A stretch of DNA of 64,000 nucleotides from Streptomyces sp. TN58 (GTDB taxonomy: Bacteria; Actinomycetota; Actinomycetes; Streptomycetales; Streptomycetaceae): NCBI RefSeq assembly GCF_001941845.1, contig NZ_CP018870.1, forward strand, positions 6,796,001 through 6,860,000. Reading direction: 5' to 3'. This document shows positions 1 to 64,000 of this stretch, piece by piece (the first letter of the stretch is position 1; every line of letters starts with the position of its first letter). Both the position numbers and the translations under genes were made by a program. Below the pieces are notes generated by a model, which was given only the letters and a program-made list of their open reading frames with translations, was not told where the DNA came from and made no database searches.

Positions 1-477
1 GAAGGGGAGCTGGCGGCGGCCGGACTCACGCTGCCCCCGGACTTCGCCGCGTTCTACCGCGACGAGCGACTGTGCCGCGCCCTCGACGAGGTGTCGGTGA
101 CGGCCTGTTGGACCGATCTGTCCCCGGTCCTGCGCAGCCCGGCCGAGGAGGGCGCCCGTCTCGTGCGGTTCCTGCGGGATCAGCAGGACTGCGTCATCTG
201 GTACCTGTACCTGCGGCCGTCGGGGGAGTCGTTCGTGGTCTGCTCGCACCTGGAGCTGGAGTCCGCCGAGGCCTGGGCGGCGCAGGAGGGGGCGGACGGG
301 TTCCGGGAGGCTGCCGCCGGCTCGCTCATACGGTACGCCGGCTCCTTCGAGGAGTTCGCGTACCGCTTCGTCGTGGAGAACGAGCTGTGGATGCAGCTCA
401 ACTCCGCCGACTCGCAGGGACGGCTCGCTCCCCGCCTCCAGGCGTACGCCGACCACTACGCGGCCACCGTCGCCTGA
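1..477 (+). CDS. SUKH/SMI1-KNR4-like protein, 5' end outside window
   Basis: The frame is open from the first base and ends at TGA, giving the last 158 residues of a protein whose start is off the left edge. The visible part opens with a segment containing LPPDFAAFYRDERL, the kind of leucine/proline/aromatic motif seen in SUKH (SMI1/KNR4-like) proteins, followed by alternating Trp/Tyr-rich strands and a helical tail (FEEFAYRFVVENELWMQL). SUKH proteins are small single-domain proteins, many of them immunity proteins for contact-dependent toxins. Here no toxin gene is visible. Codon positions are strongly GC3-biased, so the frame is real. The family call is by motif impression only. Two further SUKH-like genes lie within the next 8 kb. 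Confidence 0.6.
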   Translation, partial: EGELAAAGLTLPPDFAAFYRDERLCRALDEVSVTACWTDLSPVLRSPAEEGARLVRFLRDQQDCVIWYLYLRPSGESFVVCSHLELESAEAWAAQEGADGFREAAAGSLIRYAGSFEEFAYRFVVENELWMQLNSADSQGRLAPRLQAYADHYAATVA

Positions 478-911
478 CCTGCCGGACCGGCCTGCGCGGG
501 CGGCGACCGTCGTCGGCGTTCACCCTGCCGGCCACCGGCGCCGAGCGCACAGACGTGGTGCCGTTCGCCGCCGCCTGGGGCGAACGCCACAGGGCTGTGA
601 AATGGCTGGCCGCGGGAGGCGGCGACCGCATCGTCGACACCCGGAGAAGGGCAAGGGCGGCACCGTCCCCGTGGGTGAAGGACACGCTCATCGACGAGGG
701 AACGCCGCTGCCTTTGCGACGGCCTGCCGCCGACTGTCGCCAGGCCGGGGCGAGCCCCCAGCGAGACCGACCGCCACGACTGCCAGGTTCCATTTCCGTT
801 GCCCCCGTTCCTTTCCATCCTCACCCCCTGTCCTGGGGATTCGCCGCTCGGACCGGCACGGCAGATGGCGCAGGCCGTCGGCATTCGCGACGAGGCGGGT
901 TGATCCCGCCC
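478..911. other. Gap without a convincing gene
   Basis: Several overlapping frames are open here on both strands, as expected at this GC content, but none shows a coding pattern, a good start context or a recognisable motif. I see no strong hairpin or palindrome either. Confidence 0.4.
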
Positions 912-1253
912 TCAGCCACCGCCCTGAAAGGCCCACAGCGCGAAAGCCACCGCGTACAGCACGAAGGTCGCCAGGTGCGCGTACGCCAGGGCCACGAAGG
1001 TGCCGACTCCGCCCAGGACCAGGCCGCGGACCTTCGCCCCCGGGCGGGACGGCGGCCACCAGGAGGCTGCCACCAGTGCGGCCGGAACGACGTAGGGCAG
1101 GGCCAGCCACGCCGGGCCGTGAACGATCGGCGACGAGCGGTATGCCCACACACCGCCCAGTGTCGCCGCCGCGGTAAACAGGGAGGGGGCCAGCCACCAC
1201 GGCGGGGCCAGGAGCCGCGCAGTCGGAGGCCTCGGGGCAGAAGTCGCATTCAT
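912..1253 (-). CDS. Small hypothetical membrane protein
   Basis: A 113-residue protein read from the ATG chosen here (MNATSAP...). An in-frame upstream start 15 codons earlier is also possible, and the ribosome-binding site is weak for both. It is almost entirely hydrophobic: a segment around WWLAPSLFTAAATLGGVWAY, a second around ALPYVVPAALVAASWW, and a long C-terminal hydrophobic stretch that could form one or two more spans. It is therefore probably a three- to four-helix inner-membrane protein. No family was recognised and the flanking DNA gives no functional hint. Confidence 0.55.
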   Translation of the reverse strand: MNATSAPRPPTARLLAPPWWLAPSLFTAAATLGGVWAYRSSPIVHGPAWLALPYVVPAALVAASWWPPSRPGAKVRGLVLGGVGTFVALAYAHLATFVLYAVAFALWAFQGGG

Positions 1254-1967
1254 GGGGCCCATTGCACCGTCCGGGGCGCACCGTGCACATGGGCGCACCT
1301 ACTCAGGCCGCCCTGTCCGCGTACCCATCACAGTGCTGCGGGGCCGATCTCTCGGCCTCCAGCGTGCGCCTGCTATTCGGGGATGGCACCAGCACTTGGA
1401 CGGGCACGGGCACGGGCCCCGGCACAGGCGGCCCATAACCTCTGAAGCCGGCCCCTACCGGGTTTGTGCAAGATCGAAACGCCTGAGCCTGTGCATCTGC
1501 GCAGGCTCAGCAACAAGCGATGCAGCACCTCTCCACGTCCGGTACGGGCTGGTCTTACCTGCCCGGCGCCCGCCGGGCGCAGACAGGAGGCAGCCCGCGC
1601 CGCAGAGTCGGCGCGCCCGCGTCGTGCTTGGGCCTTGATGACGTAGAAGAAGTTGATGCGCAGGTAAGCGGCTCAGTCGGGGCGGCGCCGCGGGAGCTGG
1701 TCGCGCGCCGCTCCTTCACACCGCGGGGAAGTCGGTCCAGGATGAGATTGTTTCCCGGCGAGTACGCGGGAGCTCGCAGGGTGGCTGTCAGAACTCGTCG
1801 GGGTTAGCCAGTCGTTCGTCCCCGTCGCCCTCGTCTGGGACAATGTCCGGCGCCGGGACACCACCGAGGCGGTCATCGGCGCGGTCACCGGAACCCTGCG
1901 CCGCCCGCTGCTGCTCGTCCTCCGAGGTCGTGTCAGGCCTCGGGTCGGTGCGCTTAGAGTGCTCCGC
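1254..1967. other. Long non-coding or decayed stretch
   Basis: About 700 bases with no convincing gene. It contains one strong hairpin (separately listed). Between about 1800 and 1950 both strands are open, but neither frame matches anything I recognise. It lies between a minus-strand membrane protein gene and a plus-strand hypothetical gene, so it should contain divergent promoters, though none stands out. Confidence 0.35.
1483..1510. other. 12-bp stem-loop, function unknown
   Basis: CTGAGCCTGTGC pairs with GCGCAGGCTCAG across the tetraloop ATCT. Eleven pairs are Watson-Crick and one is G-T. There is no T-tract after either arm, so a classic terminator is not indicated. It stands alone in a gene-poor stretch and could be a remnant of a mobile element end. 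Confidence 0.4.
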
Positions 1968-2384
1968 ATGGACATGCGAAGGATCGTCGCGGTGCTGGCC
2001 GAGGAAGCTGAGCACCAGATCCTCGACCAGGTGTGGGAGCTGGGGCCGACCGAGTGCGCACTCGTCCGTGAGGTCGAGGCCGGCCTGCGTGACGTTGTCG
2101 GTCCGCCGGACGTCCAGGAGGCGCTGCCGCCGATCAAGCGGCTCGAACATCTGCGGGAAACGCTGGCTGTCCTGGCGATCTCCCTCGCGCGTACCCACGG
2201 CCGCATGGCCTGGTTCCTCTCCGGTGCTCTGAACGCGCTCGAACCGGTCCTGCGCTGGCGTGCGCTGCCCGCTGACCGTGGTGGCACCTTCGGCACTGTC
2301 CTCGCGAGCACCGAGGAGTACATGGAGGCGGAGGACGCCGTCCGCCGACTCCAGGACGTCCTCGCGCGCATCAGCCGCCGCTGA
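1968..2384 (+). CDS. Hypothetical protein, 138 aa
   Basis: Possible starts are GTG three codons upstream, this ATG, or ATG two codons downstream. The ATG was chosen as the middle option because no clear ribosome-binding site separates them. The protein is acidic and probably all-helical (for example VAVLAEEAEHQILDQVWEL near the start and a C-terminal helix with EEYMEAEDAVRRLQDVLARI). No signal peptide, membrane span or catalytic motif is visible. GC3 bias supports real coding. Family not recognised; no operon partner. Confidence 0.6.
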   Translation: MDMRRIVAVLAEEAEHQILDQVWELGPTECALVREVEAGLRDVVGPPDVQEALPPIKRLEHLRETLAVLAISLARTHGRMAWFLSGALNALEPVLRWRALPADRGGTFGTVLASTEEYMEAEDAVRRLQDVLARISRR

Positions 2385-2457
2385 CCTGCACGGCCGCTTC
2401 ACAAGGGGACGAGAGGGAGACCACCGCCCCGAGGCCGCCCAAAGCTGGGTCACACCA

Positions 2458-2836
2458 TCAGGCTCCCCCTCGTCCGTCAGTCCACGGCCAAGGACCGTAG
2501 GAGGGGGCTTCGGCGGCGTCGCACACCGTGCACGCCGTAGCGCCCGGCCGCGTGAGGACGCCGAGTGCCTGCAGGGTGCCGAGCGGCTGCACACGCTCGG
2601 TCGGGAGCGGGCAGCCCTCGGAGTGCATCATGGCGGGGCCGACCGCGGTATGCGCATCGAGTCGCCACAACCACCGGGCCGCCCCGACGGGGCGGCCGAG
2701 CGGGGCCGGCCGAGATGCCGCCCAGGCCGACACCGGGCAGCGGACGCAGCTGCGCGGCGGTGCCCCGCGTGCTGTACTCGGCGGCCTTCACCTCGCACGC
2801 CACTGGTGAGGAGGCGGTGTTCCGACCGTGCACCAT
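2458..2836 (-). pseudogene. Frameshifted hypothetical gene with His/Cys motif
   Basis: Two minus-strand frames each look coding. The upstream part begins with GTG (VHGRNTAS...) and runs through AAEYSTRGTAAQLRPLPGVG. The downstream part continues in another frame with ARWLWRLDAHTAVGPAMMH and ends after a CTVC pair. The switch falls near 2690-2720. A His...Cys plus Cys-x-x-Cys pattern of this kind is seen in small Streptomyces proteins of the DUF6233 type, but that resemblance is only suggestive. Either the gene is broken or there is a sequence error. Confidence 0.35.
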
Positions 2837-3033
2837 TGCGCGGTGCTCACGGCTCAGTCCCCGAACAAGTGCGACAGCAAGCGGCCAAGATCCAACGCCT
2901 GCCGGCGGTCGTCGCCCGAGCTCACGCCGCCTGCCGGGAAAGCGATCGTCTGGGCGCTCGGGTGATCTGTGTAGATCGCAGGAGTGGACGGCCTCGTGAC
3001 ATCGGCGGTCGTACCGGTCACTATCCTGCCGGG

Positions 3034-4158
3034 ATGACCGCGCATTCGTCCCCTCCGCTGACCCTGGAAACCGCCAGAGATCTTCAGCGCATACTCCGAG
3101 CCGAGATCGGGCCGGGCCTCAGCGAGGGGGAACTCGACGCGGTCGAGGCACGGTTCGGCTTCACCTTCTCGGCGGATCACAGGGTCTTCCTCGCCGCCGG
3201 GCTCCCACACGGGTCACGAAGCTGGCCAGACTGGCGCAACGGCGACCCTGAGGACCTGGCCGAGCGGCTCTCCCGACCGGTCGAGGGCGTGCTCTTCGAC
3301 GTCCAGCACAACGGCTTCTGGCATCCCTCCTGGAGCCAGAAGCCCGCAGAGACATCCGACGCGCTGCAGATCGCACGGTCCGAGTTGGCGACCGCACCGC
3401 AGCTGGTCCCCATCTACAGCCACCGCTACCTGCCTGGCACAGCAGGCGAATGCGGGCACCCCGTGCTCTCCGTCCACCAGACCGACGTCATCTTCTACGG
3501 CAACGACCTCTCCGACTACGTACGGTACGAGTTCACCGGCCGGGCGAGCAGTCTCCCGGCCCGCGCCACTGTCGGTTTCTGGTCGTACTTCGTCAACGGC
3601 GGCCCCGGCATCGACGTCACCGCGCCAACGCCGCACAGCCCTTACGCCGTCAGCGGGCAGGAGGCGATCGAGTATCTGCGGATGCTGGCCCTGGAGCGCC
3701 TGATCGGCCGACCGCACCACCCGTACCAACTGATCGAAGCAGGGGTCACGGCACTGGTTCTCGGCGTCGAGACGGAGTCGCTTGCGCTGCTCGCCGGCCT
3801 GTCGCGCACCGAGCACGAGAGCGCCGATGCGCTCTTCGACCAAGTACTGGGCGAACTCGGTCTGCCCGAGGGCTTTCCCGGCGATGACACCGATATCCCG
3901 GGGGAGGCGGCACGCTGGGAGCTCGTGCGCTGGTGGCTCCGGCTGATCGTGAACGGGAGTATGGCCCCCGGCGCCGGCGGTGACGTGATCACGTACGAGG
4001 GCTGGGGCGCACTGGCACGGCCCCAGTCCCTTCAGCCGCTTGTCGACAAGGTCGATGCCTACAACGAATCGGACGCGATCCAGCGCACAACACGCGAGCA
4101 GGCGATCGTCACGGAGGCCGAACGGTTGCTCGCCGGCCCCTGGCCACCGCCGGACTGA
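3034..4158 (+). CDS. SUKH/SMI1-KNR4-like protein, 374 aa
   Basis: The ATG follows a short gap with only a weak purine-rich site. Residues about 15-120 carry the SUKH-like pattern: an acidic helix (LSEGELDAVEARFGFTF) followed by a VFLAAGLPHG turn and Trp-rich strands (NGFWHPSW). The C-terminal half (from IEYLRMLALERLIGRP on) is helical and longer than in a minimal SUKH protein, so this is a two-part protein. No signal peptide. It lies 3 kb from one SUKH-like gene and 3 kb before another. By family knowledge a role as a toxin immunity or binding protein is possible, but nothing nearby encodes a toxin. The open frame continues far upstream with non-coding composition, so the start is at this ATG or later. 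Confidence 0.6.
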   Translation: MTAHSSPPLTLETARDLQRILRAEIGPGLSEGELDAVEARFGFTFSADHRVFLAAGLPHGSRSWPDWRNGDPEDLAERLSRPVEGVLFDVQHNGFWHPSWSQKPAETSDALQIARSELATAPQLVPIYSHRYLPGTAGECGHPVLSVHQTDVIFYGNDLSDYVRYEFTGRASSLPARATVGFWSYFVNGGPGIDVTAPTPHSPYAVSGQEAIEYLRMLALERLIGRPHHPYQLIEAGVTALVLGVETESLALLAGLSRTEHESADALFDQVLGELGLPEGFPGDDTDIPGEAARWELVRWWLRLIVNGSMAPGAGGDVITYEGWGALARPQSLQPLVDKVDAYNESDAIQRTTREQAIVTEAERLLAGPWPPPD

Positions 4159-4750
4159 CTGGACGGCCGGGTTTCAGAATGCTGAACGACCCAACCTTGC
4201 TGATGCACCGCCGATGCCCTTCCCCCGGAGAATCACTGCCTGACCCTGCGCCTGCTCATGGCGGAGGTCGAGCAGACCTGAGTGGTTGCTCCGGCTCGGG
4301 CCGTCGGACGGGGGTTCCCCTGGCCGGTGGCGTCAGGGTGGTGGGCGCTGTCGCGCGTTCGAGTGTCGTTCGGCGAGTCGGTGATGTGGCCTGCCCGGCA
4401 GCGGACGGGGATGGGCGGGCCACGTCCCACCCACCCACGCCTTGGGGATTGAGTACATGACCATGGCGTTGCCCGCGCCGCCTATTACCGCGCCTGGCAG
4501 GACTACGTCGCCGGCGACGACGCTGCCGCCGCCGCGAACAGCATGATGCCGCAACGCACCGCACCACCGGCACCGCACCACACCGGGCGCCGACAGGGGC
4601 AGAACGGCACGGCTCTTCGCCGCCGCCCCCCGCTCCGGCGCCGTCGGCGATCGACACCGCGCAACGGAGCCACGCCCTTGCGCGGTGTTCTGTTCGCCGG
4701 CCGCGCCCACGCTCCACGCCGGGCCGCAGTGCTGCCGGGCGTCCAGTGGC
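4159..4750. other. Gap with no convincing gene
   Basis: About 590 bases between the second SUKH-like gene and a convergent hypothetical gene. A short plus-strand stretch near 4470-4545 reads like protein (YYRAWQDYVAGDDAAAA) but has no proper start and runs into low-quality sequence, so it may be a fragment. Otherwise I see nothing. Confidence 0.35.
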
Positions 4751-5203
4751 CTACGGCATGATCGGACGGTTGGCCGACGTGTACTCCTCCGCGACGGAGA
4801 AGACGCTGGCACAGCGCGGGCATTCCGCGTTGCCAAACAGGTGGGTGATTCCGTTGGCGAGCTCCTCCTGGCCGATCGCGGACAGCGATCTGATGCATCC
4901 ATCGGCCGGTTCCGGTGAGTTCCACGGGGGCCACCGGACGCAGGTCGCGTCGAATCTCTTCGCCCCCGCCCCGCCGTACACCTTCGAGTAGCAGCCGTAG
5001 AGGACGGGCATACGGTGGCGCGCCCCCGCCCCGGACTCCAGACCTGATACCACCACGAGGAAGAGGTCCGGTGCCGTCCCATTCGAGCGGGCCGACTGAA
5101 CACGGGCCGGCTCGCTGGAGAAGGACTGCAGCTTCCTGTCCGGCAGCGCTTCGCTCGCGCTGCCGAGGGGGCCGCGCACCACAGGGCGTACGATCATCGC
5201 CAT
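4751..5203 (-). CDS. Hypothetical protein with CxxC, 150 aa
   Basis: The start is set at the ATG of MAMIVRPVVRGPLGSA, because upstream codons lose the GC3 pattern. It is divergent from the HIRAN gene with 22 bases between the starts. Near the C-terminus is a CPRC pair in NAECPRCASVF, plus isolated cysteines earlier (GCYS, ATC), so a small metal site is possible. Strong GC3 bias through the frame supports a real gene. No family recognised. Its head-to-head position suggests a shared promoter region with the HIRAN gene, although the 22-base gap requires overlapping promoters or a later start for one of them. Confidence 0.6.
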   Translation of the reverse strand: MAMIVRPVVRGPLGSASEALPDRKLQSFSSEPARVQSARSNGTAPDLFLVVVSGLESGAGARHRMPVLYGCYSKVYGGAGAKRFDATCVRWPPWNSPEPADGCIRSLSAIGQEELANGITHLFGNAECPRCASVFSVAEEYTSANRPIMP

Positions 5204-5225
5204 ACTTGCAGGTCGGAGGCGTCCG

Positions 5226-6536
5226 ATGGTTACGGCCCCGCCTGCCCGTAATGCCCTCGCGCCGTGGCGGTTGTCAGCTGGGCGAGGCGCCTGGACACCT
5301 GTGAGGGACCCTGTGGGAAGGCACACCCGGCGATCGGGAGAATACGTCAGGCCCCAGCAGCGCATATACCTCGACGACTACTGCCGAGCGTCCGGGGACT
5401 TCTTCGCCTCGGGGACGTACTACCACCAGGATGTGTTGCGCGGATTCCCGGCGGGACAGAAGGTCGAGGCCGAGCTGGTGCCCGAGCCTCACAACCCTTG
5501 GGACGCGCGGGCGGTCGCGCTGGATGTGGAGGGGCAGCGAGTTGCCTATCTGCCCGCGGTCTCGGCGAAGATGTGGCACGACGTAATCCGGGGGTGGAAC
5601 ACCGCCGGATTCGCGGTCTACTGCGGAGCCGAGATCAACGCGTGGGAGGGGGGCGACGCAAAGTGTCGCGTCGGCCTGACCGTGCCCAAGTGGGACTGGG
5701 AGACGCTGGTGGCACTGGCGGAGGCCGTGGGGCTTCGCGTCTCATGGGAAGCCGCCCTGGCCGATCTGACCGAGGCACAGCGGACCTTGCTGCGCAGGGA
5801 CCGCGGGTACAGCCCCGACGAGCGCGTCATCCGGGCGATGCAGAAGAAGCGTGCGCACCACCCCGAGTTCAGGTGGGGCGCCGAGAACGACGGAGACCTG
5901 ACGGAGCGGATGCCTTTCTGGTACGGCTACTTCGTCCGCGAGCAGATGCGGGAGGAGGCGAGGCAGGAGGAGGAGCTCGTCCGGTTCGCCCGTTCCGTCA
6001 GATCCGGCTTGCTGCGCGCGTTCACGGCGGAGGTCAGGAGAGCGCGGGAGCGGGAGCGCGAGCAGGCACGCCTTCTGCGCCAAGACCAGGACGACCGGGC
6101 GCTGCGGTTGCAACACGAGGGCAGGCGGGTCTCGGCCATCGCTGCCGAGCTCGGCCTGTCGCCCAAGCAGGTCGAGGCTGCCCTGTCACGTGCTCGCCGG
6201 GCCGCAGGGATCACTGTTCGGGGGAACGCGGGCCTGCAGAGCGACCGTCGCCGCGATGCGGCGGAGGCTGTCCGCCTGAAGAGGTCCGGCATGACGCGGG
6301 CGCAGGTGGCGAGGGCCATGGAACGGTCCGTCGACACTGTCGACGAACTGCTCAAAGATGGGCTGTTCTACGCGGCGCCTGAAGACCATCCGGAGCGGCT
6401 GGCACTGGCGCGACGGTGCCTCGGCCTGCGGGCCACAGGGCTGGGGAAGGAGGAGATCCTGGGCCGGTTGGGAGTCAGCCGCAAGCAGGCGCTGCGAGCC
6501 TTCCGGGACGCGTCCCTTCTTGACGCCGAGAGATGA
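5226..6536 (+). CDS. HIRAN-domain protein with C-terminal HTH segments
   Basis: A 436-residue protein, or shorter if the GTG at 5301 is the start; the first ~25 residues look less like protein. Residues about 70-135 (GFPAGQKVEAELVPEPHNPW then GQRVAYLPAVSAK) match the HIRAN domain, which in eukaryotic HLTF binds the 3' end of single-stranded DNA and in bacteria is often found alone or with DNA-repair or phage-related domains. Residues about 250-290 are a charged coiled-coil-like helix. The last 140 residues contain two or three helix-turn-helix-like segments (ISAIAAELGLSPKQVEAALS-type, TRAQVARAMERSVDTV, KEEILGRLGVSRKQALRAF). It is soluble, probably DNA-binding and of unknown role. The neighbours (SUKH-like genes, IS elements) mark the locus as accessory. 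Confidence 0.7.
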   Translation: MVTAPPARNALAPWRLSAGRGAWTPVRDPVGRHTRRSGEYVRPQQRIYLDDYCRASGDFFASGTYYHQDVLRGFPAGQKVEAELVPEPHNPWDARAVALDVEGQRVAYLPAVSAKMWHDVIRGWNTAGFAVYCGAEINAWEGGDAKCRVGLTVPKWDWETLVALAEAVGLRVSWEAALADLTEAQRTLLRRDRGYSPDERVIRAMQKKRAHHPEFRWGAENDGDLTERMPFWYGYFVREQMREEARQEEELVRFARSVRSGLLRAFTAEVRRAREREREQARLLRQDQDDRALRLQHEGRRVSAIAAELGLSPKQVEAALSRARRAAGITVRGNAGLQSDRRRDAAEAVRLKRSGMTRAQVARAMERSVDTVDELLKDGLFYAAPEDHPERLALARRCLGLRATGLGKEEILGRLGVSRKQALRAFRDASLLDAER

Positions 6537-7210
6537 GCGAAGCCACGCTTGACCACTGCCGGAGCTGCCCCACCGCAACCGGTGTGTCTGCTCACGGCAG
6601 GTCGGCTGGAATACTCCGGCCATGGAGGCCGGGGCGGCGGGGAGCGGGGCACGGTCGGACGTGGCGGCCGGCGCCGGGCAGTCGGCGTTCTGCGCAGGCA
6701 GCGGACGTCGAGGGGGCCACGGAGCTACGGACCGTGGTGTGCGTGCAGTTTCTGGACCGCTCGGGCGCCACGATCAGCACCGAGTGCGGCACGGATGCGG
6801 GCATCCTTCTCCACGGACAGCACGTCCATCGTTATGGTCGATCGCGAGCGCGCAGGATGCGTCAGGTCCGTACTGCCCCCGGTGGGTAGCTCAGCCGTTG
6901 TCGTTCTTCGCCCGCCGGCTGGGCTTCGGTGTTCCCGGGGCAAGGCCGGGTCCGCGGACGGGACTCGGGCGGTTCGTGCGGAGCGCGGGCGTCTTCGTCG
7001 ACGGCGGCCGGCTGCACGCCGACTTCTTGTCCTGTCGGAGGCCGCTCGGGCTCACGCCAGCACCCATGCGTCAGCGAATGTCGACCGCCGTGCCGCCTAG
7101 TGCTGTGACCGGGAAGGTTCGCCGGGTTTGAGAACGCTGGCCCCTCGGTGATGTCAGAGGGAGGCCTGATGATGTTCCCTGCCAGTCACATCTCAGGGAC
7201 GAGGGAAGAC
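6537..7210. other. Long gap with an orphan IS630-type end
   Basis: Nearly 700 bases without a convincing gene. Overlapping frames on both strands are open but inconsistent. Its right part contains an orphan copy of the terminal repeat of the IS630-type element inserted 0.65 kb downstream (listed separately). The last 30 bases contain the purine-rich ribosome-binding site of the following SUKH-like gene. Confidence 0.4.
7098..7119 (+). repeat. Orphan IS630-type terminal repeat
   Basis: TAGTGCTGTGACCGGGAAGG followed by TT closely matches both ends of the intact IS630-type element (7745 and, inverted, 8984) and another orphan copy at 30149. No partner end in inverted orientation and no transposase is present beside it, so it is a solo end or a remnant of a deleted copy. 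Confidence 0.55.
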
Positions 7211-7747
7211 ATGTCATCGGCATTGGAACGCCTCCAGGCACTGCTCGGTGAGCCGGAGGAGGCGTGGGGCTGGCCGCGCCGAGAGGTCTGGGAGGCCTCC
7301 GAACAGCACCTCGGTGTCACGCTGCCCGAGGACTACAAGGCCTTCATGGACCTGTACGGGCCCGGAACCCTCGGCGGGTACCTCCACCTCAACCGGCCAA
7401 CAGGTCTCATGACCCCCGCCGAATTCGAGGACTTCTGGTCCCTGGAGGGTTGGCGCGATGCACGAAGAGGGGCGGAGGATCTCTACCCCTTCCCCTTCCA
7501 CCCCGAGCCCGGTGGGCTCATCCCCTGGGGCCACGACGAGCACAGCAGCGAGTACTACTTCCTGGCCGGCGACCCGGATCCGGGCAACTGGGAAATCGTG
7601 GTCGGTAGCGAGTGCGCGGAGTGGTACCGAACCAGCGGCAGCTTCACCGACTTCCTGATGCGCTGCTTCGACGGCCTCGACCGGGCCCCGTTCATGGACC
7701 GAGGCTGGCCCGGAGGCGACGCCCGCTACGAACCCTTCGACATGTAG
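7211..7747 (+). CDS. SUKH/SMI1-KNR4 family protein, 178 aa
   Basis: This is the clearest SUKH member of the three. After an N-terminal helix (SSALERLQALLGEPEEAW) come EQHLGVTLPEDYKAFMDLYG and the Trp/Tyr-rich strands LIPWGHDEHSSEYYFLAG. SUKH proteins bind partners and many are immunity proteins. The start ATG is preceded by GAGGGAAG at good spacing; longer in-frame starts exist upstream but lack one. The stop codon TAG lies exactly on the IS630 insertion point. T and A come from the target dinucleotide and G from the element, and the DNA on the far side of the element also begins with G, so the ancestral stop was also TAG and the protein is not truncated. Confidence 0.8.
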   Translation: MSSALERLQALLGEPEEAWGWPRREVWEASEQHLGVTLPEDYKAFMDLYGPGTLGGYLHLNRPTGLMTPAEFEDFWSLEGWRDARRGAEDLYPFPFHPEPGGLIPWGHDEHSSEYYFLAGDPDPGNWEIVVGSECAEWYRTSGSFTDFLMRCFDGLDRAPFMDRGWPGGDARYEPFDM

Positions 7748-7781
7748 TGCTGTGCCCGGAAAGGGTTGGCAGGCCGGGCGG

Positions 7782-8903
7782 TCAAGCTGCTGTTTGCAGT
7801 GGCCTGCCGCCCCAGCGGAGACCTCGTTCGCTGCGGATCCGTGCGCGTTCGCGTCGTTGGGCGGCCAGGACGTCGGGGTGACGGGCGTTCTGGTTGCGCC
7901 AGCGCAGGTAGGCGTGCAGAGCCCGGGTCTGGACGGTGTGGTTCAGATGGGTCGAGTTGGCCAGGGTGAACTGCCGCAGTGGTCCGAAGTGGGCCTCGAT
8001 GGGGTTGGCCCAGGACGCGTAGGTGGGCGTGAAGCACAGCTCCACCTTGTTGCGGGCCGCCCACCTGCGGATCTTCCAGTTCAGGTGGGCGGAGAGGTTG
8101 TCGAGGATCACGTAGATCGGGGCGCCGTCAGGACGGGCGGCGCGGATGGACCGTAGAGCGGCCCAGGTGTGGTCGATGCCCTTGCGGCGCCTGTTGATTC
8201 CCCAGAGCTTGTCGTCGCCGACGGAGTAGCAGCCGTGGAAGTAGGTGACGCCGTGGGTGCGTCGGTAGGTGGCCGGCAGCCGGTCGGGGCGGGTCCTTTC
8301 AGCCCAGCAGGAGCCAGCGGTGGGGCGGATGCCCAGCGGCCCGAACTCGTCGAAGGCGAATGTGCGGTTCGGCCGCTCGTTGACCGCGTACTCGATCCGT
8401 TCCAGCTTGGCGTCGAATCCCGGGTCCGGGTATTCCTTCCAAGTCTTCGTCCGCTGGAAGGTGATCCCGCGGCGGGCCAGTAAGCATCGCAGGGCCTCGC
8501 GCCCGATCCGGACGGGCCGGGCCAAGTTCCTGCGCAGGTGATCGACCAGTTTGCGGACCGACCAGCGGGTGAAGGGCTTGCCCAGCACGGTGGGCCGGGT
8601 GGTGGCCGTCTGGATGACGAAGTCCTCGTCGTCACTGCTCAGCAGGCGGGGACGGCCTCCCGCCCACTGAGGGTTGAGGCATGCGAGCCCGATCTTGTTG
8701 AAGCGGTGGATCACGTCACGGACGGTGTCCTCGTCCGCCTGGACCAGCCGCGCGATCACCGGGACCGTGCTACCGCCGGCCGAGGCCAGCAGCATCATCG
8801 CTCGCCGAAACCGCACCGAGCTCGTACTGCCCCGCCGCACAATCCGCTGGAGCTTCTGTCCCTCGTGCTCCGTTAGCCTCCGGGCCCTGACCGGTGGTGC
8901 CAT
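7782..8903 (-). CDS. IS630-family DDE transposase
   Basis: A 373-residue transposase that cuts and pastes its element at TA sites. The start is the ATG of MAPPVRARRLTEHEGQ, preceded by a G-rich ribosome-binding site; the in-frame extension upstream runs through the hairpin and is unlikely. Residues about 10-110 form the N-terminal helix-turn-helix pair (PVIARLVQADEDTVRDVIHR). The catalytic core has the expected acids in FAFDEFGPLG, IYVILDNLSAHLN and WANPIEAHFGPL, so the DDE triad looks intact. The length is normal for the family and no frameshift is needed. It is probably the only gene of the element. Confidence 0.88.
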   Translation of the reverse strand: MAPPVRARRLTEHEGQKLQRIVRRGSTSSVRFRRAMMLLASAGGSTVPVIARLVQADEDTVRDVIHRFNKIGLACLNPQWAGGRPRLLSSDDEDFVIQTATTRPTVLGKPFTRWSVRKLVDHLRRNLARPVRIGREALRCLLARRGITFQRTKTWKEYPDPGFDAKLERIEYAVNERPNRTFAFDEFGPLGIRPTAGSCWAERTRPDRLPATYRRTHGVTYFHGCYSVGDDKLWGINRRRKGIDHTWAALRSIRAARPDGAPIYVILDNLSAHLNWKIRRWAARNKVELCFTPTYASWANPIEAHFGPLRQFTLANSTHLNHTVQTRALHAYLRWRNQNARHPDVLAAQRRERARIRSERGLRWGGRPLQTAA

Positions 8904-8914
8904 CCCGCCCCCCT

Positions 8915-8944
8915 GCTGGTTGGAAGTCGTCACTTCCAACCAGC
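8915..8944 (-). promoter_or_regulatory. Perfect 13-bp hairpin upstream of the transposase
   Basis: GCTGGTTGGAAGT pairs perfectly with ACTTCCAACCAGC across the loop CGTC. It ends about a dozen bases before the transposase ATG, so its RNA copy would sit directly against the ribosome-binding site. Insertion sequences often use such hairpins to block read-through transcripts from translating the transposase. That role is inferred here. Confidence 0.6.
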
Positions 8945-8984
8945 ACAACGAGCAACCCGGTGAACCTATGCGGTCACAGCACTA

Positions 8985-9540
8985 GACGAGTAAGTCCGAA
9001 GTCTTCGCGCGCATGAAGCGAGGGTCTCACCGGGGCCGGCCCGTGACCTGGCGCAAGGGTTCCGGGGCCGCGATGAGCTCGCACTTCGTCCGCCTGCGGA
9101 TCCGCCTCGCGGGCCGCCGGCCCAAACCCGCCGCCAACGGCACGATCCCGCTGGTCTGGCTGGTCGCGCAGTGGCCCGAGAGCGAGGCCGAGCCGGTGAA
9201 GTACTGGATCTCGAACCTGCCCGCGAACATTCCCGCCAAGGACCTCGTCCGGCTCGCGAAAGCCCGCTGGCGGATCGAGCACGACTACCGCGAGCTGAAG
9301 ACCGCTCTGGGGCTGGACCATTTCGAGGGCCGCTCGTTCACCGGCCGGCACCGGCACGTCACCCTCGTCACCGCCGCCCACCTGTTCCTGACCGAACAGC
9401 GGAGGAACCCAAAAGTCCCTGCCAGGGCCTGACCCTCTACCCAAGCCCTGGACCTCCTCCAACACCTCATCGCCACCTGGACCGGCACCTGCCCCACCTG
9501 CCAGCAAACCGTGCCATGGCAGCCCTACGACACCACCTGA
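8985..9540 (+). pseudogene. IS701-family transposase remnant (C-terminal part)
   Basis: The sequence encodes the C-terminal half of an IS701-type transposase: RKGSGAAMSSHFVRLRIR, PLVWLVAQWP, then the characteristic AKARWRIEHDYRELKTALGL and FEGRSFTGRHRHVTLVTAAH. After LFLTEQRRNPKVPARA the frame stops, but the true tail (TQALDLLQHLIATWTGTCPT up to WQPYDTT) continues in another frame to TGA at the end. At least one frameshift is therefore present, and the N-terminal catalytic half is missing, cut at the IS630 right end. It is non-functional. Confidence 0.75.
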
Positions 9541-9639
9541 CAAAGCACTACCAAGGGCTGCCCCGTGCTCCCCGGCGGGCGCGCGGCGCCGGTTACAGCG
9601 CCGCGCCGCGTTGTCGCAAAGCGCCCGCATACGCCCAGC

Positions 9640-9720
9640 ATGAGGACGCTCCTCCGCCTTGCGATGCACCGCATCCGACACCGCGCGCTGATCCGCCAGG
9701 GATCACGGGACAGCCCTTAG
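9640..9720 (+). other. Possible 26-aa reading frame (RLAMHRIRHRAL motif)
   Basis: A tiny frame MRTLLRLAMHRIRHRAL... ends at TAG and overlaps the stop of the convergent response-regulator gene. A related stretch, MTLRLARHRARHRAP, is present on the minus strand starting at 30218, next to an IS end. The similarity suggests both are pieces of one repeated accessory gene and not an independent peptide. There is no good ribosome-binding site. Confidence 0.25.
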
Positions 9721-10382
9721 CTGCCGACACGGACCAGGCCCGTCTCATAGGCGAGGATGACCAACTGGGCGCGGTCGCGGACGCCGAGCTTGGCGATGGC
9801 GCGGGTGACATGGGTCTTGGCGGTGTGCGGGCTGATGACGAGTTGTGCGGCGATTTGGTCGTTGGAGAGGCCGGTCGCGATCAGACGGGTCACCTCGATT
9901 TCCCGGGCGGTGAGCACGCGGAGACGCTCTGCGGTGTCGACGGGTGTCGCCGGGCGGTGCGCGAACTGCTCGATCACCCGCCGTGTCGCGCCCGGGGAGA
10001 GCAGTGCGTCGCCGGCAGCCACCGACCGGACGGCCTGACGCAGGTCTTCCGGTTCGATCTCCTTGGTGAGGAAGCCGCTTGCGCCGGCCCGCAAAGCCGC
10101 GAACACATACTCGTCGGTCTCGAAGGTCGTGAGCACGAGGACCCGGCAGCCCGTCAGTTCGGAGTCCGCCACGATCTTCCCGGTGGCGGTGAGGCCGTCG
10201 GTACCGGGCATGCGGATGTCCATCAGGACGACATCAGGGCGGACGGCGCGGGCCGTGCGCACGGCCTCGTCACCCGTTCCGGCCTCGCCGACGACCTCGA
10301 TGTCCTCGGCGCGCGCGAGAAGGCTGCTGAATCCGGCCCGTACGAGGGCCTGGTCGTCGGCCAGAAGTACCTTGATCGTCAT
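9717..10382 (-). CDS. NarL/LuxR-family response regulator
   Basis: A 221-residue regulator with an N-terminal receiver domain (acidic pair D9/D10, phospho-acceptor D55 in VVLMDIRMPG, conserved lysine in GFLTKEIEPEDL) and a C-terminal LuxR-type helix-turn-helix (LTAREIEVTRLIATGLSNDQ, HTAKTHVTRAIAKLGVRDRA). It should be phosphorylated by the histidine kinase encoded immediately upstream, whose stop overlaps this ATG as ATGA, and then bind DNA as a dimer. The family usually controls nearby export, membrane or antibiotic-stress genes. The DUF998 membrane protein in the same operon is the obvious candidate partner or target. All catalytic residues are present. Confidence 0.92.
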   Translation of the reverse strand: MTIKVLLADDQALVRAGFSSLLARAEDIEVVGEAGTGDEAVRTARAVRPDVVLMDIRMPGTDGLTATGKIVADSELTGCRVLVLTTFETDEYVFAALRAGASGFLTKEIEPEDLRQAVRSVAAGDALLSPGATRRVIEQFAHRPATPVDTAERLRVLTAREIEVTRLIATGLSNDQIAAQLVISPHTAKTHVTRAIAKLGVRDRAQLVILAYETGLVRVGS

Positions 10383-11575
10383 GGGCGGAAGCGTGGCACA
10401 GGGATGGCGGCCCGCACGACCCAGCCAACGCCCTCGCCGCCCTTGCCGCGCGGTCCTGCGGAGAAGTCGCCGCCGAGCGCCCGGACCCGTTCGCCCATGC
10501 CGCGTATGCCGTTTCCGGATCCGCCCGAGGCCGCCGCCGGGATCCGGCCGTCGTCGGTGATCTCCACATCCACCCGTCCGTGGCAGCACCGGATGCTCAC
10601 GTCGGCCCGGCAGGCCCGTGCGTGGCGGGCGGTGTTGGTGAGGGCCTCCTGGACGATCCGGTGAACGGCGAGGGAGACCGGTGCGGGGACGGCGGCGAGG
10701 TCGCCGGAGGTCTCCAGCCGGATGTCCAGCTCCGCCGATCTCATCCGGTCCACAAGAGGCTCGACTTGGGGAATTCCGGCCGTCGGATCATCGTGAGCCT
10801 CTCCCGGGGCGCGCAGCACGTGGACGAGTGCCCGAAGGTCCCGTACCGCCTCGGAACGGACCTGTTGGGCGGTGGTGAGTGCGGCCCGGGCATCCATCGG
10901 CGAGTCGTCCAGTGCCTCGGTCGCGACCCGCAGCTGGATCCCGACGACGGTGAGGGTGTGCCCGACGACGTCGTGCAGTTCTCGGGCGATCTCCAGGCGG
11001 GCCTCCGCGATCCGGCGGCCGGCCTCCAACTCCCCTTCCCGCGCGGCCCGCAGCAGGCGCTCGTCGAGTTCGGCCCGCCACCGGAGGCGGTTGCGGTAGG
11101 CGGCCGCGGCGGCGAGAAGTACCGCCAGCCACAGGGCCTCGGTGCCAAGGGAGCCGAGGACCTCGCGTGGGGTGGCGCCGCCGGAGGTCGACTCCCAGGT
11201 CGCGGCGAAGGCCAGTTCCGTCAGGCCGACACCTGCGGCCCAGGCGAGTCCGGGGCGGCCGGGCCGGTCGTCGGCGGCCAGGGTCGCGTACGCGGCGGAC
11301 GCCGGCCACACCCAGCCGGTGTCGGTGAGCCCCGAGGAGCGGAACACGATGACGGCCTGCAGGCTCAGCAGGAGGACGGCGAGCGGCCACCGGCAGCGCA
11401 CCAGGAGGAGCAGGCTCAGCCACAGGGCGAGCGGTACGGCTCCCGCGAGGTCCAGTCGGCCGCCGAACCGGGCGGTGCCCGCCAGGACGGCAATGGCGGT
11501 GCCGACTGCGAGTAGCCAGTCGACGAGCCGCACCGAGCGCCGGCCGGCGGGGGTGGGGGCGGCAGGTCGGTCCAT
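10379..11575 (-). CDS. Sensor histidine kinase (HisKA_3 type)
   Basis: A 398-residue kinase, taking the start at MDRPAAPTPAGRRSVRLVDW. The N-terminal ~150 residues contain several hydrophobic spans (WLLAVGTAIAVLAG, ALWLSLLLLVRCRWPLAVLL), so sensing is at or in the membrane. The dimerisation/phospho-acceptor motif is EIARELHDVVGHTLTVVG, with the histidine of LHDVVGH. The ATPase domain shows IVQEALTNTARHA (N box) and GNGIRGMGERVRALGG (G box). It is translationally coupled to the response regulator (ATGA) and begins 7 bases after the DUF998 gene, so the three form one operon. The signal is unknown. Confidence 0.9.
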   Translation of the reverse strand: MDRPAAPTPAGRRSVRLVDWLLAVGTAIAVLAGTARFGGRLDLAGAVPLALWLSLLLLVRCRWPLAVLLLSLQAVIVFRSSGLTDTGWVWPASAAYATLAADDRPGRPGLAWAAGVGLTELAFAATWESTSGGATPREVLGSLGTEALWLAVLLAAAAAYRNRLRWRAELDERLLRAAREGELEAGRRIAEARLEIARELHDVVGHTLTVVGIQLRVATEALDDSPMDARAALTTAQQVRSEAVRDLRALVHVLRAPGEAHDDPTAGIPQVEPLVDRMRSAELDIRLETSGDLAAVPAPVSLAVHRIVQEALTNTARHARACRADVSIRCCHGRVDVEITDDGRIPAAASGGSGNGIRGMGERVRALGGDFSAGPRGKGGEGVGWVVRAAIPVPRFRP

Positions 11576-11582
11576 GCGCCGA

Positions 11583-12245
11583 TCATGCACGACGGTCCCG
11601 CCCCTGTTCCTGGCGGGAGCCCATCGCCACCGTGGCGAGCGCGATCCACCCCAAATCGACGGCGATGACCAGGCGTTCGACAAGACCGACGAGGGTGGGG
11701 GCGCCGACCGCCCCCAGCGACGGGCCGCCGTGCATCACGTCGACCAGGAAGACCGCGAGCGCAGCCGTTGTGGTGACCGAGGCCGCGGTGAAGAGGCTCA
11801 GGGCCGTGCGCAGGCCGGGCCGCCAGGCGGCCAGTGCCCGGCGGAGCAGCACCGCGGCAGTGGGCAGGGCCGCGAAGGCGAGGAAGGCGGCGTTGCCGTG
11901 GACGAGTTCGGAAGGGGAGGGGCGGCCCCACTGGCCAGGCGGGTCCGCGGGGAACAGGGCCGCGACCAGGATGCCGACTGTCCACACCGCGAGCGCCGCC
12001 CGGCCGGCCCGCCGGGCCCCGGTACCGAGCCGTATCGTGAGGACGGCGGAGGCGGTGCCGACGGCCAGCAGCGCGGCGGGGAGCAGCCAGCCGGCGGTGC
12101 CGTGCACGTACCGGCTGATGGTTTCGCCCACCAGCTCGTACTCCGAATTGAGTGCCTCCAGTACGGCCATCGCCAGTCCCGCGATGCCGACAAGGGCCAA
12201 CGGAGGCCGAACCCCCGCCACACACGCCGTGTTCGTCGCCGTCAT
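11583..12245 (-). CDS. DUF998 family membrane protein
   Basis: A 220-residue protein with about six hydrophobic spans (LALVGIAGLAMAVLEA, GWLLPAALLAVGTASAVL, LAVWTVGILVAALFPAD, NAAFLAFAALPTAAVLL and two near the C-terminus). The SEYELVGETISRYVHG and LFPADPPGQWGRPSP stretches are typical of DUF998 proteins, which are integral membrane proteins of unknown function common in actinobacteria. The start ATG follows GAGGAGG at good spacing. It is the first complete gene of the operon with the two-component system, so it may be part of the sensing apparatus or a target. The ATG overlaps the stop of a truncated upstream frame. Confidence 0.82.
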   Translation of the reverse strand: MTATNTACVAGVRPPLALVGIAGLAMAVLEALNSEYELVGETISRYVHGTAGWLLPAALLAVGTASAVLTIRLGTGARRAGRAALAVWTVGILVAALFPADPPGQWGRPSPSELVHGNAAFLAFAALPTAAVLLRRALAAWRPGLRTALSLFTAASVTTTAALAVFLVDVMHGGPSLGAVGAPTLVGLVERLVIAVDLGWIALATVAMGSRQEQGRDRRA

Positions 12246-12445
12246 GTTGTCCTCCTCGATTTCGTTCCGGTGATCCAGAACCTACGGAGGGGCAGCGGCG
12301 GCCACATCGCCCCGATGAGGGCGTCGGCCCGTACACCGAACGGTGTCGTTGCCCCCGCCAGCTGCACCAACCGGTGTACGGCATCGGTCGGCTCGACGCC
12401 GGGCGATCCGTTCAGGGGAGCAACCACACCCCCCGCGTAATGGTG
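12242..12445 (-). pseudogene. C-terminal remnant of an unidentified gene
   Basis: The minus-strand frame reading HHYAGGVVAPLNGSPGVEPT, then HRLVQLAGATTPFGVRADAL and WPPLPLRRFWITGTKSRRTT ends at TGA overlapping the DUF998 start (ATGA). This coupling and the GC3 bias suggest it is the tail of a gene once upstream in the operon. It loses coding character above about 12445, where unrelated fragments begin. No family recognised. Confidence 0.4.
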
Positions 12446-12540
12446 GAGAGGCGGCCCCCTGTCCCGGGGAAAGACCCGGCGGTCCGTGGCACGGCGGCCG
12501 CCGCGCGGCGGCCCCGCGGGCCGCACCGGCCGCACCGGAA

Positions 12541-12642
12541 GCCGCAGCCGGTGTCACCGCGTTCATCCTCGCCGGGCGCTACTTCGAGGCGCGCTCCAAG
12601 CGGAAGGCCGGCGCCGCGCTGCAGGCACTGCTGGAGCTCGGC
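12541..12642 (+). pseudogene. Fragment of a heavy-metal P-type ATPase
   Basis: Thirty-odd codons reading AAAGVTAFILAGRYFEARSK then RKAGAALQALLELG. This is the conserved transmembrane/cytoplasmic entry segment of copper-type (P1B) ATPases. No other part of such an ATPase is adjacent, so it is an isolated relic. It is abruptly replaced on the right by a minus-strand fragment of a different protein. Confidence 0.6.
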
Positions 12643-12842
12643 GGAGTAGCTGTCGGTGTCGGTGCCCAGTGCGTCGGTGAGGAGAGGTAGCCGCCGGTCC
12701 CGTTGGTCAGTTTGGTGAGCGCGGACGTGCTGACCTCCTGTGCGGCTCCCAGGCCGATGGCGAAGGTACGGGCGTTGATCAGTCCGCTGACCTCGTCGAG
12801 GAACTTGGGCTGGTTCCCGAGACCGTCGGTGAGCACCCTGAC
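12643..12842 (-). pseudogene. Fragment of a von Willebrand factor A-type protein
   Basis: The minus strand reads VRVLTDGLGNQPKFLDEVSG, INARTFAIGLGAAQEVSTSA and LTKLTNGTGGYL, then after a frameshift LTDALGTDTDSY. The LTDG, AIGLG and TGGYL blocks are the later strands of a vWA (integrin-type) domain. The MIDAS-containing N-terminal half is missing. It is a non-functional fragment. Confidence 0.55.
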
Positions 12843-12843
12843 C

Positions 12844-13074
12844 GGCGGCGTGTGGTGGCCGTACTGCGACGAGTGGGAAGTCACGCCGGCCGGCGCGCTG
12901 GACATCGACCACATGGTCCCGCTCGCCGGGGCCTGGGACTCCGGAGCAGCGGTATGGACCCCGGCGCGCCGTGAGGCGTACGCGGACGGCCAAGGCTCCT
13001 GCGCGACCTGGTTCCAGCCTGACCGGACCCGGCCGGACGAGGCGGGTGGCGGGCGCGGTCACCGGGTGCGGTGA
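12844..13074 (+). pseudogene. Fragment of an HNH (DUF1524/GmrSD-type) nuclease-like protein
   Basis: The frame reads GVWWPYCDEWEVTPAGALDI, DHMVPLAGAWDSGAAVW and TPARREAYAD. The DIDHMVPL..AW.SGA..WT..RR.AYA pattern is the active-site block of secreted HNH-type nucleases of actinobacteria, with the His of DHMVPL. Both the upstream signal-peptide part and the downstream part are absent. It is the rightmost piece of the fragment mosaic and ends 80 bases before an intact secreted-protein gene. Confidence 0.6.
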
Positions 13075-13153
13075 CAGGGGGTGCGAATATCGGCCACGCC
13101 GACCCCGCACGGATGTGCGACGATCTCTCGTCGCACATCACCGTGGGGGGTCC

Positions 13154-16015
13154 ATGACAACCGCATCGGCGTCCGGAAGACGCCTGTTTTCCACCGTATT
13201 GACGGGCTTGCTTGGCGTCCTCGCTGCGCTGCTCCTGCCAGTGGGCACCGCTCAGGCCGCACCGGTCGCCGAGGACTGCGTCGGCGTCACCGAGGGACGG
13301 TACGCGGGCACGTTCACCGCGGCCGGGCAGACGCACTGCCTGGAGCTGCCGAGCCAGCAGGGCGCCCGGATCGCTGCCCTCACCTCGCGCGGCGGCGCGG
13401 GTCTGACCGTCCAGGTCGAGGTGGTCGACCGGAACGGCACCGCGCAGTGCACCGCCGGTGACCTCGCCGAGGGCATCTGCGGGCTGACCGGCACGGCGCC
13501 GTTCCGCGCGCTGGTGCACGCCGACGACACCGAGGCCACCGGTCCGTACGGCGTCCACTTCGTCCGCACGGACGTCCTCCAGAAGAACTGTCAGACCCTG
13601 CCCGCGGGGACGTTCGCCGACGACTCGGGGACGGTGCGGCTGGAGACCGGCAACGGCGTCTTCTCGCACTGCCTGACGATCCCGGCCGACGCGCACTCCA
13701 CCTCCGAACTCCTGCGCATCCGCTACAGCCTTCCGGACGACGCGGACCTGTTCCCGGACTACGCGATCAGCCTGATCGACACCGATGGCAACGGGCCTTC
13801 CTGCCACAGCCACGCCACCCCGGGGCAGCAGCTCCGGACCGACGGCCTCACCAGCTGCTCCTTCACGGCGGGCAAGGCCTACACCGTGCTCCTGGAGGGG
13901 CAGGACGTCCCGCGCGGCCACACCCTGGACCGCCGCGACGTCACCGCTGCGGCCCGCGGCTGCGCCACCTCGGCGGCCACGGCGGTCGGAGCCCCGGCCA
14001 CGACCGGGACGTCCGGCCAGAGCGGCACCCTGCGCTGCCACCGGATCACCACGGCAGCCGCTACGGACCGGCTGCACGTCGACGTCCGGGACGCCCACGA
14101 CAGCACCAACATGCTGATCATGAACAACGCCGGCGACATCGCCTGCCATCCACGGACTTCGGCGTGCACGCCCACCGGTTCCACCGGCTACCAGGTCGTC
14201 ACCCAAGCTCCGGAGAACTGGTCCCTGCCCGCTTCCTACCGCCTCGACGCCTGGCGGATCGCCACCGCCGCCGGGCCCGCCGCTGACTGCGCGCGCTCGG
14301 GGTCGGTCGCGTACGGGTACGGCCCGCTGACCGGGACGCTCTTCGAGGAGCGGACCGGCGTGTGCGCCGTCCTGCCGAGCGTGAAGGGCGACCGGTTCAG
14401 GGCGACCATCACGGCCACGGACGACGGGTCGTACCTTCCGGTCCCCTCGCTGTACAACCAGGCCGGAAACAACCTCTGCATGGGAGGGTCGTCCTCGTAC
14501 GACTGCCAGGGCTCCGACCAGAGCCTGTTCGTCCTGGCCCTGCCGGATCGCACCGACCGTACGGCTTACCGCGCCGAGCTCGTCTGCACCACCGCTCCGT
14601 GCGGCTCGGAGGAGGTGACCATCGGGACGGTCACGCCGACCACTGTGCAGAGCGGTACCGTCGCCACCCTCACCGTTCAAGGAACGGCGCTGGGCACGAG
14701 CACCACTGTCGACCTGACCGGCGGGCCGGCGCCGCTGACGGCCAAGACCGTCTCGGTCTCCGACGACGCCCGCACCCTGAAGGCCACCGTGGACCTGCGC
14801 ACGGCTCCCGCGGGCCACTGGAACATCAGCGTGAGAGCACTGAGCCACCAGTACGCGGCCGGCACGCTGACGGTGACGCCGCCTGCGGTCTCCGGCCTGG
14901 GCACGTACAAGCCGGTCACCCCGACGCGGTTGATGGACACGCGCAGCGGGCTGGGTGTGCCGAAGGCGAAGGTGGGTCAGGGCGGCACGGTGACTCTGCA
15001 GGTCGCGGGTACCTCGACCATCCCGGCGTCGGGTGTCACGGCCGTGGTCCTGAACGTGACGGCGACCGACCCGACCACGGGCAGCCACGTGTCGGTGTAC
15101 CCGGACGGGACGCCGCGTTCGAGCGCCTCGAACCTGAACTTCACTGCCGGGCAGACGATTCCGAATCTGGTCGTCGTCCCCGTGGTGAACGGGAAGGTCA
15201 GCTTCTACAACAACGCCGGTTCGGTGGACCTGATCGCCGACGTGGCGGGCTACTACACGACGGACGGCTCGGGCTCCTCCTACAAGCCGGTCACCCCGAC
15301 GCGGTTGATGGACACGCGCAGCGGGCTGGGTGTGCCGAAGGCCAAGGTCGGCCAGGGCGGCACGGTGACCCTGCAGGTCGCGGGTACCTCGACCAGCCCG
15401 GCGTCGGGTGTCACGGCCGTCGTCCTGAACGTGACGGCGACCGACCCCACGACGGACAGCCACGTGTCGGTGTACCCGAACGGCACGACCCGTACCAGCG
15501 CCTCGAACCTCAACTTCACCACCGGGCAGACGATTCCGAACCTCGTGATCGTCCCCGTGGTGAACGGGAAGGTCAGCTTCTACAACAACGCCGGTTCGGT
15601 GGACCTGATCGCCGACGTGGCGGGCTACTACACGACGGACGGCTCGGGCTCCTCCTACAAGCCGGTCACCCCGACGCGGTTGATGGACACGCGCAGCGGG
15701 CTGGGTGTGCCGAAGGCCAAGGTCGGCCAGGGCGGCACGGTGACCCTGCAGGTCGCGGGTACCTCGACCATCCCGGCGTCGGGTGTCACGGCCGTCGTCC
15801 TGAACGTGACGGCGACCGACCCCACGACGGACAGCCACGTGTCGGTGTACCCGAACGGCACGACCCGTACCAGCGCCTCGAACCTCAACTTCACCACCGG
15901 GCAGACGATTCCGAACCTCGTGATCGTCCCCGTCGTCAACGGGAGGGTCAGTTTCTACAACAACGCGGGAGCGGTCGATCTGATCGCCGACGTGGCCGGC
16001 TACTACACGAAGTAG
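13154..16015 (+). CDS. Large secreted protein with three C-terminal beta-domain repeats
   Basis: A 953-residue exported protein. The signal peptide covers residues 1 to about 36 (SGRRLFSTVLTGLLGVLAAL ... GTAQAA). The middle ~470 residues are Cys-rich with several disulfide-like pairs (CVGVTEG, HCLELP, GPSCHSH, SGTLRCHRI) and look like repeated beta-sandwich units. Around residue 490-590 is an IPT/Ig-like segment (VTPTTVQSGTVATLTVQGTA). The last ~370 residues are three 125-residue repeats beginning YKPVTPTRLMDTRSGLG and ending DLIADVAGYYT. No catalytic motif was recognised, so it is more likely an adhesin or structural cell-surface protein. The ATG follows a G-rich site. A strong hairpin terminator follows the stop. 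Confidence 0.85.
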   Translation: MTTASASGRRLFSTVLTGLLGVLAALLLPVGTAQAAPVAEDCVGVTEGRYAGTFTAAGQTHCLELPSQQGARIAALTSRGGAGLTVQVEVVDRNGTAQCTAGDLAEGICGLTGTAPFRALVHADDTEATGPYGVHFVRTDVLQKNCQTLPAGTFADDSGTVRLETGNGVFSHCLTIPADAHSTSELLRIRYSLPDDADLFPDYAISLIDTDGNGPSCHSHATPGQQLRTDGLTSCSFTAGKAYTVLLEGQDVPRGHTLDRRDVTAAARGCATSAATAVGAPATTGTSGQSGTLRCHRITTAAATDRLHVDVRDAHDSTNMLIMNNAGDIACHPRTSACTPTGSTGYQVVTQAPENWSLPASYRLDAWRIATAAGPAADCARSGSVAYGYGPLTGTLFEERTGVCAVLPSVKGDRFRATITATDDGSYLPVPSLYNQAGNNLCMGGSSSYDCQGSDQSLFVLALPDRTDRTAYRAELVCTTAPCGSEEVTIGTVTPTTVQSGTVATLTVQGTALGTSTTVDLTGGPAPLTAKTVSVSDDARTLKATVDLRTAPAGHWNISVRALSHQYAAGTLTVTPPAVSGLGTYKPVTPTRLMDTRSGLGVPKAKVGQGGTVTLQVAGTSTIPASGVTAVVLNVTATDPTTGSHVSVYPDGTPRSSASNLNFTAGQTIPNLVVVPVVNGKVSFYNNAGSVDLIADVAGYYTTDGSGSSYKPVTPTRLMDTRSGLGVPKAKVGQGGTVTLQVAGTSTSPASGVTAVVLNVTATDPTTDSHVSVYPNGTTRTSASNLNFTTGQTIPNLVIVPVVNGKVSFYNNAGSVDLIADVAGYYTTDGSGSSYKPVTPTRLMDTRSGLGVPKAKVGQGGTVTLQVAGTSTIPASGVTAVVLNVTATDPTTDSHVSVYPNGTTRTSASNLNFTTGQTIPNLVIVPVVNGRVSFYNNAGAVDLIADVAGYYTK
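14906..16012 (+). repeat. Three 375-bp in-gene tandem repeats
   Basis: Units begin at 14906, 15281 and 15656 (TACAAGCCGGTCACC...). Units 2 and 3 are almost identical over their first ~270 bases, with essentially one Ser/Ile codon difference, then diverge toward the gene end. Unit 1 is more diverged. This pattern points to recent tandem duplication or gene conversion, and copy number may vary between strains. Confidence 0.85.
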
Positions 16016-16028
16016 CGCCGAAGCCCCG

Positions 16029-16061
16029 TCCGTGCGCCGGCCCGATCGGCCGGCGCACGGA
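16029..16061 (+). terminator. Hairpin terminator after the secreted-protein gene
   Basis: TCCGTGCGCCGGCC pairs perfectly (14 bp) with GGCCGGCGCACGGA across the loop CGATC, beginning 13 bases after the stop codon. There is no T-tract, which is common for Streptomyces terminators. Confidence 0.75.
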
Positions 16062-16958
16062 TGGCGCTGGCCGCCAGCGGGCCAGGTCGTTCCTCTCCGC
16101 CACAAGATCCGCTGTGAAGGCCCAGGTCGCAGACCTCGGGCCTTCGTTCGTTTGCAGCCCTGAAACCCATGGTCCAAGCTCCGCTGGCGCCTCGCGGTCG
16201 ACGAGATGGAGCGGGACCGGCTACGGCGGCACCGACGTGGAGTTCACCCCCGCCCCGTAAACCGGGGAGGACGGGAGCGGCGGCCGTCGGGCCCGGCTCG
16301 ACTGGCGTTGCCGGCCATCGCCGGCATCCGTACCGTCCTCAACTTCTTCCTCACCCGCGAGATCACCCAGGAACGCGCCGAGATGGAAGTCGAACAGAAG
16401 GAGGACTTACCGCAGCGACGATGAAGCGATGCTGCGGCCGGCCCCGCCGAAGAGCCCGTCGAACCGTCGAGACCACCGCCACCGCCACCGGCCCCGTCCG
16501 CGTCCGCGTCCAAGCCGTGGTGTTTTGCTACAGCCGTGCCCGCCACGCTCCTGCGCGACGTGGCCGAGGCGCTGGAGGCGGGCCGGCCGCACCGGTTGAA
16601 TGCCGTCGGTTGCGGCGTGCCGCGCACGCGGTGGCCGAGCTGGTCGCGCGCCGAGGGCCGGACCGAGGCGCCCGACCACTTCGGGCGGGCGGTCCGGGCG
16701 GCCGCCCCGAGTAGATCCTCCACACCGAAGGAGGCGACCGGTTCACCCGGAACGGCGAGACACTCCCTGCGGGGTCTGGGGTCGAGGCACCACCGACCCG
16801 AGTGGCAGGTCGCTGCCTGGTCCTCACGGCACGGACTACTGCTGGCCGGGGCCGATGACGGACTGGCCGATCTGGTCGGCCAGCCAGGAGGCGTGCCGTT
16901 CGTCGTGGGAAGACCCGCGGCGGCGCACCGTCACGAGAACGGTGTGGTCATCGGTGCG
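16062..16958. other. Gap with degraded coding fragments
   Basis: About 900 bases with no intact gene. A plus-strand stretch ending GYGGTDVEFTPAP before a TAA at 16260 and another starting VPATLLRDVAEALEAGRPHR near 16536 look like pieces of genes but lack starts or change frame. One fragment resembling DUF1622 is listed separately. This is probably decayed accessory DNA. Confidence 0.4.
16302..16424 (+). pseudogene. C-terminal fragment resembling a DUF1622 membrane protein
   Basis: The frame reads LALPAIAGIRTVLNFFLTRE then ITQERAEMEVEQKED before the stop. The IRTxLNFFLTRE block followed by an acidic tail resembles the end of DUF1622-type small membrane proteins. The N-terminal membrane helices are missing and no start is evident. 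It is a probable relic. Confidence 0.4.
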
Positions 16959-17450
16959 TCAGCCGACACCGATGTGGCGGCTGTTGAACAGGAGGAAGAC
17001 CCGGGCGTTGTTGGGTTCGCCGTGTAGATCGAGCTCCGGTACGTCGGGCCATATCAGCCCTGACCACCAGATCTCGCCGATGTTCGAGCCGACCAAGGCG
17101 GCGAACCCGTCCTCGATGGAGCCCACGGGCCGGTACTCCATCGATGCCCATAGCGGCAGCTGCGGAGAGAGGAACTCCGGATCACTGGGGAGGTCGGGTG
17201 CGTGGACACCGCCGTGCAGACCCGTGGGGTCGGACGGGTCACGTACCCAGTCGTCCGCATCCTCCTTCCGGAACCAGGCATCCGGCAGAGCCTCGCGTAT
17301 CCGCAGCACCTCGGGGACGGTGCGCAGCTCGACGTCGACCGAGACCTCGGCGTGCTGGCGGTCACCGATCGCCACAAGCCGTCGTGCCACGGACAGTGCC
17401 AAGGCAGAGTCCGGAGTGCGGAAGACCGGGTACGTGATCGGGCTGGACAT
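16959..17450 (-). CDS. Hypothetical protein, 163 aa
   Basis: The start is placed at the ATG of MSSPITYPVFRTPDSALALS, where GC3 bias begins. It is a soluble, acidic protein of mixed alpha/beta character, with an aromatic C-terminal part (GEIWWSGLIWPDVPEL then ARVFLLFNSRHIGVG). The strand-rich, Trp-containing profile resembles small binding or immunity-type proteins, but no family could be named. It lies isolated between two decayed stretches and opposite the preceding secreted-protein gene. Confidence 0.6.
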   Translation of the reverse strand: MSSPITYPVFRTPDSALALSVARRLVAIGDRQHAEVSVDVELRTVPEVLRIREALPDAWFRKEDADDWVRDPSDPTGLHGGVHAPDLPSDPEFLSPQLPLWASMEYRPVGSIEDGFAALVGSNIGEIWWSGLIWPDVPELDLHGEPNNARVFLLFNSRHIGVG

Positions 17451-17813
17451 GCCAGCACCCTTCCACAACCTACATAGACGTGACCAGGCAGAATGGCCGG
17501 CTGACGACACCACCGCCATCGCCCTCGCATGCAACCGGCCGGGCATGCGCCGATTTTGTCTTCGGCACGTGGCCGGGGGCGGGTGTGGCGGACCGGGTGT
17601 TCATCCATACATCAGAAGCGACTGAATGAAAACGGCTACCTGAGGCGATAAAGTCCCAGCTCAGAAAGTGTCGACCCCGCGCCCGCGAGGATGGTCCGGA
17701 GCACCAGAACGCCCCGGCCGAAGACGTCCGCGTGGTCGTCCGGATCACCCCGACCAGGGTCCTCGGCAACGCCGCCCGGGCCTCCGGCTGAGGATCAGGC
17801 CGTCCCGGACGAC
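17451..17813. other. Gap, nothing recognised
   Basis: About 360 bases between the hypothetical gene and the terminator of the next minus-strand gene. There are short open frames without coding bias and no strong structure other than the terminator at its right border. Confidence 0.4.
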
Positions 17814-17859
17814 CCGGAGCCCCTGCCTCCGCACGGTGTGCGGGGGACCGGGGCTCCGG
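17814..17859 (-). terminator. Large hairpin downstream of the second secreted-protein gene
   Basis: CCGGAGCCCC pairs with GGGGCTCCGG (10 bp). The interior forms a second hairpin (CCGCAC ... GTGCGG). It begins about 35 bases after the stop of the minus-strand secreted-protein gene. Confidence 0.65.
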
Positions 17860-17893
17860 GGTCAGGTGATACGGGGTCCAGGTGGTACGGGGA

Positions 17894-20665
17894 TCAGTCC
17901 TGCGTGAAGTAGCCGAGCAGGTCGGTGATCACGTGGTTGCTGCCGCCCCAGCTGTTGAACACGCTGACCTTGCCGTCCCCGACCGGGGTCGTCACGTGGT
18001 TCGGGACGGTCAGCCCGGGGAGGGTATTCAGACTGCTCGCCTCCGGGCGAGCGGACCCGTGGCCGAACGCGGTCAGGAACCCGGGACCGGTGGTCTCGGT
18101 GGCCGTCAGGTTCAGCACGGCGCCCACCGCGTCGGCCGGCAGGCCGGACACCGTTGTGGTCGCGCCCGGGGCGAGCTTGCCCGTCAGCCGGGTGTCGGCC
18201 AGACGCTTCGGCACGACCGGGGTGAACAGGGCCTTGGAGTCGCTGCCGTAGTAGCCCACCGCGTCCATGATCAGGTGCGTGGACCCGGCGTTGTTGTACA
18301 GCCAGATCGTGCCGTTCGGGCCGACCGGGACGATGACCTGGTTGGACTTGTCTTTGCCCGGCTCCGGGTTCAGGTTCGAGCTCCCCGTCGGATGCGCCGA
18401 GTCCGGGTAGGCGGACACCCACGAATCCGACGTCGCACTCGTGCTCGTCAGGTTGACCGCGACTGCCTTGGCGTCTGCCGGGATGCCGTTCACTCCCGCG
18501 ACCTTCACCGGGCGCGTCGTACCGCCGGCCAGCGGGCCGCCCGCCGTACGGGTGTCGGCAAGGCGAGTGGGGGCGATCGGGCTGAACTTATGGCCGGCGT
18601 TCGGCTGGTAGTGGCCCACGAAGTCCACGATCAGATGGGCCTGACCGGAGTTGAGCCGCATCCAGACCCAGCCGTTCTTGTCGACGGGGACGGTCACCGT
18701 GTTCGACGTGGTGCCGCCCACCCGGACGTTGACGTTCGACGTCTCCGGACGGTCCTCGCGGGTCGGCGACACGCTGAGGTGGGTGTCCTGCGTGGCACCG
18801 GTCAGGGTCACGTTGAGGACCACCGAGGACATGCCGCCCGCGGTGGTGTGATCCGATGTCGGCAGCTGGATCGGCATGCGGACGACAGTCGGTTCGCCGC
18901 CCCGGATGGCGCCGCCGTGGAAGCGGGTGTCCGTCAGACGGTGAGGCCTTTCGGGAGCCACGAAGCCGGACGGCGCATAGTCCACCGCCACCGTCCGGGT
19001 GGTCGTGGCCGTGCCGCCCTTGATGTCGGTGAGCTTGACCGTAACCTCGTGGGCGCCCGGCTTGGCGTAGGTGTGCTGCACGGCGGTCAGACCGTCGTAA
19101 CTCTGGGACCAGCCTTCACCGAAGTTCACGTCCATGCGCGCCACCGGCCACGGCGTCACCGACGCCGAGGCATTGAAGGCGTAGGTCAGCGGGGCGACGT
19201 GCGCGTCCGAGCCGCCCGCGGGCGGCAGGACCTGCGTGGCGGTGAAGTCCGCCGTCCCCGGGCCGGCCGGGGCCACCTTGACCGGCTTCTCGGCGGAGGC
19301 CTTCACGCCGACACCGTTGACGGCCGTCACCTTGACCACGTAGTCGCCGGGCCGGCTGTAGGCGTGCTTGACGGGGGCGTGCGGGGTGCCCGGCGAGGCG
19401 ACGACCGGAGCCGTCCCGTCGCCGAAGTCGACCTGGTAGCTCATCGTGGTGGGCCATCGGCTGTCGGAGCCCGCCTGCACCTGGACCTCGGTCCCGGCCG
19501 GCGCGTGGGCCGGGTCGACCGTCACCGTGGCCCGGGAAAGGCCGTCCTGGAGCTCGCTGGCTCCGCGGTCGAGGTATCCGCCGTTCTTCCCGGTGTTGGG
19601 AACGAGCGGGTCGTCCACCATCGGCTTTCCGGCGACGTCGGTGAGCAGGACGCCCGGCGCCGTGGCATCGGCGGAGTCGATGCGCGGCGAGCCTTCGAAC
19701 CCGTCGCCCTCCACGTCCGACTCGTTCGAGATGTCGTGCGCACCCTGGCCGGTGGCGGCCAGGAACGTGCCCGCATCCTTGTACGTGGTGCCGGACCAGC
19801 TGTAGGGCACCGGGGCGAGACCGGGAACGGCGGACAGCAGGTTGTAGTCAGCGAGCGTGCCCGCCGCCGCGGTCTGCGACACGAGGACCGCGTTCCGCGG
19901 ATCGGCCGACGTGCACGCGCCGCCGGTGCTCTCGGTGAGGAGCACGTTGTTGAAGATGCCGGAGGCGGTCGAGCTTCCGGTGACCGAGAGGGTCGCCGCG
20001 CAGTAGCCGTAGAGCGTGTTGTTGGTGACGACGGTGCCTGGCGCATCCGCCACGGCCACCGCCGGGCGGGAGTGGCCGAGGACATTGTTGCGGCTGAGCA
20101 CGGTGTTGCGAGAACCGCCGTTGACGAGCACCTCGCCCAGGTTGCCCCGGCTGACGCGCACGTTCGAGCTTCCCTCGCCGACCACGAGAGAGGCCTGGCC
20201 GACGTTGCGGCTGTGGATCCGGTCCAGCTCCACGTCGGAGGAGCCCTTGATCTGGAGGCCGCCGCGGATGAGCAGCTTGTTCAGCACGACGTGAGAGGCG
20301 CCGGTCACGGTCAGCCCCTTGCCGGCGGCCAGCTGTACGTGCCCGGCAGGGCCCGGCTGGATCTCGGACACGAAGCTGACGGGCTTGCCCGGCTCCCCCG
20401 AGCGGGCGATGGTGACGGCTTCGTCGTAGACCTTGCCCGGCTTGATCCGCACCGTCTGGCCCGGCTGCACGACCTTGGCCGCCGCGGAGATCGTGCAGTA
20501 CGGGACGGCCTGCGTACCGGTGCCCGCGTCGGAGCAGTTGGAGCCGTCGTGGTTGCTCACGTAGAGGTTGGCCGGGGTCTCGGCGGCGCCCGCAGCGCTG
20601 ACCGGTCCACCGAGAAGGGTGACGACACCTGCGGTGAGCAGGGCCGTCGCACGAGTGGGACGCAC
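17894..20665 (-). CDS. Large secreted protein: beta-helix, PKD domains and three C-terminal repeats
   Basis: A 923-residue exported protein with a signal peptide at residues 1 to about 28 (TRATALLTAGVVTLLGGPVS AAGAAE). Residues about 30-370 show a right-handed beta-helix pattern of short repeated strands with N/G/S turns (ASHVVLNKLLIRGGLQIKGS, SRNTVLSRNNVLGHSRPAVA, GTVVTNNTLYGYC), as in pectate-lyase-like proteins. Then come two PKD-type domains (YQVDFGDGTAP...HAYSRPGDYVVKVTAVNG; MDVNFGEGWSQ...HTYAKPGAHEVTVKL). The C-terminus carries three repeats with HRLTDTRFHG, TRLADTRTAGG and KRLADTRLTGK, each ending in a GHY/GYY/GYF block. No polysaccharide-lyase catalytic residues could be assigned. It is likely cell-surface or extracellular. 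It points toward the other repeat-bearing secreted gene. Confidence 0.85.
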   Translation of the reverse strand: MRPTRATALLTAGVVTLLGGPVSAAGAAETPANLYVSNHDGSNCSDAGTGTQAVPYCTISAAAKVVQPGQTVRIKPGKVYDEAVTIARSGEPGKPVSFVSEIQPGPAGHVQLAAGKGLTVTGASHVVLNKLLIRGGLQIKGSSDVELDRIHSRNVGQASLVVGEGSSNVRVSRGNLGEVLVNGGSRNTVLSRNNVLGHSRPAVAVADAPGTVVTNNTLYGYCAATLSVTGSSTASGIFNNVLLTESTGGACTSADPRNAVLVSQTAAAGTLADYNLLSAVPGLAPVPYSWSGTTYKDAGTFLAATGQGAHDISNESDVEGDGFEGSPRIDSADATAPGVLLTDVAGKPMVDDPLVPNTGKNGGYLDRGASELQDGLSRATVTVDPAHAPAGTEVQVQAGSDSRWPTTMSYQVDFGDGTAPVVASPGTPHAPVKHAYSRPGDYVVKVTAVNGVGVKASAEKPVKVAPAGPGTADFTATQVLPPAGGSDAHVAPLTYAFNASASVTPWPVARMDVNFGEGWSQSYDGLTAVQHTYAKPGAHEVTVKLTDIKGGTATTTRTVAVDYAPSGFVAPERPHRLTDTRFHGGAIRGGEPTVVRMPIQLPTSDHTTAGGMSSVVLNVTLTGATQDTHLSVSPTREDRPETSNVNVRVGGTTSNTVTVPVDKNGWVWMRLNSGQAHLIVDFVGHYQPNAGHKFSPIAPTRLADTRTAGGPLAGGTTRPVKVAGVNGIPADAKAVAVNLTSTSATSDSWVSAYPDSAHPTGSSNLNPEPGKDKSNQVIVPVGPNGTIWLYNNAGSTHLIMDAVGYYGSDSKALFTPVVPKRLADTRLTGKLAPGATTTVSGLPADAVGAVLNLTATETTGPGFLTAFGHGSARPEASSLNTLPGLTVPNHVTTPVGDGKVSVFNSWGGSNHVITDLLGYFTQD

Positions 20666-21025
20666 CAGAAGGGTTCCTTCGCGAAGAGGCTATGGAGAGC
20701 CGTCACGGGCGCGGCGCCGCACGACTGGTAGACCTCTTGTTCCCCCAGCGACAGTCGGGCGCACGCAGACCCGCGAAGACTACGATCATCATCTATTGTC
20801 CGAAAGCCGATGTCACGCCCGTCGGGAACGGAGCTACGACAACTCCGGCCGTATGCGCGACATCCCGTGGGTTGTTCTGAGCCCTGCTGAGGCGCTGACC
20901 CCGTGGCCAGGGGGTTCTTCCCCGTTCGCGTGGCCTGTCGGCCAGTGACGTAACTTCGAGATTCCTGAAGCCTTCTCATCTCGTCCGACCGATCCGCAGT
21001 TAGACCGAAGGCGGGGAGGCTCGGG
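20666..21025. other. Divergent intergenic region
   Basis: This 360-base gap separates the start of the minus-strand secreted-protein gene from the plus-strand integrase. It is locally AT-richer (around 20780-20800, ATCATCATCTATTG), so promoters for both sides are expected here. I could not identify an attachment site, tRNA or convincing operator. Confidence 0.35.
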
Positions 21026-22103
21026 TTGGCGGCGCTGGCAGTTGTACGGGACCTGCGTGAGCACTGGGCGCCCGCGTCGACTGAGGAGCTTGAGGGGTTC
21101 GAGACCGACGTGCTGTCCGGGTTCGTCCTGGCGCGGGCCTCGGCAGGGTTGGCGGACGGCACGATCCGCGGGGACGTCGGACACCTGGATCAGATCAGGT
21201 CCTGGTTCGGCCGGCCGCTGTGGGACATGGAGCCCGCCGACGCGGACGCGTACTTCGGGAAGGCGCTGCGGCAAGCGCCCAGCGGCACTCGCCTGGGCCG
21301 GTCGCAGGCGCTGAGCACGTACTTCATGTTCCTGGAGCTCCGGCACAAGGTCGAGATCCACCGGATGACCGGCCGGGTGGTCGAGTGCCCGATCGATGAG
21401 ATGAACCGGCCGCGCGGGGCCAAGGACGCCCAATCGCGGATCCCGCCGAGTGAGCCGGAGATCGGCACGCTGTTCAGAGGCTGGGGCGGCGAGCTGGCGA
21501 CCTGCCGGAAGTTCGCCCCGACTGCCCGGAACTACACCGCCTCGAAGCTGATGTGCCAGGTCGGCCTGAGGGTGAGCGAGACGTGCGGTCTCGACCTGGG
21601 CGATATCAAGTGGGACCTGGGCCGCTTCGGCAAGCTCCACGTCCGCCACGGCAAGGGCGCCCCCGGATCGGGCCCGCGCGAGCGGATGGTGCCGCTGATC
21701 AACGGCGCCGACCGCACGCTGCGGTGGTTCATCGAGGACGTCTGGGGCCAGTTTGACGACGACCACACCCGGCCCGGCGCCCCGCTGTTCCCGAGTGAGC
21801 GGAAGAACACCGACGGTTCCGCCCGCCGGGTCGGCGACGACGCCCTGCGCAACGGCCTCGACAATGCCGTCAAGGCTCATCTGCCGAGCTGGACGGACAA
21901 GTTGACGCCGCACGTCCTGCGGGACTTCTGCGCGTCCCAGCTCTATGGGCACGGGCTAGACCTGCTCGCAATTCAGGAAGTTTTGGGACATTCCTGGATC
22001 GCCACCACGATGCGATATATCCACGGCAGCAGACCCGGGTCGAGGACGCCTGGGTCGCCGGGGGGAACGGGCCGCGAAGCGGCTGGAAGGACTGGCCCGA
22101 TGA
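21026..22103 (+). pseudogene. Tyrosine recombinase (phage-integrase type), frameshifted tail
   Basis: The first gene of a recombinase module. It has an N-terminal SAM-like core-binding domain (about residues 10-110) and a catalytic domain from about 140. Catalytic residues are visible: Arg in VGLRVSETCG, the HxxR of TPHVLRDFCAS, the H of VLGHSWIATTM and the nucleophile Tyr in MRYIH. Just after that Tyr the frame is lost. The expected tail TRVEDAWVAG appears one frame over, then ERAAKRLEGLAR in the third frame, ending at TGA. Two single-base losses explain this. The active site survives but the C-terminal tail is scrambled, so activity is doubtful. The ATG of the next gene overlaps the ancestral stop (ATGA). 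The start is GTG-type or TTG-type upstream of VVRDLREHW. Confidence 0.75.
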
Positions 22104-22418
22104 GGTGGAACCTGCGGCTGACCGCCGCGAACAAGGGTATCCGAGCTCCAGCGGAGCCTGGCCGAGCACGGCCTGGTGATCTCAGCCGGGAAGATGTCCG
22201 GGCTGTGGTCCGGCCAGCCGGTCTCTCTCAAGCTGGACGACCTGGACGTCATCTGTGTCGTGCTCGGCTGCGAGATCGGCGACCTGCTGATCCCGGAACC
22301 ACGGAAGGTCAGCCGCCCCGGCGAGGAGAACGCCACCCAGACCGCTGTCGGCGCCGCCGCACCAGTTCCAGCGGTGGTGCCCAAGCGTCGCGACGGCCGG
22401 CCACTGCCGCCTGCATGA
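22100..22418 (+). pseudogene. HTH regulator of the recombinase module, frameshifted
   Basis: It begins MRWNLRLTAANKGI, and after a small deletion or frameshift near 22140 continues as ELQRSLAEHGLVISAGKMSG, LWSGQPVSLKLDDLDVICVV and LGCEIGDLLIPEP. This is the Cro/XRE-like helix-turn-helix protein usually found between two recombinase genes in Streptomyces. The HTH recognition part is in the downstream frame. It overlaps the preceding and following genes by ATGA. As read, translation from the ATG would not reach the HTH. An internal GTG at 22176 could make a short version only. Confidence 0.65.
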
Positions 22419-24044
22419 GCCGGTATCCGAAGGGCTATCGCAAGCCCACCGACTCCTGCGACAGCTGCCTGGCCTGGGGCGACTTCAGCGGACGGCTCTG
22501 CCCTGCCTGCTACATGTTCGGCCGCAGCCACGCGACGGCCGTCTGCTTCGGCTGCCGTCGCACCCAGCCACTGAAGTGGGACTACTGCCGTCTGTGCTGG
22601 TGTCAGGCCCGGCTCCACGCCAAGGCCACTGCCGGCCGGCTGGCAGCCGAGACCGACGTGAGAGACCGGCTCGACGCCGTCCGGCACCACCAGCTGTTCT
22701 TTATGGGCTTTGCACTACCGCAGAGGGTCCGCACCCGTCGTCGCGCGCCGCGGAGGAGGGCGAGGAACCCTCCCGAAGCCGCCACCCGCGCCGGCTTGGC
22801 GGCTGAGTGCCGACTGGAGACAGCTACCGCTCTTCGGACAGATCCCGCGCGACTACGGCCGCCTCGACCCGGCCGACGCCGACCTGGCCAGTCCCTGGCT
22901 GGCCTGGGCGAAGTACCTCGCCTACCAGTTCGCCGAAACCCGTGGCTGGGGACGCGGCATCCGCTTCGCCGTCAACCGCGGCCTGGCCCTCATCCTCACC
23001 GGCTACGTCGAGGGCGACATCATCCGGCACACAGAGATCTTTGCCCCGCTACGGGCTCTGGACCTGCGGGTCGGACACGTCGTCACAGTCCTGGAGAAGA
23101 TGGAGATCTTCGAGGACGACAGCGAACCCTCCCTCGAGGGCTGGCTCGCCGAGCGTCTGGAGGGACTCTCCCCCGGCATCCGCTCGGAAGCCGAGCGATG
23201 GACCCGCGTCCTGCACAATGGTGGCCCCCGCAGCCTCCCGCGACGGGAAGGCACAGTCTGGCTCTCCCTCAGCCGAGTCCGTCCGGCCCTGCTGGAGTGG
23301 TCGACCCACTACGACAACCTGCGGGAAGTGACCCGCGACGACGACATCAAGACACTGCACGGCCGCCAGCGGCATGACCAACTCGTGGCTATGCGTTCGC
23401 TGTTCACCTGGGCCAAGCGGAGTGGGCTGATCTTCCGCAACCCGACCAGCCGGATCAAGGTCGGTCAGTACGAATACGCCGTGCTGCAACCGCTCGTCCC
23501 CGCCCAGGTCGACCGCTCCGTCGCGGCTGCCACCACACCGGCGACGCGGCTCATCCTCGCCCTCGCGGCGGTCCACGCCGCCAGGGTCACCCAGATCGCC
23601 ACCCTCATGCTCGACGACGTCGACCTCGGCAACCGCCGGCTGACCATCGCCGGACGCGTCCGCCCGCTCGACGACCTCACTCTGAAACTGCTGCTGGACT
23701 GGCTGGATCACCGGCGAAGCCGGTGGCCGAACACCGCGAACTTCCACCTGCTGATCAACAACCAGACCGCCACGAAAGCCAGCCGCGCCAGCAACCATTG
23801 GATCAGCGCCTCGATGCGCGGGCAGGACGCGACGCTCGAACGGCTCCGTGTCGACCGGCTACTCGAAGAAGCCCTGACCCACGGGCCCGATCCTCTCCAC
23901 CTCGCCGCAGTCTTCGGGCTCGACGACAAGACAGCAATGCGCTACGCGGACTCCGCGCGAGCCTTGCTGGAACAGGCCGCCGAACAGCAACTCGATGAAA
24001 CTTGTTCGACCCGGACGCCCCCTGACGCAATCATGGGCGTGTGA
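22415..24044 (+). pseudogene. Zinc-finger recombinase (XerD-like) of the module, frameshifted
   Basis: The N-terminal part from MSRYPKGYRKPTDSC has repeated Cys pairs (CDSC, CPAC, CFGC, CRLC), indicating a zinc-binding region of ~75 residues. After HHQLFFMG a single-base insertion near 22705 shifts the frame. The rest (HYRRGSAPVVARRGGGRG ... LFGQIPRDYGRLDPADADLA) continues in another frame to TGA. The C-terminal half holds a tyrosine-recombinase-like fold (HAARVTQIATLMLDDVDLGN, DDKTAMRYADSARALLEQA with a candidate Tyr). In intact loci the protein is ~550-600 residues. The insertion separates zinc region and recombinase domain, so the gene is probably dead. It is coupled to the next gene by GTGA. 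Confidence 0.65.
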
Positions 24045-24550
24045 CGTCGACCGAAGCAGCAGCAATCGCTCTCCAGGACCATGCCGCCCTCTGGAGGGTG
24101 GGGGACATCAGTGCGAGCGAGGTCGTCAATTCCGCCTGCGATGCGCTCGTCGCCGGACTCGACACCCCCAGCCTCCGGATCCTCGCCGCCTGCACGCGCG
24201 CCGAGGCGGACTACGACGTCCACGACCTGCTTCCCCCGGCACTCGCCGAACTCGGCCTCACCCTCCATCCAGCCAGCGGCGAAACCGGCCAAGAGGCTGC
24301 CGTGCGAGCAATCGCACGGCGCATGCTCGCCGGCGAGTTGCAACCCTGGGAGCTCACTTTCCGGATTCACCGGCGCTACGGGCACGAGCTGCCTCTGGCT
24401 GAGCGGCTGGCCGAGCTCGACGACGAGTACGGGATGCTCGAAGACGGCGACGAGGCAGTGGCTCAGATCGACGCAGAGGTAACGGCCGAAGCCCGCCGCC
24501 TCGCCAACCTCCCCATGGTTCCCGCCGAACCCACGGATACGCCCAGCTGA
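24041..24550 (+). CDS. Conserved hypothetical protein at the end of the recombinase module
   Basis: A 169-residue acidic protein starting at a GTG that overlaps the upstream stop (GTGA), so it belongs to the same transcript as the recombinase genes. It is helical: SASEVVNSACDALVAGLDTP, AVRAIARRMLAGELQPWELT, RYGHELPLAERLAELDDEYG. No catalytic motif, signal peptide or membrane span. The LLPPALAELGL and ELTFRIHRRYGHELP blocks resemble small Streptomyces proteins of unknown function that often stand beside other regulators. Unlike its three upstream neighbours it is intact. Confidence 0.7.
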   Translation: MTSTEAAAIALQDHAALWRVGDISASEVVNSACDALVAGLDTPSLRILAACTRAEADYDVHDLLPPALAELGLTLHPASGETGQEAAVRAIARRMLAGELQPWELTFRIHRRYGHELPLAERLAELDDEYGMLEDGDEAVAQIDAEVTAEARRLANLPMVPAEPTDTPS

Positions 24551-24563
24551 TGCACACGGATCG

Positions 24564-24612
24564 CCCCGCGAGTTCCCACTGAACATGCTTCGGTTTCCCT
24601 GAACCCGCGGGG
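24564..24612 (+). terminator. Imperfect hairpin after the recombinase module
   Basis: CCCCGCGAGTTC pairs with GAACCCGCGGGG (eleven pairs with one A-C mismatch) across a 25-base loop. It starts 13 bases after the stop of the last gene of the module, so it probably ends that transcript. Confidence 0.5.
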
Positions 24613-24925
24613 CTCACCGGCCTCGGGGAACATCGGTACAGGGGTTGGCGCTGAGAACGATCATGGTCAGGGTGTGGGCGTACTGACCGGTTTTCGTACT
24701 CGCGGCGGGCCTTGCGCTGGGCCGGGTCCGCGCGAAGGTCCTGGCTGCCGTCGAGCGGTTGGCAGCGGGTGAGGAGTTGGTGGTGCACGGCCGGGACGGC
24801 GGTGACGCGCAGGGTGTAGCCCTGGCCGCATCGTACGGTCACTCCCTGGTCGAGCGCGGCGCGCTCGGTGGGCTCCAGCTCGGTGGCGGCGCGGAGGTAG
24901 TCGGCGACCTTGCGTTGGCAGCGGC

Positions 24926-25168
24926 GCGGTCGGGCAGGAGGTCGGCGACGGCCGTGCGGATGGCGCCGCGGCTGACCCGGTACTCGCGGGCGAGGGCAGC
25001 GATGGAGCAGCCCTCCAGGTACGCCATGCGCACGGTGTCGGTCTTGTCGGCCGGGACAGCGGGGCGGCGCCCGCCCTTGCTGCCCTTGGCCTCGGCGGCC
25101 CGCAGCCCGTCGTAGGTGAGCTCGCGCTGGAGGTCACGCTGGAGTTCGCCGGCGACACCGTCCGGATC
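24926..25168 (-). pseudogene. Serine recombinase (resolvase/invertase) C-terminal fragment
   Basis: The minus strand reads LQRDLQRELTYDGLRAAEAK, GSKGGRRPAVPADKTDTVRM then AYLEGCSIAALAREYRVSRG and AIRTAVADLL. The ARAxGRKGGRP-like linker and the small HTH with VSRGAIR are the C-terminal DNA-binding part of small serine recombinases. The catalytic Ser domain is missing and is replaced by a piece of an IS481-type transposase. It is non-functional. Confidence 0.6.
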
Positions 25169-25782
25169 CGCACCGGCAAGGCAAGTCGGCTGAATCCGTC
25201 GACGGCTGAGTGCAGGTATACGTAGCCGCCGCGTTCGGTCTTCTTCTTGCGTCTGTCGACGGACTTGGCTTGTTCGCTCCCGCGGCCGTGAACGCGCCAT
25301 CCGCCACCGTCGGGGATGCGACCGACTTACTTGACATCGACGTGGACCATGTGCCCTGGTCGACGAGCAATGATCTTTTGGGGGTCCCTGTTCGACGCCC
25401 CGTTTGGGTCGATGAACCTGCGCCGGTTCAGCCCCAGCTGGGCCAGATGCCGGCTCACGGTCCGTCGGCTGATGGGTGTCCCGGCTTGTGTGAGCTCGAA
25501 AGAGATACGGGCTGCCGACCACTTGTGGGCGCGTCGGAGGACCTCGACCTGCGCTACTACTTCGTCTGGGGTGGCCGTCGGCTGGTGTCGTGGCGTCGAG
25601 GAGCGGTCCAAGAGCCCGATCTCGCCGAATCTGCGGTAGCGATTCACCCACTTTGAGGCACAGGCCCGGGAGATGCCCATCTCAGCGGCGACGTGCGCGA
25701 TGGGGCGAGTTCGGCAGCGCTCGACGAGGTGGAGGCGCCCTTCAACGGACAACGGTGCGTTGCAATGAGTCACGCGGTTCAT
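25169..25782 (-). pseudogene. IS481-family transposase, truncated and frameshifted
   Basis: It starts at ATG (MNRVTHCNAPLSVEGRLHLV) overlapping the MFS stop as ATGA. It contains the N-terminal HTH (AEMGISRACASKWVNRYRRF), the second HTH (GTPISRRTVSRHLAQLGLNR) and the start of the DDE domain (ARRPGHMVHVDVK). After VDVK the frame breaks, and VGRIPDGGGW, HGRG and GGYVYLHSAVDGFS continue in another frame until the sequence joins the resolvase fragment. The catalytic core is incomplete. Confidence 0.75.
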
Positions 25783-27197
25783 CGCGCTTGTGGGGAGGCG
25801 GGGCCCGTCGTGGGCTCCTTCGGCCGTGCTACGTGGGCGATGAGGAAGAGCAGGACGCCACAGGTGGCGACCAGGATCCAGCCCGGGCGGGATGCGTGTG
25901 CGAGCCCCGTCGGGCTGGTGGCCATGACCAGGCCGCCGGCGAGAGCGATGCCGAGGGCGGAGCCGAGTTGCCGTGCGGTGGAGGTGATCGCCCCGGCCAC
26001 GCCGGCACGGGCGGGTGGCAGTCCATTGACCGCGGTGTTGGTGATCGGGGCGTTGGCGAAGCCAAACCCGACGCCGATGAGCGAATATGCGGCCAGAAGC
26101 AGGAGCACGCTCGTGTGCGGGGTGAGCCGGACCAGGCAGAGCCCGCCGACGGTGATGAAACCGCCGGCAAGGAGCAGCGGCAGCCGCGGTCCCGTGCGGC
26201 CGACCATGCGGCCGGACCAGGGGGCGCAGACGGTCGCTCCGACGGCCAAGGGCAAGGTCGCCACGCCGGCGGCCAGCGGCGTCCATCCGCGGGTGTGCTG
26301 CAGGTAGAGGGTGTTCAGCAGCAGCGTCATGTTCAGGGCGACGAAGACCGCCACCGCGCCCACGACGGCACCGCTGAAGACCGGGCGCCCGAAGAGCCGC
26401 AGATCCATCAGCGGCTCACGTCGGCGGGACTCGACCCACACGAATCCGGCTGTCGCCACGGCAGCCCATGCGTATCCCGCCAGCGCCGCAGGCGACGTCC
26501 AGCCGATGCGCGGCCCTTCGATCAGGACGCCGACCACAACTGCGAGGACCATGGTCAGCAGGACCTGGCCGGGCAGGTCGAGCCGCCGGGCCCGCTGTGC
26601 CCGGGACTCCGGCACGAACACCGCACTGAGCAGCAGAGCGGCCGCGATGACGGGTGCGTTGATCCAGAACAGCGCCCGCCAGTCGAGCCCTGCGAGCAGC
26701 GCGCCGCCCGTGACGGGTCCGGCGGCCATGCTCAGCCCGAACACTGACGCCCAGATGCCGATCGCCTGCGCCCGTTCCTTCGGGTCCGGCATCGCGTTCA
26801 CCACGATCGCGAGCCCCACGGGGCTGAGCATCGAGGCGCCGATGCCCTGCAGGGCGCGGGCCGCGATGAGTACGCCCGCCGACGGGGCGAGCGCGCAGAC
26901 CAGTGAGGCCGCGCCGAACACGACCAGCCCGCACTGGAACACCCGGCGGCGTCCGAAGCGATCCGCCAGTGCGCCGGAGGAAATCAGAAGACTGGCCAGG
27001 ACGAGGGTGTAGGCGTCCACGATCCATTCGAGACCGCGCGTGTCGACATCCAGGCCGCGCCCGATGGCCGGCAGACCCACATTGACGATGGTGGTGTCCA
27101 GGCCCACCAGGAACATGCTCAGGCAGCAGACGGCCAGTACCGTCCAGCGTCTGCGCGCACTCAGCATGGGTTGAACAGGGTGTGTTGTCGCGGTCAC
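25779..27197 (-). CDS. DHA2-type MFS drug efflux transporter
   Basis: A 472-residue inner-membrane proton antiporter. The predicted 14 transmembrane segments start with TVLAVCCLSMFLVGLDTTIV. It shows motif A (GALADRFGRRRVFQCG), the DHA2/QacA-type LDTTIVNVGLPAIGRGL block and the antiporter motif C-like ASVFGLSMAAGPVTGGAL. Translation starts at GTG with AGAGG upstream. It is transcribed divergently from an XRE-cupin regulator, the standard arrangement of a pump and its repressor. The substrate is unknown. The extreme C-terminus (PTTGPASPQAR) abuts the IS481 remnant, so the last few residues may have been altered by that insertion. Confidence 0.88.
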   Translation of the reverse strand: MTATTHPVQPMLSARRRWTVLAVCCLSMFLVGLDTTIVNVGLPAIGRGLDVDTRGLEWIVDAYTLVLASLLISSGALADRFGRRRVFQCGLVVFGAASLVCALAPSAGVLIAARALQGIGASMLSPVGLAIVVNAMPDPKERAQAIGIWASVFGLSMAAGPVTGGALLAGLDWRALFWINAPVIAAALLLSAVFVPESRAQRARRLDLPGQVLLTMVLAVVVGVLIEGPRIGWTSPAALAGYAWAAVATAGFVWVESRRREPLMDLRLFGRPVFSGAVVGAVAVFVALNMTLLLNTLYLQHTRGWTPLAAGVATLPLAVGATVCAPWSGRMVGRTGPRLPLLLAGGFITVGGLCLVRLTPHTSVLLLLAAYSLIGVGFGFANAPITNTAVNGLPPARAGVAGAITSTARQLGSALGIALAGGLVMATSPTGLAHASRPGWILVATCGVLLFLIAHVARPKEPTTGPASPQAR

Positions 27198-27264
27198 GGT
27201 CTACCTCTGATGTTCGGGAAACAGTGCCCGGCAAGGCTCGGCCCGGGCGACGGCCGCAGCCCAT

Positions 27265-27289
27265 CAATTTTGCGAACACTGCAAAATTG
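27265..27289. promoter_or_regulatory. Perfect inverted repeat, probable XRE operator
   Basis: CAATTTTGC and GCAAAATTG form a perfect 9-bp inverted repeat with the 7-base spacer GAACACT, ending five bases before the ATG of the XRE regulator. It is the most AT-rich element in the pump/regulator intergenic region. A dimeric HTH protein bound here would block the regulator's own translation start region and could act on the divergent pump promoter. Confidence 0.7.
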
Positions 27290-27294
27290 GATCC

Positions 27295-27927
27295 ATGAAC
27301 ACAGGATCCACTGACGCGGAGCTGGAGCAGATTCTCGATGGCATCGGGCCCCGGCTGCGCAGGCTGCGCAGGGAACGGGGACTCACGCTGGAGGCACTCG
27401 CGGCCACGACCGGGATCTCGGTCAGCACACTGTCCCGGGTGGAATCAGGCAGGCGGCGCCCGACTCTGGACCTGCTCATCCCCCTGGCACGGGCGCACCA
27501 CGTCGCACTCGACCAGCTGGTGGCGGCGCCGGCCAGCGGTGACCCTCGGGTGCACCTCCGGCCCCTGCACAAGGAGCGCGGGAGCGTCCTCGTGCCCCTG
27601 ACGCAGTACCCGGGCCGAGTGCAGGTCTTCAAGCAGGTACTGGCACCCCGCCAGCCGGAACTGGTCACACATGAGGGCTACGAATGGCTCTACGTCCTCG
27701 CCGGTCGGCTACGCCTCATCCTCGGGGCGCGGGACTTCACGCTGCGGCCCGGCGAAGTGGCCGAGTTCGACACCACCGAGCCACACTGGTTCGGCCCCGC
27801 GGACACGAGCGCCGTGGAGATCCTGCACCTGTTCGGTCCGCGAGGAGACCAAGCCATCGTCCGCGCCGGACCGTCCAAAACCGATCCCGCCCCGCCGACC
27901 GCCCCAAACCCACCGTCGACAACGTGA
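27295..27927 (+). CDS. XRE-family regulator with C-terminal cupin domain
   Basis: A 210-residue transcription factor. Residues about 15-72 are an HTH_3/XRE domain (LRRLRRERGLTLEALAATTG, ISVSTLSRVESGRRRPTLDL). Residues about 115-190 are a cupin (HEGYEWLYVLAGRLRLILGA, TLRPGEVAEFDTTEPHWFGP) that would sense a small ligand. The architecture is typical of local repressors of efflux or catabolic genes. It is divergent from the MFS gene, with a perfect inverted repeat just before its start, so autoregulation and control of the pump are likely. The Pro/Thr-rich tail (TDPAPPTAPNPPSTT) is probably disordered. Confidence 0.88.
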   Translation: MNTGSTDAELEQILDGIGPRLRRLRRERGLTLEALAATTGISVSTLSRVESGRRRPTLDLLIPLARAHHVALDQLVAAPASGDPRVHLRPLHKERGSVLVPLTQYPGRVQVFKQVLAPRQPELVTHEGYEWLYVLAGRLRLILGARDFTLRPGEVAEFDTTEPHWFGPADTSAVEILHLFGPRGDQAIVRAGPSKTDPAPPTAPNPPSTT

Positions 27928-27940
27928 TGACCCGCAACAT

Positions 27941-28245
27941 TTAGTGGGGGATGGTGTCGATGACTTCGCGGGCGCCCTGGCGCAGGAGTGCGACGGCGAC
28001 GGAGGTGCCGAGGGTGGCGGGGTCGAGGCGGCCGGCCCACTCGTGGGTGTTGGGGACGACCTTGCCGGCGGGGGTGAACACCGAGGCCCGCAGGGAGAGG
28101 TCGCCGCTGCGTTCGGCGCGTGCGTAGCCGGCGATGGGGCTGTTGCAGTGGCCCTGGGGGACAGGCAGGAGCATGCGTTCGGCGAGGGTTTCGCGGTGGG
28201 TGTCGGGGTGGTCGAGGGCGCTGACGATGTCGATGAGATCCGCAG
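27941..28245 (-). pseudogene. C-terminal fragment of a hydroxymethylbilane synthase-like (HemC) protein
   Basis: The minus-strand frame [40 protein letters not shown], then [20 protein letters not shown] and [20 protein letters not shown] resembles the third domain of HemC (porphobilinogen deaminase). The cysteine of QGHCNSPI lies near where the cofactor-linking Cys occurs. The first two domains are absent, and a LuxR-type fragment is joined directly upstream. It is a remnant; the essential hemC should lie elsewhere. Confidence 0.5.
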
Positions 28246-28249
28246 CCGC

Positions 28250-28566
28250 GGGCCGGCCTCCGGGCCCGGGGCGGCCGGCGGCACCGGGTCCGCCGCGCGG
28301 ATGCGCGGGCCCCGTCCAGGGGCGACCAGGCCGCAGTCGAAGGCGTGGACGATGGCAGGCGGCGCGGTCGCGCAGGCCGAGCTGGGCGAGGATCCGCGCG
28401 AGGTGTCCGGCCACGGCGTCCTCCGGGAGGGCCAGGGCTGCGGCGATCTCGTCGTCCCGCAGCCCGCAGCCCGCAGCCCGCAGCCGACCGCGGACAGCAC
28501 CCGGCGTTCGAAGTGCCCGGGTACGGTGCCGGCCGGGCGGCGGTCATCGGCGGCGGACGTCGGCAT
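28250..28566 (-). pseudogene. LuxR-type HTH fragment broken by heptanucleotide repeats
   Basis: It starts at ATG ([20 protein letters not shown]) and reads [11 protein letters not shown], after which four copies of a 7-base repeat shift the frame. The true continuation [32 protein letters not shown] is found in a second frame and [17 protein letters not shown] in a third. This is the C-terminal DNA-binding region of a NarL/LuxR response regulator. The receiver domain is missing. It may be a relic, although removal of two repeats would restore the first junction. Confidence 0.5.
28456..28483. repeat. Four tandem copies of a 7-bp repeat (CCCGCAG)
   Basis: Four perfect heptamers in a row inside the LuxR-like fragment. 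Because 7 is not a multiple of 3, each gain or loss changes the reading frame. Two or five copies would keep [16 protein letters not shown] reading in frame, while the present four do not. Confidence 0.85.
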
Positions 28567-28685
28567 CGCGGCTCCCCGGGATCCTGGCTGGTCGGTCTGC
28601 GGGCGCCGACAAGCCAGCCACGGCAGCGCCGGGCAGGACATCCGGAACGATCCGGAGTGACCCCCGTGCCCGGACCTGCGGGGCC

Positions 28686-29183
28686 TCACACGGTCAGGCG
28701 GTGGAGGACGACGTCGTTCAGGGCGCCGTCCTCGGCGGTGAGGGTCAGATACGTGTGGTGGGGTTGGCGCCGCCGGTCGGTCGGGGAGCCGGGGTTGAGC
28801 AGGCGCAGCCCGCCAGGGGCGGTGGAGTCCCAGGGGATGTGGCTGTGCCCGAACACCAGGACGTCCGTGTCGGGGAAGAGCGCGGCGCAGCGGCGTTCGC
28901 GACCGGCGGCCGGCCCGGTCTCGTGGACGACGGCGAAGCGCAGGCCGCCGAGTTCGGCGCGGGCGACCTCGGGCAGCCTGCGGCGCAGGGCGGGCCCGTC
29001 GTTGTTGCCGTACACGGCGATCAGGCGCCGCGACGCCGACTCCAGTACGTCGAGGGTGGCCTCGTCGGTCCAGTCCCCGGCGTGGATCACCGCGTCGGCC
29101 TCGCCGGCGGCCCGCAACAGGCCTTCCGGGAGGCGCTTGGCGCGCGAGGGCACGTGGGTGTCCGAGGTCAGCAGCAGCCGCAT
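28686..29183 (-). CDS. YfcE/MJ0936-type metallophosphoesterase
   Basis: A 165-residue soluble phosphodiesterase of the calcineurin-like fold. All metal-binding motifs are visible in order: SDTH (LLLTSDTHVPSRA), HAGDW, GNND (AVYGNNDGPALRR), VVHETG and GHSH (VLVFGHSHIPWDS). The family binds two metal ions and cleaves phosphodiesters such as cyclic nucleotides or artificial substrates; the physiological substrate is generally unknown. It stands alone between the decayed LuxR/hemC fragments and an insertion sequence, so its promoter should lie in the ~70 bases before the IS. Confidence 0.88.
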   Translation of the reverse strand: MRLLLTSDTHVPSRAKRLPEGLLRAAGEADAVIHAGDWTDEATLDVLESASRRLIAVYGNNDGPALRRRLPEVARAELGGLRFAVVHETGPAAGRERRCAALFPDTDVLVFGHSHIPWDSTAPGGLRLLNPGSPTDRRRQPHHTYLTLTAEDGALNDVVLHRLTV

Positions 29184-29251
29184 GGGCCCACCATAGGGCG
29201 CTTCGGGAGTTCCGTCCGGCTCGCGGCGGTGGGGCGTGGCGCCAGGCGCCG

Positions 29252-30151
29252 CTAGGAGTTGTCGTCAAAGTGTCACGCCCACATCAGGAGCGACGCGAGG
29301 GTGACGGCTGCTTGGTAGGACTGGGCGGTCTTGTCGTACCTGGTCGCGATGCCGCGCCACTGCTTGAGCCGGTTGAAGCACCGTTCCACCACGTTGCGGC
29401 GCTTGTAGACCTGTTTGTCGAAGGCCGGCGGCCTGCCTCCCCGGCCGCCTCGCCGGGTCCGGTTGCGGACCTGGTCGGACCGTTCAGGGATCGTGTGCGT
29501 GACGCCGCGCCGCCGCAGCCAAGTACGGATGGCCTTCGAGCTGTAGCCCTTGTCGCCGATGACGTGGTCGGGCCTGATGCGCGGTCGACCCGGCCCGATC
29601 CGGGGCACCCGTATCGCGTCCATCACGGCGGTGAACTGGGTGCAGTCGTTGGTGTTCCCGCCGGTCAGGACGAACGCGAGGGGGCGGCCCGCCCCATCGC
29701 AGGCCAGGTGAATCTTGCTGGTCAGTCCGCCGCGGGACCGGCCGAGGGCCGGGCTGCGGAGCCCCCTTTTCGGGCTCCGGCCGCGTGCTGGTGGGCACGG
29801 ACAACGGTGGAGTCCACCGACACCAGCCACTCGATGTCGCCTGCCGCGTCCGCTTGCGCCTGCGCGGCCTGGAGCATCCGCTCGAAGGTTCCGTCCGCCG
29901 CCCACCTGCGGAAACGGGTGTGGAGGCTGGCCCACGACCCGTACCGGTCGGGCACGTCCCGCCAGGCGACCCCGGTCCGGAACTTCCACACGATCCCGTT
30001 CAGGATCGTCCGGTCGTCCAGCCGCGGCCGCCCCAACACGGGCCGAGGCAGCAACGGCTGCACGAGTTCCCACTCAGCGTCCGACAGTTCATGGCGACGT
30101 ATCACCCAACCATGATCCACAATGCAGGATCACTTTGACGACAGGCCCTAG
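29252..30151 (-). mobile_element. IS5-family (IS427-like) insertion sequence
   Basis: The element is about 0.9 kb, with the inverted end sequence TGTCGTCAAAGTG at both ends (left near 29260, right inverted near 30135). Both ends are flanked by CTAG, consistent with the small target duplication of IS427-group elements. It carries one transposase read in two overlapping frames. Its right end directly abuts an orphan IS630-type end (the shared TAG), so it inserted at, or next to, an older IS end. Confidence 0.8.
29273..30120 (-). CDS. IS5/IS427-type transposase made by -1 frameshifting
   Basis: The first frame starts at GTG (VDHGWVIRRHELSDAEWELV) and carries the N-terminal DUF4096-like region and the first catalytic Asp (WLVSVDSTVVRAHQHAAGAR), stopping after GPAAD. 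The second frame continues RSRGGLTSKIHLACDG, VIGDKGYSSKAIRTWL and the C-terminal RRNVVERCFNRLKQWRGIAT with the catalytic Glu. The switch site on the coding strand is CGAAAAGGGGGC (around 29762-29772), an A-run followed by a G-run where a -1 slip fuses GARK to RGLRSPALGRSRGG. An 8-bp hairpin surrounds the slip site. This is the normal expression mode of the group, so the gene is treated as intact. Confidence 0.78.
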
Positions 30152-30170
30152 TGCTGTGGCCGGGAAGGTT
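30149..30170 (+). repeat. Orphan IS630-type terminal repeat
   Basis: TAGTGCTGTGGCCGGGAAGG followed by TT matches the ends of the intact IS630-type element at 7745-8984. No transposase or opposite end is present within the next few kb. The TA at its start coincides with the right boundary of the IS427-type element. Confidence 0.55.
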
Positions 30171-30327
30171 TGTCGGGGCGCGGTGTCTGGCGCGGTGCCT
30201 CGCAAGGCGGAGGGTCATCCGCGTACCGGTCGTATGCCGACGATCCCGGCAACGCGGCGAGGTGCCGTGCCGGGCGCCGCGAGCCGGACGGGACGTTCGC
30301 GACACGCCCCAGCACCCCGGGCCGCGG

Positions 30328-31776
30328 TTACCGGGCTCGCTCGCTCCGAGCCCGAGTACGGGCCGTGCGGTCGCGGTAGGGGACCGCCGGGGCCGGGCCG
30401 ATGGAGGGGGCCGTCCGCTCGTAGGCGTGGCCGGCGCGCAGCACGGCCGCCTCGCCGAAGGGCCTCCCCATGAGCTGCATGCCGATCGGCAGCCCCTGCG
30501 GGTCCAGGCCGACCGGGACGGTCAGCGACGGCACCCCCGTCACGTCGGCCGGGGCCGACAGCCGCACGTACGCGTCGGAGACGCTCTCCACCGTGCCGTC
30601 GCCCCAGGTCACCGTGGCCTGCCCGGCCTCCACGGCCGTCATCGGCACGGTGGGCGCGGCGATCACGTCGACCGCGTCCAGGTCCGTCATGTCCGTCCAC
30701 GCCTGCCGCAGGAGCGTACGGGCGCGCTGCGCACGCAGGTGGTCCCCGGCGGTCATCAGCTCGCCGGCCTCCAGCAGGACCCGTACGTCCGCCGAGTAGA
30801 GGCCGGGTACCGCCCGCAGCGTCCGCTCGTGGTACGCCGTCGCCTCGGGCACCATCAGCCCCCACTGGATCGCCCGGATGTAGCGCGTCATCGGGATCGT
30901 GACGTCGACGAGGCGTGCGCCGAGGTCTTCCAGCCGGGCGATCGCACCCCGTACCGCGGCCTCGACGTCCGGGTGGACGTGGTCGAAGTAGTAGTTGCCC
31001 GGCACGCCGACCCGAAGTCCCGTCAGGTCCGTGCCAGGACCGGGCCGGTAGTCGCCGGGCGGCGCCGCGACGGACGCCGGGTCGCGCGGGTCGCGGCCCA
31101 CCAGCCGGGCCAGGACCAGGGCGGCGTCCTCCACGGTCCGGGTGAGGGGCCCGACATGGTCGAGGGACCAGGACAGCGAGGTCACACCGTGCCGGGGGAC
31201 CAGCCCGTAGGTGGGCTTGAGGCCGACGATCCCGTTCAGGGCGGCGGGCACCCGGATCGATCCGCCGGTGTCGGTCCCCAGCGCGAACGTCGCCGCGCGG
31301 GCCGCGACCGCGACGGCCGAGCCGCCGCTGGATCCGCCGGCCACCCGGCGCGGGTCCCAGGCGTTGCCGGTCTGGGGGGTGGTGAGGCCGTAGGCGAACT
31401 CGTGGGTGTGGGTCTTGCCGACGAACACCGCCCCGGCCGCGGAGAGCCGTGCGGCGACCGTGCTGTCGGCCGGCGCCCGGTGCCCCGCGCGGACCCGGGA
31501 ACTCGCGGAGGTGGCCGTACCGGCCACGTCGATCAGGTCCTTCAGGCCCGCGGGTATGCCGTGGAGGGGGCTGCGGGCCCCGCCCGCGGCGATGTCGGCG
31601 GCCGCGCGCCGCGCCGTACTCCGCGCCCGGTCCGCCGTCACCGAGACATAGGGGCCCAGGCTGGGCTGCACCTCCTCGATGCGCTCCAGTACCGAGTCCA
31701 CCAGCTCGACCGGCGACAGCCGGCGCGTCCGGACCGCCTCGGCGGCGTCAGCCACGGTCAGTTCATACGGCTGCAT
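30328..31776 (-). CDS. Amidase-signature hydrolase (GatA/AtzE-like)
   Basis: A 482-residue enzyme of the amidase signature family, hydrolysing a C-N bond with a Lys-cisSer-Ser triad. K79 is in LHGIPAGLKD, cis-Ser S149 in AGGSSGGSAVAV, and nucleophile S173 in GTDTGGSIRVPAAL. The length is normal for a free-standing amidase. The upstream gene encodes a small DUF4089 protein whose end overlaps this start by 14 bases. In the s-triazine pathway AtzG (DUF4089) forms a complex with the amidase AtzE (1-carboxybiuret hydrolase), so this pair may likewise be a two-subunit enzyme. The substrate here is unknown. Transcription comes from the divergent promoter region near 32.0 kb with the two AAAGC-N9 operators. 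Confidence 0.85.
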   Translation of the reverse strand: MQPYELTVADAAEAVRTRRLSPVELVDSVLERIEEVQPSLGPYVSVTADRARSTARRAAADIAAGGARSPLHGIPAGLKDLIDVAGTATSASSRVRAGHRAPADSTVAARLSAAGAVFVGKTHTHEFAYGLTTPQTGNAWDPRRVAGGSSGGSAVAVAARAATFALGTDTGGSIRVPAALNGIVGLKPTYGLVPRHGVTSLSWSLDHVGPLTRTVEDAALVLARLVGRDPRDPASVAAPPGDYRPGPGTDLTGLRVGVPGNYYFDHVHPDVEAAVRGAIARLEDLGARLVDVTIPMTRYIRAIQWGLMVPEATAYHERTLRAVPGLYSADVRVLLEAGELMTAGDHLRAQRARTLLRQAWTDMTDLDAVDVIAAPTVPMTAVEAGQATVTWGDGTVESVSDAYVRLSAPADVTGVPSLTVPVGLDPQGLPIGMQLMGRPFGEAAVLRAGHAYERTAPSIGPAPAVPYRDRTARTRARSERAR

Positions 31777-31972
31777 CGTGCTGCCCCTCTCCCGCGCGGT
31801 ACGCGGCGGACGGCGGCGTGTCCCCGAAGTCGAGTTCCCGCAGGACGGACACGACGGAGTGGATGTGGGCGGCGGTGACGGCCACTTCGGCGTGGCGTTC
31901 GGGCGCCAGGGCGAGGCCGGAGCGTGCGGCCCAGCGGGCCGCCTCCTCGGGGGTGAGGTCGTCGGCGGACAC
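31763..31972 (-). CDS. DUF4089 (AtzG-like) small amidase partner
   Basis: A 69-residue helical protein, MSADDLTPEEAARWAARSGL then ALAPERHAEVAVTAAHIHSV and LRELDFGDTPPSAAYRAGEG. The pattern (R/E-rich helix, V..NLE-like stretch, FPLP-like end) matches DUF4089/AtzG, which binds and stabilises an amidase partner. It overlaps the downstream amidase by 14 bases, so expression is coupled. The ATG is preceded by AGGAA at good spacing. It is the first gene of the two-gene operon facing the metallo-beta-lactamase-fold gene. Confidence 0.72.
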   Translation of the reverse strand: MSADDLTPEEAARWAARSGLALAPERHAEVAVTAAHIHSVVSVLRELDFGDTPPSAAYRAGEGQHDAAV

Positions 31973-32028
31973 AGGTGTCCTTCCTGAACGGGTCGAGGGG
32001 GAAGGGGCGGTGGACGTTCACCGCAACT

Positions 32029-32050
32029 AAAAGCTAACAGATTGCGTTAG
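32029..32050. promoter_or_regulatory. Putative TetR operator site 1 (AAAGC-N9-GCGTT)
   Basis: AAAGC, nine bases, then GCGTT, with the inner bases ending in ATT. It overlaps a separate CTAAC-N7-GTTAG repeat. It differs from the symmetrical site upstream of the nearby TetR gene at one base of the outer arm. It lies in the divergent promoter region, on the amidase side. Confidence 0.55.
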
Positions 32051-32075
32051 TGGCGGGCGGGGGTCTAGGGTTCCA

Positions 32076-32096
32076 AAAAGCGAATCAATTGCTTTT
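32076..32096. promoter_or_regulatory. Putative TetR operator site 2 (AAAGC-N9-GCTTT)
   Basis: AAAAGC, nine bases, GCTTTT: an exact inverted repeat with the same arm sequence and spacing as the site in front of the TetR gene 1.6 kb away. It lies about 40 bases before the GTG of the hydrolase gene, a position suited to repression of that promoter. Confidence 0.65.
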
Positions 32097-32136
32097 AGGT
32101 GGGGTTCTCGCCCCCTCTGACGCAGGAAGGCCTCCC

Positions 32137-33147
32137 GTGCACGCAGTGCCGCCCGCCCCCGCTTCCGCCTCCGCTTCCGCCCCCGCTTCCCCTTCCGTCC
32201 CCGCTTCCGTCCCCGCGCCCGTTTCCGTCCCGTCCTGGACGGTCGGCTCCGTCGCCGTCCACCGCATCGACGAAGTCCCCCTGCCACCGCAGACCGGCTC
32301 CTGGCTCCTGCCCGCCGCCACCGCCGGCGTCGTGCGCGAACACGGCTGGCTGCGCCCCGACTTCGCCGATCGCGACGGAGTCCTGCGCCTGGACAGCCAC
32401 AGCTTCGCGATGGTCGTGGACGGCCTGCGCGTCCTCGTCGACACGGGGATCGGCAACGGCAAGACCCGGGCCAACCCGGCGTGGCACGGCCTGCGCACCG
32501 ACTACCTCGAACGGCTGACGCTGGCGGGATTCCCGCCGGAGTCGGTCGACCTGGTCCTGCTGACCCACCTGCACACCGACCACGTCGGCTGGAACACCCG
32601 CCAGGTCGCAGGCAGTTGGGTACCGACCTTCCCCAACGCCCGCTACCTCACCTCGAAGGCGGAGTACGACTTCTGGGCGGACCACGCCATGGACGACGCC
32701 CGAGCGGCCGTCTTCCGCGACTCCGTGCACCCGGTGGAGGAGGCGGGCCTGCTCGAAGCGGTCGACGTACCGGCCGGAGGCCTCACCCTGGCCGCCGGCC
32801 TGGAGCTGGTACCGGCGCCCGGGCACACGCCGGGCCACACGGCCGTCCGGGTGACCGGCGGCGGCGCCACGGCGCTGATCACCGGGGACTGCATTCACCA
32901 CCCCGTACAGCTGGCGCACCCGGAGATCGGCAGCTGCGTCGACATCGACCCCGCTCGGGCCGAGGCGACCCGCCGATCCGTGCTCGCCTCGCTCGCCGGG
33001 ACGGGCACGCTCCTCCTCGGTACGCACTTCCCCCCGCCGACCGCCGGCCGCGTGGTCGCCGACGGCGACGCCTACCGGCTGGAAGCCGTCCCCGGCGGGG
33101 CCGCGGCGAAGCCGTCCAGGAACTCGTCCACGAGCCCGCACGCGTAG
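32137..33147 (+). CDS. Metallo-beta-lactamase-fold hydrolase
   Basis: A 336-residue enzyme, start GTG preceded by AGGAAGG. The N-terminal ~30 residues are an Ala/Ser/Pro repeat (from six-base repeats in the DNA) and probably disordered. The core has the zinc motif HxHxDH in VLLTHLHTDHVGWNTRQ, further ligands in GHTPGHTAVRV and ALITGDCIHH, and THFPPPTAG near the end, so both metal sites look complete. The family includes lactonases, glyoxalase II-like and ring-opening hydrolases. The substrate is unknown, but the divergent amidase/DUF4089 pair suggests a shared catabolic or detoxifying role. The 3' end overlaps the convergent TetR gene by 76 bases, and the promoter contains two candidate sites for that TetR. 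Confidence 0.85.
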   Translation: MHAVPPAPASASASAPASPSVPASVPAPVSVPSWTVGSVAVHRIDEVPLPPQTGSWLLPAATAGVVREHGWLRPDFADRDGVLRLDSHSFAMVVDGLRVLVDTGIGNGKTRANPAWHGLRTDYLERLTLAGFPPESVDLVLLTHLHTDHVGWNTRQVAGSWVPTFPNARYLTSKAEYDFWADHAMDDARAAVFRDSVHPVEEAGLLEAVDVPAGGLTLAAGLELVPAPGHTPGHTAVRVTGGGATALITGDCIHHPVQLAHPEIGSCVDIDPARAEATRRSVLASLAGTGTLLLGTHFPPPTAGRVVADGDAYRLEAVPGGAAAKPSRNSSTSPHA

Positions 33148-33665
33148 TCGGCGGTGAGGCCGCCGGGGCGGAAGAGGATGCGGTACATGATCGGCGCCAC
33201 GACCCGGTCCAGCACCGGCTCGACCCCCGGCGCGTCCTCGCCGCGCTCCGCCGCCCGGGCGAGTACGACGCCGATCTGCTCCGCGGCGTACTGCGAGCAC
33301 CGCGTGGCGTTGTCGCCGTCGGGGGCCCCGAGGAGGGCGTCGCGGATGTAGGCGCGGCCGACCGGGGACGCCATCTCCTCGACGAACTGCTCGGCCCAGC
33401 CGCGCAGGTCCACGGCCAGGCTGCCGTGGTCGCGCGGCGGAGCGTCCGGCCGCAGGCGCTCCACGGCGACGTCCGACAGCAGCGCCTGCAGATCGCCCCA
33501 GCGCCGGTAGACCGTCGACGGGGTGACGCCGGCGCGCGCCGCGATCAGCGGGACGGTCAGCTCCGCGCGGCCCAGCTCCGCCTGGAGCTCGCGCACCGCG
33601 GTGTGCACCGCCTCCTGCACGCGCGCGCTGCGCCCGCCCGGGCGGACCATCGGTTTGCGACTCAT
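33072..33665 (-). CDS. TetR-family repressor
   Basis: A 197-residue regulator. The N-terminal HTH reads ELTVPLIAARAGVTPSTVYR then RWGDLQALLSDVAVERL. The C-terminal ligand domain has the TetR_C-like block AEQFVEEMASPVGRAYIRDA and VLDRVVAPIMYRILFRPGG. The gene runs toward the hydrolase gene and overlaps its 3' end. An 8-bp perfect inverted repeat lies 11 bases upstream of its ATG. The same AAAGC-N9-GCTTT spacing occurs twice in front of the hydrolase/amidase genes, so autoregulation and control of those genes are likely. The inducer is unknown. Confidence 0.9.
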   Translation of the reverse strand: MSRKPMVRPGGRSARVQEAVHTAVRELQAELGRAELTVPLIAARAGVTPSTVYRRWGDLQALLSDVAVERLRPDAPPRDHGSLAVDLRGWAEQFVEEMASPVGRAYIRDALLGAPDGDNATRCSQYAAEQIGVVLARAAERGEDAPGVEPVLDRVVAPIMYRILFRPGGLTADYACGLVDEFLDGFAAAPPGTASSR

Positions 33666-33675
33666 GGCGGCAGCC

Positions 33676-33696
33676 TAAAGCAACGTTCTTGCTTTA
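33676..33696. promoter_or_regulatory. Putative TetR operator site 3 (autoregulatory)
   Basis: TAAAGCAA and TTGCTTTA form a perfect 8-bp inverted repeat around CGTTC, just upstream of the TetR start codon. The arms and spacing match the sites at 32029 and 32076. Confidence 0.72.
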
Positions 33697-33733
33697 CGAG
33701 GCCGGAGGGACTCCCCGAAGCGAACGCCTGGCG

Positions 33734-35557
33734 TCAGCTCTTCGAGGCCCGGGCCCGGTCAGGAGCGCCGACGCGGACCGCGAACAGGACGGCGTCGTCG
33801 CGGGCGTCCTGGGAGGCGACGGTGTCCATGAGGGACCGCAGCAGCGCGTCGAGCGGAACGTCCGGGGCGGCGGTGGCGAGCCGGTGGGCGAGCCGGTCGA
33901 CGTCGTCCTCGATGTCCCCGCCCGGTCGTTCCACCAGCCCGTCGGTGTACAGCAGGAGGGTGCTGCCCGGGGCCAGGGAGCGGCTGTCGCAGGTGCGGGG
34001 CCCCGGCTCCAGGGCGTGGTGCAGCAGCACGTCGTGTTCCGTGAGGGCTTCCATGGTGCCGTCCGCCCCGACCAGGAGCGGGGCGGGGTGGCCCGCGTTG
34101 CTCCACCTCAGCTGCCAGCTGCCGTCGCCCGCCGGAGTGAGATGGGCGTGCACGGCGGTGCCGCTCGCCGGGAGGCGCAGTCGCCGGCAGGCCCGTTCGA
34201 GCGCGCCGAGGGCCTGCTCCGGGCCGTCGCCCGGATGGTCGTGATCGGCCTGCCGCAGCATGCTGCGGACCTGGCCCATGAGGGCGGCGGCCCGCATGTC
34301 GTGCCCGGTGATGTCGCCGACCGTCAGCGCCAGCGCGCCCGCCGCGTTCGTGCCCGGTGCCACCGGCAGGGGGTAGGCGTCATACCAGTCGCCGCCCACC
34401 ATGTCGTCCTGCGCGGCCGGCCGGTAGAGGGCGGAGAGCTCCAGGCCGGGTACGTCGGGGAGCTCGGTGAGCATGGCCCGCTGCAACTGCCGGGCGACGG
34501 TGACGCGTTCGTCCAGGTGCAGGGCGCGCTCGACCGCCTGGGCGGTGTACCCGGCGAGTGTGGTCAGGACCGCCCGCTCGTCCACGCCGATCCCGTACGG
34601 GGTGTCCCAGCCCAGGACCAGCGCCCCCAGGGTGCCGCGCGTGCCGCGCAGGGGCAGGCAGGCGGCGGTGCCGTGGTCGAGGGTGTCGAACGCCGGGGTT
34701 GCCAGGGGGAGGCCGGGGGCCGTGTCGGCGCCTTCACCCTCCCACGGTGCCTGGACCACGATCATCCGGTTCTCCCGCACCGCCCGGGCGACCGGCCAGT
34801 CCGAACCGAGGGGAAAGGCCTCGGCGCGGCCCCCGCCCGTCCCGCCGTCCTCGCCCGCCCCGCCGGTCGAGGCGAAGGCGTCGTCGACGGGATGCAGGAC
34901 GTGGTGGAGCATCCCCCGCCGCACCAGGACCAGGTCGATGAGGGCCGGCTTGAGGTCCCCGCTGACCACGTCCCCGACCCGCTGGCGGACGTCCGCCAGG
35001 CCGCTGGTGTCGGCCAGGTCCTCGGACGCCCGCAGGAGCAGCTCGGACCGGTTCAGCAGGGCGTGCACGCGGGTCGCCTCGCCGGCCGCCGCGTGCGCCG
35101 CGTCCTCCGCCGCCTCGCGGGCCTGACGGACGATCTCGGAGCGGGTCCGCATCCGCATCTGCGCGCTGCACGCGGCGGCGATGTCCGACAGGTCCCGTAC
35201 GTCGTCCTCGCTCCACTCCCGCAGGCCGTGGTCCGTGACGGCGAGGACGCCCAGGACCTCGCCGGAACCCCCCACCAGCGGGACGCCCGCGAACGCGAAG
35301 GTCGTGCCGCCGCCGTCGTCGGCATGTGGCAGGAAGCGGGGCCGCCCGTCCTGTGCGACCCGGCGGCAGCACACCAGCACGCCCGGATCGGGGCTCGTAC
35401 CGGGCGGCCAGCACTCCGGGACCGCGCCGGCGGCCTCTGCGGAAGGCTCCAGCCAGACGACCCCGAGCGGTACCGCCAGAAGCCGCGTGGCGAGCCGGGC
35501 GAACCGATTCAACCCGTTTCCTTTCCTACCGGGTCGCACCCGCACTGGTGCTCCCAT
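33734..35557 (-). CDS. GAF-GAF-PP2C (SpoIIE/RsbU-type) protein phosphatase
   Basis: A 607-residue serine phosphatase of the stress-signalling type. Residues about 25-170 form a first GAF domain (TTFAFAGVPLVGGSGEVLGV, LAVTDHGLREWSEDDVRDLS). Residues about 190-340 form a second (TAACLPLRGTRGTLGALVLG). From about 365 the PP2C-type domain has LQRAMLTELPDVPGLELSAL, DDMVGGDWYDAYPL, LTVGDITGHDMRAAALMGQV and LLLYTDGLVERPGGD, including the metal-binding Asp residues of GGDWYD, GDITGHD and TDGL. Such proteins dephosphorylate anti-anti-sigma (STAS) proteins. A STAS-like small protein is encoded at 40.2 kb, though not adjacent. The start ATG gives MGAPVRVRPGRKG; a much longer upstream open frame has no coding character. 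Confidence 0.88.
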   Translation of the reverse strand: MGAPVRVRPGRKGNGLNRFARLATRLLAVPLGVVWLEPSAEAAGAVPECWPPGTSPDPGVLVCCRRVAQDGRPRFLPHADDGGGTTFAFAGVPLVGGSGEVLGVLAVTDHGLREWSEDDVRDLSDIAAACSAQMRMRTRSEIVRQAREAAEDAAHAAAGEATRVHALLNRSELLLRASEDLADTSGLADVRQRVGDVVSGDLKPALIDLVLVRRGMLHHVLHPVDDAFASTGGAGEDGGTGGGRAEAFPLGSDWPVARAVRENRMIVVQAPWEGEGADTAPGLPLATPAFDTLDHGTAACLPLRGTRGTLGALVLGWDTPYGIGVDERAVLTTLAGYTAQAVERALHLDERVTVARQLQRAMLTELPDVPGLELSALYRPAAQDDMVGGDWYDAYPLPVAPGTNAAGALALTVGDITGHDMRAAALMGQVRSMLRQADHDHPGDGPEQALGALERACRRLRLPASGTAVHAHLTPAGDGSWQLRWSNAGHPAPLLVGADGTMEALTEHDVLLHHALEPGPRTCDSRSLAPGSTLLLYTDGLVERPGGDIEDDVDRLAHRLATAAPDVPLDALLRSLMDTVASQDARDDAVLFAVRVGAPDRARASKS

Positions 35558-35736
35558 CGTATGGGTGCCCCGCCGATCACGCCGATCACGCACCGGGTCC
35601 GCGGCGCGGGAGCGGCGCGGGCGCGGTTTCGGGAGGCGCCCAGGAGGGCAGGCGCCCGGCGGGTCGAAGCCGCCGGCACCGGTGGCCGGCGCACCGACCG
35701 CGAGGACCCGCCACGCACCACCGGGGAGGAGAACCC

Positions 35737-36216
35737 TTGCAGACCTTTCTCCCGTACGCGTCGTTCCGGGCCTCGGCAGCCGTGCTCGACACCCGGCGGC
35801 TCGGCAAGCAGCGCGTCGAGGCACTCCAGGTGCTGCGCGGCCTGATCGTTCCGGGCTACGGATGGCGCCGCCACCCGGCCGCACGCATGTGGACCGGCTA
35901 CGAGGAGGCCCTCGTACGGTACGGGCTGGACGTCTGCGGGACCTGGACCGCCGAGGGGCGCGCCGACACCTGCGCCGCCACCCTCGTCCGGGACTTCCGG
36001 GCCTGGCTCCCGGGCGGGGAGCCCAGGACACAGCGGCAGCTGGCCGCAGACGGCGACCTCCCGCCCTGGCTCGGCGCCCCGGACTTCCACCGCAGCCACC
36101 AGTCCGCCCTGGTCCGCAAGGACCCCGACTTCTACCGCCCGCACTTCCCCGGGGTCGCGGACGACCTGCCCTACGTCTGGCCCGACTCCGACCGCGCGCC
36201 GGGGCGGGCGGCGTGA
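35737..36216 (+). CDS. MSMEG_6728-like / pyrimidine-dimer glycosylase-type protein
   Basis: A 159-residue protein starting at TTG (LQTFLPYASFRASAAVLDTR), with an excellent GGGGAGGAG site six bases before. The start block QTFLPY..F..SA..LD.RRLGKQRVE.LQVLRGL and GWRRHPAARMWTGYEEALVR are characteristic of a small family related to T4 endonuclease V-like pyrimidine-dimer DNA glycosylases. The Thr/Arg-rich N-terminus corresponds to the catalytic face in that family. The C-terminal HRSHQSALVRKDPDFYRPHF block is also conserved. A repair role is plausible beside the spore-photoproduct-lyase-like gene 1.4 kb downstream, but function is unproven. Confidence 0.75.
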   Translation: MQTFLPYASFRASAAVLDTRRLGKQRVEALQVLRGLIVPGYGWRRHPAARMWTGYEEALVRYGLDVCGTWTAEGRADTCAATLVRDFRAWLPGGEPRTQRQLAADGDLPPWLGAPDFHRSHQSALVRKDPDFYRPHFPGVADDLPYVWPDSDRAPGRAA

Positions 36217-36304
36217 GGTGACCGGGCCGCGCCCGGTTCCTCCGGAGCAATGCGGGCAGGCGCCTGGTGCACGGAGAAATCCCCGGGGGTGAGGAGGAGG
36301 CGTC

Positions 36305-37489
36305 ATGAGGGCTCTGACATGGCAGGGCAAGCGGGACGTACGCGTCGACACCGTGCCCGACCCCGCCATCCGCGACGGCGACGACATCATCGTCAAGATC
36401 ACGACGACCGGCCTGTGCGGATCCGATCTGCACCTGTACGAGGTCCTCGGCGCCTTCATCGACCCCGGTGACATCCTCGGCCACGAACCGATGGGCGTCG
36501 TCGCGGAGGCGGGAGCGGACGTCACCGCCCTCAAACCGGGTGACCGGGTCGTCGTCCCCTTCAACATCTCCTGCGGGACGTGCCACATGTGCACCCGCGG
36601 ACTCCACTCGCAGTGCGAGACGACACAGGTCCGCGAGCACGGGACAGGCGCCTCCCTCTTCGGCTACACGAAGCTCTACGGCCAGGTGCCGGGCGGCCAG
36701 GCCGAGTACCTGCGGGTGCCCTTCGCCAACGCCCTGCCCGTCAAGGTCCCGGACGGGCCGCCCGACGAACGCTTCGTGTACCTCTCGGACGTCCTGCCGA
36801 CCGCCTGGCAGGCCGTCGAGTACGCCGGCGTACCGCCGGGCGGCAGCGTCGCCGTACTGGGCCTGGGGCCGATCGGCGACATGAGCTGCCGCATCGCCGC
36901 CCACCGCGGCGCCGACACCGTCATCGGCGTCGACCTCGTACCGGAACGCCTGGACCGTGCCCGCCGCCGCGGTGTCCACGCCCTGGACGTCCGGCAGGGC
37001 GCCGACGACCTCGCGGACGCCGTGCGCGAACTCACCGGCGGCCGCGGCCCCGACGCCGTGATCGACGCGGTCGGGATGGAAGCCCACGGCAGCCGCGTCG
37101 CGGCGGCCGTCCAGGGCGCGACCACACTCCTGCCGGACGCCCTGGCCGGCGCACTGATGAAACGCGTCGGGATCGACCGGCTCGCCGCGCTCCACACCGC
37201 GATCGACCTCGTCCGCCGCGGCGGCACCGTCTCCGTGTCGGGCGTGTACGGTGGCGCCGCCGACCCGATGCCCCTGCTGACGATGTTCGACAAACAGCTC
37301 ACGCTGCGCATGGGACAGGCCAACGTGCGGCGCTGGGTCGATGACATCCTGCCGCTGCTCACCGACCAGGATCCGCTGGGCGTGGAGGACTTCGCGACCC
37401 ACCGGCTGCCGCTGGAGGAGGCACCCGACGCGTACGAGATGTTCAGCAAGAAGGAGGACGGCGCCGTCAAGGTGCTCTTCACGCCATGA
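36305..37489 (+). CDS. Zinc-dependent alcohol/formaldehyde dehydrogenase-like oxidoreductase
   Basis: A 394-residue MDR-superfamily enzyme that oxidises an alcohol or aldehyde adduct with NAD(P). Catalytic zinc ligands are the Cys of TTGLCGSDLHLYE and HE of ILGHEPMGVV. The structural zinc site is CGTCHMCTRGLHSQC with four cysteines. The cofactor-binding motif is VAVLGLGPIGDMSC followed by IGVDLVPERLDRARR. Its length and the insertion around AVGMEAHGSR resemble the glutathione-independent formaldehyde dehydrogenase group, but the substrate cannot be fixed from sequence. The start ATG follows GAGGAGG. The next gene starts 131 bases downstream and may be in the same transcript. Confidence 0.9.
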   Translation: MRALTWQGKRDVRVDTVPDPAIRDGDDIIVKITTTGLCGSDLHLYEVLGAFIDPGDILGHEPMGVVAEAGADVTALKPGDRVVVPFNISCGTCHMCTRGLHSQCETTQVREHGTGASLFGYTKLYGQVPGGQAEYLRVPFANALPVKVPDGPPDERFVYLSDVLPTAWQAVEYAGVPPGGSVAVLGLGPIGDMSCRIAAHRGADTVIGVDLVPERLDRARRRGVHALDVRQGADDLADAVRELTGGRGPDAVIDAVGMEAHGSRVAAAVQGATTLLPDALAGALMKRVGIDRLAALHTAIDLVRRGGTVSVSGVYGGAADPMPLLTMFDKQLTLRMGQANVRRWVDDILPLLTDQDPLGVEDFATHRLPLEEAPDAYEMFSKKEDGAVKVLFTP

Positions 37490-37620
37490 CCGCTCCGGAG
37501 CGTGTCCGGGCCGGCCGGCCGGCCGCCGTCCCGGGCCCGCCTCCGGCAGCGCACGCCGCACGCCCCACGCATCCCCGGCGCCCCGCGGGGACAGCCGCCG
37601 AACACACGCAGGAGGCGCAC

Positions 37621-38814
37621 ATGCCGGCCCAGCCACCCGCCGGCCGCCCCGGTGACGGGGGCCAGGACGCCCTGTTCGGTCCGGAGGACATCGACACCGG
37701 GCAGATGCCCGGTGCGCGGACGCACGCCGGACCGCTCTTCCGGGACTCCCCGACCGCGCGCCGGCTGCTGTCCGTACGGGAGATCTACGCCGAACCCGCG
37801 GCCGCGGCCTCACCGCGGGGCAGGCAGGTCCTCGCGCGCTACCCCGACGCAGAGGTCGTCCCCGTCGCCTCGCACTGGCGGATCCCGGACCTGCACGGCA
37901 ACGAGGGGAACGTCGACCGCTGGGTCCGGATCAAGACCGAGACCCTGGTCCTGGGGGAGAAGAAGACACTCACCACCCGGCCCAACGGCCGCTCCGCGGA
38001 CTGGATCGCCCCCGGCCCGGCCAACGGCTGCGCCATGGCCTGCGCCTACTGTTACGTCCCCCGCCGCAAGGGGTACGCCAACCCGATCACCGTCTTCACC
38101 AACATCGAACGCACCATCGCCCACCTCTCCCGGCACGTCGCGCGCCTCGGCCCCAAGCCGGAGGCCAACCAGTGCGATCCGACCGCCTGGGTCTACGACA
38201 TCGGCGAGAACAGCGACTGCTCCGCCGATGCCCTGATCAGCGACAACGTGGCCGACCTGGTGCATGCCTTCGCGCTGTGGCCCACCGCCAAGGCGTCCTT
38301 CGCCACCAAGTTCGTCAACCCCGACCTGCTCCTCCTGAACCCCCGCGGCCGGACCCGTGTGCGGTTCTCCCTCATGCCGCAGAGCGACTCCACGCTGCTC
38401 GACATCCGCACCAGCCCGGTGGAGAGCCGTATCGCCGCGGCCGGAGACTTCCTGGAGGCGGGCTACGAGGTCCACTTCAACCTCTCGCCGGTGGTCCTGC
38501 GCCCGGGCTGGGAACGGGACTGGTCCCTCCTGCTCCGGCACATGGACGACGTGCTGCCGGCCCGGGTGAAGGACCAGGCGGCCGCCGAAGTGATCATGCT
38601 GACGCACAACGAGGACCTGCACGACCTCAATCTCCGCTGGCACCCGCGCGCGGAGGACGTCCTTTGGCGCCCCGGCATCCAACAGCCGAAGACCTCGCAG
38701 AACGGCAGTCGGAACGTCCGCTACCGCAACGGGGTGAAGGCCGAGGCCGTCGCGGCGATGCGCGCACTCGCCGCCGCGAACGCGCCGTGGCTGCGGATCC
38801 GGTACGCCTTCTGA
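37621..38814 (+). CDS. Spore photoproduct lyase-family radical SAM protein
   Basis: A 397-residue radical-SAM protein. The iron-sulfur cluster motif is CxxxCxxC in GCAMACAYCYVPRRKGYANP (about residue 140). Downstream blocks VYDIGENSDCSADALISDNV, FALWPTAKASFATKFVNPDL, TRVRFSLMPQSDSTLLDIRT and AAGDFLEAGYEVHFNLSPVV fit the SplB-like family, which reverses spore photoproduct (5-thyminyl-dihydrothymine) using a 5'-deoxyadenosyl radical. Actinobacterial members are of uncertain substrate. The ATG follows AGGAGG at good spacing; the upstream open frame is Pro/Ala-rich and not coding. A repair-type gene lies shortly upstream. Confidence 0.85.
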   Translation: MPAQPPAGRPGDGGQDALFGPEDIDTGQMPGARTHAGPLFRDSPTARRLLSVREIYAEPAAAASPRGRQVLARYPDAEVVPVASHWRIPDLHGNEGNVDRWVRIKTETLVLGEKKTLTTRPNGRSADWIAPGPANGCAMACAYCYVPRRKGYANPITVFTNIERTIAHLSRHVARLGPKPEANQCDPTAWVYDIGENSDCSADALISDNVADLVHAFALWPTAKASFATKFVNPDLLLLNPRGRTRVRFSLMPQSDSTLLDIRTSPVESRIAAAGDFLEAGYEVHFNLSPVVLRPGWERDWSLLLRHMDDVLPARVKDQAAAEVIMLTHNEDLHDLNLRWHPRAEDVLWRPGIQQPKTSQNGSRNVRYRNGVKAEAVAAMRALAAANAPWLRIRYAF

Positions 38815-38865
38815 CCGTTGAGGGCATGTCGAGAGTATTGACATGAATTGAACGCAGCCAGACGC

Positions 38866-38879
38866 TGAGAGCGCTCTCA
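38866..38879. promoter_or_regulatory. Perfect 14-bp palindrome, LacI-type operator
   Basis: TGAGAGCGCTCTCA is a perfect palindrome with the central GCGC typical of LacI-family (CebR-like) sites in Streptomyces sugar-utilisation genes. It lies about 70 bases before the GH64 start. A TTGACA element sits about 28 bases upstream of it, so a bound repressor would cover the -10/+1 region. Confidence 0.75.
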
Positions 38880-38947
38880 CGATTCAACAGATCGACCTAT
38901 GCCCTGCCGCCCCCATCGGCAGGTCCCCCCGCGCAAGGAGGTTGAGA

Positions 38948-40135
38948 GTGTCCCGTCTGTCGAAACTGCCGGCGTTCGGCGTCTCGGTGCTGACCGTTGG
39001 CGCCGGTCTGCTGCTCTTCGGTCCGCCGCCGTCGGCCGATGCCGTCCCGGCGACCATCCCGCTCACCATCAAGAACAGCTCGGGCCGCAACGAGCCCGTC
39101 TACATCTACAACCTGGGCACCCAGCTCGCGTCGGGCCGACAGGGCTGGGCCGACGCGAACGGCACGTTCCACCCCTGGCCCACCGGCGGAAATCCGCCGA
39201 CCCCCGCGCCCGACGCGGCGATCGTCGGCCCGGCCCCGGGGCAGACCAAGACGATCCGGATGCCCAAGTTCTCCGGACGCGTCTACTTCTCGTACGGGCA
39301 GAAGCTCGTCTTCAAGCTCACCACCGGCGGCCTGGTGCAGCCCGCCGTGCAGAACCCTTCCGACCCCAACCGCGACATCCTGTTCAACTGGTCGGAGTAC
39401 ACCCTCAACGACAGCGGGCTGTGGATCAACAGCACCCAGGTCGACATGTTCTCCGCCCCGTACGCGGTGGGTGCGAAGACCCCGGGCGGCACGGTCGAGA
39501 ACACCGGCCGCCTCAAGCCCGGCGGCTACAACGCCGTCTTCGGCGGGCTGCGTTCGACCGGCTGGGGCGGCCTGATCCAGAGCCGTCCGGACGGCACCCC
39601 CCTGCGCGCGCTCTCGCCCGGCCACGGCATCGAGGCCGGCGGCATACCGGCCGGCGTGATGAACGACTACATCAACCGCGTCTGGAGCAGGTACAGCTCC
39701 TCCACCCTGACCGTGACGCCGTTCGCGCACCAGCCGAGCACCAAGTACCACGGCCGGGTGTCGGGCAACGTCATGAACTTCACCGACGGCTCGGGGGCGG
39801 TCGTCACGAGCTTCCAGAAGCCCGACTCCGACAGCGTCTTCGGCTGCTACAAGCAACTGGACGCCCCCAACGACGCCGTCAGAGGCCCGATCTCCCGCAC
39901 CCTGTGCGCGGGCTTCAACCGCTCGACGCTCCTGACCAACCCGAACCAGCCCGACGCGAACAGTGCCGGCTTCTACCGCGACGCCGTCACCAACCACTAC
40001 TCCCGCCTCATGCACGCGCAGATGGCCGACGGCAAGGCGTACGGCTTCGCCTTCGACGACGTGGGCGCCCACGAGTCGCTGGTCCACGAGGCGAACCCCC
40101 AGGAGGCCTTCATGACCCTGGAGCCGTTCAGCTAG
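38948..40135 (+). CDS. Secreted GH64 beta-1,3-glucanase
   Basis: A 395-residue exported enzyme. The GTG used here is six bases after AAGGAGG; the TTG two codons earlier is too close to that site. The signal peptide covers about 36 residues (KLPAFGVSVLTVGAGLLLFG ... SADA). The mature part begins with the strand-rich IPLTIKNSSGRNEPVYIYNL and contains LPHase/thaumatin-like GH64 blocks FSGRVYFSYGQKLVFKL, DILFNWSEYTLNDSGLWINS, TQVDMFSAPYAVGA, PAGVMNDYINRVWSRYSSST and AYGFAFDDVGAHESLVHE. GH64 enzymes release laminaripentaose from beta-1,3-glucans such as fungal wall glucan, using a Glu/Asp pair in the central cleft (candidates in FNWSEY and QVDMF). A LacI-type palindrome upstream suggests induction by a sugar. 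Confidence 0.9.
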   Translation: MSRLSKLPAFGVSVLTVGAGLLLFGPPPSADAVPATIPLTIKNSSGRNEPVYIYNLGTQLASGRQGWADANGTFHPWPTGGNPPTPAPDAAIVGPAPGQTKTIRMPKFSGRVYFSYGQKLVFKLTTGGLVQPAVQNPSDPNRDILFNWSEYTLNDSGLWINSTQVDMFSAPYAVGAKTPGGTVENTGRLKPGGYNAVFGGLRSTGWGGLIQSRPDGTPLRALSPGHGIEAGGIPAGVMNDYINRVWSRYSSSTLTVTPFAHQPSTKYHGRVSGNVMNFTDGSGAVVTSFQKPDSDSVFGCYKQLDAPNDAVRGPISRTLCAGFNRSTLLTNPNQPDANSAGFYRDAVTNHYSRLMHAQMADGKAYGFAFDDVGAHESLVHEANPQEAFMTLEPFS

Positions 40136-40177
40136 GGCGTGCTGTGACCCGGTGAGCCTTTGCGGCCGCAGCATCGG
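40132..40177 (+). repeat. Possible degenerate IS630 ends / terminator hairpin
   Basis: GTGCTGTGACC is followed within a few bases by GGTGAGCCTTTGCGGCCGCA. The two resemble, respectively, the left and the inverted right ends of the intact IS630-type element (GTGCTGTGACCG; GGTGAACCTATGCGGTCACA). The pair also forms an imperfect stem (GTGCTG/CAGCA) directly after the GH64 stop, so a plain terminator is an equally good reading. Confidence 0.35.
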
Positions 40178-40232
40178 AGCCGGCGCGAGGACCGATCCGG
40201 GCGGCGGGTGCGCGGCGGCTGCGCACCCGTCG

Positions 40233-40562
40233 TCAGTGGTCGTGGCGCGCCCCGTGCTCCAGCCACCGGGGGGCGGCCGCGCGGGCCTCCGGGCCGAAGG
40301 GGGCGAGGGGCGGTCGTCCGCCGGGGCCCGTCGCGGTGAGGGGGATGCCGAGGCTCTGGCACATCCGCTGGGCGCGGGCCAGCGCGCTGAAGGTCATGGG
40401 GGAGGGGGAGCTGCTCGGCAGTTCGACCGTGACCTGCTCGGGGCGGTGCGCGTGCACGAGGGATTCGATCTGCAGGGCCGCCGCCGCCCGGTCGGTGACG
40501 CCCAGCTCGTGCAGGATCCGCACGTGCAGTGCTCCGCCGGCGATGTGGTGACTGATGACCAT
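40233..40562 (-). CDS. STAS-like anti-sigma-factor antagonist-type protein
   Basis: A 109-residue soluble protein. MVISHHIAGGALHVRILHEL, then RAAAALQIESLVHAHRPEQV, TVELPSSSPSPMTFSALARA and QRMCQSLGIPLTATG follow the strand-helix order of a STAS domain, including a Ser-rich loop (SSSPSP) where the phosphorylatable Ser of SpoIIAA-like proteins occurs. The C-terminal tail is Arg/Ala/His-rich. It is convergent with the GH64 gene and divergent from the conservon operon. PP2C enzymes such as the one at 33.7 kb act on proteins of this type, but no direct link is visible. Confidence 0.6.
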   Translation of the reverse strand: MVISHHIAGGALHVRILHELGVTDRAAAALQIESLVHAHRPEQVTVELPSSSPSPMTFSALARAQRMCQSLGIPLTATGPGGRPPLAPFGPEARAAAPRWLEHGARHDH

Positions 40563-40958
40563 GCCGTACCTCTCCGCGCACCGGGATCCCCAGGACGACT
40601 CCAGTGTGCGGCAGGCGCGCCGCCCCGACGAGTCGGGAAAGGCCTCGGGCCTGCACGCCTTAGCGCATCTCCGCTCGGGGCGCCACTTGGCGCCCGGGCT
40701 GCGCGGCCGGTCTCGGTGGGTGTCCCGGGGCGGAGAGCCGGGACGCCGGAGCGCCGGCGGGGCGTCGACCTCCCCTTACGCGGCCGGCCGCCGAGGACTT
40801 CCCGGCGCCGTGGCCGGAAAACGTCAGCAGATATGGCGCAAAGCAGTTCCTTCGGTCCGATGAACTCCAACGAAAGCGCCCGTGCGGGCAGTTGGGCGTA
40901 GTTATGCTCCCGCCCACCGGTCAGAAGGTAACCCTTTTCCGATAATTCAAGGACGCCG
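40563..40958. other. Promoter region of the conservon operon
   Basis: No gene seen in these ~400 bases. The last 50 bases are AT-rich for this genome and include GATAAT at 40941-40946, 13 bases before the cvnA ATG, plus AAGGA as ribosome-binding site. GATAAT could be a -10 element of a leader-poor transcript; this is only a guess. Confidence 0.35.
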
Positions 40959-42488
40959 ATGGAGCAAAGAGACATTCCACCTGAAACGGCCCGCCCGGAG
41001 GTGGGAGCAGGCCGGGCACTGCCCGCGATCGCGTCCGTGGCAGCCGTCTGCCTGGTCGGGGCGCTTGTTTCCTCCTCCGAGCCGGTCGGCACCGTCCTGG
41101 TCGCCGTCGGCGCCCTGTGCGCCGCCGCCGTGTTCGTGGAAGCCCTGCGGCGCGGCCGCGCGCTCGCGGCCCGCAGCGCCCAGATCGCCGCCCTCCAGCA
41201 CACCCTGGCCCGCCAGGAGACCGAGGCGACCCGCCTGTCCGCCGTCGTGCTCCCCGAGGCCATCGAGCGACTGCGCCGGGGCGAGGTGGCCGAGGAAGTG
41301 CTCACCTCCCTCGGCGGCCGCGCCGGACACGGCAACCGCTGGGGCAACGACGCCGCCCTCACCCCCCGCTTCAGGACCGCCCTCCAGGACGTGCTCGCGC
41401 ACGTCATCGACGCCGTCGACAACGAGGAGAGCCTGCGCGACTCGGCGCAGCGGGCCTTCGTGAACGTCGCCCGCCGCGTACAGGCGATCGTCCACCAGCA
41501 GGCCCACGAGATGCGCGAGATGGAGGACCGGCACGGCCGCAACCCGGACGTGTTCGGCGACCTCCTGCGACTCGACCACGGCACCGCCCTCATCGGCAGG
41601 CTCGCCGACTCCATCTCGGTCCTCGGCGGTGCGCGCCCCGGCCGGCAGTGGAGCAGGGCCGTCACCCTCTACAGCGTGATGCGCGGCGCGATGTCGCGGA
41701 TCATCGACTACCAGCGCGTGGAACTCCACTCGGTCACCGAGGTCGCCGTCCTCGGCCCCGTCGTCGAACCGCTCATCCACACCCTCGCGGAGCTGCTGGA
41801 CAACGCCACCCGCTACTCCCCGCCGCACACCCGGGTCCACCTCACCGCCGTCGAGGTGCAGTCGGGTATCGCCGTGGAGATCGAGGACGGCGGCCTCAGC
41901 ATGAGCGAGGAGGCCCGCTCCCGCGCCGAGAAGATGCTCGCGCAGGCACAGTCCGGCATCGACCTCAACGACCTGGGCGAGACGCCGCGGCTCGGTCTGG
42001 CCGTGGTCGGCCGGCTCGCGCAGGCGTACGGGTTCCAGGTGTCGCTGCGCTCCTCGGCGTACGGCGGCGTACGCGCCGTGGTCATCGTGCCGCAGCACCT
42101 GATCACCACCGCGTCCGCGGCGACCGGCCTCGCCCACGGCATCGGCTCCTCCTCGGGGCCCAGGGCGGTGTCCGCCACCCCGCGCGAGCACCCCGTGGAC
42201 GCGCCGCCGGCCGCCGTGTCCGTCCCCCGGCCGGCTCCGGCGCCGCTGTCCGGGCCGATGCCCGCCGCCGGCCCGGCCTCCGAACGCACCGCGACGGGTC
42301 TGCCGCAGCGGCGCCGGAAGGACCGCGTCACCACCTCCGACGTCCGGCCGGCCGCGAGGCCGCAGTCGGCGGACGACAACGGTCCCGGAATGTGGCTGGA
42401 GGCGTTCCACAGCGGACTGGCCGGCGAGCCCGGCCAGGACGCACCGGGCGCACAGGACTCGTCGGGTTCAGCGACCAAAGGGGCGTAA
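40959..42488 (+). CDS. cvnA: Conservon sensor-kinase-like protein CvnA
   Basis: A 509-residue membrane-associated protein, first of a five-gene conservon. Residues about 22-56 are two hydrophobic spans (ALPAIASVAAVCLVGALVSS, VLVAVGALCAAAVFVEAL). The central part has a HisKA-like helix pair, and about residues 260-380 form a HATPase domain (HTLAELLDNATRYSPPHTRV as N box, LGLAVVGRLAQAYGFQVSLR). CvnA proteins resemble histidine kinases but act with CvnB, C and D as a membrane-bound complex compared with eukaryotic G-protein-coupled receptor systems. The C-terminal ~130 residues are Pro/Ala-rich and variable. The gene is followed by cvnB after only three bases. Confidence 0.9.
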   Translation: MEQRDIPPETARPEVGAGRALPAIASVAAVCLVGALVSSSEPVGTVLVAVGALCAAAVFVEALRRGRALAARSAQIAALQHTLARQETEATRLSAVVLPEAIERLRRGEVAEEVLTSLGGRAGHGNRWGNDAALTPRFRTALQDVLAHVIDAVDNEESLRDSAQRAFVNVARRVQAIVHQQAHEMREMEDRHGRNPDVFGDLLRLDHGTALIGRLADSISVLGGARPGRQWSRAVTLYSVMRGAMSRIIDYQRVELHSVTEVAVLGPVVEPLIHTLAELLDNATRYSPPHTRVHLTAVEVQSGIAVEIEDGGLSMSEEARSRAEKMLAQAQSGIDLNDLGETPRLGLAVVGRLAQAYGFQVSLRSSAYGGVRAVVIVPQHLITTASAATGLAHGIGSSSGPRAVSATPREHPVDAPPAAVSVPRPAPAPLSGPMPAAGPASERTATGLPQRRRKDRVTTSDVRPAARPQSADDNGPGMWLEAFHSGLAGEPGQDAPGAQDSSGSATKGA

Positions 42489-42491
42489 ACA

Positions 42492-42899
42492 GTGATGACT
42501 CAGCGAAGCAGCATGGACTGGATGCTCAAGGACCTGGCCGCCGGAGTGCCGCAGACGCGGCACGTGATCGTACTGTCCGCGGACGGGCTCTGCGTGGCGC
42601 AGTACGGGGCCGAGACGGACACGGCCGACCGCCTGGCGGCCGCCTGCGCCGGCCTGCAGAGCCTCGCCGGAGCGGTGGCCGCCGAGCTGCCCAGCTCCGA
42701 GGGCAGAATGCGGCTGGTCGTGATCGAGATGGACGGCGGGTTCTTCTACCTGATGGCCGCCGGAGACGGCTCCTACCTCGCGGTCCTCGCCGACGAGGGT
42801 GTCGACGCGGGCCTGATGGGCGCGCAGATGCGCAACCTGGTGACCCGAATGGGGGACCACCTGAGCAGCCCGCCGCGGCATGACGGGCAGCCCGCGTGA
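42492..42899 (+). CDS. cvnB: Conservon roadblock/LC7 protein CvnB
   Basis: A 135-residue roadblock/LC7-domain protein (MTQRSSMDWMLKDLAAGVPQ, TRHVIVLSADGLCVAQYG, DRLAAACAGLQSLAGAVAAE). In bacteria such proteins are partners or GTPase-activating co-factors of small Ras-like GTPases, here CvnD. Start GTG, with an ATG in the next codon as alternative. The stop overlaps the GTG of cvnC (GTGA). Length and context are standard for CvnB. Confidence 0.9.
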   Translation: MMTQRSSMDWMLKDLAAGVPQTRHVIVLSADGLCVAQYGAETDTADRLAAACAGLQSLAGAVAAELPSSEGRMRLVVIEMDGGFFYLMAAGDGSYLAVLADEGVDAGLMGAQMRNLVTRMGDHLSSPPRHDGQPA

Positions 42900-43255
42900 A
42901 AGAGCCGCCCGCGAGCTGGGAGGACGCCAGTCCCGAACGGCTCTATGTCATCACCGGCGGACGCAGTGGCCCCTCCACCTCCGTCCGCCTGGACCTCGTG
43001 ACCTTAGTGGTGGCCAAAGGGCCTCCCCGGCCCGAGATGCAACCCGAGCAGGCCTCCATCCTGCGGATGTGCCAGTCACCGCTGTCGGTGGCCGAGATCG
43101 CCGCGTACGCAGGCCTGCCCGTGAGCGTCGTCACCGTGCTGGTCGGAGACCTGATGGCCGCCCAACGCGTCCACGTCCGCCCGCCCATTCCCACCGCGCA
43201 GCTACCCGACCTTGCTCTGATCGAGGCAGTGATCGATGGACTTCAGAAGCTCTGA
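42896..43255 (+). CDS. cvnC: Conservon DUF742 protein CvnC
   Basis: A 119-residue DUF742 protein. It has PERLYVITGGRSGPSTSVRL near the start and the winged-helix-like LRMCQSPLSVAEIAAYAGLP with SVVTVLVGDLMAAQRVHVRP. CvnC is an obligatory component of conservon complexes and is thought to link CvnA and CvnD. It overlaps cvnB by GTGA and cvnD by 20 bases, so translation is coupled across the operon. Confidence 0.9.
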   Translation: MKEPPASWEDASPERLYVITGGRSGPSTSVRLDLVTLVVAKGPPRPEMQPEQASILRMCQSPLSVAEIAAYAGLPVSVVTVLVGDLMAAQRVHVRPPIPTAQLPDLALIEAVIDGLQKL

Positions 43256-43856
43256 CCCGCCCGCCGGGCCGCGCGAGGCGGACATCCTGCCGCACACGGC
43301 CGCGGCGGCCGTGAAGGTCGTCATCGTCGGCGGCTTCGGTGTGGGCAAGACGACGATGGTCGGTGCGGTCAGCGAGATCAAGCCGCTGACCACCGAGGAG
43401 ACGATGACCAGGGCCGGCGTCGGCATCGACGACACCTGGGGCGTCGCCCGCAAGATCACCACCACCGTCGCCATGGACTTCGGCCGCATCAGCATCAACG
43501 ACGAACTCGTGCTGTACCTGTTCGGGACACCCGGCCAGGAACGCTTCTGGTTCCTGTGGCGCGGGCTGTTCGAAGGCGCGCTCGGAGCCGTCGTACTCCT
43601 CGACACCCGCCGGCTGGAGATCAGCTTCGACGTCATCGGACGGCTGGAGGAACGCGGTGTGCCCTTCGTCGTGGCCGTCAACTCCTTCCCCGGCGCGCCC
43701 GAGCACCCGCTGGAGGAGCTGCGTGAGGCCCTCGACCTGCCGCCCGCCGTCCCGATCCTCGTCTGCGACGCAAGAAGGCGGGAATCGTCCCGCGACGTCC
43801 TGCTGACCCTCATGCGCTACCTGCACTCCCAGGCAGCCACCCAGGAGGCAATGTGA
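43236..43856 (+). CDS. cvnD: Conservon small GTPase CvnD
   Basis: A 206-residue Ras-like GTP-binding protein. The P-loop is GGFGVGKTTMVGAVSEI (about residues 30-46), with a switch region TTEETMTRAGVGIDDT. Walker B/G3 is YLFGTPGQERFWFLW and a G4-like VVAVNSFPGAP takes the place of the usual NKxD. CvnD cycles nucleotide under the influence of CvnA-C. Its stop overlaps the next start (ATGTGA), tying it to the P450 gene. All features are as in other conservons. Confidence 0.9.
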   Translation: MDFRSSDPPAGPREADILPHTAAAAVKVVIVGGFGVGKTTMVGAVSEIKPLTTEETMTRAGVGIDDTWGVARKITTTVAMDFGRISINDELVLYLFGTPGQERFWFLWRGLFEGALGAVVLLDTRRLEISFDVIGRLEERGVPFVVAVNSFPGAPEHPLEELREALDLPPAVPILVCDARRRESSRDVLLTLMRYLHSQAATQEAM

Positions 43857-45262
43857 GCACCACCCCCACCCCGCCGCCCGAGTGCCCCGCCCACGCCGCG
43901 GCGACCGCGGGCGGCCTGTACCGCCTGCACGGAGCGGAAGCCCAGGCGGACCCCCTCGCCCTGTACGAGAAGCTGCGGGCCGAGCACGGCCAGGTGGCCC
44001 CGGTCCTGGTGAGCGGAGACCTCCCGGCGTGGCTGGTCCTGGGCCACCGGGAGAACCTGGACGTCGCCCGCACGTCGTCGCGGTTCGCCCGCGATCCCCG
44101 GGGCTGGCGCGACCTGAGGGAGGGCCGGGTCCCGGCGGACACCCCGCTCGGCCCCATGGTCTCCTGGGTGCCGGTGTGCAACTTCACCGACGGCCCTGTC
44201 CACGAGCGGCTGCGCGCGGCCGTGGTCGAGTCCCTGGAACGCTTCGACAAGCGCGGCATCCGCCGCTACGTGACGCGCTTCGCCAACCAGCTCGTCGACC
44301 AGATCGCGGCCGAGGGGTACGCCGACCTGGTGACCGCCTTCTCCGACCAGCTCCCCATGCTGGTCATGACACAGCTCATCGGGGCCCCCGACGAACACGG
44401 GCCGCTGCTGGTCAACGCGGCGCGCGACATGCTCCAGGGGACGGAGACGGCCCTCCAGAGCGACCGCTACGTCACCACCACGCTGGAGAACCTGGTCACG
44501 GAGCGGAAGGCCAAGCCGGCCCGCGACCTCGCCTCCTGGCTGATCGAGCACCCCGCGGACCTCACCGACACCGAAGTGCTCATGCACCTGCGCGTCGTGC
44601 TGATCGCGGCCTACGAGACCACCGCCAACCTGATCGCCAACACGCTGCGCACCGTACTGACCGACCCGCGGTTCCGGGCAAGCCTCTCCGGGGGCCACAT
44701 GACCCTGCCCGACGCCCTGGAGCAGGTCCTCTGGGACGACCCGCCGATCAACACGATCATCGGGCGCTGGGCCACCGGGGACACCGTGCTCGGCGGCCAG
44801 CAGGTGAAGGCCGGGGACATGGTCCTGCTCGGCCTGGCGGCCGGCAACGCCGATCCGCAGATCCGGCCCGACCCGTCCGCGTCCGTCCATGGCAACCGCT
44901 CCCACCTGGCCTTCAGCAGCGGCCCGCACGAGTGCCCGGGCCAGGACATCGGGCGCGCCATCGCGGACACCGGCATCGAGGTCCTGCTGGACCGGCTGCC
45001 CGACCTCCAGCTGGCCGTCGACGCGAGCGAGCTCCAGTGGCGGGGCACGCTGATGTCACGTCACCTGCTGTCCCTGCCGGTACAGTTCGCCCCGCGCTCG
45101 GTGCCCGCCCCGGCCCCGCAGCTCCCGGTGGAGCAGCCCGCCGGGCACCCCGTCCACCCGGTGATCCCGCCGCAGCCGGCGGCGCCGCCCGCGGTGGCCG
45201 TCACCGGGGGCCGCAGGCGGCGCGGTGTCAGCTGGTGGCGCCGGCTGTTCGGCCGACGCTGA
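43853..45262 (+). CDS. cvnE: Conservon cytochrome P450 (CYP157-like, CvnE)
   Basis: A 469-residue P450, the fifth conservon gene, starting at GTG overlapping the CvnD stop. The haem-binding loop is FSSGPHECPGQDIGRAIAD with the thiolate Cys. The oxygen-binding I helix is VLIAAYETTANLIANTL. The K helix reads ALEQVLWDDPP, so the usually conserved ExxR Arg is replaced and the EQxLW form appears, as described for the CYP157 family found in conservons. The C-terminal 60 residues are Pro/Ala-rich and end in a basic RRRRGVSWWRRLFGRR stretch, which could be a membrane-contact helix. Substrate unknown; the signalling complex may use it as a redox output. Confidence 0.88.
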   Translation: MSTTPTPPPECPAHAAATAGGLYRLHGAEAQADPLALYEKLRAEHGQVAPVLVSGDLPAWLVLGHRENLDVARTSSRFARDPRGWRDLREGRVPADTPLGPMVSWVPVCNFTDGPVHERLRAAVVESLERFDKRGIRRYVTRFANQLVDQIAAEGYADLVTAFSDQLPMLVMTQLIGAPDEHGPLLVNAARDMLQGTETALQSDRYVTTTLENLVTERKAKPARDLASWLIEHPADLTDTEVLMHLRVVLIAAYETTANLIANTLRTVLTDPRFRASLSGGHMTLPDALEQVLWDDPPINTIIGRWATGDTVLGGQQVKAGDMVLLGLAAGNADPQIRPDPSASVHGNRSHLAFSSGPHECPGQDIGRAIADTGIEVLLDRLPDLQLAVDASELQWRGTLMSRHLLSLPVQFAPRSVPAPAPQLPVEQPAGHPVHPVIPPQPAAPPAVAVTGGRRRRGVSWWRRLFGRR

Positions 45263-45304
45263 GGCTGCCGCCTCGTTCCGCTCTTTCCGCTTCTCACGCT
45301 CCCA

Positions 45305-45335
45305 GGGGGCCCCGGCCGCACCGGCCGGGGCCCCC
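45305..45335. terminator. Bidirectional terminator between conservon and terpene genes
   Basis: GGGGGCCCCGGCC pairs perfectly (13 bp) with GGCCGGGGCCCCC across the loop GCACC. It sits in the 80-base gap between the convergent P450 and terpene synthase genes and should stop transcripts from both sides. Confidence 0.85.
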
Positions 45336-45343
45336 TTCCGTCG

Positions 45344-46441
45344 TCAGTGCCGCAGGTGCCGCCACCAGCCGGCCAGAGCCGGCAGGTCGGGCGGCCCGGT
45401 CCCGGTGCAGCCGGGGCCCTCTGCGAACCGGACCGTGAACGAGGAGTCCGCCACGGGCAGTTCGTACCGGTTGCGCGGGCTGGCGTACCGCGGCGCACGG
45501 GTCTGCCACGCGATGGAGCCGGCGACGTAATGGCCCAACGCCGCCAGATGACGACGCAGTTCGCAGTCCGCGCCGTGCTCCAGCCGGTCCCGCAGCCGGA
45601 GGAAGAGGACCATCACCCGGTCGCGCAGCGCCACGGCGAGAGGTACCGCCTCGGCCGGGGAGCAGCCCTCCTGACGGGCGAGGACGTTGACGAGGTTCAC
45701 CTCGCGCGGTTCCAGATGGTCGTCCTTGTCGTAGGAGAACAGGTCGTTGTCCGCGCTGACGACGAAACCGGCCGCGTCCGTGAGGGCCGTCAGGGCGGGG
45801 GAGCACAGGACGTCCGCCGGCAGCCGGTCCCGGCGGGCGACGTCCGACCAGGTCAGCGAGAACCGCGTGCCGTTCGCGAGCGGGCCCATGGCGACGAAGT
45901 CGTTCAGCCCCGGCATCGATCCCTCCTCCGCCCGGGCGGCGCGCCAGGCCGCCCCGAGCAGCCAGTCCCGCGTCCCCTCGACGAATCTGCGCAGCTCGTA
46001 GGGGGTGAGCAGAGCGTGGGTGCGGCCGACCAGGTCCAGCAGCGCACGGGTCATGGGCCCTTCGGGCAGCAGGCCCGCCCCGGGGTCCTCGATCGTGCGC
46101 AGCAGCCGTGCCCCATGTTCGACGACGGCCGCCGTCCCCACATCGTCGGAACCGGAGTCCTGCCAGTCGTCGACGGCGTTGGCCCAGTAGTTCCACTCGG
46201 TGAACAGCAGGAGGGCTTCCACGTCCCCCTCGGGGATGATGCGGCACGAGAAGTCGGCGCTGTGGGTGGCGAGCCCCCATGCGCGCTCGACCGGATCCGG
46301 GTACAGGCCGAAGGCGTCGAGCCACTCGACCGCCCGGGCTTCCACCTCCTTCGCGTCGGGATGGACGAGGTCGCGCGGCAGGGGGCAGTAGAAGGGCGGC
46401 AGCCCCCTGCCCAGGCGTGAGGGCCGTGGCGGCGCGGTCAT
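45344..46441 (-). CDS. Class I terpene synthase
   Basis: A 365-residue cyclase of linear prenyl diphosphates, acting with a Mg2+ cluster. Metal motifs are present: the first aspartate-rich motif DDWQD in [20 protein letters not shown], and the NSE-type motif [13 protein letters not shown]. The C-terminal RY pair ([14 protein letters not shown]) and the helix with [12 protein letters not shown] complete the fold. The start ATG overlaps the stop of the upstream methyltransferase gene (ATGA). The product cannot be predicted from sequence, but the coupled methyltransferase suggests a methylated prenyl diphosphate substrate, as in 2-methylisoborneol biosynthesis. It does not closely resemble the 2-MIB synthase motif pattern that I know. 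Confidence 0.85.
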
Positions 46442-47355
46442 CCGCCACCGCCGATCCGGAAGCGCAGCAGCCGCGTCTCCACCGCGTGATCGCGCCACAG
46501 CCGGAAGAACTTGCTGTGTGCGATCGTCGACTGTTCGAGCCGGTCGGCGCTCCAGGCCCCGGGCTCGGCGCCGGAGCCCGCTCTCAGCCGGTCGAGTTCG
46601 GCGGTGTTCCAGGCCATGGACTGCACCCAGAACTCCGCCACCGCGTCCGTCACGTCCTCGTCCTGGACCAGCTCGAATCCGGCCGCCTCGGCCGCGGCCA
46701 GGTAGTCCGAGCGCCGGCCCAGCCGCGTTCTGTAGTAGCCGTCCATGAACTCCCGCCACTCGGACGCGCCCACGAAATGCTCCTGGATCCCGAACCAGCC
46801 ACCGGGTACGAGCGCCTTGGCGACGACCTCGAACAACCGGGCCCGGTCGGTGTACCCGCTGCTCTCGTTGGCGTAGGCGGCGTCGTACACCCGGGTCTCG
46901 TCCAGGTCGTGCACGTCCGCCAGTACGGGCTCCACGCGCTCCGCGACCCCGGCCTGACGGGCGAAGTCCCGGACGATCGGCAGGTGTTCCGGTGCGACGG
47001 TGAGACCGGTGACCGACGCGCCGTGCTCCTGCGCCCAGTACAACGAGGTCCCGCCGAGACCGCAGCCGATGTCGAGCAGCCGCCGGGGAGGCGCCTCGTA
47101 CGCGCCCCAGGAACGGGCCGCGTGGTCGACTATCCGCTCCTGCGCCTCGAACAGACCCCGCTTGAGCGCGCTCTGCGCGACGGTGGTGTCCGGTGGGCCG
47201 TCCGGATACAGCCCCACATGGAAGTGGACGCGTGGACCCGGACCGTACTTGTGCAGGATCTCCTGTGTCTTGCGGCTGTAGTAGAGCCGCACCGCGTCGT
47301 CCGCGGCCGCGCCGCGGCCACTGCCTAAGGGCCATACGAACGGTATTACGCGCAT
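46438..47355 (-). CDS. SAM-dependent methyltransferase, possible prenyl-diphosphate C-methyltransferase
   Basis: A 305-residue class I methyltransferase. The SAM-binding motif I is [20 protein letters not shown]. Motifs II/III follow in [17 protein letters not shown] and [34 protein letters not shown] is a typical motif IV. The N-terminal block ([36 protein letters not shown]) is of the kind seen in cyclopropane-synthase-like and prenyl-diphosphate C-methyltransferases such as GPP 2-C-methyltransferase. It is first in a two-gene operon with a terpene synthase. Start at the ATG of [11 protein letters not shown]; in-frame upstream codons overlap an apparently non-coding region. Confidence 0.82.
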
Positions 47356-47606
47356 GGGTGTCCGCCCTTTCGTGGGGTAGGGCCGCCCTCCGGGACACGC
47401 CGGCGCCGCTTTCGTAGCGTCCCGAACGGCACACTGTTGAAGCACGGACCATCGTGGCACTTCGGAGGCACCACGTCAGCCCGCTGGATCAGCACGGTAC
47501 CGCCAAGATCAGTGCGTCGTAGGCGGGTTGAGGGGGATGACGAGCCGGTTCCCGGCACGGAGGGCGGTCGAGCGGGCGGTGGCGGGAAGCCGGCGGTGCT
47601 CCGGTC

Positions 47607-48368
47607 TCATGCGCCGGCGTACGCCGGGTACGGCCGTCCTGGCGGGGACGGCACGAGCCTGGTGAACGCCCGGGCGTCGGCCACGGCCGCTCCGCCGGGG
47701 TCGTTGTTGAAGTAGGCGAAGACGTCCGAGTCCGCCGGCCAGGTGTCCACGATCCGGGCCGCCCAGGTGTGCAGGGCCGTCCGTCCGTAGCGGGGAGCCG
47801 GCCGGGCGCGGCCCGCGTGGAAGCGCACGTATCCCCAGCCCGCGGTGCGCCACAGCGGCGTCACGGGCCGCGATCCGCGGTCCGCCCAGCACAGGGCGGC
47901 ACCGCGCTCGGTCAGGACCGAGCGCACCTCCGGCGTCCACCAGGAGGCGTGCCGGGGCTCGACCGCGACACGCGTCTCGGCCGGGAAGCAGGCCAGGCAC
48001 GCGTCGAGTGCGGCCGGATCGGCTCGCAGGGTGGGCGGCAGCTGGAGCAGGACCGGTCCGAGCCGGTCCCCCAGGGACGCGGCGTGCGCCAGGAGCCGGT
48101 GAACCGGCTCGGCCGGCTCGCGCAGGCGTTTGACGTGCGTCAGGAAGCGGCTGGCCTTGACGGCCATGACAAAACCGGGCGGGGTGCGGGCCCGCCACTG
48201 GGCGAACGTCTCGGGTGTCGGCAGCCGGTAGAAGGCGGCGTTGCTCTCCACGGTGCGGAAATGACCGGTGTACTCCTCCAGCCACAGGCGCTGCGGCCGG
48301 TCCGGCGGGTAGAGGACGCCCGACCAGTCGCGGTACTGCCACCCGGAGGTGCCGACGTACACGCCCAT
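47607..48368 (-). CDS. DUF72 family protein
   Basis: A 253-residue TIM-barrel-like DUF72 protein. Recognisable blocks are VGTSGWQYRDWSGVLYPPDR, EYTGHFRTVESNAAFYRLPT, FVMAVKASRFLTHVKRLREP, LLQLPPTLRADPAALDACLA, VAVEPRHASWWTPEVRSVLT and VFAYFNNDPGGAAVADARAF. DUF72 proteins are conserved across bacteria and their reaction is unknown. The ATG of MGVYVGTSG starts exactly at the conserved N-terminus. It is monocistronic as far as can be seen. Confidence 0.88.
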   Translation of the reverse strand: MGVYVGTSGWQYRDWSGVLYPPDRPQRLWLEEYTGHFRTVESNAAFYRLPTPETFAQWRARTPPGFVMAVKASRFLTHVKRLREPAEPVHRLLAHAASLGDRLGPVLLQLPPTLRADPAALDACLACFPAETRVAVEPRHASWWTPEVRSVLTERGAALCWADRGSRPVTPLWRTAGWGYVRFHAGRARPAPRYGRTALHTWAARIVDTWPADSDVFAYFNNDPGGAAVADARAFTRLVPSPPGRPYPAYAGA

Positions 48369-48510
48369 GCCCTCCGCCTGCCCACGGCCGGGTCCGGCAC
48401 ACCTCGGCGCCCACGGCGGATCCGGCTGCCTCGCCCCCGGCGCGGGGCCGCGGACGCCGGGCAGCGGGCGCGGCCGTCCCGCGGTCGGAGGCCGCCCGCC
48501 CGCTGGGCCG

Positions 48511-49416
48511 TCAGGCGAGTGCCGCGGCCAGCACTTCGGCCGCCCGGGCCACCAGGGCGTTCTCGCGGGGCGCGGCCGCCTCCGGTTTGGTGGTCAGCAC
48601 GGCCAGCTCCACGGGCGGCCGCCCGGGAGGCCAGGCGATGCCCACGTTGTTGTTGGTCCCGTACGACCCGGCGCCGGTCTTGTCCCCGATCACCCAGTCG
48701 CGGGGGAGCCCGGCGCGGAACCGGTCGCCGCTCGTCGTGTTGGACACCAGCCAACGCGTCAGGAGCTCGCGGTGCCGCGGGACGAGCGCGTCGCCGAGGA
48801 CGAGCCGCCCGTACGTCCGCGCGATGGCCCGGGGGCTGGTCGTGTCGGTCACCCGCCACGGCTCGGCCGAGTTCAGCTCGGGCTCCCACCGGTCGAGCCG
48901 TGTCACGCGGTCACCGACGGAGCGGCAGAGGCGGGTGATCGCCGAGGGTCCGCCCAGCTCGCGCAGCAGCAGGTTCGCGGCGCAGTTGTCGCTCTGGGCG
49001 ATGGCGGCCGAGCACAGCTCGGCCACCGTCAGCCCCTGGGCGATGTTCTCCGGCAGCCCGGTCACCGAGCCGCCGCCCGCGCCGGCGACGTCCTGCGCGG
49101 TGTAGCGGATCCGCCGGGCGAGGAACCCGCCGTCGCGGTCCAGGTCCCGCATCACGGCCGCCGCGGCGGGCGCCTTGAACACCGAGCACATGGGGAACAG
49201 CTCGTCGGCGCGGTACCGCACCGTCCGGCCGGTGCCCGTGTCCCGCGCGTACGCCCCCACCCGCGCGCCGTACTCGCGCTCCAGCGCGCGCAGCCGCCGT
49301 ACGGCCTCACCGCCCGCGCCGCCGGGCGCCGCGGCACGGGCCGCACCCGCCGGCAGGGCCGCGCCCAGCGCCACTCCCGCTCCCAGAGTCAGTACGGCAC
49401 GACGGGTCTGCTCCAC
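48511..49416 (-). CDS. Class A beta-lactamase, Tat-exported
   Basis: A 301-residue secreted enzyme that opens beta-lactam rings by a serine acyl-enzyme. The GTG start is seven bases after GGAGAGGAG. The signal peptide has twin arginines (QTRRAVLTLGAGVALGAALP), indicating Tat export as for other Streptomyces beta-lactamases. All catalytic motifs are present: S78xxK81 in CSVFK, SDN at 142-144, the omega-loop E178 in EPELN, and KTG at 246-248. It should therefore be active. No divergent BlaI-like regulator is visible. Such enzymes are common resident genes in Streptomyces. Confidence 0.92.
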   Translation of the reverse strand: MEQTRRAVLTLGAGVALGAALPAGAARAAAPGGAGGEAVRRLRALEREYGARVGAYARDTGTGRTVRYRADELFPMCSVFKAPAAAAVMRDLDRDGGFLARRIRYTAQDVAGAGGGSVTGLPENIAQGLTVAELCSAAIAQSDNCAANLLLRELGGPSAITRLCRSVGDRVTRLDRWEPELNSAEPWRVTDTTSPRAIARTYGRLVLGDALVPRHRELLTRWLVSNTTSGDRFRAGLPRDWVIGDKTGAGSYGTNNNVGIAWPPGRPPVELAVLTTKPEAAAPRENALVARAAEVLAAALA

Positions 49417-49506
49417 GTCGTCACTCCTCTCCCTTTGACGGTCACGTGGGGGCAAAGACGCCAAAGAAGATCAATTCGGTTCCGTTCGGCTGCCGGTGCG
49501 GCGGTG

Positions 49507-50754
49507 TCAGCGGCCCGGAGCGGGCGCGGGGTCCTGCTCGCGGACGGCCCAGGGCGAGCCGTACTCCGTCAGCAGGTCGAGGAACGGCACCGGCGGCAGG
49601 GCCTCGGGGCCCAGGACGCCGGCTCCCGACCACACGCCGTTCGCGAGGAGTTCGAGGGCCACCACCGGGTTCACCGCGGTCTGCCAGACGACGGCCTGGG
49701 AGCCGTACTCGCGCATCGACCACTGGTTGTCGACCACGTGGTAGAGGTACACCTCGCGCGGCCGGCCGTCCCGGGTGCCCCGGACCCAGGTGCCGGCGCA
49801 GGTCTTGCCCGTCATCCGGTCGCCGAGCGTCGCCGGGTCGGGGAGGCAGGCGGCGACGACGTCGCGCGGCGAGACCCGGACCTCGGCGCCGTCCCCGCCG
49901 CGGACCGGCACCCGGGCGGTGGAGTCCAGGCCCAGCGCGTGCAGGGCCTTGAGCTTGCCGATGAAGTCGTCGCCGAGGCCGTACTTGAACGTCACCCGGC
50001 GGGCGCCGACCCAGCGCGGGACCAGCAGCACCTCCTCGTGCTCGACGTTGACGCACTCGACCGGCCCGATGCCCTCGGGGAAGTCGAAGACCTCCGGCTC
50101 GCTGAACGGCTCGGTGGTGAACCAGCCGCGTCCGCTCTCGTACACCACCGGAGGGTTCAGGCACTCCTCGATCGTGGTCCAGATGTTGAAGGACGGTGCG
50201 AAGTCGTAGCCCTCGACGGTCAGGTTCGCGCCGTCGCGGATCCCGATCTCCTCGATGTCGTCGAAGAGCTCGTCGGCGGCGTAGCGGGCGAAGACGTCCG
50301 ACAGGCCGGGCTCGACACCCATGCCGACGAGCGCGAGGCGGCCCGACTTCTCCCAGTCCGCGGCCCGCTCGAACTGCTCGTCGCCGAGCTTCACCCCGCA
50401 CTCGGCGTGCGGGCGGTCCGGGTGCGGGCGGGAGAGGGACATGGCCATGTCGACGTAGTGGCTGCCCGCCGCGAGGGCGGCGCCGAACAGCGGCATCACG
50501 AAGCGCGGGTCGGTGGCGTTCATCAGTACGTCACACCCGTGCTCGGTGAGCAGCGCGGTCACCGCCGCCTCGTCGGAGGCGTCCACGCGGCAGGCCCTGA
50601 AGCGCCGCTCGTCGGCGCCCAGGGCTCTGACCGCGGCCTGCGCGCGGGCCAGGTCGTAGTCGGCGACGACGAAGTGGTCGAAGAAGTCACGACGGGCGGC
50701 GATCTTGGTGATCGCGCTCCCGACGCCGCCGGCACCCACAAGCAGAACACGCAT
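49507..50754 (-). CDS. Saccharopine dehydrogenase-family oxidoreductase
   Basis: A 415-residue protein with an N-terminal Rossmann fold (MRVLLVGAGGVGSAITKIAA, VVADYDLARAQAAVRAL) and a catalytic domain (GLGVEPGLSDVFARYAADEL-like, GYDFAPSFNIWTTIEECLNP, VFDFPEGIGPVECVNVEHEE) typical of the saccharopine dehydrogenase/carboxynorspermidine-synthase-like group. NAD(P)-dependent reductive amination or its reverse is likely; the amino-acid or polyamine substrate is not clear. A TetR gene diverges from it over ~115 bases, so regulation by that protein is plausible. Confidence 0.85.
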   Translation of the reverse strand: MRVLLVGAGGVGSAITKIAARRDFFDHFVVADYDLARAQAAVRALGADERRFRACRVDASDEAAVTALLTEHGCDVLMNATDPRFVMPLFGAALAAGSHYVDMAMSLSRPHPDRPHAECGVKLGDEQFERAADWEKSGRLALVGMGVEPGLSDVFARYAADELFDDIEEIGIRDGANLTVEGYDFAPSFNIWTTIEECLNPPVVYESGRGWFTTEPFSEPEVFDFPEGIGPVECVNVEHEEVLLVPRWVGARRVTFKYGLGDDFIGKLKALHALGLDSTARVPVRGGDGAEVRVSPRDVVAACLPDPATLGDRMTGKTCAGTWVRGTRDGRPREVYLYHVVDNQWSMREYGSQAVVWQTAVNPVVALELLANGVWSGAGVLGPEALPPVPFLDLLTEYGSPWAVREQDPAPAPGR

Positions 50755-50868
50755 GTCTTCGTCCCTTCTCGGCGAGGCGTGCGCCTCCAGGGGGCTGATG
50801 GAACCGGGCGCCCCGAGTTAAGGTCAATGGTGTTGGCATAAGACCGGCACGTCACGGAGGCGGGCGCG

Positions 50869-51675
50869 ATGGCGAAGGACGTGGTCCCGGAGGAGGCCCG
50901 CAGGCGGCGCCGGCCGACCCGGCAGGGGACGGTGCTCTCGGAGCGGCTGATCGTCGAGACGGCGCTGCGGATGGTGCGCGAGCACGGCAGCGCGGGCCTG
51001 TCCGCCCGGCGGCTCGGGGCCGCACTGGGCGCGGACCCCAGCACCCTCTACCGGTACTTCGAGGGCATGGACGGCCTCACCCTGGCCATGGGCGAGGAGC
51101 TGATCGGCCGGGCCCTCGCCGGCTGGGCACCGACCGGCCGGTGGCGCGACGACCTGCGCGCCCTCGGACTGCGTATCCACGGCGCCTACCTCGCCCACCC
51201 GCAGGCCGCGCTGCTGACCGCGAGCCGGGTGACCGGCCGGCCGCGGGAGATCGCGGCCGACGAGGCGATCCTGGGCATCCTGCGCGGGGCGGGCTTCGGC
51301 GACGAGGACGCGGTGCGGATCTACCACGCCTACATCGACCAGAGCCTGGCGTTCGCCGCGCTCGACGCGGGCCCGCTCGCCCTGACGGCCGAGGCCCGCG
51401 AGTCGGACGAGGAGCGCTGGGAGTCGACGTACGCCCGGCTGCCGGCCGACGCGTACCCGAACATCGCGGCCACCGCCGGCCTGCTGGCCGCCCGTATGCC
51501 GCACAGCGCCTACCCGGTCGCCCTGGAGATGCTGCTGGAGACCGCCGAGCGGCAGCTGGCGGACTCCGGGGGCCGGGACGGGCCCCGGTCGGGCGTTAGC
51601 CGTGCGCCGGAGCGGGCAGACGCCGGGAGGAAGCGAACCCGGACCCGGACGGACCGTCCCGAGGAGGCACGATGA
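50869..51675 (+). CDS. TetR-family regulator
   Basis: A 268-residue regulator: HTH in LIVETALRMVREHGSAGLSA and RRLGAALGADPSTLYRYF, C-terminal domain of the TetR_C type (RWRDDLRALGLRIHGAYLAH, AALLTASRVTGRPREI). The C-terminal tail (SRAPERADAGRKRTRTRTD) is basic and probably disordered. It diverges from the saccharopine-dehydrogenase-like gene; the space between contains an imperfect repeat (GTCAA-N5-TTGGC) that could be its site. Its stop overlaps the next ATG, so the DUF4235 gene is co-transcribed. Confidence 0.88.
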   Translation: MAKDVVPEEARRRRRPTRQGTVLSERLIVETALRMVREHGSAGLSARRLGAALGADPSTLYRYFEGMDGLTLAMGEELIGRALAGWAPTGRWRDDLRALGLRIHGAYLAHPQAALLTASRVTGRPREIAADEAILGILRGAGFGDEDAVRIYHAYIDQSLAFAALDAGPLALTAEARESDEERWESTYARLPADAYPNIAATAGLLAARMPHSAYPVALEMLLETAERQLADSGGRDGPRSGVSRAPERADAGRKRTRTRTDRPEEAR

Positions 51676-51938
51676 AGGCTTCGGCAGTGGCGTACAAGCC
51701 CGTGGGGCTGGCCCTGGGCGCCCTCGGGGGCGCGCTGGCCGGCGCCGCGTTCAAACAGCTGTGGAAGGGGCTCGGCCACGACGACGACGCCCCGAACGCC
51801 ACCGACGAGGACCGGACGTGGCGGGAGATCCTCATCGCCGCGGTCCTCCAGGGCGCCGTCTTCGCCGTGGTCAAGGCGGCCATCGACCGGGGCGGCGCCG
51901 TGGCCGTCCGCCGCCTCACCGGCACCTGGCCCGACTGA
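51672..51938 (+). CDS. DUF4235 small membrane protein
   Basis: An 88-residue DUF4235 protein with a Gly/Ala-rich N-terminal span (YKPVGLALGALGGALAGAAF then KQLWKGLGHDDDAPNATDED) and a second hydrophobic segment (LIAAVLQGAVFAVVKAAIDR) ending in GTWPD. It is coupled to the TetR gene by ATGA. DUF4235 proteins are short membrane proteins of unknown function common in actinobacteria. Confidence 0.85.
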   Translation: MKASAVAYKPVGLALGALGGALAGAAFKQLWKGLGHDDDAPNATDEDRTWREILIAAVLQGAVFAVVKAAIDRGGAVAVRRLTGTWPD

Positions 51939-51988
51939 GGGCCCCGATCGCCCGGCCGGTCCGCCGGCGGCGCGGTACGTTGGCGCTC

Positions 51989-52540
51989 ATGACCGGACAC
52001 CGGCACGCCGCCTGGCCGCCCGCCCCGATACGCACCGAGCGCCTCGTGCTGCGGGCCTCCGAGGCGCGCGACCGTGCGGCCTTCGTCGACCTGTTCGCGT
52101 CACCGGAGGTGGGCGTCTACGCCGGCGGCTCCCGCCCGCGTGACGAGCTGGAACGCACGGCCCCCGAAGTGCCCGGCCAACGGCCGGGCTTCTTCGTCGC
52201 CGAGCTCGACCGAGCGATGATCGGCATGATCACACTCGACCCGCGCGACGCCGGGCGACCCGGACACGTCCGCCCGGGCGGTGGGGAGACCGAGCTCGGC
52301 TACATGTTCCTGCCGCGGGCGTGGGGCCGCGGATACGCCGCCGAGGCCTGCACGGCGGCCCTCGACTGGCTCGCCGGGGTACGCCCCGGCGAGCCGGTCG
52401 TACTGTGCACCCAGAGCGCCAACGACCGCGCGATGCGCCTCGCGGCGAGGCTGGGCTTCACCGAGGTGGAGCGGTTCGAGGAGTTCGGCGCCGAGCAGTG
52501 GTTCGGCGTGCGCGAACTGCCCGCCTCCACCGGGGTCTGA
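51989..52540 (+). CDS. GNAT-family N-acetyltransferase
   Basis: A 183-residue acetyltransferase of the RimJ/RimL-like group: IRTERLVLRASEARDRAAFV at the start, a central strand GFFVAELDRAMIGMITLDPR, the acetyl-CoA loop region LGYMFLPRAWGRGYAAEACT (R-x-x-G-x-G/A) and LCTQSANDRAMRLAARLGFT near the end. The acceptor is unknown. It follows the DUF4235 gene by 50 bases and precedes the long regulatory gap in front of the SARP gene. It could be an isolated gene or the left neighbour of the RiPP cluster. Confidence 0.85.
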   Translation: MTGHRHAAWPPAPIRTERLVLRASEARDRAAFVDLFASPEVGVYAGGSRPRDELERTAPEVPGQRPGFFVAELDRAMIGMITLDPRDAGRPGHVRPGGGETELGYMFLPRAWGRGYAAEACTAALDWLAGVRPGEPVVLCTQSANDRAMRLAARLGFTEVERFEEFGAEQWFGVRELPASTGV

Positions 52541-52884
52541 GATCAGCCATATCAGTGGCGCGATATGCACCTTAATTGGATCACGACAACGTGCTTGGAT
52601 AGCGCCTCCACGGTAATTCGTTTACCGCTTAACGGTTTTGGCGAACCGGCGGTAACTCCTCGAAGCGTCCGGGTTACGGAGAAGGGAGAACAATGCGGCG
52701 GGAAGGAATTGGGTCATCCGCCGGCTCGACTTCCACAAGATCCGTTATGTAGTGTTCCCGTTATTCACCGCCCAACGGGGGGCGGACGGCGACTCGGGGA
52801 TTGGTCCGGACTATTTCCGGCGTGTGACGGCCCCGCAGAACCGGCAGACCACCGCCCCCGCCGCGCTCCCCATTGGGGGAATGC
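52541..52884. promoter_or_regulatory. AT-rich regulatory gap with three inverted repeats before the SARP gene
   Basis: Unusually AT-rich for this genome. Perfect inverted repeats are CATATC-N8-GATATG at 52548-52567, GGTAA-N5-TTACC at 52612-52626 and CGGTT-N6-AACCG at 52633-52648. GGGGGA at 52875-52880 is the likely ribosome-binding site of the SARP gene. A 19-codon frame at 52693-52752 is considered and rejected as a precursor peptide. Confidence 0.55.
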
Positions 52885-54672
52885 GTGTCCCGACACGGGG
52901 GATCAATCATCCGGTTCCAGCTTTTGGGGCCCTTGAGCATTGCGCACGGCCCCGAAACCGTCGTTCTCAAACCGTCCAAGCCGACCAGCCTCCTCGCCGC
53001 ACTTCTGCTCCACCCCAACACCGTGGTCTCGACCGCCTACCTGCTGCGCGCCGTGTGGGACGAGGAACCGCCCGCCACGGCCCGCGCCGCACTGCAGACG
53101 TGCGTCCTGCGACTGCGCCGGCTGTTCGCCGAGTACGGCATATCCGCGACCACCATCGAGGCCGTGCCGGGCGGTTACCGGATGCGCAGCGACACCGGGA
53201 CCCTCGATCTCGTCCGCTTCCGCACCCTCGCGGCACGGGCCGGAGCGGCTGCCGACCCGGGGGAGGAGCTCTACGGGCTGCGCGAGGCGCTTTCCCTCTG
53301 GCAGGGGCAGCCCCTCGCCAACGTCGCCTCCCGCATGCTCCAGCGCGACGCGGTGCCCGCCCTCGAACAGGAGCGGCTGCGGGTGCTGGAGCGGGTCTGC
53401 GACCTCGAACTCGCCGCGGGCAACTGCCATCAGGTCCTCGTCGACCTGTACGAGAGCGCACGCCGGCACCCGGTCCGCGAACGCTTCACCGAGCAGCTCG
53501 TCGAAGCGCTCTACCGCACCGGTCGGCAGGCCGAGGCGCTTGCCGAGTACCGCACGGTGCGCGACCGGCTGCGCGACGAACTCGGCATCGACCCCGGACC
53601 GGGACTGCGCCGCCTGGAACTCGCCATCCTGCGCGCCGAGGAGCTGGCGCCCGCCCCGCCGCGGCCGCCCGCGCGCACCGCGGCCGCGGCAGGAGCCCCC
53701 GCGCTGCCCCCCGGCGCGTCCGCCGGCCCGACGGCCCCGAGCCGACCGGGCCGGCCGGGCCGTGCGGTACCGCCCGTCCCGGCGTTCGCCGGGCGCGAGG
53801 CCGACCGCGGGGCCATGGCCGCCCGGCTCACCGCCGCCCGTGGACCGCGCCTGGTCGTGGTCTCCGGAGCGCCCGGCATCGGCAAGTCCGCGCTCGCCCG
53901 CCAGACCGCCCACGAGGTGCAGGAAGCTTTCCCCGGCGGCGTGTTCACCCTCCGGCTGGCCCGGCCGGACGGGACTGCGGTCGCCGTCGAGGAGGCGGCG
54001 CGGCTCCTGCCGGACGAGGCCCCCGGCCGCTGCCTGATCGTCCTGGACGGCGCGGCCGGCGCCTGGCAGGTGCTGCCGCTGCTGGCCGCCGCGGAGGACG
54101 CCGCCGTCCTCGTGACCAGCCGGCGCCAACTGGCCGCGGTCGTCGCCACGCACGGCGGCGCCGTGCACCGCCTCGACGTGCTCCGGCCCCCCGAGGCGTA
54201 CGGGCTCCTCGCCGGGCTCGTCGGCCCGGAACGCATCGCGACGGAGCCCGCCGCGGCCCGCGAACTGGCCTGCGCCTGCGGGCACTTCCCGCTCGCCCTG
54301 CGGATCGCCGCAGGACGGCTGCTGACAAGGCCCGGCCTGTCCGTCGCGGACTGCGCGGCCTGGATCGCGGAGGATCCCCCCGCACGGCTGGCGCTCGCGG
54401 AGGACCCCGGGCTCTCCGTCCCCGAGGTGCTGGGGCAGGCGCTCGACGCGCTGGACCCCGAGCTGCGTGAGGCGTTCCTCCGGCTGGGCGCAGCCGGAGC
54501 CGCCGCGGACCCGTCGGCCGGGGAGAGCGAAACCGTACTCGAACAGCTCGTGGAGGCGGGTCTGTTGGAGGACGGCCCGCCCGGCCCCTACCGCCTCCAC
54601 GACCTGCTCCGCAGCTACGCGCGTTGGCGCGTGCGCACGCGGGAGACGGCGGCCCCGGCCGCGCCGCGCTGA
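52885..54672 (+). CDS. SARP-type transcriptional activator with NB-ARC domain
   Basis: A 595-residue regulator; the GTG was preferred over the TTG four codons earlier because of GGGGGA at good spacing. Residues about 10-90 are the OmpR-like winged HTH (FQLLGPLSIAHGPETVVLKP, SLLAALLLHPNTVVSTAYLL, CVLRLRRLFAEYG). Residues about 95-245 are the BTAD domain (ALPSLWQGQPLANVASRMLQ-like, VLERVCDLELAAGNCHQVLV, YRTGRQAEALAEYRTVRDRL). From about 300 there is an ATPase/NB-ARC-like region with P-loop VVSGAPGIGKSALARQ and LIVLDGAAGAWQVLPLL. SARPs activate antibiotic biosynthetic operons by binding direct repeats. It is the first gene of the RiPP cluster and the probable pathway activator. Confidence 0.87.
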   Translation: MSRHGGSIIRFQLLGPLSIAHGPETVVLKPSKPTSLLAALLLHPNTVVSTAYLLRAVWDEEPPATARAALQTCVLRLRRLFAEYGISATTIEAVPGGYRMRSDTGTLDLVRFRTLAARAGAAADPGEELYGLREALSLWQGQPLANVASRMLQRDAVPALEQERLRVLERVCDLELAAGNCHQVLVDLYESARRHPVRERFTEQLVEALYRTGRQAEALAEYRTVRDRLRDELGIDPGPGLRRLELAILRAEELAPAPPRPPARTAAAAGAPALPPGASAGPTAPSRPGRPGRAVPPVPAFAGREADRGAMAARLTAARGPRLVVVSGAPGIGKSALARQTAHEVQEAFPGGVFTLRLARPDGTAVAVEEAARLLPDEAPGRCLIVLDGAAGAWQVLPLLAAAEDAAVLVTSRRQLAAVVATHGGAVHRLDVLRPPEAYGLLAGLVGPERIATEPAAARELACACGHFPLALRIAAGRLLTRPGLSVADCAAWIAEDPPARLALAEDPGLSVPEVLGQALDALDPELREAFLRLGAAGAAADPSAGESETVLEQLVEAGLLEDGPPGPYRLHDLLRSYARWRVRTRETAAPAAPR

Positions 54673-54713
54673 CCCCGCAGGCAGACCCCGCACGGCCCGC
54701 TCCGCCCCGCACC

Positions 54714-54858
54714 CGTCGCCGTCCCGCACCGTCGCCGTCCCGCACCGTCGCCGTCCCGCACCCGTCGCCGTCCCGCACCCGTCTCCGTCCCGCCGCACGC
54801 CTCCCTGCTGTCGGCTCCCTCCCGTCCAGGCTCCCTCCCGTCCAGGCTCCCTCCCCGA
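54714..54858 (+). repeat. Two 16-bp tandem repeat arrays upstream of the RiPP operon
   Basis: First array: five copies of CGTCGCCGTCCCGCAC at 54714, 54730, 54746, 54763 and 54780 (the last with two changes). Second array: GGCTCCCTCCCGTCCA at 54813 and 54829 plus a partial copy at 54845. They fill the 217-base gap between the SARP and F-protein genes, where the operon's promoter should be. The period is close to 1.5 helical turns. Confidence 0.8.
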
Positions 54859-54889
54859 TCCCGCCCAGACCGCACCCAGGGGTGTTCCC

Positions 54890-57166
54890 ATGGCCCACGC
54901 CAGCTACGAAGCCGTCGCCGAGACCCGTCCCCGGATCCGCCGCGACGTGCTGTTCACCGAGACGCCCGACGGCGTGCTGTTCCACAACGCGGACGGGGGC
55001 TTCCGCCTCACGGCCACGTCCGCCTACCGCTTCGCGACGCTGATCGTCCCCCACCTCACCGGCGAGCACTCCGTCGCCGACCTGTGCCGGGGCCTCGGCG
55101 AAGCGCAGCAGACGATGGTCGGCGAACTCGTCCGGACCCTGTACGAACGGGATTTCGCCCGGCCCGTCACCACCCCCGCCGGACCCGGGGCCGGCCAGGC
55201 GGCGCCCGATCCGGACGTGGCCCGCCGGTACGCCCCGCAGATCGCCTACGCCGACCACTACTCCGACGACGCCGAGGCACGCTTCCTGCGCTTCCGCCAC
55301 ACCCGGGTGGCCGTCCTGGGCGACGACGACATCGCCCGCTGGTGCGCGGCGAGCCTGATACGCAACGGCTGCGCGGTCGTCGGCGTGTCACCGGCCCTGG
55401 CCGCGCCGGCCCCCGCCGCGCCCGCCTCCGGTACTCCCGCCCTGGACGCCGAGGTGGCCGAGGCCGTCGCCGACGGCTGCCCGGTCGAGCTCCGCACCCT
55501 GCCGGCGGCCCCGGGAGGGGAACCCGCCTGGCCCGAACTCTCCGGCTACGACCTCGTGGTCGTCACCGGCGGCCGCACCGCACCCGCCCGCCTCCTGCCG
55601 CTGCTGCGCGCCGGCATCCCGGCCGGCCGCACGCTGCTCCCGGCCTGGACCTACGGCGCCGACGCCGTCATCGGACCGCTCATGACCTCCGGCACCCCCG
55701 GCTGCTGGGCCTGCGCCGCGCTCCGGCTCGGCGCCGCCGCCGGCCGTGACGGCGCCACCGCGGCCGCCGCCGACCTGTGGAGCACCCTGGCCCTGCCCGG
55801 CGGGCCCGCCGCGGCCGGCCCGGAGCCGGGGCGTCCACTGGCCGCCATGATCGGCAACCTCCTGGGCTACGAGGTCTTCCGCACCACCTCCGGGGCCCTG
55901 CCCGCCGAGACCGCCGGCCAGCTGATCGTGCAGGACATGGCCTCCCTCGACGTCACGGCCGAGCCGCTCCACGCCCACCCGCGCTGCCCCTTCTGCGCCC
56001 CGGACGCCGAGGCCGCCCGACGGCCCGTGACGCCGGTGGACCTCGCCGAAGCGGGTACCGTCGCGGCCGCCGCCCTGCCCACCCTGGAGACGGCACGCGA
56101 AGCGGACGCCCTGGTGGAGGAGCTGAACCGGCGCTCGGCGCTGGTCCGCCCATACGCCGGCGTCTTCACACGCTACGCCGACGAGCCGCTGACCCAGATC
56201 CCCCTCAAGCTGAGCGCGGTCGAGTTCGGCACCGGCCCCGCGGGCCCCCGGACGGTCACGGCCTTCGACGTCCACCATGTCGCCGGGGCCCGGATGCGGG
56301 CGCTGGACGCCGCCGCGGTGGTCTACGCCGAACACGTGGTGCCCGCCCACGGCGTCGCCGCCAGGGGTGGGGGCGCGGTGCCGGAGGACTCGCTGACCGT
56401 CGCCTCCGGGCTGCCCGGCACGGCCGCCGCCTGGCAGCAGGCCGTCTCCCTCGTCACGAAGGAGCCCGCGCTCGTGCCCGCCGGCGCGGTCCGCCCCTTC
56501 GGCCCCCACAACGCCGACCGACTCTTCGAACGTACCCGCGCCGGCGCCGGGGCCGGACCCTCGCCCGCCGACGCGGCCGCCGCGGGCCTGCTGTCCGCCC
56601 TGGCCCACGACGCCCTGCTGCGGGCCGTCCGCGGCTGCGCCGCAGCACCGGTACCGCTGCCCACCGGCACCGGCACCGGCACCGGCACCGGCGCCGAACT
56701 CGTCTTCCTCGTACGGTCGGCCGATCGCCTGGGGCTCCCCGTCGAACTCCTCGACCTCGGCGAGGCGGCGCACTCCGGCGTCCAGGTGCTGCTGGCCCGG
56801 GCCGGGGAGCGCTGGGCCGTGGGCGCGGCCCTGGACCGGCGGACCGCGGCGGTGGCCGCGCTGCGGGACCTGCTGGGCGCCGTCCAGTACGAGCGGGACG
56901 ACGCTGCCCCCGGCGGGCCCGCCGACACCGGTGACCCGCTCCTGGCCGACCTCGACGCCCGTACGCTCACGACCGAACCCGGCGCCCGGCCCCAGGGCCC
57001 CGCCCGGGCCGCCGCCGACTGGTCGGAGGTGCTGGGCCGGCTGCGCGCGGCGGGCCGCGACGCCTACGCCGTCCCCACCGGGGCACCGGACCTCGCCTCG
57101 GCCGGACTCCACACCGCCAGAGTGCTGCTGACCACCGCCCAGGAGCCGGGCGATGACGACAACTGA
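54890..57166 (+). CDS. Azole-RiPP leader-binding/E1-like F protein (ocin-ThiF-like)
   Basis: A 758-residue protein of the cyclodehydratase complex. Residues about 12-95 form the RiPP-recognition (PqqD-like) winged helix (RRDVLFTETPDGVLFHNADG, YRFATLIVPHLTGEHSVADL), which binds the leader peptide. Residues about 120-375 form an E1/ThiF-like fold (VAVLGDDDIARWCAASLIRN) with two zinc cysteine pairs, C272/C275 in GCWACA and C366/C369 in CPFC. The C-terminal ~370 residues are Ala-rich and complete the platform for the YcaO partner. The protein activates the YcaO enzyme; it makes no bond itself. The ATG is read in preference to a non-coding extension upstream. It overlaps the next gene by 14 bases. 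Tandem repeats lie just upstream. Confidence 0.85.
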   Translation: MAHASYEAVAETRPRIRRDVLFTETPDGVLFHNADGGFRLTATSAYRFATLIVPHLTGEHSVADLCRGLGEAQQTMVGELVRTLYERDFARPVTTPAGPGAGQAAPDPDVARRYAPQIAYADHYSDDAEARFLRFRHTRVAVLGDDDIARWCAASLIRNGCAVVGVSPALAAPAPAAPASGTPALDAEVAEAVADGCPVELRTLPAAPGGEPAWPELSGYDLVVVTGGRTAPARLLPLLRAGIPAGRTLLPAWTYGADAVIGPLMTSGTPGCWACAALRLGAAAGRDGATAAAADLWSTLALPGGPAAAGPEPGRPLAAMIGNLLGYEVFRTTSGALPAETAGQLIVQDMASLDVTAEPLHAHPRCPFCAPDAEAARRPVTPVDLAEAGTVAAAALPTLETAREADALVEELNRRSALVRPYAGVFTRYADEPLTQIPLKLSAVEFGTGPAGPRTVTAFDVHHVAGARMRALDAAAVVYAEHVVPAHGVAARGGGAVPEDSLTVASGLPGTAAAWQQAVSLVTKEPALVPAGAVRPFGPHNADRLFERTRAGAGAGPSPADAAAAGLLSALAHDALLRAVRGCAAAPVPLPTGTGTGTGTGAELVFLVRSADRLGLPVELLDLGEAAHSGVQVLLARAGERWAVGAALDRRTAAVAALRDLLGAVQYERDDAAPGGPADTGDPLLADLDARTLTTEPGARPQGPARAAADWSEVLGRLRAAGRDAYAVPTGAPDLASAGLHTARVLLTTAQEPGDDDN

Positions 57167-59177
57167 CCCCCTGACCACAACCGACCGCCCGACGACAGCT
57201 GATCCCCTGGCGGGTCCGCCTACGGCCGCCGGTCCGCTGACCGCCTGCGACCCCGGCCTCTCCCACACCCTCGGCCCCGAGGCCGCGGCCCGCTTCGCCG
57301 CCCGGCTGGACCGTGTCCTCGCCGCGCTGGGCGGGCCCCCGGCCACGCTCACCCCCCTCGGTGCCGGCGACGCCTTCATCCGGCCCGCCCCCGCCGAGAC
57401 CCCCGCCGGCAGCCGGGCCGGCGCCGTGCCCGTGCACCTGTACGGGCACCAGGCGGTCGTCGGGCCGCCCGGCGGCTGCGCCCGCTGCCTGGAACGCCGC
57501 TGGCAGGCCGTTCGGTCCGTCGCGCTCCGCGACGCCCTCGAACTCGGCGGCGGCACCCGGCCCGCCGGGGACTGGCCGTACGCGCACCCCTTCGCCGCCG
57601 ACGCGCTGGCCGCCCTGATGACGGCCGCCCGGGAACCACGCCCCGGCGCCCCCGGGCCCGGCGGCGTCTTCCCCGACGTCCGCCTCCTGGACCTGCGGAC
57701 CGGCCTCGTACGCCGGTACCCGCTGGTCCCCGACCCGGAGTGCCCGGGCTGCGCCACCCCGTACGAGGACACCGCCGACGCGGCCGTGCCCGAACTGCCG
57801 CCCGCGCCGAAACACCGGCCCGGCGTGTTCCGTACCCGGCCCGTCGAGTCGTACGGCATCGACGTGGCGGCCTTCGCGAACCCGCTGTGCGGGGCACTGG
57901 GGCCCTCCCTCGTCCAGGACGTCTCGTCGACCTCCACCTCCGCCACCATCGGCTGCTTCTCCATGCGCTCGGGCGCGTACCTGCGCGAGACGTTCTGGGG
58001 CGGCCACACCGACTCCTTCGCGCGCAGCGCCCACGTCGGGGTCCTGGAAGGCCTGGAGCGCTACGCCGGGATGCGGGCGCGCGCCCGGACCACGAGCGTC
58101 ACCGGCTCCCTGACGCGGTTCGGCGCCGACGCCGTCGACCCGCGGGAGACCGGCCTCTACAGCGATGCCTTCCACCGGGACAACCCGCGCGTACGCCCCT
58201 TCGACCCCGACCGGGAGATCGCCTGGGTGTGGGGCTGGTCGCTGCGCGACCGGGTGCCCCGCCTGGTCCCGGAGATCCTGACGTACTACCACGCCCCGGG
58301 CCTTGAGAACCGGTTCGTGCAGGAGAGCTCCAACGGCTGCGCCTCCGGCGGCAGCTTCGCCGAGGCCGCCTACTTCGGCCTGATGGAGGTCGTCGAACGC
58401 GACGCGTTCCTGCTCACCTGGTACGGGCGCCAGCCGCTGCCCGAGATCGACCCGGCGAGCAGTTCCCGGCCCTCGACCCGGGCGATGGTCGACCGGCTGG
58501 CGATGTACGGCTACCGGGCCCGGTTCTTCGACACCCGCATCACCTTCCCCGTCCCCGTCGTGACGGCGGTCGCCGAACGGTTCGACGGCGGTCCCGGCCG
58601 GATGTGCTTCGGCGCCGGCGCCGGCCTCGACCCCGAGTCCGCCCTGGCCTCGGCCCTGTGCGAGATCGCCACGGACGCCGTCAACCTGCCCGGGCGCACC
58701 GAGCGGGACGAGACCCGGCTGCGCGCCATGGCGGCCGACTTCGACCTGGTCACGGCGCTGCACGACCATCCGCTCGTCTACGGGATCCCGGAGATGGGCG
58801 GGCACGCGGACTTCCTGCTGCGCGGTCCCGGCCCCGGCCGCGGGCGCCCGCGGACCGTCGCCGAGCTGGCGTGGCCCGACGCGTGGGGCGCCCCCGCCTC
58901 GGACGACGTGCGCACCGACCTGGAGCGGTGCGTGGCGGCCGTCGCGGCCGAGGGCTTCGACGTCGTGGTCGTCGACCAGACGATGCCGGAGCAGCGGGCC
59001 CTGGGGCTGCACACGGTGAGCGTGCTCGTCCCGGGTCTGCTCCCCATCGACTTCGGGTGGTCCCGGCAGCGGGCGCTCGGCATGCCGCGGATGCGGACCG
59101 GGCTGTTCGCCGCCGGTCTGCGCGAGCGCCCGCTGGAGCCCGGCGACCTCAATCCGGCACCCCACCCCTTCCCCTGA
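57153..59177 (+). CDS. YcaO-type cyclodehydratase of azole-forming RiPP
   Basis: A 674-residue ATP-dependent enzyme that turns Cys/Ser/Thr of the precursor into azolines. The N-terminal ~210 residues hold two Cys pairs (C109/C112 in GGCARC, C197/C200 in PECPGC), a zinc site of the docking domain. The YcaO domain follows, with the ATP/Mg region (TDSFARSAHVGVLEGLERYA), the conserved SSNGCASGGSFAEAAYFGLM and EVVERDAFLLTWYG block, and the C-terminal proline-rich end NPAPHPFP, which is essential for activity in this family. All key blocks are present. Start ATG overlaps the F-protein stop region. A 41-base gap with an AGGAGG site precedes the next gene. Confidence 0.9.
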   Translation: MTTTDPLTTTDRPTTADPLAGPPTAAGPLTACDPGLSHTLGPEAAARFAARLDRVLAALGGPPATLTPLGAGDAFIRPAPAETPAGSRAGAVPVHLYGHQAVVGPPGGCARCLERRWQAVRSVALRDALELGGGTRPAGDWPYAHPFAADALAALMTAAREPRPGAPGPGGVFPDVRLLDLRTGLVRRYPLVPDPECPGCATPYEDTADAAVPELPPAPKHRPGVFRTRPVESYGIDVAAFANPLCGALGPSLVQDVSSTSTSATIGCFSMRSGAYLRETFWGGHTDSFARSAHVGVLEGLERYAGMRARARTTSVTGSLTRFGADAVDPRETGLYSDAFHRDNPRVRPFDPDREIAWVWGWSLRDRVPRLVPEILTYYHAPGLENRFVQESSNGCASGGSFAEAAYFGLMEVVERDAFLLTWYGRQPLPEIDPASSSRPSTRAMVDRLAMYGYRARFFDTRITFPVPVVTAVAERFDGGPGRMCFGAGAGLDPESALASALCEIATDAVNLPGRTERDETRLRAMAADFDLVTALHDHPLVYGIPEMGGHADFLLRGPGPGRGRPRTVAELAWPDAWGAPASDDVRTDLERCVAAVAAEGFDVVVVDQTMPEQRALGLHTVSVLVPGLLPIDFGWSRQRALGMPRMRTGLFAAGLRERPLEPGDLNPAPHPFP

Positions 59178-59218
59178 CCGGCCACCGCCGGTGTCCGCCC
59201 CCCAACGCAGGAGGACCC

Positions 59219-60802
59219 ATGGGCCACGCCCATGTCTACGCCCACGAGATCATGCACCGTGGCAGGGTGCCGATGGAGCCCGTCGACTTCGTCCCCGACT
59301 GGGCCGACCGGCCCCGCAAGGCCAAGTTCCACCCGGACGCCGAGACGTTCCCGCTGCCTCCCTCGCCGGCCGGGCCCCCGCGCACCGCGCCGGGACGGTC
59401 CGCGCCCGGCTTCACCCTGTCGCTGCTGTCCGGGATGCTCAGGGACTCGTACGGGCTGACCGGCCGGCGCCTCGCGGTCCAGGCCAACACCGACCTGGCT
59501 GCCCTGCCGCACTACACGCACGCCAACTGGTCGCGCGGCACGGCCTCGGGCGGCGGCCTGTACCCGGTGGCCGTCCACTGGGCCGCCGGTCCGGGCGGAC
59601 CGCTGACCCCCGGCCTCTACCACTACGCACCGCACCAGCACGGGCTGCGCCGGCTCCTGGCGGGTGACGTCACGGGCGACGTCCGGGAGGCCGTCGGCGC
59701 GGGGGCGGGCGACGCCGGGCAGGCGGCGCAGTACCTCGTCCTCAGCGTCAAGTACTGGCAGAACGCCTTCAAGTACAACAGCTTCTCCTTCCACGCCGTC
59801 AGCATGGACGTGGGCGCCCTCGTACAGACCTGGCGGCTGTGGGCGGCGCGGTACGGGCTGCGGATCGACCCGCTGCTGTGGTTCGACGAGGAGAGGCTGG
59901 CCCGGCTGCTGGGCGTGGAAGCCGAGGAGGAGGGCGTCTTCGCCGTCGTCCCGCTGGCCTGGCAGGGTGCGCCGGCGCCCGCCGAAGGCGGCGCGACGGG
60001 CGCCACCGCGCGCCATCGGGACGTCGAACGCTCCCGCCGCGTCATCGAGTTCGACGCCCTGCGCCGCATCCACCGGGCGACGGCCGGGCGGGCCGCCGAC
60101 CGCCCGGCGCCGGAAGCCCTGGACGCGGCCGCCGCCCACCCGCCGCGTGGCGCCGATCCCCTGCCGCTGCCCGTTCCCCCGGAACCGCCGGCCGGCACCG
60201 GCCGCGCCCTGCGCGAGCGCCGCAGCAGCTTCGGCCGCTTCGACGCCTCCCGCCCGGTCACGGCCGGCGAGCTCGCCGCCGCGCTGGCCGACTGCGCGGC
60301 CACCCGGTTCGGGACCGAGGCGGAGCACCCCGCCGGTCCGTCCCTGACCTCGCTGTACGCCTTCGTCAACCACGTCGAGGGCGTCGCCCCGGGCGCGTAC
60401 GCCTACGACCCCGCCGCCCACACCCTGCGCCTGGTCAAGCCGGGACCGCCCGGCTCCTTCCTCCAGCGCAACTACTTCCTCTCCAACTACAACCTGGAGC
60501 AGGCCGGCGCCGTGCTCGTCCCCACGGTCCGCACCACCGCCGTACTGGACGGCGTCGGCGACCGCGGCTACCGGCTCGTGGGAGGCGCCGTCGGCGCCGT
60601 CGCCCAGACCTTCTACACCACGGCCGCGGCCTTCGGACTGGGCGCCGGAGTGGCCCTCGGCTTCGACAACATCTCCTACATCGAGGAGCTGGGGCTGACC
60701 GGCACCGACGAGGCACCCCTGCTGATCATGCTGCTCGGCCGTGAACGCCCCCGGCCGGCCGAATTCCGCCACGAGATCGCCTGTGGGGGAGAGGGACGAT
60801 GA
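59219..60802 (+). CDS. SagB-type FMN-dependent azoline dehydrogenase
   Basis: A 527-residue nitroreductase-like protein that oxidises azolines to azoles with FMN. It begins MGHAHVYAHEIMHRGRVPME. The first half contains the SagB signature RRLAVQANTDLAALPHYTHA and RGTASGGGLYPVAVHWAA. The second half is another nitroreductase unit (LRERRSSFGRFDASRPVTAG, RLVGGAVGAVAQTFYTTAAA, GVALGFDNISYIEELGLTGT), with the Lys/Tyr-rich SVKYWQNAFKYNSFSFHAVS stretch between. The ATG is preceded by AGGAGG. The stop overlaps the next ATG (ATGA), so it is coupled to the dehydratase gene. It is longer than single-domain SagB proteins but typical of thiopeptide/goadsporin clusters. Confidence 0.88.
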   Translation: MGHAHVYAHEIMHRGRVPMEPVDFVPDWADRPRKAKFHPDAETFPLPPSPAGPPRTAPGRSAPGFTLSLLSGMLRDSYGLTGRRLAVQANTDLAALPHYTHANWSRGTASGGGLYPVAVHWAAGPGGPLTPGLYHYAPHQHGLRRLLAGDVTGDVREAVGAGAGDAGQAAQYLVLSVKYWQNAFKYNSFSFHAVSMDVGALVQTWRLWAARYGLRIDPLLWFDEERLARLLGVEAEEEGVFAVVPLAWQGAPAPAEGGATGATARHRDVERSRRVIEFDALRRIHRATAGRAADRPAPEALDAAAAHPPRGADPLPLPVPPEPPAGTGRALRERRSSFGRFDASRPVTAGELAAALADCAATRFGTEAEHPAGPSLTSLYAFVNHVEGVAPGAYAYDPAAHTLRLVKPGPPGSFLQRNYFLSNYNLEQAGAVLVPTVRTTAVLDGVGDRGYRLVGGAVGAVAQTFYTTAAAFGLGAGVALGFDNISYIEELGLTGTDEAPLLIMLLGRERPRPAEFRHEIACGGEGR

Positions 60803-63633
60803 ACACCACCGAGTGGCACGCGGGCGACCGCTTCATGCTGCGCGTCGCAGGCCTCGCCCTGTCCGAGGTCCGCGCCCTGCGCGCCGACGGCACCCGCGGC
60901 TGGGCCGAGGAGGTCCTCGACGCCGAGGCCGGCCTGCGCCAGGGCGTCCGGCGGCTGGAGGACGTACTCCACGCCGCCGTCGGCGCCACCGACCAGGCGC
61001 CGGACGGCCCCGGCGCGGCCCGCCGCCGCGCACTGCTGCGGCTGCGCCGCCAGATCCACAACGACCGGCTGCCGGCGCGGCCCGACGCCTCGACCGAGAC
61101 CGCCGTGGAGGCCGTCGCCACCGTCGACGAATGCGCCGCCGAGCAGCTCGCCGGCTGGCTGCACCGGCGCCGCCTGCTGGACAAACTCCTGGCGGAGGGC
61201 CCCTCGCTGCTCACCGCCGACCTGGCGCGCAACCGGGCCGTGCTGCGCGAGCTGGTCGCCGGCGAGCGCCTGCGCAGCGGCCTCCTGCTCGCCTCGCCGG
61301 TACTCGAACGGCAGCTCGACGCCTACGTCCGCGCCGAGGGGGCGGAGAACGGGCGGACCCGCAAGGCGGAGAGGTCCCTCCTGTCGTACGTGTACCGCAC
61401 GGCCTGCAAGACGAGCCCGTTCAGCACCCTCACCGCCGTGGCCACCGGACGCTTCACGGACGCCGCCGACGCCGCGGCCCCCGACACCCAAGCCCTGGGC
61501 GCGGTGCGGGTGGACGACGAGTGGCGCAGCCACGTACGGCTCAACGTCGTGGTCCTGGCCCGGCTCGCCGAGCTGATCCTGGCCGACCCCGTGCGCCGCC
61601 GGGACCTGCCCCTGCGCCTCGCCTCCGGCTGGGGCCACGAGGACGACCGGATCCGCTACGTACGGCGCTCGGTGACGGCGGGCGACGACGCGGCCGCGGT
61701 CACCTTCGACGCCGTCCGGGACCGGCTGTTCTTCCTGCGCCGCAGCGGCACCCTCGACCGGCTCCTCGCCCTGTTCGCCGAGCGCCCCGAGCTCCGCCAC
61801 CGGGAACTGACCGACTGGCTCGCGGCCGAGCACGCCGCCGGCCCCGAGGAGTGCGAGGCGTACGTATCGGCCCTCCTCCAGCTCGGCATGGTCCGCGTGC
61901 CCCTGCTCGACACCGAGGTGCACAGCCACGACCCGCTGCGCTCCTTCCAACGGGCGCTGACCTCGCTGGAGCGCCCCTGGGCCGACCGGTTGGCAGACCT
62001 GCTCGAAGCGCCCGCCGCCGCCCTGGCCGACTACCCGGCCGCCGGGTACGCGGAGCGGGCCGGCCTGCTGCGCGCGCTGCGCGGCGGACTGCACCGCGCC
62101 CAGGAGGAGCTGGGCGCCCCGGACGCGGGCCTGCCGCACACTCTGCTGTACGAGGACGTCAGCGCCGGCCGCGACCTGCCCTGCCCGCCGCGCGACTGGA
62201 CCGCGCTGCGGTCGGTCGAGCGGATCCTGCCCGCCTTCGACCTCACCATGGCCCAGCGCATCACCTTCGAGGGGTTCTTCACCGCTCGGTACGGGGCCGG
62301 GGGCCGCTGCGAGGACATCCTCGGGCTGGTGCACGACTTCCACGAGGACTTCTTCGACCAGTACCTGTCGTTCACCGCACGGCGCAGGCCCTTCGACGAG
62401 CACGGCGAGTACGTCGCGGAGGAGAACTGGCTGGGACTGCCGGGCATCCGCGCCCTGGACGCGGCCCGCCGCACGTTCGTCGCCCGGATGCGGCACGCGT
62501 GGGCGGCCTACGAGGCCGAGCACGGCCCCGACGGGACGGCCCCCTTGCGCCTCGGCGAAGCGGACCTGGCCGCGGTGGCGGACGAACTCGCCTCGGTCAC
62601 CCCGCTGTTCGCGCCACGCTGCCACCACCTCCAGCTGGGCCTCGACCCCGCCGACGGCACCCCGCTGACCGTCCTGAACCGCTCGTACGGCGGGCTGTCC
62701 TTCCCCTTCAGCCGCTTCACCCACGCGTACGACGGGGACGGCGCGGACCTCTCCGACGCCCTGCGGGACACGGCGGAGCGGATCACCCCGTCCGGAGCGG
62801 TCCTCGCCGAGGTCACCGGCGGCCCCGTCACCACCAACCTCAACCTGCACGGCCGGCTGACCGGACACGAGATCGTCTGCCCCGGCGAGAGCGGCACCCT
62901 CCCGCCGGAGCACCGGCTGCACCTCGACGACCTGTACGCCGAGCACGTGCCGGCGACCGGTCGGGTGGTGCTGCGCTCGCGCCGGCTGGGCCGCGAGGTG
63001 ATCCCCGTCTACCTCGGCTACCTGGTGCCGCTCGCGCTGCCCGCGATACCGCGCACGCTCCTGCTGCTGTCCCCGTCGTCGATGTCACCGCTCGACGTGT
63101 GGGCGGGCGTACCGGAAGGCGCCGCGCGCGACAGCGTGACCACCCGGCCCCGGGTGGTCCACGGCGACGTCGTGCTGAGCCGCCGCAGCTGGACCACCAC
63201 CGCCGGCGAGCTGCCCGTACAGGGAGTGCGGGAAGCCGGGCACTTCCTCGACTGGCAGCGCTGGCGGCGCCGCCACGGCCTGCCCGAGCAGGCCTTCGCG
63301 ACCGTGTCGGCCGGCCCCTCGGCCGCCGGGGCCAAGCCGCAGTACGTGGACTTCGCGAGCCCCCTCTCACTCGGAGTCTTCGAGACGCTGCTGCGCGACC
63401 CGGCCCACCGGGTCGTCTTCCGCGAGGTGCTCCCCGGCCCCGAAGGGCTGCACGTGCACTCGGGGCGCGGCGCGCACGTCGCCGAACTCGCCGTGGAGAC
63501 CTTCACCACGACGCCCCGGGAGGCGGCGGCCCCAGCGGGCGCGGCAGACGCAACAGACGCACCGGACACGACAGACCAGGCAGACCAGGCAGACCAGGCA
63601 GAGCTGGAAGGCGGCACGCGATGGCCGAGATGA
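60799..63633 (+). CDS. LanB-type tRNA-Glu-dependent dehydratase (glutamylation domain)
   Basis: A 944-residue N-terminal LanB-like protein, acting with the next gene as a split dehydratase. It should transfer glutamate from glutamyl-tRNA to Ser/Thr of the precursor. Conserved blocks include VYRTACKTSPFSTLTAVATG near residue 200, LAELILADPVRRRDLPLRLA, RITFEGFFTARYGAGGRCED, and in the C-terminal third LLLSPSSMSPLDVWAGVPEG and VLSRRSWTTTAGELPVQGVR. The ATG overlaps the dehydrogenase stop. The extreme C-terminus carries a low-complexity Ala/Asp/Gln tail made by three 9-base DNA repeats (CAGACCAGG at 63572-63598). It overlaps the following gene by 13 bases. It could also serve a dehydroamino-acid-free azole peptide, but that is less likely with the partner present. 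Confidence 0.88.
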   Translation: MNTTEWHAGDRFMLRVAGLALSEVRALRADGTRGWAEEVLDAEAGLRQGVRRLEDVLHAAVGATDQAPDGPGAARRRALLRLRRQIHNDRLPARPDASTETAVEAVATVDECAAEQLAGWLHRRRLLDKLLAEGPSLLTADLARNRAVLRELVAGERLRSGLLLASPVLERQLDAYVRAEGAENGRTRKAERSLLSYVYRTACKTSPFSTLTAVATGRFTDAADAAAPDTQALGAVRVDDEWRSHVRLNVVVLARLAELILADPVRRRDLPLRLASGWGHEDDRIRYVRRSVTAGDDAAAVTFDAVRDRLFFLRRSGTLDRLLALFAERPELRHRELTDWLAAEHAAGPEECEAYVSALLQLGMVRVPLLDTEVHSHDPLRSFQRALTSLERPWADRLADLLEAPAAALADYPAAGYAERAGLLRALRGGLHRAQEELGAPDAGLPHTLLYEDVSAGRDLPCPPRDWTALRSVERILPAFDLTMAQRITFEGFFTARYGAGGRCEDILGLVHDFHEDFFDQYLSFTARRRPFDEHGEYVAEENWLGLPGIRALDAARRTFVARMRHAWAAYEAEHGPDGTAPLRLGEADLAAVADELASVTPLFAPRCHHLQLGLDPADGTPLTVLNRSYGGLSFPFSRFTHAYDGDGADLSDALRDTAERITPSGAVLAEVTGGPVTTNLNLHGRLTGHEIVCPGESGTLPPEHRLHLDDLYAEHVPATGRVVLRSRRLGREVIPVYLGYLVPLALPAIPRTLLLLSPSSMSPLDVWAGVPEGAARDSVTTRPRVVHGDVVLSRRSWTTTAGELPVQGVREAGHFLDWQRWRRRHGLPEQAFATVSAGPSAAGAKPQYVDFASPLSLGVFETLLRDPAHRVVFREVLPGPEGLHVHSGRGAHVAELAVETFTTTPREAAAPAGAADATDAPDTTDQADQADQAELEGGTRWPR

Positions 63634-64000
63634 CCCCGTCCCCCACCGGCGCGCGCGCAGACGTCCGCGCCGACGCCCGCGCCGACACCCGCGGCGCCTG
63701 GCAGGCCCTGCACATCTTCTACGCCGCCAACCCCCAACCCCTGCTGGTGCAGTGCGTCCGGCCGCTGATCGCCGGGCTGACCGCCGACGGACTCCTCGCA
63801 GGCCACTTCTTCATCAACTACTGGCTGGAGGGCCCGCACGTGCGGCTGCGGCTGCGTCCCGCCACGCCGGAAGCGGAAACCGAGGTACGGCGCCGCTCCG
63901 AGGAAGCCGTCGCCGCCTTCCTCAAGGCTCGCCCGGCCCTCTACGAGGTCGATTCCGGATTCCTCAACGAGTTCTACAACACGCTGTTCGACATCGAGTT
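63621..64000 (+). CDS. LanB-type glutamate elimination / thiopeptide-type domain, 3' end outside window
   Basis: The first 126 residues of a protein continuing past the right edge. After a Thr/Ala/Arg-rich start (AEMTPSPTGARADVRADAR) comes GAWQALHIFYAANPQPLLVQ and RPLIAGLTADGLLAGHFFIN, then the signature YWLEGPHVRLRLRPATPEAE. This WEGG/WLEGPH(V/L)RLR pattern is that of the C-terminal lantibiotic-dehydratase (thiopeptide-type bacteriocin biosynthesis) domain, which eliminates the glutamate added by the upstream enzyme, leaving dehydroalanine or dehydrobutyrine. The overlap with the upstream gene shows translational coupling. Whether this copy is an eliminase or a related cycloaddition enzyme cannot be told from this fragment alone. 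Confidence 0.8.
   Translation, partial: MAEMTPSPTGARADVRADARADTRGAWQALHIFYAANPQPLLVQCVRPLIAGLTADGLLAGHFFINYWLEGPHVRLRLRPATPEAETEVRRRSEEAVAAFLKARPALYEVDSGFLNEFYNTLFDIE

Follow-up and report, generated by a model that had tools for sequence, protein, structure and literature searches.

A SARP-headed RiPP gene cluster of Streptomyces sp. TN58 and its probable product, a linear azole- and dehydro-residue-bearing peptide without a pyridine

The DNA considered here is a stretch of 64,000 nucleotides from Streptomyces sp. TN58 (the window; contig NZ_CP018870.1, 6796001-6860000), the right-hand end of which cuts into a RiPP gene cluster that is real, complete, common and strongly conserved. By the tests made, it is a variant of the goadsporin type of azole/dehydro peptide cluster and not a thiopeptide cluster. 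It is quite probable, in our judgement, that this is a complete SARP-controlled cluster for a linear, pyridine-free peptide bearing both azoles and dehydro residues. The gene content and gene order, their conservation, residue signatures in the enzymes, the lack of a pyridine-synthase gene within the cluster and a repeat in front of the precursor gene are all matters of direct observation.

The route that we propose is as follows. The F protein would bind the leader of the precursor, in which the sequence LESETFEISDY is conserved; YcaO1 and YcaO2 would convert the Cys and some of the Ser and Thr residues of GSTSCSSTSTCSSTTSTTSCSA, the C-terminal end of the precursor, to azolines, which the SagB-type enzyme would oxidize to azoles. 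LanB_N is expected to transfer Glu from Glu-tRNA to the remaining Ser and Thr, and LanB_C to eliminate the glutamate, giving Dha and Dhb. The M50 membrane protease may cleave the leader, the ABC pair may export the product, and the SARP probably activates the precursor promoter. The order of these steps and the position of the cleavage site are provisional.

Organization of the cluster

The initial annotation, made from the letters of the window, had placed six genes (SARP, F, YcaO, SagB-type oxidase, LanB_N and LanB_C) and took them for the left half of an azole-forming RiPP cluster with a SARP at its head. All six are where it put them, match their families and have open frames (the gene calls are codon-based, and none of the six has an internal stop). 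When the genome is read further to the right, the other half proves to be intact, precursor gene included; the window end, at 64000, interrupts the LanB_C gene, the true end of which is at 64760. There are 12 genes in all from the SARP to the M20 peptidase, every frame open (Table 1), and none of them contains a TTA codon. F and YcaO1, the oxidase and LanB_N, and LanB_N and LanB_C overlap by a few bases. The start codon of the SARP is uncertain, being a TTG at either 52873 or 52933, and the sole solved structure matched by LanB_N is 6ec7, a ‘Lantibiotic dehydratase domain protein’ (E 3.2e-37). The precursor gene that was predicted to lie to the right of the window was found 5.7 kb beyond its end, and where YcaO2 and the precursor gene converge there is a strong hairpin (-56.8 kcal/mol, 83 nt, z -3.2).

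Table 1. Genes of the cluster and the adjacent GNAT gene. Numbering past 64000 continues that of the window (L010 position = window position - 63000). Family scans covered the ten cluster proteins other than the two ABC proteins.
Product	Position	Strand	Match or remark
GNAT	51989-52540		left of SARP
SARP-family activator (winged helix, BTAD, NB-ARC)	52933-54672	+	BTAD 124 bits, Trans_reg_C, NB-ARC (Pfam)
F protein	54890-57166	+	TIGR03882 57.6 bits
YcaO1, E1-like/YcaO cyclodehydratase	57153-59177	+	TIGR03604 304 bits, TIGR03882 97.2 bits; ends PHPFP
SagB-type FMN azoline dehydrogenase	59219-60802	+	TIGR03605 145 bits (cut-off 78.4); Pfam Nitroreductase
LanB_N, putative glutamylation protein	60799-63633	+	PF04738 125 bits
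LanB_C, putative glutamate-elimination protein	63621-64760 (L010:621-1760)	+	PF14028 139 bits
M50 membrane protease	64757-65857	+	NF041824 97 bits (cut-off 300)
ABC ATPase	65912-66928	+	name from sequence by eye
ABC permease	66925-67680	+	name from sequence by eye
YcaO2	67677-69617	+	E1-like/YcaO fusion
Precursor, 57 aa	69696-69869 (L010:6696-6869)	-	TIGR03892 49.5 bits (curated cut-off 25)
M20 peptidase	70043-71302

The precursor and its core peptide

The precursor, MEKSPLASLADEILELESETFEISDYSDASEVVLAGSTSCSSTSTCSSTTSTTSCSA, has an AAGGAG in front of its ATG. Its core, of 21-22 residues, is made up of Ser, Thr and Cys throughout, except for the first Gly and the last Ala. Fifteen core residues, SSTSTCSSTTSTTSC, are invariant in 65/65 precursor rows (64 loci and the window; L048 is absent, presumably by the length filter). 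Among these rows there are nine distinct 22-residue cores, the version of the window being found in 33, and the first core Ser is replaced by Cys in L037 and L067. A protein search gave 155 precursor relatives at E <= 0.01, with CSSTTSTTSC in 86 among the 120 matches listed. Pairwise identity averages 0.89 in the precursor; the corresponding means are 0.57-0.74 in nine proteins of biosynthesis, proteolysis and transport, and 0.63 in the M20 peptidase. The SARP figure rests on n=2, because the flanks cut most copies of the gene.

Each of the eight Ser positions that never change (64 loci) is encoded by TCN in some loci and by AGY in others, and recent spread is therefore disfavoured as the cause of the conservation. 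Such switches between the two Ser codon families count as non-synonymous steps, for which reason a dN/dS test of the precursor was discarded and codon tables were used in its place.

We could not find a description of either the core strings or the product in the open-access literature, with most subscription papers and cluster databases outside the scope of the search. The suggestion in the initial annotation that the peptide could be new has to be tempered, the cluster being common and its core nearly invariant. The lack of a reported product would also suit a cluster that is conserved but silent or decayed. We consider that reading very improbable: all 12 genes are open, the 15 core residues do not vary over the 65 rows, although TCN and AGY codons both occur at invariant Ser positions, and the promoter repeat described below is kept in 44/66 loci.

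Eliminase or pyridine synthase?

The precursor falls within TIGR03892, scoring over its cut-off; the NCBIfam name of this family is already ‘thiazolylpeptide-type bacteriocin’, and many homologues carry it. The enzyme content of the cluster contradicts that name. The cluster holds one LanB_C alone. Its match to the pyridine-synthase model NF045556 spans positions 1-276 of 354 and scores 95 bits, against a cut-off of 325. In true thiopeptide clusters, the LanB_C that is not the pyridine synthase shows the same partial pattern, for example in G027 (1-268, 111 bits). The pyridine-synthase gene that the initial annotation had proposed looking for is not present in the cluster, and none over the NF045556 cut-off is reported for the genome, the single match of which falls short. 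The genome has two other PF14028 proteins, both belonging to a class I lanthipeptide cluster at a distance of 0.77 Mb. Around NF045556 matches in 15 loci outside the family, two LanB_C regions were found in 10, one in three (L126, L130 and L135) and none in two (L138 and L140). In six of the loci with two regions (L127, L128, L131, L137, L139 and L141), one scored 62-140 bits and the other 22-49 against the LanB_C profile of the family.

Residue signatures were read, in window numbering, from an alignment of 84 family rows with nine eliminases (among them the L169 protein discussed below and two fused proteins, which were trimmed to 320 residues) and ten pyridine synthases, of which six are over the NF045556 cut-off and four (L133, L134, L137 and L141) were taken to be the second LanB_C, the one with the low score, in their cluster; the long-branch row L132 was left out both here and in the final LanB_C tree. 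Y155, E158, E172, H331, N335 and E344 are kept in 84/84 family rows and 9/9 eliminases. The pyridine synthases have R at E344 in 10/10 and either Y (eight) or N (two) at H331. At six columns all ten pyridine synthases agree on a state unlike the commonest one of the eliminases (L162, G225, S228, R242, an inserted H and R344), and at each of these the commonest state of the family differs from theirs. Two Arg residues found in 9/9 eliminases are lost in the family LanB_C, giving N66 in 80/84 and L197 in 76/84. Judged by spacing, NisB being outside the alignment, H331 and R336 are set apart as are H961 and R966 of NisB, and the first lost Arg (N66) would correspond, by spacing alone, to NisB R775. 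In the mutants described for NisB, H961A abolished dehydration and the Ala mutant of R775 dehydrated normally (PMC4341554).

In the tree, the ten pyridine synthases lie together beyond a branch with support 100/99, and the family is on the opposite side; the AU test, on the other hand, did not reject a grouping of the family with the pyridine synthases against the eliminases (p-AU 0.33), so that the tree by itself does not settle whether the protein is an eliminase or a pyridine synthase. A true thiopeptide, with its pyridine formed either by the single LanB_C acting as eliminase and [4+2] cyclase in one or by an unlinked enzyme, would accord with this test, with the TIGR03892 precursor and with the presence of an F protein. 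We regard it as unlikely in the face of the one LanB_C here as against the two regions in most of the comparison loci, the six diagnostic columns, the below-threshold match of the genome, the lanthipeptide setting of its other PF14028 proteins and the Cys that stands for the first core Ser in two loci. Of the two classes that had been offered at first, thiopeptide or goadsporin-like linear peptide, the second is thus to be preferred, because the sole LanB_C bears the eliminase signature and the genome has no NF045556 match over the cut-off.

The cyclodehydratases and the F protein

In a quick tree, YcaO1 and YcaO2 form sister groups separate from 13 reference YcaO proteins (SH-aLRT 100), and therefore look like the products of an old duplication. 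Of 70 columns that are nearly invariant among the references, 50 are kept at 95% or more in each of the two, the ExxER, ERDAF and PHPFP motifs among them; the remaining 20 differ, several of them in both paralogues. The PxPxP end noted at first in the YcaO of the window is present in 63/64 YcaO1 rows and 71/71 YcaO2 rows, and the Cys pairs ascribed to the F and YcaO proteins are equally well kept, with at least two CxxC motifs in 68/68 F rows and 63/64 YcaO1 rows.

The retention of these motifs and C-terminal ends in both YcaO proteins bears on a further reading, in which the core Cys residues add to Dha or Dhb to give a thioether-bridged product with few azoles. The core Cys and dehydratable residues are close together and a LanB pair is present, as such a product would need; no LanC-like family was found among the ten cluster proteins scanned, however, and we give this reading very little credence in comparison with a linear azole peptide.

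The F protein is read as a leader-binding, E1-like, pseudo-YcaO protein. It consists of an N-terminal leader-binding region, which matches the PbtF RRE weakly (E 0.2), an E1-like domain with two CxxC motifs and a C-terminal degenerate YcaO-like domain. Residues 700-751 give 28.3 bits against TIGR03604, below the cut-off, and comparison of the C-terminal half with the YcaO domain gives an hhalign probability of 92.5-93.1%; the ERD motif is replaced (ALAHDALLRA against EVVERDAFLL). The F protein of L046 matches Pfam YcaO with 63.9 bits (cut-off 25.7). At E up to 1 there was no such match in six F proteins (the window, L015 and the references L127, L128, L131 and L137), and the degenerate domain is therefore shown by profile comparison, and by Pfam in L046 only.

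The M50 protease and export

The HExxH motif of the M50 protein is kept in 78/78 rows. The N-terminal 100 residues resemble an RRE when judged by eye and from the example of the daptides, in which RREs are described as N-terminal fusions to a site-2 protease (PMC10036551); comparison of this region with the N-terminus of F gave a weak 20.9%. A review also names M50 proteases in the maturation of epipeptides and pearlins (PMC10885120). In four loci (L136, L147, L148 and L149), the M50 protein and the ABC ATPase are fused in one ORF.

The SARP and the precursor promoter

A SARP gene lies to the left of F in 63/63 loci that have at least 600 bp there. Heptamer direct repeats with an 11-bp period are of the kind bound by SARPs, and a repeat TGNCAG-N5-TGNCAG, with this period, stands before the precursor gene in 44/66 loci, the window included, and is absent in 22. 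In 200 Markov-1 resamplings the mean was 0.02 and the maximum 1/66, a control that flatters the repeat because the pattern was chosen after inspection of the sequences. Over both strands of 80 loci (3.06 Mb), a search that largely leaves out the region before the SARP, which is mostly outside the loci, found 46 occurrences: 43 before the precursor gene, two before the M20 gene and one elsewhere, with none assigned to F. The SARP probably acts at the precursor promoter, where the repeat would be its binding site. In several loci, the window among them, a third half-site forms a palindrome with the first repeat, and another regulator is therefore possible.

Relation to known systems

Goadsporin is described as a linear azole/Dha peptide made with the split LanB pair GodF/GodG and with no [4+2] enzyme (PMC5303826; PMC4603692). 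The present cluster resembles that system in its YcaO cyclodehydratase, FMN (SagB-type) dehydrogenase and split LanB, and in having no pyridine synthase or other [4+2] enzyme. It differs in its two YcaO proteins, to which the degenerate YcaO domain of the F protein is added, in its M50 protease and TIGR03892-type leader, and in a core almost wholly of Ser, Thr and Cys. No GodH-type N-acetyltransferase was found among the ten cluster proteins scanned. The adjacent GNAT gene, which could have answered the expectation of an acetyltransferase in the initial annotation, was rejected as a GodH counterpart, since nothing matching it was found in front of the SARP gene in 4/4 relatives read there (L159-L162).

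With thiopeptides of the thiomuracin and thiostrepton type, the cluster shares the F protein, YcaO, SagB-type oxidase, split LanB and TIGR03892-type precursor, and it lacks their second LanB_C, the pyridine synthase. The coryneazolisins are reported to have two D (YcaO) proteins and LanB-like dehydratases, with no [4+2] enzyme (PMC4603692), and are alike in all these respects; one of their D proteins is discrete and one fused, whereas both of those here are E1-like/YcaO fusions, and their core contains Ile, unlike that of the window. Daptides also have a site-2 protease, with an RRE at its N-terminus where that of the M50 protein here is read by eye only, and the match of the M50 protein to the daptide metalloprotease model is below the cut-off (Table 1); no daptide decarboxylase, aminotransferase or methyltransferase was found among the ten proteins scanned. 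Nor was the DUF4135/LanMbC domain of the dehydrazoles found among these ten, the dehydration genes being of PF04738 and PF14028.

Spongiicolazolicins A and B, from Streptomyces sp. CWH03, are linear azole peptides of 29 and 28 residues (PMC8838263). They were considered as the product because CWH03 holds a cluster of the window type (L046), and were set aside on peptide length (21-22 residues here) and on the presence of a second cluster in that genome. This other YcaO/LanB cluster (L169), which must be separate since CWH03 holds both, has an M50 match, LanB_N, one LanB_C and four precursor-like genes, one of which encodes at its end 29 residues with much Ala and Gly. We infer that L169 makes spongiicolazolicin.

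Distribution and implications

A contig scan with LanB_C confirmed 196 related loci, of which 80 were kept: 77 from Streptomyces and one each from a Streptomycetaceae bacterium, Sphaerimonospora and Micromonospora. The full set of 11 genes, F to M20, was found in 58/80, in one shared order in 58/58, and is thus more than a chance association. Where 3.5 kb or more of sequence follows YcaO2 (64 loci), the precursor was found in 61 (the exceptions being L033, L083 and L089) and the M20 gene in 62; in 65/65 loci in which both YcaO2 and the precursor were found, the precursor comes after YcaO2 on the opposite strand. Raw counts of YcaO1, YcaO2 and F in truncated loci include cross-hits between paralogues, which were filtered out of the identity, order and precursor counts.

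LanB_C was matched at E <= 1e-50 in 88 of 394 Streptomycetaceae genomes, with at least 59% identity in 82. The neighbourhood was read in ten of the 82, namely the genome of the window and nine others (L136, L147-L149 and L158-L162), and all have the cluster. In the other six genomes the match is below 59% only; L154 and L155, of this lower identity, have no F, YcaO, SagB or LanB_N matches near LanB_C, and are therefore not this cluster. The same 394 genomes include 29 with a pyridine synthase over its cut-off, a count for which query and threshold differ from those behind the 82. Phylum-wide, five of 396 genomes matched LanB_C at E <= 1e-40, all of the genus of the window.

Fifteen core residues are identical in 65/65 rows, while the nine proteins of biosynthesis, proteolysis and transport average 57-74% pairwise identity. 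Such constancy is unusual in a specialised peptide that is secreted, and predicts a single conserved target. It is possible, and we suggest it tentatively, that about one-fifth of Streptomycetaceae species make one near-invariant linear poly-azole/dehydro peptide as a shared function (a signal, a morphogen or a broad inhibitor) and not as an antibiotic that varies, and that the two cyclodehydratases divide the labour, for example between Cys and Ser/Thr, around a dead YcaO-like domain of F that presents the leader; the class would then lie between thiopeptides and goadsporin. The cluster is natural material for the open question of how a core in which nearly every residue is modifiable is shared between two YcaO proteins and LanB. 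More divergent loci differ in layout: L153, L156 and L157 have two YcaO genes, the precursor or precursors on the operon strand and cores such as STCSSTTSSSSCCKK, and in L150-L152 one YcaO gene is seen.

Related loci in other genomes

In Streptomyces sp. CWH03, the strain known for spongiicolazolicin, a second YcaO/LanB cluster also holds an M50 match, which suggests that an M50-type protease is common to pathways of this kind. Divergent kin of the TN58 cluster carry two tandem precursors each, with shorter cores of TCSSTCSSCC types. Two relatives of LanB_C (the PF14028 protein) have no matches to F, YcaO, SagB or LanB_N in their neighbourhoods, and would be proteins that resemble eliminases in a different gene setting. 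In a search of Streptomycetaceae genomes with a pyridine-synthase model, pairs of LanB_C matches, spaced much as in the thiopeptide-type locus L127, were found in several genomes.

Surroundings in the TN58 genome

Two GC-rich tandem repeats separate the SARP and F genes. To the right of the azole-peptide cluster lie an adjoining phospholipase A2-domain protein and subtilase and, ~18 to 35 kb past the right end of the window, a gene group that is probably a hydroxamate siderophore cluster. Elsewhere, the genome has a class I lanthipeptide cluster, in which a precursor-like ORF has the C-terminal end DDNCGSTCGACTTGVH.

Features of the TN58 genome and of related loci (plain numbers are window positions)
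Feature	Location	Details
Repeat	54702-54793	17-bp unit, 5.5 copies
Repeat	54813-54855	16-bp unit, 2.7 copies
Subtilase	L010:10068-12461 (-)	P-domains
Phospholipase A2 domain protein	L010:12598-14184 (-)	prokaryotic type
Siderophore cluster (probable)	L011:3618-20000	formyltransferase, ornithine/lysine monooxygenase, large NRPS
Class I lanthipeptide cluster	G000:C1:6089335-6096030 (= L095:9335-16030)	LanB (882 aa); PF14028 + PCMT methyltransferase in one protein (683 aa)
CWH03 YcaO/LanB cluster	L169:6005-16666	four precursor-like ORFs
LanB_C relatives	L154:9955-11007; L155:9591-10538	51-53% identity to the window's LanB_C
Tandem precursors	L156:3997-4406; L157:15824-16236	
Thiopeptide-type locus	L127:45-15473	2 YcaO, 2 SagB-type enzymes, 2 LanB_N, 1 eliminase, 1 pyridine synthase
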